24,250 nucleotides of DNA from a virus: positions 1 to 24,250 of the IMG/VR virus record IMGVR_UViG_3300037584_000610, one strand, 5' to 3'. The translations under genes and the position numbers were made by a program. Positions within the stretch are counted from its first letter, which is position 1, and the number at the start of each line of letters is the position of its first letter. A model generated the notes under the pieces. That model was not told the origin of the DNA. It ran no database searches and saw only the letters and a program-made list of their open reading frames with translations. This document shows, in pieces, positions 1-24,250 of this stretch.

Positions 1-2
1 AT

Positions 3-218
3 ATAACCAAGTCCAATGGGGACGAGATTTTTGTTGTACCTGATCGCAACACCAAAGCTATTATTGAAGAACAACACCAGGACAAGCCGATATTGGTTTA
101 CACCATGCAAGAGTTATGTCATTTAATTAGTGGTGATGAGATGCAGTATGAACTGAAAAAAAAATTTCAAGCAACGGTGGAACAACCAAAATTAGATGAC
201 GAGGAAATACCGTTTTGA
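3..218 (+). CDS. Truncated protein with SSB-like acidic C-terminal tail (5' end missing)
   Basis: This reading frame is open from the left edge and ends at TGA 216-218, giving the last 71 residues of a protein whose start is outside the window. It is too short for the body to be assigned. The visible part is charged and mixed and ends in LDDEEIPF. That resembles the C-terminal tip of bacterial single-stranded DNA-binding proteins, DDDIPF in E. coli, which docks replication and repair partners. It sits at the head of the replication genes, and its stop overlaps the TTG start of the next gene. A role in replication or ssDNA handling is inferred from the tail and the neighbours; I do not recognise an OB fold in the visible segment. 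Confidence 0.6.
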   Translation: MTKSNGDEIFVVPDRNTKAIIEEQHQDKPILVYTMQELCHLISGDEMQYELKKKFQATVEQPKLDDEEIPF

Positions 219-517
219 AACAAAAGATTAATGATGAATTGAATTTAGAGATAGATTTATTTACCTGCAAGGAAGATGAATTTATTTATCTCTATCTATG
301 TTTGGGGTACGAAGTGAAAAAAGAATTACAAAATGCTTTTTACATGGGGTACACCAAGCGTGATATTGAAAACAAACGCCCATTTATGACACACAAGGAA
401 GAAAAATTGGGGTACATCACCCTTGAAATTCACCCTTTAGATGTGTATGAGAATAGGGATTACATTAAAACTATTTTGCAACAGAACAGGAGTGCTAATG
501 AAACTGCAAAAAGATGA
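215..517 (+). CDS. Hypothetical protein, 100 aa, TTG start
   Basis: I do not recognise this family. The 100-residue product is acidic near the N-terminus and rich in Tyr, Lys and Glu, with no signal peptide or membrane segment. The proposed start is TTG 215-217, which overlaps the previous stop (TTGA) and lies about 10 bases downstream of GAGG at 201-204. The first internal ATG would remove nearly half the protein, so the TTG start with translational coupling is preferred. The 3' end overlaps the next gene by 20 bases. It is probably a small accessory protein of the replication operon, but that rests on position alone. Confidence 0.6.
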   Translation: MKQKINDELNLEIDLFTCKEDEFIYLYLCLGYEVKKELQNAFYMGYTKRDIENKRPFMTHKEEKLGYITLEIHPLDVYENRDYIKTILQQNRSANETAKR

Positions 518-680
518 CCAGTGCATTGATGATGTACAATTCAATGTCGTCATACCTAAAAACTTGCGAGAGGATTTTCAGAAGGCATGTGATTTTAGAA
601 GAATATCACAACGCCAACAGATCATCTTTTTAATGCAAGACTATGTAGATGACATCAACAAAGAGAGGGAACAATTATGA
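498..680 (+). CDS. Ribbon-helix-helix (Arc/CopG-type) DNA-binding protein, 60 aa
   Basis: The product has the pattern of a small ribbon-helix-helix DNA-binding protein. A short beta strand (VQFNVVIP, about residues 13-20) is followed by a helix (LREDFQKACDFR), a turn (RISQRQQ) and a second helix (IIFLMQDYVDDINKE). Members of this fold dimerise, insert the paired strands into the major groove and usually act as repressors. The start ATG 498 is chosen because AGGAG at 488-492 lies at correct spacing. A longer reading from 441 has no such site and adds residues unlike the family. It overlaps its upstream neighbour by 20 bases and is coupled to the next gene by ATGA at 677-680. Likely role: early-gene or operon regulator; the target is unknown. 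Confidence 0.7.
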   Translation: MKLQKDDQCIDDVQFNVVIPKNLREDFQKACDFRRISQRQQIIFLMQDYVDDINKEREQL

Positions 681-910
681 TTGAGATGTATAAATTATTA
701 TTACAGCAATACCGCACCAAACTAGCAGAACTCAACATGAGTTTACAGCTTAGTGAATTGCGTGATGGCAGTGATATGAGTAGCAACATGCAACAAATAG
801 TGCAAGACATTGTGCTTACAAAATTGTATATTGCTGAGGTGCAACAAATGTTAGATAAATTTGAAGCGAAACAAGAAACTAAAGAGGGGAAAGAAGAAAA
901 TGTTGAATGA
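677..910 (+). CDS. Small helical/coiled-coil protein, 77 aa, unknown function
   Basis: The family is not recognised. The 77 residues are rich in Gln, Leu, Glu and Lys, with heptad-like spacing of Leu and Met that suggests one or two long helices (residues about 3-68), followed by a Lys/Glu-rich tail. There is no membrane segment or signal peptide. The start overlaps the preceding stop as ATGA, and its last 11 bases overlap the next gene, so it belongs to the replication operon. An oligomerising accessory factor is possible, but nothing in the sequence fixes the function. Confidence 0.6.
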   Translation: MIEMYKLLLQQYRTKLAELNMSLQLSELRDGSDMSSNMQQIVQDIVLTKLYIAEVQQMLDKFEAKQETKEGKEENVE

Positions 911-1589
911 TTTTAATATGGAAGGGAGCAGTATGTTCCCAAATATCGTTACCTTTAACGCTAATTCAGGGGTATGGAAGTTACGCCAAGACGGTGAAAC
1001 CAATGAAGTACAGATGCCAAAGCAAGTGGTGATGGACTTAGCAGTATTTACCAAAGGTTGGAATTTGATCTTGAAAGGGCAAGCACCACAAGCAAACATG
1101 GTAAAATACGACAAACCGTTTCCTGCTAAACCTGGTGAGGAATTTAAGAAAACATTTTGTATTCGTATGTATGCCAAAGACATCGGACTATGTGAGTTTG
1201 GTTCTAACAGTGCAATGGTTAGTCAAGCGGTACAAAAATTCTTTAATACTTATTTAGAAGGTAGACCAGATGCGGTTAAAGTACCAGTGGTTGCGATCAA
1301 AGAGAATGGTAAAGCAGGCGAATGGTATGTACCAAACTTTGAGATTGTCAAATATGTTGATAGACCAGAAGGATTGACTGAAATTAATATCACAGAAACC
1401 TCTAACCTAGCTATGCCTGGCAAACCAAACGAGAATCAGTTTGATGATATTGATGTACCACCACACATGGATGACAGGTTAGGCAAAAGAGATGGCAAAA
1501 AGAAAGCAATACCTTACACCAAAGCAGAAGAAGATGCTGAAATGGCAAAACTAGATGCTGCGTTAGGTACAGATGACGATGAGTTCTAG
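900..1589 (+). CDS. Probable phage single-stranded DNA-binding protein, 229 aa
   Basis: The product is a soluble protein of mixed beta character and no catalytic motifs, ending in a strongly acidic tail with a terminal aromatic residue (GTDDDEF). Such tails mark ssDNA-binding proteins of the T7 gp2.5 and bacterial SSB type, where they contact polymerase and helicase. The gene lies directly before a primase-helicase and an exonuclease, and overlaps the helicase start by 17 bases. I choose ATG 900, preceded by the purine-rich stretch AGAGGGGAAAGAAG. A TTG at 861 would add a Lys-rich leader with no clear ribosome binding site, and ATG 918 has none either. The assignment rests on the tail and context, not on a recognised OB-fold signature. 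Confidence 0.6.
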   Translation: MLNDFNMEGSSMFPNIVTFNANSGVWKLRQDGETNEVQMPKQVVMDLAVFTKGWNLILKGQAPQANMVKYDKPFPAKPGEEFKKTFCIRMYAKDIGLCEFGSNSAMVSQAVQKFFNTYLEGRPDAVKVPVVAIKENGKAGEWYVPNFEIVKYVDRPEGLTEINITETSNLAMPGKPNENQFDDIDVPPHMDDRLGKRDGKKKAIPYTKAEEDAEMAKLDAALGTDDDEF

Positions 1590-3405
1590 TGGGAATGATA
1601 TTAATTGGAAGGACTTCATCTTGCCAGTGGCAGAAGATGTATTTGGAGAGATTTCAAGCCAAGTCAACCACATGGTTAGGTTTGGTGCGAAGGGATCTAA
1701 AACTGTAGATCTAAATTCAGGTACATGGTATGACTTTGAAACAGGCTCAGGTGGTGGTTGTATTAGCCTATTGAAAGAATATTATCCTGACGAAAATCCG
1801 TTAGAGATATTAAAGAGTCGGTATGGGTTAGAGCAGAATTCCCCACAGAATACCCCAACTGCTCAACCCATGCTCATTGCCAGATACGACTACACCAATG
1901 AAGATGGCGAGATTGTCTATTCCAAACTTAAATATGAACCAAAAGATTTTAGATGGAAGTCAGATCAAGGGTACAGCATTAAAGGTATCAAGCGTATTCC
2001 GTATGCACTGAGTGAGGTAGTCAACGCAGGTAACAAGTATATCTTTCTATGTGAGGGTGAGAAAGATGCCGATGCCTTACGAGTACGCAACATGATTGGT
2101 ACGACTTTTGGTGGTGCATCTGATATACCTGATGAAGCGTTACATTACTTCAAAGGTAAGCGTGTATTTATTATTGGTGATTATGATACTGCTGGTATGA
2201 AACGAGTGCGTGATACCTATGAGAAACTCAAACCCATTGCCAGTGTGGTCAAGCATTGTTGGTTAGAAGGACAAGGTGAGGACTGCAATGATCTTAGTGA
2301 TTGGTTTGCTGCAGGTAACACTGTTGACAGCTTAAAACAGATTGTCAAAAATTGTCCAGAAAATTTTGAGGAGATGCAACGAGAACCAAATTACAGGTTC
2401 TTGACTTATCAAGACATTCTAACCATGACACCACCAAAGTTTTTGATTGATGGTTTTATTCAAGAGAACAGTCTGGCGATGATCTGGGGACACAGTGGTA
2501 GTTATAAGTCCTTCATTGCACTGGACTTTGCTTTGTGTGTTGCTACAGGTAAAGACTTTTTTGGACACAGTGTCAATCCAGGCACGGTGTTGTATGTGGC
2601 AGCAGAAGGTTCTAGTGGTTTTAAAAACAGAACCACTGCATGGGTAGAACACTATGACAAAAAGATTGATAACTTTTATTTGATACCAATGGGATTAGAC
2701 ATTAATGAAGAAAGAACCATAGATGATTTACTGGCAGATACCAGCATGTACCGACTACAACCAAAGCTCTTAGTGATTGATACACTAGCCAGATGTAGTG
2801 GCGGCAGCGAAGAAAACAGTGCAACCGACATGTCTAAGATTATTAATAACTTAGATAAATACCGTGAAGCCACAGGTGCAACATGCTTGATCGTGCATCA
2901 CAGTGGTAAATCTGGTAGTCAATATCGTGGATCTTCTGCGATCTACGCTGCAATGGACAGTTCTATTCAGATAGCCAAAGATGATTTGTATTGTACCCTG
3001 ACTTCAGATAAGCAAAAAGATTGTGAACCCTTTGAACAAATGACTTTTGATATGAAAAAAATTGAGTTCTTAGGTGGTCAATCATTGGTAGCTACATTAG
3101 ATGAACAACCTAATCGTCAAACCAAATCACAAGAACTGCTACAACTGATTAAAGATTTGCTGGTCAATGGTCAAACCAGCACGCACCCAGATGTTCCCAA
3201 TGGTTATTTGACGATTACTCGTAGCGACTTGAGGGAACAGGCATTGGATATGTTTGAAGGGGTAAGCACGACCAAGAACAAAAACTTTGGTAAGGTGTTA
3301 GAGAAATTGATTGCCGACAACAAGGTATTGTTTGCAGGATCAAGTAAAGGCAAGCAGTATTTATGGTTGCCGAAAGAAGAAGAAAACAATAACAACATTT
3401 TTTAA
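1573..3405 (+). CDS. Toprim/RecA-type primase-helicase, 610 aa
   Basis: This is a replicative primase-helicase-like protein. An N-terminal segment (about residues 10-85) has the pattern VRFGAKGSKTV...GTWYDFETGSGG. A Toprim domain follows (about 155-240), with the acidic motifs EGEKDA at 161-166 and GDYD at 202-205. The C-terminal RecA/RepA-like ATPase (about 295-475) has a Walker A GHSGSYKS at 306-313, a Walker B LLVID at 399-403, a paired His at 442-443 and a conserved YRGSSA at 451-456. This domain resembles AAA_25/RepA-type helicases that unwind DNA ahead of the polymerase. No Cys4 or CHC2 zinc ribbon is visible. The gene overlaps the ssDNA-binding gene; ATG 1573 or 1579 could serve as start. 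The exonuclease gene follows after 9 bases. Confidence 0.88.
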   Translation: MTMSSSGNDINWKDFILPVAEDVFGEISSQVNHMVRFGAKGSKTVDLNSGTWYDFETGSGGGCISLLKEYYPDENPLEILKSRYGLEQNSPQNTPTAQPMLIARYDYTNEDGEIVYSKLKYEPKDFRWKSDQGYSIKGIKRIPYALSEVVNAGNKYIFLCEGEKDADALRVRNMIGTTFGGASDIPDEALHYFKGKRVFIIGDYDTAGMKRVRDTYEKLKPIASVVKHCWLEGQGEDCNDLSDWFAAGNTVDSLKQIVKNCPENFEEMQREPNYRFLTYQDILTMTPPKFLIDGFIQENSLAMIWGHSGSYKSFIALDFALCVATGKDFFGHSVNPGTVLYVAAEGSSGFKNRTTAWVEHYDKKIDNFYLIPMGLDINEERTIDDLLADTSMYRLQPKLLVIDTLARCSGGSEENSATDMSKIINNLDKYREATGATCLIVHHSGKSGSQYRGSSAIYAAMDSSIQIAKDDLYCTLTSDKQKDCEPFEQMTFDMKKIEFLGGQSLVATLDEQPNRQTKSQELLQLIKDLLVNGQTSTHPDVPNGYLTITRSDLREQALDMFEGVSTTKNKNFGKVLEKLIADNKVLFAGSSKGKQYLWLPKEEENNNNIF

Positions 3406-3414
3406 GGAGAGGAT

Positions 3415-4428
3415 ATGAGTAAATTAGACAAAGGATTTGGTAAGCTATCACCTGACGATATGCTGAGTGCCAGTCAAGTACCTTATTTATTTGCTACGCC
3501 ACACACTGTACTACAACAGATAAGGGATGTACGAGCAGGAACTTATCAACGACCAGAATATAGCGATAAGATGGAAGAACGAATGAACATGGGTAACATA
3601 TTAGAAGGTACCATCAATGAGCTAACCAAAGAATTATTAGAGATAAGCATTAGTTATCCTGTGACTGAGGTCATGAGTAAAGAACTAGGAATTGATTCAA
3701 ACAATAAACCGTATGATATCTATGCTAGTTTAGATGCGATTGCTCACATACAAAAAGCAACTTTTATTACTCCAGTTGAAGGTAAGATTTACACGCCACA
3801 AGATGATTTAATGAAAAATGTGGTAGGTAAGATGGTAATAGAATACAAAAATATGCAAGGCAGACCTTACAGCTCAGTAGATGAATTAAGACTACCACCG
3901 TATGGTCGTGGCTATCTACAAGCAGAATGTCAAGCGTGGATTGCGGATGCAGATTACTTATGTGTGTCTATTCTCTTTAACGGTAACGATCACCGTTGTT
4001 ATGTGATGCCTGCTAGCGATTACATTCAACAAGAGATTGTGGCTAAAGCACATACCCTTTATGAGCATTTAGATAACGGTACACTGTATGATCCTGTTGA
4101 CATTGAAACGATGGCAGCGAAATACAACCGTGTGAATTACAGTGAGCCTGTACAGTTAGATGGTGAATTAGTTGGTGATATAGATAATTTAAACAGATTA
4201 AAAGAACAGGTTAAAACTACTGAGGAAGAAATAGATAGAATACAAATGAAACTAATTGAAGCATTAGCTGAAAATGAAATTGGACAAGTCAACACCAAGC
4301 AAGGCTTGATACAGCTAGAACGCAAGGTGCGTAACTACAAGGCACAACCTGAGAAGTTTGTACCAGCAAAGGAAGCTAGAACCATACGAGCTAAAACCGT
4401 TACGATTAAAAATATTTTGGAGTATTAA
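3415..4428 (+). CDS. YqaJ-like PD-(D/E)XK exonuclease (recombination nuclease), 337 aa
   Basis: The product has the ordered motifs of the lambda-exonuclease/YqaJ nuclease family. An LSASQ N-terminal motif (residues 17-21) is followed by GNILEG with Glu64, an Asp in ASLDAI (107), the catalytic VIEYKN with Glu143 and Lys145, and the GYLQAECQAWI helix with Gln169. These enzymes resect duplex DNA to leave ssDNA for annealing or packaging. The C-terminal third (about 245-290) looks coiled-coil, with many Glu and Lys. A strong ribosome binding site (AAGGAGAGG) precedes ATG 3415. It is the last gene of the + strand operon, and its 3' end overlaps the convergent 4406-5062 gene by 23 bases. With the upstream ssDNA-binding candidate it could form a recombination pair. 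Confidence 0.85.
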   Translation: MSKLDKGFGKLSPDDMLSASQVPYLFATPHTVLQQIRDVRAGTYQRPEYSDKMEERMNMGNILEGTINELTKELLEISISYPVTEVMSKELGIDSNNKPYDIYASLDAIAHIQKATFITPVEGKIYTPQDDLMKNVVGKMVIEYKNMQGRPYSSVDELRLPPYGRGYLQAECQAWIADADYLCVSILFNGNDHRCYVMPASDYIQQEIVAKAHTLYEHLDNGTLYDPVDIETMAAKYNRVNYSEPVQLDGELVGDIDNLNRLKEQVKTTEEEIDRIQMKLIEALAENEIGQVNTKQGLIQLERKVRNYKAQPEKFVPAKEARTIRAKTVTIKNILEY

Positions 4429-5062
4429 ATGAATAAATAAATTTGTGTTGTTCTTTCATGATTTGTGCTAACATCTTTTCGCTTTTATTGTAGACGATGG
4501 CAGCAGTGATGAGTTTTTTTATTCTATTATCTTTATCTATAAACCACTCATTGGATTGTTGTCTATATTTACGATACAGTTGGTGACACGCATTTTCATT
4601 GAACACATTAGATTCTAATCTAATGCCAATCAACCTTACGCCTTGGGTTGACACGGTAAGTTCTTTGATGCGTGCCATCCAATCAGTAGATCTACCGATC
4701 TTAATGTGTCCTGATTTGTTTTCTAAAAAATATATATACGATGGATGACGATGTATTTCAAAAACATCATCATACTGCCTGTCTTTGTCAACTACTTCTA
4801 TTTGTATTTCCAATGCTTTCTTCCTTGCCTGCTTAATGGTCATGCTAGGGTAGTACCCAAACACTTTTGATTTATGTACTCTTTCTTTTGCGTAGTCATA
4901 TGCCCAAGAATGTGTGCCTTTTTTAGAGAAACAACAGAGCAAACAGTTAACTTTAGTATCACGAATGTAGATAGATTTCTTACCTAGAGTATCTGGGTTC
5001 CAATTTTGCAGGTAATCATCGGTAATCGTTACCAGTCGCTTTGACTTGCTATCTCGTGGCAT
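4406..5062 (-). CDS. Integrase arm-DNA-binding domain fused to T5orf172/GIY-YIG-like domain, 218 aa
   Basis: Two modules are visible. Residues about 31-95 (IRDTKVNCLLCCFSKKG, SWAYDY, VFGYYPSMTIKQARKKA) match the pattern of the N-terminal arm-binding domain (DUF4102-like) of tyrosine integrases. Residues about 108-178 (YIYFLENKSGHIKIGRS, Arg131, Glu156, His160, NEWF at 171-174) match the T5orf172/MUG113 domain, a GIY-YIG-related nuclease fold. The tyrosine recombinase catalytic domain is absent, and the protein ends with a short helical tail. AGGAG lies 8 bases upstream of ATG 5062. It is the last gene of the late strand and converges on the exonuclease gene. A DNA-binding nuclease or homing-type enzyme, or a regulator derived from an integrase, is inferred; activity is unproven. 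Confidence 0.75.
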   Translation of the reverse strand: MPRDSKSKRLVTITDDYLQNWNPDTLGKKSIYIRDTKVNCLLCCFSKKGTHSWAYDYAKERVHKSKVFGYYPSMTIKQARKKALEIQIEVVDKDRQYDDVFEIHRHPSYIYFLENKSGHIKIGRSTDWMARIKELTVSTQGVRLIGIRLESNVFNENACHQLYRKYRQQSNEWFIDKDNRIKKLITAAIVYNKSEKMLAQIMKEQHKFIYSFNTPKYF

Positions 5063-5138
5063 TTAACAATTCTCCTTTGTCATACCATTCCCACCTACCT
5101 TAACGCCTGCATATGAGCCTGTTATAAGCTATTTTTTT

Positions 5139-5291
5139 TTATTTACCTACCTTTTTCTGGGCAATTTTGTGTGCTTCCTTAAATGTTTTACCACTCATCA
5201 TTTCTGCTACCATTAAATTCATATGTTTGGTTGAATGATGTTTTTTATGTTTCTTTAATGTGTCTTTTTGTCTTTTGGTTAGTTCTTTCAT
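5139..5291 (-). CDS. Small Lys/His-rich protein, 50 aa
   Basis: This 50-residue frame was found by direct translation. It begins MKELTKRQKDTLKKHKKHHS and ends AHKIAQKKVGK. The product is very basic, rich in Lys and His, probably two helices, with a central hydrophobic patch (HMNLMVAEMM). Its start overlaps the stop of the DUF6321 gene by one base (TAATG), the coupling used elsewhere in this operon. I recall similar short KELTKRQK proteins from marine phage contigs, where the function is unknown. A nucleic-acid-binding role is plausible from the charge. The recurrent junction architecture makes chance unlikely. Confidence 0.65.
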   Translation of the reverse strand: MKELTKRQKDTLKKHKKHHSTKHMNLMVAEMMSGKTFKEAHKIAQKKVGK

Positions 5292-5560
5292 TAGCTTTTC
5301 TTGTGTCGGTTAGCAAAATTACGAGCAGCTTCTACACTACCAAACCCCCAGGCTTTGAGTGCCAGAGCTTTGCGTGTGGGTGAACCATCAGGGTTTTTCA
5401 TCGGACCTTTCATACCAGCAAAGCGTGCTGCAAAAGATACTCGTCTTGGATTCGTACCTTTCTTAACTGGAGCTTTTAAGTTTGAACCTTCAGTTCGTTT
5501 AAAATGTCTACGACCTGCTGCTGTTAAACCACCCTTTGGATTCTTATGCTCTTTTCTCAT
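5291..5560 (-). CDS. DUF6321-like basic protein, 89 aa
   Basis: The product has the ordered signature KNPKGGLTAAGRRHF, NPRRVSFAARFAGM, KGPM, TRKALALKAWGFGS and VEAARNFA, which I associate with DUF6321, a family of small basic phage proteins of unknown function. There are no membrane segments. Starting at ATG 5560, it overlaps the stop of the HNH gene (ATGA), with AAGGA upstream, and its own stop overlaps the next start. The Arg/Lys-rich composition and the HNH neighbour suggest DNA contact or a packaging-related role, but this is inference. Confidence 0.75.
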   Translation of the reverse strand: MRKEHKNPKGGLTAAGRRHFKRTEGSNLKAPVKKGTNPRRVSFAARFAGMKGPMKNPDGSPTRKALALKAWGFGSVEAARNFANRHKKS

Positions 5561-5820
5561 TTCATTTTCCTTGCCATCATTCTAGCATAAGCTCGTTTAC
5601 TTGGATCACCTTTACGCTTACGAGGTTCAGCACGGTTCTTAGTTTTACTTTGATGTGTTAAGTTACTTGGACTGTTGTTCATTGGATTGTTATCTTTGTG
5701 AGCCACATCTTTGCCTGGAACACTGCCCATTATACGGTTAGCTTTGTTACGAGCAGTACGCCTTTTAACCTGTTTAGGTTTACTGTGATATAAAGCATAT
5801 TCTCTTTTGTAATCTCTCAT
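5557..5820 (-). CDS. Minimal HNH endonuclease-like protein, 87 aa
   Basis: The product carries the core of a small HNH-type fold: DVAHKDNNPMNNSPSNLTHQ (about residues 38-57), matching the usual vDHxdgnxxNNxxxNL pattern, then KTKNRA. Both flanks are Arg/Lys-rich, as in phage HNH proteins that nick or bind DNA. The domain is minimal, and the metal-binding residues outside this core cannot be placed with certainty. Almost no ribosome binding site precedes ATG 5820. Translation is probably coupled to the upstream 37-residue gene, whose stop overlaps this start. In many phages such genes lie near terminases and may help cut packaged DNA; no terminase is seen in this window. Confidence 0.7.
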   Translation of the reverse strand: MRDYKREYALYHSKPKQVKRRTARNKANRIMGSVPGKDVAHKDNNPMNNSPSNLTHQSKTKNRAEPRKRKGDPSKRAYARMMARKMK

Positions 5821-5930
5821 ATTAATATAATAATTATTAATGCTAATAATACAAGGTTAATAATACGGCAATGTTGATTGTGTTTCTTTATTGCCCATTT
5901 AACTTTTTCTCTAATTATTTGATATAACAT
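5817..5930 (-). CDS. 37-aa C-terminal single-TM protein
   Basis: This short frame begins MLYQIIREKVKWAIKKHNQH and ends in an uninterrupted hydrophobic stretch (residues 23-37, mostly Ile and Leu), giving a basic N-terminus and a C-terminal membrane anchor. It fills what would otherwise be a 111-base gap between the endolysin and HNH genes. GGAGGG, formed by the last codons of the endolysin gene, lies about 6 bases upstream of ATG 5930. The stop overlaps the HNH start by four bases. Position beside the endolysin suggests a lysis accessory role (antiholin- or spanin-like), but no family is recognised. It is too short for many gene callers. Confidence 0.6.
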   Translation of the reverse strand: MLYQIIREKVKWAIKKHNQHCRIINLVLLALIIIILI

Positions 5931-5931
5931 G

Positions 5932-6303
5932 CTAACCCTCCGTTAGTTCAAAATGCGGACCATCTTTGAGTTTGGTCCAAGTACCACCCCATACATAACA
6001 TATGTTAGTTAAGGTAGCTGCTCTTGCAAACGCAAGATTGATTTCTTCATAATGTTTGAAATCCCAACTGACCCCACCATCTACCCAGGCATACACATCT
6101 ACGGCTAATCCTTTGAGATGTTTTGAGTTCAGTGTTAATGATTTACCTTCATCAAACAACAACTGCTGTCTTTCTTTGGTTCGTATACCTTCACTGATAC
6201 CAAAGTCTACGGTAGATAAACCAATCGCAGCTTTTACCAACTCTTGCATGTGTGGATGCACCCCTTCAAGTTTCTTCAATGATTTTTTAGATAGTTTGTA
6301 CAT
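5932..6303 (-). CDS. Endolysin, M15-family L-alanyl-D-glutamate (VanY-like) peptidase, 123 aa
   Basis: The product is a single-domain peptidoglycan peptidase of the M15 (VanY/T5 endolysin-like) type. The zinc motif SKHLKGLAVDVYAW (residues 60-73) gives ligands His62 and Asp69, and DGPHFEL near the C-terminus supplies His117. GISEGIRTKERQQLLF (35-50) is the usual preceding helix. It cleaves peptide stems of the cell wall. There is no signal peptide, so it should need a holin for release. That fits the holin-like gene whose stop overlaps this start by one base (TAATG). The length is normal for this compact family. Confidence 0.9.
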   Translation of the reverse strand: MYKLSKKSLKKLEGVHPHMQELVKAAIGLSTVDFGISEGIRTKERQQLLFDEGKSLTLNSKHLKGLAVDVYAWVDGGVSWDFKHYEEINLAFARAATLTNICYVWGGTWTKLKDGPHFELTEG

Positions 6304-6680
6304 TACTTGGTAAATTTCCCAATACTTTTTAAGCCAAAGCTGGCTCCAATACTAGCCATAATTGACCATTGTAGCCATTCAGGGAATGTAGCTAAAAATT
6401 CAATACCTCTAGCAATGGCAGGTTGCAATGGCTCAATGAAGCTAGCCACAATTATTAAAATAAAACAAATTGTCCAGGCTTCATCTTTCCATGAATCGTC
6501 AGAAGCCTTTGCCATAGCGGTTTCCCACTCAACCTTACCTTCCGCTACCTTTTTCTGTACAGCAGTTTTTGCGTCAATCTCAGCAATTTTAAGATCTGAT
6601 TTAGCTTTAGCTTTCTTTGCACTATGTTCAAAATAACCACCCACAGCTTTTGATAATCCATTAACAATAAGTCCAATCAT
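6303..6680 (-). CDS. Holin-like membrane protein, 125 aa
   Basis: The product has a short hydrophobic N-terminus (residues 1-14), a charged helical segment rich in Lys, Ala and Glu (20-60), then two clear hydrophobic segments (about 68-84 and 104-120) around a FPEW turn. The DDSWKDEAW motif just before the first long segment and the overall layout resemble the three-TM holins of gene-transfer agents and marine phages. It lies directly upstream of the M15 endolysin and overlaps it by one base, and is coupled to the preceding TM protein by ATGA. Holin function is inferred from topology and context. Confidence 0.65.
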   Translation of the reverse strand: MIGLIVNGLSKAVGGYFEHSAKKAKAKSDLKIAEIDAKTAVQKKVAEGKVEWETAMAKASDDSWKDEAWTICFILIIVASFIEPLQPAIARGIEFLATFPEWLQWSIMASIGASFGLKSIGKFTK

Positions 6681-6907
6681 TTTACTTTCTCCAAAATAGT
6701 ATCTAATTTTTCGCTGTTCTTTTGCACTTGAACTTTTATATATTCTAGCTCTACTTTAAGTCGGGTAATATCTTCTATCTTTTCTGACATCTTCTCTTGT
6801 GTTTCTTCTACGGCATACAAACGGTTCATACTAGCACCCCAGGCTACGCCAACCAAAACCAACATTGGTAGAACTTGTGTTATAACTTTTGTGTCCATCT
6901 TAATCAT
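6677..6907 (-). CDS. TM plus coiled-coil protein, 76 aa (lysis cassette)
   Basis: The product has one N-terminal membrane segment (about residues 8-27, VITQVLPMLVLVGVAWGA) followed by a charged heptad-rich helix (about 32-74), so it should be an inner-membrane protein with an exposed coiled coil. It overlaps both neighbours by ATGA. ATG 6907 or the in-frame ATG three codons later could be the start; the first overlaps the preceding stop and is preferred. The shape resembles i-spanins or class II holin-like regulators, but no specific family is recognised. Confidence 0.6.
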   Translation of the reverse strand: MIKMDTKVITQVLPMLVLVGVAWGASMNRLYAVEETQEKMSEKIEDITRLKVELEYIKVQVQKNSEKLDTILEKVK

Positions 6908-7245
6908 TTGCCTAGGGGGTTGTCGTTAATAATGTCGTAAACTTTGGATAGTTCTCTTTCCATCCAAGCAGAGAGTTTATCTTCCATGTCTCCCATTTCT
7001 GTATCCATTTTCTCAAAGCTTTCCCAAACATCATCAATGTTTTCAATATTGAATTGTATTCGTTCTTCTGCTTGAGTAAGTCTGTCATTTAATGTACCTG
7101 TGTCACTACTGGCTATACTACCTTCCATAGCCACTAAACGAGTGCTTAGGTCTGACATCCACCATACGAACCCACCTGCTGCTGGAACTACTGATAAGAC
7201 TATCGTAAGTAGAACCGCTGGTGATAGCACTAATGTCTTGCTCAT
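6904..7245 (-). CDS. TM plus coiled-coil protein, 113 aa, overprinted on the preceding gene
   Basis: The product has one membrane segment (about residues 8-30, ending GGFVWWM) and then a long acidic coiled-coil region (about 33-105). AGGAG lies 7 bases upstream of ATG 7245 and decides the start. This places the first 42 codons, including the whole membrane segment, inside the last 128 bases of the 7118-8452 gene in a different frame. The stop overlaps the next gene by ATGA. The architecture matches its downstream neighbour, so both may be membrane-anchored partners in lysis or envelope disruption. No family is recognised. Confidence 0.6.
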   Translation of the reverse strand: MSKTLVLSPAVLLTIVLSVVPAAGGFVWWMSDLSTRLVAMEGSIASSDTGTLNDRLTQAEERIQFNIENIDDVWESFEKMDTEMGDMEDKLSAWMERELSKVYDIINDNPLGK

Positions 7246-8452
7246 ATATCATCTCCTGTGTCAGTGACACTGTTTCCGTTATTTTAATGGTATCTTGCAT
7301 GACTTGCAAATAGGTTAAAGGTAAGATTACTTCCCCCAAGGTATCAGCATTTTCACTAGGTTTGTTAGCTTTGACCACAGGCTTGTTGACTTTGGCAACG
7401 GCTTTGGGTTTTGGTTTTTCTTGATCCTTTTCTGTGGTGGTTTCTTTGGTGTCGCTGTTTTCTTCCTCTTTGCCATCAGTTTCTTTTTCTTCAATATCAT
7501 TTACTTCCTCCTTAGCTTCCGCTAGATCTTCTTCCATACTGTTTTCTTTTAATTCTTCAGGTTGCTCAACCACTTCCTCAACCAAATCTTCTATAGGTTC
7601 AACATTAATTTCTTGTATTTCTTCTACTACTTCAATCTCTTGTGGCATATCAATCGTTGCAGGTATCTCAATTTCAACAGGTGGCAAATCAGGTAGTTGT
7701 ACATTTGTCACATCTATTTGTATTGGTGCATCAATTATTACATCGGTTACAATTTCAGTGTCTAAATCTAACCCTTCAATTACAGTGGTTTCTATAATAG
7801 GTTCTACAACAGTTTCTACGATAGGTTGTACCACAATAGGCTCTACCACAACAGGTGCAATGTATTCCTCAATAGTAAAGGTAAGACTAATGTTATCTAT
7901 AATAGGACCGTACCAGTTACTACTGTTGCCTGTATCATCCCCTGCGACATTAAGATTAACGCTTAAATTATCAGTATTAAAATCACCTGTAACTTCTTCT
8001 GTAAAAGAATAATTACTCCATCCATCTTCATAAGGTACAGCAGTTGTATTACTAATAACTTCTGCGGTATCGGTTGAGGTTAAAGTCACGGTGTTGGTTA
8101 CTGTATCGTCTGCACCAGCATTACACCATTGATTGCCTGTGTTACCACAACCAATGCTTTGAAAGTTCATGTGTATTTGTTTGACGATGTGATTGCCTGG
8201 AACATTTGAAATATCTACATCTTGACTAATATAACCACCTTGATATCTAAACCTTACACTTTTAGATGCAGAATCAGAATAGGTGTTTGGATCACGCTTG
8301 ACTTTGTTTTGATTATTATCAGACAACTCCCAGTCAGAAGTATCAGTAGTAAAGCTTTCGTTACTCAGTAGGTTGTCCGTAGTCGTTTCTGCGTGGCTTG
8401 TTAATACCACCATGAACAACATTAGGACTGACCATAATATGATTTTTGTCAT
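7118..8452 (-). CDS. Exported protein with beta-rich N-terminal module and Val/Glu/Pro-rich stalk, 444 aa
   Basis: A signal peptide is visible (residues 1-21, ending TSHA before ET). A beta-rich module follows (about 22-195) that opens NLLSNESFTTDTSDW, a pattern common in jelly-roll carbohydrate-binding modules, with two Cys in GCGNTGNQWC. Residues about 200-300 are Val/Ile/Pro/Glu repeats such as VVVEPIVVQPIVE. Residues about 300-370 are highly charged, and the C-terminus is Ser-rich and basic. The 5' end overlaps the previous gene by 92 bases and the 3' end overlaps the next by 128. An AGGT-type site precedes ATG 8452. It may be a surface or periplasmic stalked binding protein acting in lysis, superinfection exclusion or virion decoration. 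Function is unknown. Confidence 0.6.
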   Translation of the reverse strand: MTKIILWSVLMLFMVVLTSHAETTTDNLLSNESFTTDTSDWELSDNNQNKVKRDPNTYSDSASKSVRFRYQGGYISQDVDISNVPGNHIVKQIHMNFQSIGCGNTGNQWCNAGADDTVTNTVTLTSTDTAEVISNTTAVPYEDGWSNYSFTEEVTGDFNTDNLSVNLNVAGDDTGNSSNWYGPIIDNISLTFTIEEYIAPVVVEPIVVQPIVETVVEPIIETTVIEGLDLDTEIVTDVIIDAPIQIDVTNVQLPDLPPVEIEIPATIDMPQEIEVVEEIQEINVEPIEDLVEEVVEQPEELKENSMEEDLAEAKEEVNDIEEKETDGKEEENSDTKETTTEKDQEKPKPKAVAKVNKPVVKANKPSENADTLGEVILPLTYLQVMQDTIKITETVSLTQEMIYEQDISAITSGSTYDSLISSSSSRWVRMVDVRPKHSFSGYGR

Positions 8453-8861
8453 TGATAATACCTAGTTCTATGTATTTAGCTTTGGCTTCCTTACCGACCA
8501 AACCGTCTATCGGACATGGACTGCCTGCGGCAAGCATTGCCCTAAAGACACGAATGTCTTGACAAAGTACCGCAGTTGCCGATACCTTCAATCCAAGCTG
8601 TGCTAATCCTCTTGACAATTTTAAGCGTTCACAGTTCATATCTCTAACATGAGTACCAAAACTACCAGAGAAGATACCAGTACCCACAGCACCACTTCTT
8701 ACCACGACACAAACATCATTACCACTACCTACCGATAGTGATGGTGAGATTGCCGAAGGCGGTGGTTGGTCTTTATAACGGATCGTAGTATCTGCTGCAC
8801 TTACCGTAGATGTATAAGCCAACGCTAAGGTTAGCACGATAATGGCAAGTAGGATTCTCAT
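8361..8861 (-). CDS. Exported Cys-containing protein, 166 aa
   Basis: A clear signal peptide begins MRILLAIIVLTLALAY, with likely cleavage after VSA at residue 22. The mature part contains GNDVCVVVRSGAVGTG, a small Gly/Ser-rich region and four Cys (51, 77, 100, 116), suiting disulfides in the periplasm. I recall similar proteins beside tail genes in marine phage contigs, with unknown role. ATG 8861 overlaps the upstream stop (TAATG). A longer reading from 8900 adds an unlikely basic leader before the signal peptide and is rejected. The last 92 bases also encode, in another frame, the signal peptide of the next gene. Confidence 0.7.
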   Translation of the reverse strand: MRILLAIIVLTLALAYTSTVSAADTTIRYKDQPPPSAISPSLSVGSGNDVCVVVRSGAVGTGIFSGSFGTHVRDMNCERLKLSRGLAQLGLKVSATAVLCQDIRVFRAMLAAGSPCPIDGLVGKEAKAKYIELGIINDKNHIMVSPNVVHGGINKPRRNDYGQPTE

Positions 8862-9043
8862 TAGTCTGCTTCTGCTATGGTGTTGCCAGCATCTTCCCAT
8901 GTTTTAATTAATGCTCTTTCTTTGTTATTATCGTCAAGTGGCACAAACATTTCAACACTATCAATAACTGCTTTTATGCAAACATAATCTCCTTGTTCGT
9001 CATTTACTTTTTGAGCTGAGTTTACTGTTCTTAAATCATCCAT
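8861..9043 (-). CDS. Small acidic protein after tail fibre, 60 aa
   Basis: The family is not recognised by name, although similar short proteins with a FVPLDDNN core and a C-terminal NTIAEAD follow tail-fibre genes in marine phage contigs I recall. It is acidic and soluble, with no membrane segment. AGGAG precedes ATG 9043 at good spacing, 9 bases after the tail-fibre stop. Its stop overlaps the next start (TAATG). Its place between fibre and exported genes could mean a fibre chaperone or assembly factor, but nothing in the sequence proves this. Confidence 0.65.
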   Translation of the reverse strand: MDDLRTVNSAQKVNDEQGDYVCIKAVIDSVEMFVPLDDNNKERALIKTWEDAGNTIAEAD

Positions 9044-9052
9044 ATATTACTC

Positions 9053-11722
9053 CTATAATTCTGCTGATAAGGTGCAAGGTAAACCTTGTTGACAAAATTG
9101 ATTAGTAGTTATACTAGTGTCTATATTACTAATAAATCTTCCACCATTAACACCCATAGTTGAACCAGCAAGACTGCTTGTAGTATAACTTCCACCAACT
9201 AAACCAAACCCACCTGTTGCAACATGCGTGACAGTAGGAGCTGCTCTCATTTCAGTTCTAAATTGTGGCAATCCTTGTATAACAGTTGCTGCTGTTGCTT
9301 GTGTTGCTGGTACTAATTCGCTATCGCCTATAAAATATCTTTGACATCTTGTTAAACTTTCCCCATAAGTTTCAAATTCAAAATCTGGAATTGTACTTGA
9401 TGTAAATTCTCCCACTTCCATCTGTATGCCTGTAATAAAAAAATCATTACTTGCACTATCTGCAACATTAACTTGTCCGACATAAGTGTTAGCTTGAGTG
9501 TAACTACCCCATGATGTTTGCAAAGTGCCACTTTGATAACTACTACCAGCAACTAAAAGCCATTGTAATTGAAAACCAGAGCCATTGTCGTCATTAATTG
9601 TGCCACTTGTATCACCATCAAAATTACAGATATGATTTTCCCAAGTATTAGCAGAACTTACCGTATATGCTTTTGATATATGTCTGTTGCCGTCTGGTGC
9701 AGTAATAGATAATATATGAGTGCCTGTTTTAGGACTTTTCACCCAAAAAGAAAAAGTCAATTTTTGAGCATTGGAAGTACCATAATTTAATAATTTTAAA
9801 TCTTGTGCTTCTACATGATAGTCTAAAGAGCCTAATGTACCAGAAGAAGGTGAATCTTTTGCAGTTGTAACATCATACTTTAAACTTTTGGTAAATCCAT
9901 ATCCAGACGGAACATCTGTGCTTTGACTTATGGTATATGTACCAGCATCATTAAGTTTTTGTTTCATTCTACTAACAGTATAATATCCATCAGTAGTTTT
10001 TCCAGTAACGCTTGTTGAGTATTGTGCTATTTTCATATCACCATTAATTATTAACGGTTGAGCATTTGGTCTTAAAGGTGTGCCAAAACCTGTCGCTGTA
10101 CCATTGTTAGTAATCGTTGCTCCTGATGCAATATTAATATCTGAACCTGAAAGAGCTGTAAAAGTATTTGCTGTAAATCTAAAGTCATCAGCTCCGCCAA
10201 TCTCAATATCAATTTGATCGTCAGTTGGTGCAGATATTGTGGTATCTGCATCTGCATCTAATATGATGCCATCAGCTAAACCATTCATATCAATAGCATT
10301 ACCATTGGCATCAAGTGTGCCACCAAGTTGTGGCGAGGTATCACCTACCAATTCTGTTAATGCTGAACCTACTCCTAACTCTCCTGCATCTACTTTCTTG
10401 AGTTGACTGTCAGTTGCATCAAAAAACATTAAGTGATCGCCTGATGCAATGGTTGTATCAGCTAAACCACTAATGACTGTTGGATCTAAGTGTTCTTCTG
10501 AAATGGCATCGTCTGCTATTTTGGCAGAGGTAATGGCATCAGCAGCAATTTTTGCAGTCGTAACTTGTAAATCTGCAATGTGTGCTGTATCAATACTGCC
10601 GTCTGTATAGTGTTCAGAATCAATAGCATCATCAGCAATCTTAGCACCAGTTATAGCATCTGCTGCTATCTTAGCTGTGGTTACTTGTAAATCAGCTATA
10701 TGTGCTGTGTCAATACTACCATCAGTATAATGCTCAGAGTTTATTGCATCGTCTGCAATCTTTGCTCCTGTAACTGCATCAGCATTTATCATTGCTGTTT
10801 CTACAGCATTATTTGCAATCGTAACCACCCCTAAATTCGATATGGTAATATCGCCTGATACAGCTTTGTTGTCAAAAGAATCAGAGCCATCATAAATTAG
10901 TATATGACCAGATGCTAATGAGCTTATATTCGTATCATTAAGTTCAGCAAGCGTATCTTCTGTTGCTATTTGTGAATCAACATAAGCCTTGATAGATTGT
11001 TGTGTAGCTAATTTAGTTGCTGAGTTAGACGACATATCATCTTCATCAGCGATCCCTGTAATACCATCTAGTAAATTTAATTCTGTAGCGTTCGATGTCA
11101 CACCATCTAAAATATTAAGTTCAGCAGTGGTTGAAGTTACGCCATCTAATATATTAAGTTCTGCGGTTGATAAGGTTGCACCATCTAATATATTAAGTTC
11201 TGTATCAGTAGCTGTTATACCTGATAAAGTAAAAGTAGTTACCTCTGGATTTCCTGTGCTTGAATTAAATTGTAATATTTTTCCTAAACGATCTGCTTTT
11301 GCAGGTATCGTCATATCTGTGCTACCTGATATACCTTCAGTTACAGGAATTTTAATGGTTCTGCTGTTCTCCTCTGATAACTGCTGTGCAAATATTACCA
11401 ACGAATCAAGGTCAGTATTTAATGCTGCTGCCGTTAATGAACCTGATGTAACAAAGTCTGTAGTTCTAGCTAAAGCCCTGGCACCTACTAATGTGATAGT
11501 ATCGCTACTTGATGCAGCACTACCTAAAGTTACACTACCTTGTCCAGTTGATGCTGACAATGTAACGGTATAATCACTGGTTTCAGTTAGCTTAGTTGCG
11601 TTCTTGTAAACAGCTAAATCACTGGTTGCTAATAAAGCAAAGGTAAAAGCGTAAGGTCCAGTACCAGCACTACCTGTGTAGACTGCCCTTCTAGTTACTG
11701 CTGCTATACTATAATCTGCCAT
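9053..11722 (-). CDS. T7-type tail fibre protein, 889 aa
   Basis: The N-terminal 130 residues (AAVTRRAVYTGSAGTGPYAF, DYTVTLSASTGQGSVTL, FAQQLSEENSRTIKIP) match the virion-attachment domain of T7 gp17-type fibres. Residues 172-223 hold four 13-residue repeats around ELNILDG, and 314-408 hold 40-residue repeats around KIADDAI; both look like trimeric fibre shaft. From about residue 552 (NAQPLIINGDMKIAQYS) to about 790 a jelly-roll-like module appears (SFWVKSPKTGTH, ITGIQMEVG), likely for receptor binding. A short C-terminal tip follows ESLTRCQRYF. GAGGA precedes ATG 11722. It follows the three internal virion genes, as gp17 follows gp16 in T7. Confidence 0.9.
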   Translation of the reverse strand: MADYSIAAVTRRAVYTGSAGTGPYAFTFALLATSDLAVYKNATKLTETSDYTVTLSASTGQGSVTLGSAASSSDTITLVGARALARTTDFVTSGSLTAAALNTDLDSLVIFAQQLSEENSRTIKIPVTEGISGSTDMTIPAKADRLGKILQFNSSTGNPEVTTFTLSGITATDTELNILDGATLSTAELNILDGVTSTTAELNILDGVTSNATELNLLDGITGIADEDDMSSNSATKLATQQSIKAYVDSQIATEDTLAELNDTNISSLASGHILIYDGSDSFDNKAVSGDITISNLGVVTIANNAVETAMINADAVTGAKIADDAINSEHYTDGSIDTAHIADLQVTTAKIAADAITGAKIADDAIDSEHYTDGSIDTAHIADLQVTTAKIAADAITSAKIADDAISEEHLDPTVISGLADTTIASGDHLMFFDATDSQLKKVDAGELGVGSALTELVGDTSPQLGGTLDANGNAIDMNGLADGIILDADADTTISAPTDDQIDIEIGGADDFRFTANTFTALSGSDINIASGATITNNGTATGFGTPLRPNAQPLIINGDMKIAQYSTSVTGKTTDGYYTVSRMKQKLNDAGTYTISQSTDVPSGYGFTKSLKYDVTTAKDSPSSGTLGSLDYHVEAQDLKLLNYGTSNAQKLTFSFWVKSPKTGTHILSITAPDGNRHISKAYTVSSANTWENHICNFDGDTSGTINDDNGSGFQLQWLLVAGSSYQSGTLQTSWGSYTQANTYVGQVNVADSASNDFFITGIQMEVGEFTSSTIPDFEFETYGESLTRCQRYFIGDSELVPATQATAATVIQGLPQFRTEMRAAPTVTHVATGGFGLVGGSYTTSSLAGSTMGVNGGRFISNIDTSITTNQFCQQGLPCTLSAEL
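10499..10783 (-). repeat. 40-residue tandem repeats in tail-fibre shaft
   Basis: Two full units and a partial third, each starting ADA(V/I)T(G/S)AKIADDAI, repeat at exactly 40 residues (314, 354 and 394). The two full copies differ at only two residues (317/357 and 328/368), while their bases differ at many third positions. Confidence 0.9.
11054..11209 (-). repeat. Four 13-residue ELNILDG repeats in tail-fibre gene
   Basis: Four tandem 39-base units encode T-ELNILDG-x5 with the conserved core at residues 175, 188, 201 and 214 of the fibre. The last unit has ELNLLDG. This kind of repeat is common in shaft regions of marine phage fibres. Confidence 0.85.
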
Positions 11723-11754
11723 AATTTATTCCTCATTCGCATTATATATCATAT

Positions 11755-14700
11755 TTATCGCTTTTTAAAATTCTCAATCATCTCATTTATCTTGTCCATA
11801 TCTGTGCCAAATTTAACTTTATTTCTCATTTTATTTGGTAAAACTTCGTTAGTAAATAATTTAGGGTATTTTTGATAAAGCTCTGTTTTGGCAGCTTGAC
11901 GGTATTTTTGTATTACGCCTTTGATGTAACCAACCTTACCTTTATTATCTGCTACATATCCTTTTTTAGGATCAATAAGATTAAAATAATATCTTGAATC
12001 TACATCTTTTTTTAGCCTTTCTTGCAAAGTCATACCATTAACTTTAATTTTACCAACTAATTCTTGATACTCATCGTACATACTTCTTTTGTTAGTGCCG
12101 CCAAAATCTAATCCACGGAATTGTTTTAAATTAACATTACCATCCATGTGTTTTGGCACATCCATATTAAACCTTAATCTTTTTAATTCTTTTAGCAGAG
12201 GATCACCTAAGTTTTCTGCATCAACATAATTAAATGCAGGCATTGGAAAGTCTGCTGCATAGTTTCTAGGTTCACCAAAAATAGGATCTCTAGCAAGGTC
12301 AATGCTATCTTCAAACATACCAAAAGCATTTCTTTTAATATGGTCTGTAAACTCATTCATTTGTTGATATTGTTTGTCATCACCTAAAATTTCGTTATAC
12401 AAGCGATAAAAAGGTATTAATGAACCTGCTTGTCTGCCTATATAGGTTCCTATTTTTCTTTCACTTTCTAACGCATCACCAAGATTTTTTAATCCTGTTA
12501 AAGTAGGCATATCTAAAAATGCACCTGCTGTTGATAATGCCATAGCAGCAAATAATTCAGTAGTTGATTTTTTATCACCATACTTATAAACATCCATCAT
12601 GTTACCAACAATACCAATGTATCTTGCATAAGGATCAAGTCTGCGTAAATTAATTCTTTTGTCACCTACCAAAATACTATGTCTTGGAACACCAACAGTT
12701 CTTTCTAATACTAAGGCTTCTCCTCTTGATGCAGGTCCTTTACCTTCAATAAGATTTGACATACCCCACATCATTGCAGTTGACCACATAAAAATACCTG
12801 TGTTTAAAGCAGCGTGTGCTTGTCTTGCTTCTGCACCACCTGCTGCTATTTTAGCTCCAAACTTTTCACTGGTAAGTTGTAATCCAGGTGTGCGTTCAAC
12901 TACATAAGAAATTAAGTTAGCAGGTGTTCTTACAAAAGGCACAACAAAATCAAGTAAATTTGAATCATGTATAATTTTACCTGCTTTGTTTTCAAACTGT
13001 GTTCTTTTTAAATCTTGTAGTCCACGGCTACTCCACATTGCTATGTCACCACCAACGATTGACTTACCTTTGTATTGATATGGATCATCTTGAAATACAC
13101 CTCTGCGTGCTTCTTCTATAGCTTTCCTAGCAATGTCGTTACCACTGTCATTACCTGTTGCAGCTTGATATAGTTGTGCATCAATTGCATCTTGTAATTC
13201 TTTTTCTATCTCAATATTTAGTTCTTTTAATTGTTTACCATTTAATTTACTAGCATCAATTTTTTTGTCTTTAATAATTTTATCAGTTGCCAATGAACGA
13301 GCATAACTTCTAAACGATAATTGTTTGACAAATTCATCAGTGCCAATAATACCTCTACGACCAATAAATCTAATACCATTACCTACAACATTAATTAATC
13401 CACCTGCTGGACCATATTTTTGTGTACCATCTTGATACCAGTTAGCAAATGGCATTTTGCCTTTTTGATATATAGGTGATTCTTTTGTACCAATCACTAC
13501 TTCATCAGCAGCGTAATCATCTCTTATCCAACGGTTATCAATTACATTTTTAGATTCATTAATAGCTCTTAATGATTCTTGAGTTGCTACTTTTAAATTA
13601 TGAAATAAATCTGTAAATTCATTAACTGCTTTCATGCGGTCAATTTTACTACCGTTTAATACACCACCAATATATCTCATAGCAGTACGGTCTACGACAT
13701 GAGCTAATGATCCAAATACATTAGCAGAAATGGTTAATGTGCCGCCTAAAATATTATGAATAAATAATTCTTTAGCACCATCAACAGTAATCTTTGTTCC
13801 TTTAGCAACTTTTTTTAATAAACTTTCTGTTTTAATTAAATATTGTTTTTTCTGTTCTAAATTATCAAAGTCATTTAATTTATCCATCCACTCACCTTGG
13901 GCGTTCATATCTTCAAACGCATCATCATATTTACCTTGATGAAACTGACTTCTTAATTGTAACGATCTACCTGCTTTAGAGGATAATTCTTTATCTAATA
14001 GCAAAAAAGCTGTTTCCCTATCTTCTAAAACTTTTAATGGAATATTATTGTTAGGAAATTTTTTAGCATTATACACATCTCTAGTAGCTTGTTTTGCTAA
14101 AGTATTAACAAATATATCGTGAGCTTCAGAATATTTGCCTTTAGCTGCTAAACCTTTTTGTGTTTTAAAACTTTTTAAAATGCTGTCATAATCTGTAATA
14201 TCATCAATACCTAGTGAATCAACATATTTGTTGAGATCATCTAAACTTTTAGTTAAATCTTTTGGTTTGATACCTAACGCAATAATACCATCTTCACCTA
14301 GATATTTTTTAGATTCTTCACTAAAATTTTCTTTAAATGTTTTGTAAGCATCTTGTCTTGCTTTTTTTAATTCTGCTCCTGATAAACCTTCAGATTTTCG
14401 TCTTGCAGTAATTTTTAGCTGTTCTTCAACTAAATTTTGCATCCTTTTTCTTGATTGTTCAGATAGTTCTTTTTCTATCTGTTCTTTTCCTTCCTTAGAT
14501 GCTCCTGTTTTTTTTATTTTTTCTATAGCTTTTTTACTTGTTAAGCTATTTTTTATTCCTATAGCACCACCAGTTACACCGCCAATAGTAGAACCAACAC
14601 CAGCACCAATGCCTAATGATAATAAAAATCTTTCTCTATCAAATTCATCAAGATTACCAAGTTGCATTTCTACATTTTGTCTAGCAACATCATCTAATCC

Positions 14701-15306
14701 TGAATAAGCTGCACCATTAATAGCACCTTGTATCAAGCCTGATGTGGTATAGGCTTTAATTTTTTCTTTAACTGCTGCTTTAGCTGCTGATTTTCCAGCA
14801 TTGCTTGCTACAAATCCTGCACCAAAGCTAAGACCACTAAGATATGTTGTGTAATCTTTTAAAATAGCTTGACCAATATCTACATAACCACCCATCCCAT
14901 CATCTTTCTCATATTTTTCCCAAACATTCCACATATGAGCTAAGGCTTGCTTATCATTTTCATTGTAGGTTGTTGTTGCTACAGCAAGATAACCAAGCTG
15001 AGATAGATTGTAATTGTAGTCACGCATATATTGTTTGTATTCATCAACTAATTCTTCAGTGCTTCCTTCAAATTCTTTGTTCTTAGTTAATTGATAATGT
15101 CTTTTAAAAGATTCGTGTAATCCTGTATCTTTTAAAAGATTTTGTGTTGTTAATTCAGAATCATATTGTTCTTGCATTAAATTTGAATTTTTAAATTTTT
15201 GTACCAATGAGTTAATTTCAGGTACAGTTAATTCTTTATTAGCCTGATAATTGCCAAAACCTTCAATATAATATAAATTATTTCCTTTGTTAGTAACTTG
15301 TGTCAT
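11755..15306 (-). CDS. Large internal virion (DNA ejection) protein, T7 gp16-like position, 1183 aa
   Basis: The order and size match the largest T7 ejection-core protein, which leaves the virion to span the cell envelope during DNA entry. Visible features are a mostly helical N-terminus, an Ala/Gly-rich stretch at about 153-205, and a glycine-zipper hydrophobic segment at about 228-251 (LLSLGIGAGVGSTIGGVTGG), which suits membrane insertion. A Lys/Glu-rich coiled region follows (about 255-330). Later conserved-looking segments include GTDEFVKQLSFRSYARSL and VVPFVRTPANLISYVVERTPG. No lytic transglycosylase motif is visible, unlike T7 gp16. The start overlaps the previous stop (ATGA), with AGAGGTGC upstream. 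Confidence 0.75.
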   Translation of the reverse strand: MTQVTNKGNNLYYIEGFGNYQANKELTVPEINSLVQKFKNSNLMQEQYDSELTTQNLLKDTGLHESFKRHYQLTKNKEFEGSTEELVDEYKQYMRDYNYNLSQLGYLAVATTTYNENDKQALAHMWNVWEKYEKDDGMGGYVDIGQAILKDYTTYLSGLSFGAGFVASNAGKSAAKAAVKEKIKAYTTSGLIQGAINGAAYSGLDDVARQNVEMQLGNLDEFDRERFLLSLGIGAGVGSTIGGVTGGAIGIKNSLTSKKAIEKIKKTGASKEGKEQIEKELSEQSRKRMQNLVEEQLKITARRKSEGLSGAELKKARQDAYKTFKENFSEESKKYLGEDGIIALGIKPKDLTKSLDDLNKYVDSLGIDDITDYDSILKSFKTQKGLAAKGKYSEAHDIFVNTLAKQATRDVYNAKKFPNNNIPLKVLEDRETAFLLLDKELSSKAGRSLQLRSQFHQGKYDDAFEDMNAQGEWMDKLNDFDNLEQKKQYLIKTESLLKKVAKGTKITVDGAKELFIHNILGGTLTISANVFGSLAHVVDRTAMRYIGGVLNGSKIDRMKAVNEFTDLFHNLKVATQESLRAINESKNVIDNRWIRDDYAADEVVIGTKESPIYQKGKMPFANWYQDGTQKYGPAGGLINVVGNGIRFIGRRGIIGTDEFVKQLSFRSYARSLATDKIIKDKKIDASKLNGKQLKELNIEIEKELQDAIDAQLYQAATGNDSGNDIARKAIEEARRGVFQDDPYQYKGKSIVGGDIAMWSSRGLQDLKRTQFENKAGKIIHDSNLLDFVVPFVRTPANLISYVVERTPGLQLTSEKFGAKIAAGGAEARQAHAALNTGIFMWSTAMMWGMSNLIEGKGPASRGEALVLERTVGVPRHSILVGDKRINLRRLDPYARYIGIVGNMMDVYKYGDKKSTTELFAAMALSTAGAFLDMPTLTGLKNLGDALESERKIGTYIGRQAGSLIPFYRLYNEILGDDKQYQQMNEFTDHIKRNAFGMFEDSIDLARDPIFGEPRNYAADFPMPAFNYVDAENLGDPLLKELKRLRFNMDVPKHMDGNVNLKQFRGLDFGGTNKRSMYDEYQELVGKIKVNGMTLQERLKKDVDSRYYFNLIDPKKGYVADNKGKVGYIKGVIQKYRQAAKTELYQKYPKLFTNEVLPNKMRNKVKFGTDMDKINEMIENFKKR

Positions 15307-17330
15307 TCGTCTAGCACCTCTATTGATTGACCCTTTTCAACTCTAAGTCTTGTTCTAAATAACTCCTCAGTTTGAGAATCTAATATATCAAAAAATTGTC
15401 TGCCTTGGATTACTCTGTCTGCTCTTTCTTGTGTTGAATCTGCTGAAAAATACATCTTAAAAAAGTCATCAGCAACATATCCACTTAAATGTAAAAACTG
15501 TCCATGAAATGACATTGCTGTTGTTATTTTATCTTTAGTTTCATTATCTAATGATTCAAAACGAATATCAGACAAAGTTAAATCTTGATTACCTGTAGCT
15601 TGTATTCTTTTCTCTAAGGCTTTTTCTAAGATAGGGGTAAAATTAGTTATTACTAAACTTGCAAATTCATCATCACGCAAAGATATATTTTGTCTTGACA
15701 TAAAATTTTTAATGTAGCCTAAATTTTGTGTCAATACATGAGAAATATAAAAGTTTTCACTGCCTTGATAAGCTGATAATTGTTCTTCAGTTTCAACACC
15801 AAATATACTGGTAATTTTTAATCTTGACTTTAACCTATCTTTAAAAGGCTTATAATCTGCATCTTTAGAAACATCAGTGTAAGCAACAATAAAGTTGGTT
15901 AATTCTTTTTCATCTTTGCTGCTTAGTATATTTTCCTCTAAATATTTCTGTCCTACTTCAGTAATACTTTGTTGTGTGCTAATACTTTCTTCTCTTAACT
16001 TTCTTTTAACATCACTTATGGATTCAATAGTTTTATCTGGTATTTCTGTTGTTATACTTTCTTCAATGCCATCTATTGCTATTTCCATTTTACCATCAGA
16101 AAGAGTTAGCTCATTTTTTTGTAAAAAATTATTTATATATTGCTCAATACCTGATCTTGTTTGTAATTGAGGATTGGCATCTAAATCTTTTAAAACTTCT
16201 TCTTTAACAAATCCTATTGTAACAAGATCCATTTTTGCTGTATTTTCTAAATATTTTGTATTAAGCGTATTTATTTCACTTATTGCTTTTCTCTCTAAAT
16301 CATTCCATTCTTCATAGTCTGTAATTTTTTTATTACCGTATGTCATATTTTCTAATACTTGTAATTTTAAAAAACCAGCTTCGCCTTCACTAGCTTCAAT
16401 CATTCCTTTTGTTAATATGGCTAATCCTTTTTCAGGTTCATTTTTATACGCAGTATTAATATCATTGACTAATGTTTGTATTTTATTTTGATTAGGATTG
16501 TTTAGATCAGGAACATCAGTAAAATATTTTTTAAATTGATCAGATGTTAATTTTTGCAATGCTTTATCTTTTGCATTTTTTATTTGTTGAATAATTTTTT
16601 CACTGTCCGCACCCATTGTTTTGTCAGAACGGTCAGATAAATTATCATACATATTAACAACACCTTGCATGCCTGCTACATCATAAACTTTGTCAGCAGC
16701 TTCATTTGCCATGTTTAAATCTTCAGTAAAAACATTGGTTCTTTGTTCTCTATCTAATTGTAACCTGGTGTTTAAATTTCTGTTAGCTTGTGCGTTACCA
16801 TATACTTTCATGTTATTCATAAAAGTATCGTAAGATGATTTATTATTAACAAACATGCCAGCGTAATTATCAATAATATTTTTAGCTGCTTCATCTGCTT
16901 CAGCTAAAGTCATACCTTTACCATCGTTGGCATTATAAAAATCTTCATTAAAAAGTTTATGTAATCTTTGTTTGGTTTTATTTTCTGCTTGCCCTCTTAT
17001 TTCTGCACCTATATATTCATTAGCAGTTAGTTCTGCAATATTTGCACTGCTAGGATTAAAAGGTAGTTTTTGTTCTCTTTTTTCTATCATGCCGTTTATT
17101 TCTTCGGCAGATGGTTGATTCATCAAAGAGTATTCAAAACCTGCTTGCACAGCTTGTTTTGCTGCTTTTTCCTCTAAAAACTTTTGCATTTGAGAAATTG
17201 AATCTATCGTACCTTGATAGCCAGCAACTGCTGTTGAAGCTGCACTACGGTCCATAGCTCCCATGGTTAGCTTTGGTAATGCTATGCCTGTTGCTTTTGT
17301 TCCTTGATATTGTCCAATCATTTTTGCCAT
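15303..17330 (-). CDS. Internal virion protein, T7 gp15-like position, 675 aa
   Basis: The product is a long, largely helical, charged protein with many Lys, Glu, Asn and Gln, no signal peptide and no clear membrane segment. Its N-terminus is Ala/Gly-rich (MAKMIGQYQGTKATGIALPK). It lies between the gp14-like and gp16-like genes, where T7 has gp15, and has a comparable length (T7 gp15 is about 750). ATG 17330 directly follows the previous stop (TAAATG) without a strong ribosome binding site, suggesting coupling. The role in the ejection conduit is inferred from position and composition; direct sequence similarity to T7 gp15 is not obvious to me. Confidence 0.65.
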   Translation of the reverse strand: MAKMIGQYQGTKATGIALPKLTMGAMDRSAASTAVAGYQGTIDSISQMQKFLEEKAAKQAVQAGFEYSLMNQPSAEEINGMIEKREQKLPFNPSSANIAELTANEYIGAEIRGQAENKTKQRLHKLFNEDFYNANDGKGMTLAEADEAAKNIIDNYAGMFVNNKSSYDTFMNNMKVYGNAQANRNLNTRLQLDREQRTNVFTEDLNMANEAADKVYDVAGMQGVVNMYDNLSDRSDKTMGADSEKIIQQIKNAKDKALQKLTSDQFKKYFTDVPDLNNPNQNKIQTLVNDINTAYKNEPEKGLAILTKGMIEASEGEAGFLKLQVLENMTYGNKKITDYEEWNDLERKAISEINTLNTKYLENTAKMDLVTIGFVKEEVLKDLDANPQLQTRSGIEQYINNFLQKNELTLSDGKMEIAIDGIEESITTEIPDKTIESISDVKRKLREESISTQQSITEVGQKYLEENILSSKDEKELTNFIVAYTDVSKDADYKPFKDRLKSRLKITSIFGVETEEQLSAYQGSENFYISHVLTQNLGYIKNFMSRQNISLRDDEFASLVITNFTPILEKALEKRIQATGNQDLTLSDIRFESLDNETKDKITTAMSFHGQFLHLSGYVADDFFKMYFSADSTQERADRVIQGRQFFDILDSQTEELFRTRLRVEKGQSIEVLDE

Positions 17331-17846
17331 TTATGCTACCGTATCTGTTTTGTACTTTTGATAATTAAGATAACCTTGTGATAAGTAACTGCCTGCTTGT
17401 AATGTTGCTAAATTTTTAACATTAACAGCAGCTTGTTCTTTACTAGCTATTTCATTTCGTGCTTCACGATCTAACATATTACCAACAATTTTATAATTTT
17501 CTTGTAATAAATTAAGGTTTCTATTGCCTGCTAAGTATTCATCTAAACCTTGTTGTAAAACAACTGTGTTTAAAACATTATCTTTCATAAGTCCGCTAGC
17601 AGCACCAGATGCAATATTAAATGCCAAAGACCTAGAAGTATCTTTAAGTATCTGATTTTGTTCTTCTTTAATATCAATTATATCTTTTTGTCTTTGTATT
17701 TCTTGTTGTTTTTGGTCAAATTGGCGTTTTATTTCAGCAGCTTGTGCTTCAGCACGATATTGAGCAGCTTGTGCTTGCCCTTGTCGTATTGCTGTAAATG
17801 CTTGAAATCCTGAACTTGCTGCTAATGCAATCGCTGCTTTTGACAT
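17331..17846 (-). CDS. Internal virion protein, T7 gp14-like position, 171 aa
   Basis: The product is an Ala/Gln-rich, mostly helical protein. It opens with a small-residue stretch (IALAASSGFQAFTAI), continues with a long coiled coil (about 20-75, AQYRAEAQAAEIKRQFDQKQ), and then has a more hydrophobic segment (FNIASGAASGLM). This layout is typical of the first ejection-core protein of short-tailed phages, which can insert in the outer membrane. A perfect AGGAGG site, read from the end of the tail-tube gene, precedes ATG 17846. Assignment depends mainly on gene order and helical character. Confidence 0.7.
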   Translation of the reverse strand: MSKAAIALAASSGFQAFTAIRQGQAQAAQYRAEAQAAEIKRQFDQKQQEIQRQKDIIDIKEEQNQILKDTSRSLAFNIASGAASGLMKDNVLNTVVLQQGLDEYLAGNRNLNLLQENYKIVGNMLDREARNEIASKEQAAVNVKNLATLQAGSYLSQGYLNYQKYKTDTVA

Positions 17847-19826
17847 TTATCCTCCTGTGCTAACCTTATAATCCATACCTAGTAAGTGTAATTTTAAAGG
17901 TGCAGATTGTCCAATGGTTATCTGTCCTGTCAAACTAAACCCTAAGATACCGTGTAATGTTTTAGTACCTGTAAACTCTGGTACAGCAACATCTAAGTTA
18001 TCTGTACCAAATGCTCTAATGGGTATGGTATTTCCATTAATTGTTAAGTTTTGTGTTTCATTTAAAAATGCGTTGACTTCTAGCACACGCTTTTTAAAAC
18101 CTTTTAGACTTGCATATCCTGTTATACTAGGCTCAATTGGTAAAGTTTTAATGGTCACTGTATAATCTAAGCCTGCTTGATATGAACTAGAAGTTGAGCT
18201 TGCAAAAGTAATTGTACTGGCTCCTGCTGTTACATCAGCTTGCATTACGCCATCACCAATTACTTTTACAGTCTTTTGATTTAAGTGTCCTGAACTATGA
18301 CTAGATGCTGCACCGCCTGACACCCCACTATCTAAAGTAAATGCTTCATCAAACAGTTCGATATAATATTTGTTAGCACTGTTAATAGTGCGTTTTACAG
18401 CTACATATTGATCACTAACAACAGTTGCTACATTTAAAAATAAACCATCCGTGGTAAACTGCGTTCCTGCCACAATATTTTGATCTCTTAGCAAAGTGTA
18501 TACTGCACAAGTACCATCGTTATTTACAACTAATAATCTATCGCCTTCATCTGTAGAAGTAGCTTTACGAATAGACATATCAATCGGTGTGCTTAATAAA
18601 TGACTAGATAGTAATGATATTTGTGATGTTAAATAACCATCTCCACCACGGTCATAGATATACTCATTTAATGCTTTGCCTTGGCGTTGAATGTAAATGG
18701 TACTACCTGATATGTTTTGTACTCGTATGTTCTCTTTGCTGCCATGACTTGATTGTAACTTAGCAATAAAGTTACTTGGTGTTAATGGGTCGCTAAAGTC
18801 TTGTGGTGCAAAAAACTCACCACCTGTGGTAAAAATTTGTAAGTAGTTAGCACTTAATATGTCGGTTATAGTATTAAGCTGATTAGTGTCTAGTGTTGCT
18901 ACAAACGCATCGTCATCTAAACCTTCACCAGGATTAAAGTCAAAAAACGCATTTATCCTAGATGCAAAAATAGTTGATGGTCTTGATTTACTACCACCAA
19001 AAAACAATCTACCTTGATGAAAAGTAGCCGTTCTTGGAAAACCTTTGCTGCTACTAAAAGTATCTTCATAACCAGTTTCATGCTCCCAATCTGCATTAGC
19101 CAGTGCATCTGTATTAAAGAATGGTATTTCGACCAATGCTTGTGCAACTGTTGCAGAATCAACCGCAACAATTTTTGCTCTACCAAATTGATTAGAGCCA
19201 ATTACATTTACAAAACTACCAATATCATCTGATGCGTTCCAATAGTTATGCTGTGTCGTCAAAGTAATTTTACCTTCTGTGCCACTAGGTGTTAGCGTGC
19301 CTGCACTTGATGTATTCTCTATGGTTAAAGTAAATGCGTGCTGCGGATTAAAAGTAAAAGTAACATCAGCTATAGTCCATGCTGTGTCAGAAGTACGAGT
19401 AATCTTTTTAGGCACCATATCTTCTTGAGTTACAATTAAAGTGTCTGCACTTTGTACCCAGCACATTTTAGTTAACATTGCAGAGGTAATAGTAGTTGTA
19501 AGATAATTATTGCCACTGCCTGCAATATTTGTTTGTAACACACCATTTTTAATAACTGCCATACGATTATGAGTAAATGCTAATAAATAAGCATCAGATG
19601 TATTAAATTCAAATGGCACTAATCGTATGCCATTTTCAGGACTACCGCCTAATTCTGTTATAAATTTAGTTCCAGGTCTGCGTTTAATACCACCTTGCGG
19701 CAAAACAACAACATTAAGTGCAGTTGTTAAGCCTGCATCGTAAGCCTTGACATCATCTCTAGCTATAAGTTTGGGGTCTAGTTCACCTGAAGTAAAACTG
19801 TTTTGGATATCAATTACCCTAGACAT
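17847..19826 (-). CDS. Tail tubular protein B-like (nozzle), 659 aa
   Basis: The N-terminus carries the signature of T7 gp12-type nozzle proteins: NSFTSGELDPKLIARDDVKAY (residues 9-29) and LPQGGIKRRPGTKF (42-55). Another recognisable block lies further in (FPRTATFHQGRLFFGGSKSR, NAFFDFNPG), and the rest is beta-rich. The protein forms the distal tail tube in short-tailed phages. The start overlaps the stop of the tubular A gene (TAATG) with GAGGT upstream. Length is somewhat below T7 gp12 (794), as in many marine relatives. Confidence 0.88.
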   Translation of the reverse strand: MSRVIDIQNSFTSGELDPKLIARDDVKAYDAGLTTALNVVVLPQGGIKRRPGTKFITELGGSPENGIRLVPFEFNTSDAYLLAFTHNRMAVIKNGVLQTNIAGSGNNYLTTTITSAMLTKMCWVQSADTLIVTQEDMVPKKITRTSDTAWTIADVTFTFNPQHAFTLTIENTSSAGTLTPSGTEGKITLTTQHNYWNASDDIGSFVNVIGSNQFGRAKIVAVDSATVAQALVEIPFFNTDALANADWEHETGYEDTFSSSKGFPRTATFHQGRLFFGGSKSRPSTIFASRINAFFDFNPGEGLDDDAFVATLDTNQLNTITDILSANYLQIFTTGGEFFAPQDFSDPLTPSNFIAKLQSSHGSKENIRVQNISGSTIYIQRQGKALNEYIYDRGGDGYLTSQISLLSSHLLSTPIDMSIRKATSTDEGDRLLVVNNDGTCAVYTLLRDQNIVAGTQFTTDGLFLNVATVVSDQYVAVKRTINSANKYYIELFDEAFTLDSGVSGGAASSHSSGHLNQKTVKVIGDGVMQADVTAGASTITFASSTSSSYQAGLDYTVTIKTLPIEPSITGYASLKGFKKRVLEVNAFLNETQNLTINGNTIPIRAFGTDNLDVAVPEFTGTKTLHGILGFSLTGQITIGQSAPLKLHLLGMDYKVSTGG

Positions 19827-20452
19827 TATCGTACCTCAATTAAATCAAAACTGTTATTGCCTAATTGTTGTGCTCTTTGTCCTTGTGCATCAGCTTGTGT
19901 ACATTGTCTAAATAAACCACCTCTCCCATTTTCAGCAGGAGTACCAAATGCTAATGCTCTAAAATAATCTGCTTTGGTAATTTGATCAGTTAATGGTTCT
20001 GCAAAGTCTGCTGCTAATGCGTGGCGTAGCATGTAAACAAAAAACTCTGGAAATCTTGATTCGTCAACATCTGCTACATAGTCAATAAAAACAGTATCAT
20101 AATTTGTTAATAATCTTTGCTGATCAATATAATATAATTCAAATTCAGTTTGTGGTAACGCACCTGCTGTTGAAGTTTGAAACAGGGCTTTAGGCGTACC
20201 AATAATATCCGCAGGTAACGCATACGCATACTGCCATTCTGTTGTTGGTGTATCGCTAGTTCTTGCTAGTTGCACTTTTACTTTAGCAAAAGACCAAGGA
20301 TAAATAGATAAAATATACTTTTTTAAGTCATCATATAAACGGTCACATATTTTTGCAGAATCCGTACCTTCGGTAAACGAGGTCATTTCTGCTGCACCTA
20401 GCATCAAGAGTGCATCATTACAAATGGTAAGTTTAGTATCTCCTGCTGCCAT
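19826..20452 (-). CDS. Tail tubular protein A-like (adaptor), 208 aa
   Basis: The sequence follows the T7 gp11-type adaptor pattern: TKLTICNDALLMLGAAEMTS at the N-terminus, then a helix with CDRLYDDLKKYILSIYPWSFA (residues about 36-56), and a later helical part with FVYMLRHALAADFAEPLT. These proteins form the ring between portal and nozzle. AGGAG precedes ATG 20452. The ribosome binding site lies right after the terminator-like hairpin, so transcripts of this gene depend on read-through or another promoter. The gene is followed by tubular B with a one-base overlap. Confidence 0.87.
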   Translation of the reverse strand: MAAGDTKLTICNDALLMLGAAEMTSFTEGTDSAKICDRLYDDLKKYILSIYPWSFAKVKVQLARTSDTPTTEWQYAYALPADIIGTPKALFQTSTAGALPQTEFELYYIDQQRLLTNYDTVFIDYVADVDESRFPEFFVYMLRHALAADFAEPLTDQITKADYFRALAFGTPAENGRGGLFRQCTQADAQGQRAQQLGNNSFDLIEVR

Positions 20453-20463
20453 ATAATCTCCTT

Positions 20464-20491
20464 AAAAAAGTATGCTCTGCCGAAACAGAGC
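20464..20491 (-). terminator. Rho-independent terminator after capsid and decoration genes
   Basis: Read on the - strand, a perfect 6-bp stem GCTCTG/CAGAGC (20486-20491 with 20474-20479) encloses the 6-base loop TTTCGG, and is followed by ATAC and six T (20469-20464). It lies 14 bases beyond the decoration gene stop and before the tail tubular A gene. T7 has its late terminator after the capsid gene in the same relative place. The stem is short, so partial read-through is likely. Confidence 0.7.
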
Positions 20492-20504
20492 AACTTTATC
20501 TTAC

Positions 20505-20789
20505 TTAGTCAGAATCAGAAACTGCTCCGATTGTAGTACCATCAGACACATCTACTACTCCAGATGCGTTAGATACAACAATGTGCATTGTTACTGTTCT
20601 TGTTCCGCCTGTTGAGCCATGGACCATAATCATATCACCTACTTTCAAAGTATCTGAAAGAGTGTTGAAGTAGCCAGCAGCATCAACAGCAGTGTGTGCA
20701 TCGGTAGTTGTATAGACATACAAAGCTGGTAAATCACCAGATCTGCCTTGTCCTGCTAACGCACCGAATCCATCAGTTGAATAAGCCAT
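20505..20789 (-). CDS. Probable head decoration or fibre-like small structural protein, 94 aa
   Basis: The product is a small soluble protein with a Gly/Ser-rich N-terminus (STDGFGALAGQGRSGDLPAL), then a beta-rich core (LYVYTTTDAHTAVDAAGYF, DTLKVGDMIMVHGS, TVTMHIVVSNASGVVDVS). Proteins of this type directly after the capsid gene in marine phages are commonly considered head decoration or head fibre subunits; the exact family is not certain. A perfect AGGAGG lies six bases before ATG 20789 and overlaps the capsid stop region, so strong translation is expected. The gene sits between capsid and terminator, in the most highly expressed interval. Confidence 0.6.
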   Translation of the reverse strand: MAYSTDGFGALAGQGRSGDLPALYVYTTTDAHTAVDAAGYFNTLSDTLKVGDMIMVHGSTGGTRTVTMHIVVSNASGVVDVSDGTTIGAVSDSD

Positions 20790-20799
20790 AAGTTACCTC

Positions 20800-21642
20800 C
20801 TATGATTCACGACAAGTTATTTCAACAATACCATTGGTATCAATACCAACAGCTCCAGCAGAAAACATTGAGTTTACTAAGAACGATGCTTTTTCAGCAA
20901 TGTAATTAATCTCTGTTTTCTTATCCATGTTTAAAGCAAGTCCTGTTGAGCTTTGGTGCCATGCTAAACATGTTCTGTCATTTGAACCATCTACAGCAAG
21001 TCCGCCTTCATCTCTATCACCGATAGCAATAAATTTAAAACCTAAGAATGAATCAACAGTACCTTGAGCTAATGCTTTAGTTGTGTTGACATCAATAGTT
21101 TTTACATCACTGTCATCTAAGAAAGCTGCCATGTTGTTTGAATGACATAAGAAAAAACGACCTTCAGCAGGTACATTTTTTTGATCCATTAACTTTTTAG
21201 CTTCTAACACTTTATCAACATTTAAGTTTGTGTTAGAACCACCAATAGAATTGGCTACAGTTAATGATGTTCCTGCACCATCAATCGCATCAATAACAAG
21301 TTGGTCCATTCTACGACCAATCGCCATTGATAATGCTTTAACAAGCTCTGCTCTTTCATCAAACAATACTTTACCGCTTGTGAATATATCTGAATATTCA
21401 GCAGCATTGTAGTCTGACATTGTAGCTGTCACTTGCGAATGTGCTAAGTTTAACGGTGTTACATCAGATTGTGGAATATGCAAATTCGCTACACCTGAAC
21501 CTAACTTGTTAAACTTATATGTGTTACCTGTTACGCCTGCTCTCTCTCTTACAGTACCACCTAATACACGATCAGATTGATATGCTTGTTTGACCTCGGC
21601 ATCAAATATGGTAACAAAACTTGAGCTAATACTTGTACTCAT
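20800..21642 (-). CDS. Major capsid protein, 280 aa
   Basis: The product has the usual look of short-tailed phage coat proteins of the HK97 fold: VKQAYQSDRVLGGTVRERAG and GNTYKFNKLG near the N-terminus, then a long helix (FDERAELVKALSMAIGRRMD, about residues 93-112), and a beta-rich end. Later motifs include FFLCHSNNMAAFLDD and the C-terminal SAGAVGIDTNGIVEITC. The position after the scaffold gene and before decoration and tail genes supports the call. ATG 21642 has GGAG five bases upstream. Transcription may start in the 159-base leader before it. Confidence 0.87.
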   Translation of the reverse strand: MSTSISSSFVTIFDAEVKQAYQSDRVLGGTVRERAGVTGNTYKFNKLGSGVANLHIPQSDVTPLNLAHSQVTATMSDYNAAEYSDIFTSGKVLFDERAELVKALSMAIGRRMDQLVIDAIDGAGTSLTVANSIGGSNTNLNVDKVLEAKKLMDQKNVPAEGRFFLCHSNNMAAFLDDSDVKTIDVNTTKALAQGTVDSFLGFKFIAIGDRDEGGLAVDGSNDRTCLAWHQSSTGLALNMDKKTEINYIAEKASFLVNSMFSAGAVGIDTNGIVEITCRES

Positions 21643-21801
21643 AATATCTCCATATAATAGTTAAGTTATTATCGCTTGATGTTGTCCATAAGGGCATCTT
21701 ACTTGTAGGTTGTGCCTACCACACCTCATACGAGTGTCAAGGGCAGAAATACTGTTATCCTTACGGTATAGTGTAATTAAAACTTAGAAGATTGCAACTT
21801 T
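21643..21801 (-). promoter_or_regulatory. Non-coding capsid leader with inverted repeats and possible promoter
   Basis: This 159-base gap is the longest gap between genes on the late strand. On the - strand it contains CACTATA (21773-21767), identical to the core of T7-class promoters but without the usual GGG start, and no polymerase gene of that class lies in the window. A TTGACA (21740-21735) has no good -10 partner. Inverted repeats include 21749-21755 with 21763-21769, GTAGG/CCTAC at 21705-21719, and 21721-21727 with 21732-21737. Promoter activity is a guess; the absence of coding and the structure are observed. Confidence 0.35.
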
Positions 21802-22650
21802 TTATAAAATATAATCTTTGCTTGGATCATCAGGTACACGCTGTTTAAACCATTTTTGTACTTTGTTGCGATAACTAGGATCTTCTTTGTACTCTTTGGT
21901 TCCAACCATAGCATATAATTCATCTAATGTTGGCACACCTTCGTCACTTGGTTGTGCTGTTGGAATGTTACCTTCCCCATAGAATCGTCTTAACTTTTGC
22001 ATGGCTCTAACACCTGATGCAGTGCCAGCAGCACCTTTAAATGCTTCTAGTTCTTCTTCGTTAAAAACACCTTTGTTAAACAAACCATTTGCCCATTCAG
22101 CAGTTGATTTAATAATTTGATCTGCATCTGGTCCTAATTTGTCTTTTTCAATTTTTACATCAACCTTGAACTGTTCTAGAGATGACATCTCCATATCAAT
22201 ATAATCTTTAGCCAATGCTTCAAATGCTGCTTGACTAACCCCATGTTCTTTTGCCCAACCTTGAAAACGGTCTAGTAAAGGATCATCTTGTGGTATACCT
22301 GATTGTTCAGCAAAAGATACATCGTAATCTTCTGGTGCTTTGTGTTTGCCTTGAGAAAAGTTTTTCTCCATTTCTTTGTAAGATTTGACCAAGCCTTCAA
22401 TGTCTGGACCTTCTTCTTGATTCCAAAACTTTTCAGGAAAATAATCTGGTCTGTCATACTCAACTTCTTCTCCTTCATTAGCTATTGCGGTATTAACTTC
22501 TTCTGGATCTTTAGCAAACACATCTTCAATCACTTCAGGATTAGAATCTTGTTGTGCTTGTTCTTCTGCCCTTACTTCATTAATACCTTGATCTAATAAA
22601 CCTTCGCTTTCAGTTGCTTGACTTTCTACTGCTTGATTTTCTTCACTCAT
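21802..22650 (-). CDS. Scaffolding protein, 282 aa
   Basis: The product is a very acidic, Glu/Asp/Gln-rich protein with an apparently disordered N-terminus (SEENQAVESQATESEGLLDQ). A central conserved-looking part follows (YFPEKFWNQEEGPDIEGLVK, SYKEMEKNFSQGKHKAPEDY), then helices, and a basic C-terminus (YRNKVQKWFKQRVPDD) that could bind the coat protein, as in T7 gp9 and P22 scaffolds. It lies between the Bbp19-like and capsid genes, as expected for a procapsid scaffold. The start overlaps the previous stop as ATGA. GAGG is present upstream. Confidence 0.85.
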   Translation of the reverse strand: MSEENQAVESQATESEGLLDQGINEVRAEEQAQQDSNPEVIEDVFAKDPEEVNTAIANEGEEVEYDRPDYFPEKFWNQEEGPDIEGLVKSYKEMEKNFSQGKHKAPEDYDVSFAEQSGIPQDDPLLDRFQGWAKEHGVSQAAFEALAKDYIDMEMSSLEQFKVDVKIEKDKLGPDADQIIKSTAEWANGLFNKGVFNEEELEAFKGAAGTASGVRAMQKLRRFYGEGNIPTAQPSDEGVPTLDELYAMVGTKEYKEDPSYRNKVQKWFKQRVPDDPSKDYIL

Positions 22651-22907
22651 CCTCTTGCCCTCTCTATGCGTTTCTCAATTTCTCTCACCAAAGAATTTTG
22701 TCCCTCTCTACAATATCCATAGCTTGAAACCTCACCAGGAATAAAAGTTGGTTGCTCAATAGTGATAGCCCTTAAATGTCTTAATACTTTTTGTCCATCT
22801 TCCGTATTAAAAACCCTTGCGTATAAACGATTCAATTCAACTACATTAATAAATTCTTTGTGGTCTATTGCTTGTTCATCTAATAAATTTAATTCATCCC
22901 AGCTCAT
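22647..22907 (-). CDS. Bbp19-like small phage protein, 86 aa
   Basis: The product has the pattern of the Bbp19-like phage domain: LYARVFNTEDGQKVLRHLRA (about residues 28-47), then TFIPG, and a C-terminal helix REGQNSLVREIEKRIERAR. The family sits between portal and scaffold or capsid genes in short-tailed phages, with unknown molecular role. GAGGAG lies seven to eight bases before ATG 22907, two bases past the portal stop. It is coupled to the scaffold gene by ATGA. A minor head assembly factor is inferred. Confidence 0.65.
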   Translation of the reverse strand: MSWDELNLLDEQAIDHKEFINVVELNRLYARVFNTEDGQKVLRHLRAITIEQPTFIPGEVSSYGYCREGQNSLVREIEKRIERARG

Positions 22908-22909
22908 GC

Positions 22910-24250
22910 TTACTCCTCAGTTGGTGCTTCAGTTGGTTGTGATGGTTGTTCTAGCTGTGCTTGTGTTTGTGCTGCTTGTTGAGCCATTTGTGCTGCTTGC
23001 TCTAATAAAGCAGCTCTTTCTTCTGCTGTATTTCTAACTTCCGCAGGAATACCAAGACTATCAGCAATAAAATCTGCTGCTGCACCAATCTTCACAGATG
23101 TTTGTCCTTCTGGACCAAGTTGTTGCACGATTTGAGCAAATTGTAATAGGTTATTAACTTTGTCTTGATTCTGTGACATCGCAATCGGACTAACAGGTTT
23201 GATCTTGACTTCTAAACCATTAACTTTTAAAGGTAACTCAATCAAGTTTTGAGCATCCATAATCTGTAAAGTACGCTGTACAATCGGTGTCATTACTTCG
23301 GCAATCAAACGACCAAAGGCACTACCTAAGTTTTGTGCTAGTTCTTGAACACGCTGTTGTATTTCAGTTGCACTTCGTGCTGACATATCATCTCTTGGGA
23401 TAGATTCATCTAACAATATCTTCTTAATTGACATTTGAAGTTGGTCAATTACGATTTGTGATAACTGTGGATCGCCACTACGAGATAACGGTCTTAGACT
23501 TTCACCTTGTGGTCCACCATTTCTAGCCACAGGTATGATTGCACCTGGTTTGAGTACCACTGTATTTGGATTAAGAACCCCATCATCTGCTGCGGTATAC
23601 ACACCTGCAATAGATAATGATGAATTTTTTAATAATAATTCTTTGGTTTTATTTAAAGTTTTGATATCAGGTATAGCCACAGTTAATGGTCCACGACCAT
23701 ATACTTCGCCTGCTGCTTTCATGTACCTTGATACCACCCAAGGACTATATTTAAGTTCCCTCTCAACCACTTTTAATTTTTCTTGTTGGTAAATAATACA
23801 ATAAGTATATTTACCTGTGTCTAAATCTTTGACAGTGGCTTCTAAAAAATCTATTTCTTCTATTGGATTGTCTTTGACTTTACGCTTCAAAGTTTCATTA
23901 AGTTTAGCATCAGGAAACTGAATTAAAATTTGTTCTGCTTTTAATCGTAAAGTACGGTAGACATTTTCTACCTGACCATTAGCACCTTCTTCAAAACAAA
24001 CCAAATACATTGGAATAGAAGTGTAGCGGATTGGTGTCATCTCGTCACCTTCTTGAATTAACATCACCGCAGTACCTACACATAGGTCTAATAAAAATTC
24101 ACCCATAGCTAAGTCAAAGTTAGAAGTGCGAATAACACTAAACATTTTATCTAAGTAAACATCTAAAATTCTTTGTACTTCTACTTTTTGATCTACTGGA
24201 ATATCATTACCAGGTTCTAAACGACACCAGTTATTTTGCGGTGGAAATAA
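22910..24250 (-). CDS. Portal (head-tail connector) protein, T7 gp8-like, 5' end cut by window
   Basis: The frame is open to the right edge. The first visible residues, LFPPQNNWCRLEPG, come before the internal Met at 24145, so that Met is not the true start; 446 residues are visible. The middle part includes KYSPWVVSRYMKAAGEVYGR and GPLTVAIPDIKTLNKTKELL, typical of T7-like portals. A later stretch, AELAQNLGSAFGRLIAEVMTPIVQRT in outline (about 24 codons before LQIMDAQNL), matches the portal stem region. The C-terminus is Gln/Ala-rich (AQMAQQAAQTQAQLEQPSQP). The portal forms the dodecameric DNA gate. Followed after two bases by the Bbp19-like gene. Confidence 0.88.
   Translation of the reverse strand, partial: LFPPQNNWCRLEPGNDIPVDQKVEVQRILDVYLDKMFSVIRTSNFDLAMGEFLLDLCVGTAVMLIQEGDEMTPIRYTSIPMYLVCFEEGANGQVENVYRTLRLKAEQILIQFPDAKLNETLKRKVKDNPIEEIDFLEATVKDLDTGKYTYCIIYQQEKLKVVERELKYSPWVVSRYMKAAGEVYGRGPLTVAIPDIKTLNKTKELLLKNSSLSIAGVYTAADDGVLNPNTVVLKPGAIIPVARNGGPQGESLRPLSRSGDPQLSQIVIDQLQMSIKKILLDESIPRDDMSARSATEIQQRVQELAQNLGSAFGRLIAEVMTPIVQRTLQIMDAQNLIELPLKVNGLEVKIKPVSPIAMSQNQDKVNNLLQFAQIVQQLGPEGQTSVKIGAAADFIADSLGIPAEVRNTAEERAALLEQAAQMAQQAAQTQAQLEQPSQPTEAPTEE

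Follow-up and report, generated by a model that had tools for sequence, protein, structure and literature searches.

The locus examined here raises the question of what is done for a marine phage by a protein that joins an arm-type DNA-binding domain of integrases to a nuclease-like domain and has no recombinase core. The gene lies in a 24,250-bp virus contig, hereafter the window; since the contig has no end repeats, its phage is probably incomplete. A preliminary description drawn from the sequence had proposed three roles for the product, namely a homing enzyme, a nuclease that excludes rival integrative elements, or an integrase-derived regulator. On the evidence presented below, an active homing-type nuclease is the favoured candidate. 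Sequences compared with the window are referred to by L numbers.

Position of the gene and its leader

The 218-aa open reading frame that the preliminary description had placed at 4406–5062 on the minus strand was recovered there (Table 1). Its position at the very end of the late strand, converging on the exonuclease gene, was likewise borne out: it is the last gene on that strand, and its 3' end shares 23 bp (4406–4428) with the exonuclease gene. The helicase/primase gene is one ORF in the window (1573–3405) and two ORFs in L005 (9953–11799) and in L013 (5622–7462).

Table 1. Features of the two-domain gene and its surroundings, in window coordinates.
Feature	Position	Strand	Basis
Two-domain protein gene, 218 aa	4406..5062	-	ORF list and Pfam
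Arm-type DNA-binding domain, residues 12–94; Pfam match to residues 34–89	4781..5029	-	Pfam, fold match, conservation
HKSKVFG motif of the arm domain, residues 63–69			alignment
Short linker, residues 95–104, with conserved Y97 D98 and F101 E102	4751..4780	-	alignment, model
T5orf172/MUG113 (putative GIY-YIG class) domain, residues 105–200	4463..4750	-	Pfam, model, VIA-align
R131 codon, predicted catalytic arginine, aligned with R148 of ICP1 Odn	4670..4672	-	
E156 codon, predicted catalytic glutamate, aligned with E180 of ICP1 Odn	4595..4597	-	
Leader of the two-domain gene; GGAG ribosome-binding site at ~5069–5074	5063..5130	-	
Segment absent from the close relative L036, the mobile unit here, 721 bp	4410..5130	.	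homology break
Convergent gene for a RecE-like exonuclease, bordering the exchange slot on the right	3415..4428	+	PHROG 434
Flanking 50-aa ORF, unbroken in the empty-site relatives L035 and L036	5139..5291	-	relative comparison
DUF6321 gene, transferred along with the nuclease gene in L005/L006	5291..5560	-	block alignment

Upstream of the gene, ACAGGCTNATATGCAG forms a conserved leader block that is present in part of the group only. Within the leader, ACAGGCTCATATGCAG is kept in L003–L006, and in L007 and L008 its place is taken by another sequence, which includes a short inverted repeat (AGCCA..TGGCT). This leader element might be a regulatory hairpin or an operator. When a repeated operator was sought in the window, the leader motif was found once, and repeats in the region of the gene were at chance level only.

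The N-terminal half is an arm-type DNA-binding domain

Arm-DNA-bind_3 (PF13356) matched the N-terminal half with an E-value of 9.1e-7 (29.4 bits, against a cut-off of 27), and this half was assigned to phrog_3423 in PHROGs. An AF2 model of the whole protein, built with the family alignment, reached a pLDDT of 87.8 with a low pTM of 0.54, so that the placing of the two domains relative to each other is unreliable. Residues 12–94 of this model take up the fold of solved arm domains, a three-stranded sheet plus a helix, and match the arm domains of the P4-type HPI and HAI7 integrases at Z 10.2–10.9 and rmsd 1.6–2.5 Å. The best match was 3jtz (Z 10.9, 1.6 Å over 77 residues), followed by 3ju0 (Z 10.3) and 3rmp_C (Z 10.2), 3rmp being the HPI entry that deals with attP recognition. 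Identity to these domains is ~20%, with a common G.....YR....LG.YP....AR pattern. Sequence searches of the PDB returned no match with the single protein as query and 3ju0 alone, at E 0.19, with the family profile. In an alignment of 23 full-length members, the invariant residues of the arm half include W21, R34, D35, G49, H51, S52, H63, K64, S65, V67, G69 and R80. The proposed N-terminal arm domain thus stands on both its Pfam score and its fold, and as a member of the P4-type integrase arm family it is predicted to bind DNA sequence-specifically.

Unlike the P4-type integrases, the short protein has neither a core-binding nor a catalytic tyrosine-recombinase domain. As had been described, the catalytic domain is missing: PF00589 was absent from the Pfam matches of the protein and from ten carrier records. 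A close donor integrase for the arm domain was sought in phages, plasmids and a genome collection and was not found, the best integrase arm hits reaching ~40–45% over 50–60 residues (E ~1e-3 to 1e-2).

The C-terminal half matches T5orf172 and MUG113

Residues 109–185 matched T5orf172 with an E-value of 9.2e-7 (29.8 bits, cut-off 20), and MUG113 matched within the same residues at 26.4 bits (cut-off 22.3), both above the curated cut-offs, which upholds the earlier assignment to a T5orf172/GIY-YIG-like domain. PHROGs placed this half in phrog_4284 and in the homing-endonuclease family phrog_18411. PADLOC and NCBIfam scans of the protein gave no match. Arg131, Glu156 and the NEWF motif are present as first reported, and R131 and E156 are invariant across the 23 aligned members, down to 40% identity; the other invariant residues of this half include Y111, F112, I120–G123, S125, E172 and F174.

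Modelled alone (pLDDT 86.9), the nuclease half had mostly GIY-YIG proteins in its top VIA-align rows, at low Z of no more than 4.6; the best-ranked neighbours, the I-TevI catalytic domain (1ln0), Slx1 and UPF0213, with HIGLE also among the rows, scored Z 2.8–4.6 at very low identity for those three. A Foldseek search of the C-terminal domain against the PDB found nothing significant. Because the fold match is this low, the GIY-YIG assignment, a putative one, draws mainly on the Pfam profiles and on the aligned arginine and glutamate.

Vibrio phage ICP1 encodes a close precedent, the origin-directed nuclease Odn (Gp88; PMC8263062). Like the protein described here, Odn is a phage chimera of ~220 aa with an N-terminal DNA-binding domain and a C-terminal T5orf172 domain, and the catalytic R and E of the two proteins align. 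An HMM comparison with Odn covered just 29 aligned columns (probability 36%), so the R131/R148 and E156/E180 correspondence depends on the multiple alignment. The E180A mutant of Odn does not cleave DNA and leaves the phage unprotected (PMC8263062). Cleavage has been demonstrated for Odn and is predicted here. The DNA-binding domains also differ: Odn carries a RepA_N domain related to the RepA of PLE (PF22182 by Pfam), in contrast to the integrase arm-type domain of the present protein. Stand-alone T5orf172/MUG113 proteins such as L160 (109 aa) have a related nuclease domain (36% over 70 aa) without the arm domain.

The two domains are kept together in two kinds of marine phage

The two-domain layout, which the preliminary description had suggested looking for in phage databases, recurs in 30 further IMG/VR contigs as full or contig-cut copies, 40–92% identical. 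Searches of an isolate phage collection and a genome collection yielded no relative in any cultured phage or bacterial genome. Scanned member by member at E ≤ 0.1, the 23 aligned sequences matched the arm family in 23 of 23 cases and T5orf172 and MUG113 in 22 of 23, and the pairing is therefore not a chance event in one sequence. Twelve carrier records scanned for both domains gave one arm match each and, in 10/12, one T5orf172 match; wherever both domains were seen, they lay in one shared reading frame. Between close members dN/dS is mostly 0.1–0.3, indicating purifying selection and a protein that is maintained.

The family spans two unrelated kinds of marine phage, and across them the arm domain is as conserved as the nuclease domain. 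The first is the lineage of the window, whose nearest isolate is Methylophilales phage MEP301 (portal region 61% identical); here the gene sits between the DUF6321 gene, with or without the 50-aa ORF, and the convergent exonuclease gene. The second is a distant set of HTVC023P-type pelagiphages, in which the gene has the DNA polymerase/C5-methyltransferase region on one side and the small terminase gene on the other, lying just upstream of the latter; the polymerase of one member shares 70% identity with its counterpart in Pelagibacter phage HTVC023P. The HTVC023P-type contigs retrieved include 15 terminase loci with upstream sequence, several of them on near-identical contigs, and every one has the gene. 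Isolate HTVC023P has both flanking genes without the nuclease gene, and the nuclease gene was not found in isolate MEP301.

Elsewhere in the window, positions 215–517 (+) encode a 100-aa protein with no convincing PHROG or Pfam match. Most distant carriers have relatives of it at 30–40% identity, encoded on the opposite strand and close to the small terminase gene, and HTVC023P gp22 is weakly similar to it.

The gene is mobile and travels as a small cassette

An empty site, slot exchange and cassette transfer all support the suggestion that the gene is a mobile insertion. DNA of L036, whose exonuclease is 69% identical to that of the window, matches the window up to position 4409 and again from 5131, with 2 bp in place of the 721-bp segment. 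A C5 DNA methyltransferase occupies the slot of the nuclease gene in L035, a C5 methyltransferase-type gene adjoins the nuclease gene in L003, and in L004–L007 a PD-(D/E)XK-like nuclease ORF, with a Pfam score below the cut-off, overlaps its stop. The interval from the DUF6321/50-aa genes to the exonuclease gene (4406–5139) is a hot spot of exchange: among the window, L003, L004–L007, L035 and L036, its content is a C5 methyltransferase, the PD-(D/E)XK-like ORF, the nuclease gene or nothing.

L005 and L006 have one common 1287-bp block at 93.7% identity, containing DUF6321, the nuclease gene and the PD-(D/E)XK-like ORF, and otherwise align in short patches only; outside the block, the flanks of L005 align with L013. 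For this pair, dS is 0.19 in the nuclease gene against 2.4 in the exonuclease. The gene is also mosaic internally: the window and L002 differ at 41/303 positions in the arm half and at 8/324 in the nuclease half (p 1.5e-7), and the window and L003 show the same contrast. Judged by these differences, the N and C halves of the gene have separate histories. Presence and absence among relatives (absent from L035, L036, HTVC023P and MEP301) further indicate that the gene is dispensable.

Beyond the interval, a gene for a small HNH_3 protein (5557–5820, -) and an M15 peptidase gene (5932–6303, -) were not seen at the equivalent place in L035 and L036; variability in this region thus extends to more than one gene.

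Functional interpretation

The gene product is probably a DNA-cutting enzyme, either selfish or directed at competitors, and we lean modestly towards an arm-guided, free-standing homing-type endonuclease. Under that reading, the arm domain would bind a specific DNA sequence and the T5orf172 domain would cut near the bound site by means of R131 and E156. A co-infecting phage genome without the gene at the slot would be cut and then repaired from the carrier copy, and repair would spread the gene and its neighbours (DUF6321, sometimes the PD-(D/E)XK nuclease) into the slot that adjoins the exonuclease. This account is supported by the two above-threshold domains kept together in the family, by the arm fold, by the invariance of R131 and E156, by the alignment of E156 with the Odn residue E180, which is required for cutting (PMC8263062), by the low dN/dS between close members, and by the empty site in L036, the methyltransferase in the slot of L035, the L005/L006 block, the mosaic halves and the absence of the gene from isolate HTVC023P.

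A close parallel is offered by the known T5orf172 homing endonucleases from ICP1-like phages and others. According to the available sections of PMC10448857, they too combine T5orf172 with a DNA-binding domain, lie near terminase or replication genes and at genetic-exchange boundaries, and have their domains and cassettes shuffled. Terminase neighbourhoods are given there as their commonest site (35%), which adds support from the terminase-adjacent gene of the HTVC023P-type phages. CapR/DUF723/DUF4397 zinc fingers are reported on 200/229 of these enzymes, and the arm domain present here is not among the DNA-binding domains met in those sections. Counting against homing, the gene's presence at every terminase locus of the HTVC023P-type contigs, near-duplicates included, looks more resident than patchy, and the match to the GIY-YIG fold is weak by absolute standards. 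Ordinary homologous recombination by way of the conserved DUF6321 gene could also account for the cassette exchange.

The main rival, which we hold to be unlikely, is an interference nuclease in the manner of Odn, whose arm domain would read arm-type attachment sites while the nuclease cuts a competing element during infection. The target would be a satellite, prophage or island with a P4-type integrase. Slightly more doubtful still is the fuller scenario in which the DNA-reading integrase arm of such a satellite or island was converted by a phage into the guide of a nuclease, one that cleaves rival integrative elements of marine bacteria at their attachment region. Odn provides the precedent, a like chimera of a competitor-derived DNA-binding domain and T5orf172 by which the phage is protected against PLE (PMC8263062). 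The arm domain has the fold of island integrases of the P4 type, the gene is under purifying selection, and the ten carrier records show no integrase of their own for it to serve. However, the DNA-binding domain of Odn is akin to that of its competitor, whereas only distant integrase arm domains were found here in phages, plasmids and the genome collection; the rival integrase with a copied arm that exclusion would call for was not found, nor was a bacterial genome with a relative. Conservation of the arm domain to the same degree as the nuclease domain across two phage types fits an old, fixed target rather than an arms race.

About as likely as that rival, and so also improbable, is a resident phage function in which the protein cuts or marks the phage's own or intermediate DNA, for example to help packaging, as its terminase neighbourhood would suggest, or recombination, as the exonuclease neighbourhood would, its spread being ordinary mosaicism. 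Its constant presence at the terminase loci, the coupling to the PD-(D/E)XK-like ORF in L004–L007 and the low dN/dS between close members agree with such a role, but its absence from the close relatives L035 and L036 and from isolates HTVC023P and MEP301 marks it as dispensable, and the two phage types carry it at different places.

It is very improbable that the protein is an integrase-derived DNA-binding regulator whose nuclease domain is inactive. GIY-YIG homing enzymes such as I-TevI can repress transcription too (PMC10448857), and part of the group has a conserved leader element; however, that element is single in the window, and a dead nuclease would need neither R131 nor E156, whose invariance disfavours a pure regulator. 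A split or decayed integrase was rejected because PF00589 is missing from ten carrier records and the family shows no internal decay, and recent capture from a known integrase was rejected for want of a close arm domain in the collections searched.

Implications

The T5orf172 nuclease family, its swapping of DNA-binding domains and its mobility are already known. An integrase arm as the guide domain of a T5orf172 nuclease has, as far as we found in a partial coverage of the literature, not been reported before. Odn showed that exchanging the guide domain can give a phage an anti-satellite weapon. In the family described here the domain swapped in is an integrase arm; the family is conserved in two types of phage that infect abundant marine bacteria, and it comes with two clean natural experiments, the empty site and the transferred cassette. 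Since P4-type integrase arm domains have solved structures with DNA, the target of the arm could be worked out, which makes the choice between homing and anti-satellite activity directly testable. If the latter were true, the protein would be a weapon of the Odn type whose targets are integration sites and not replication origins.
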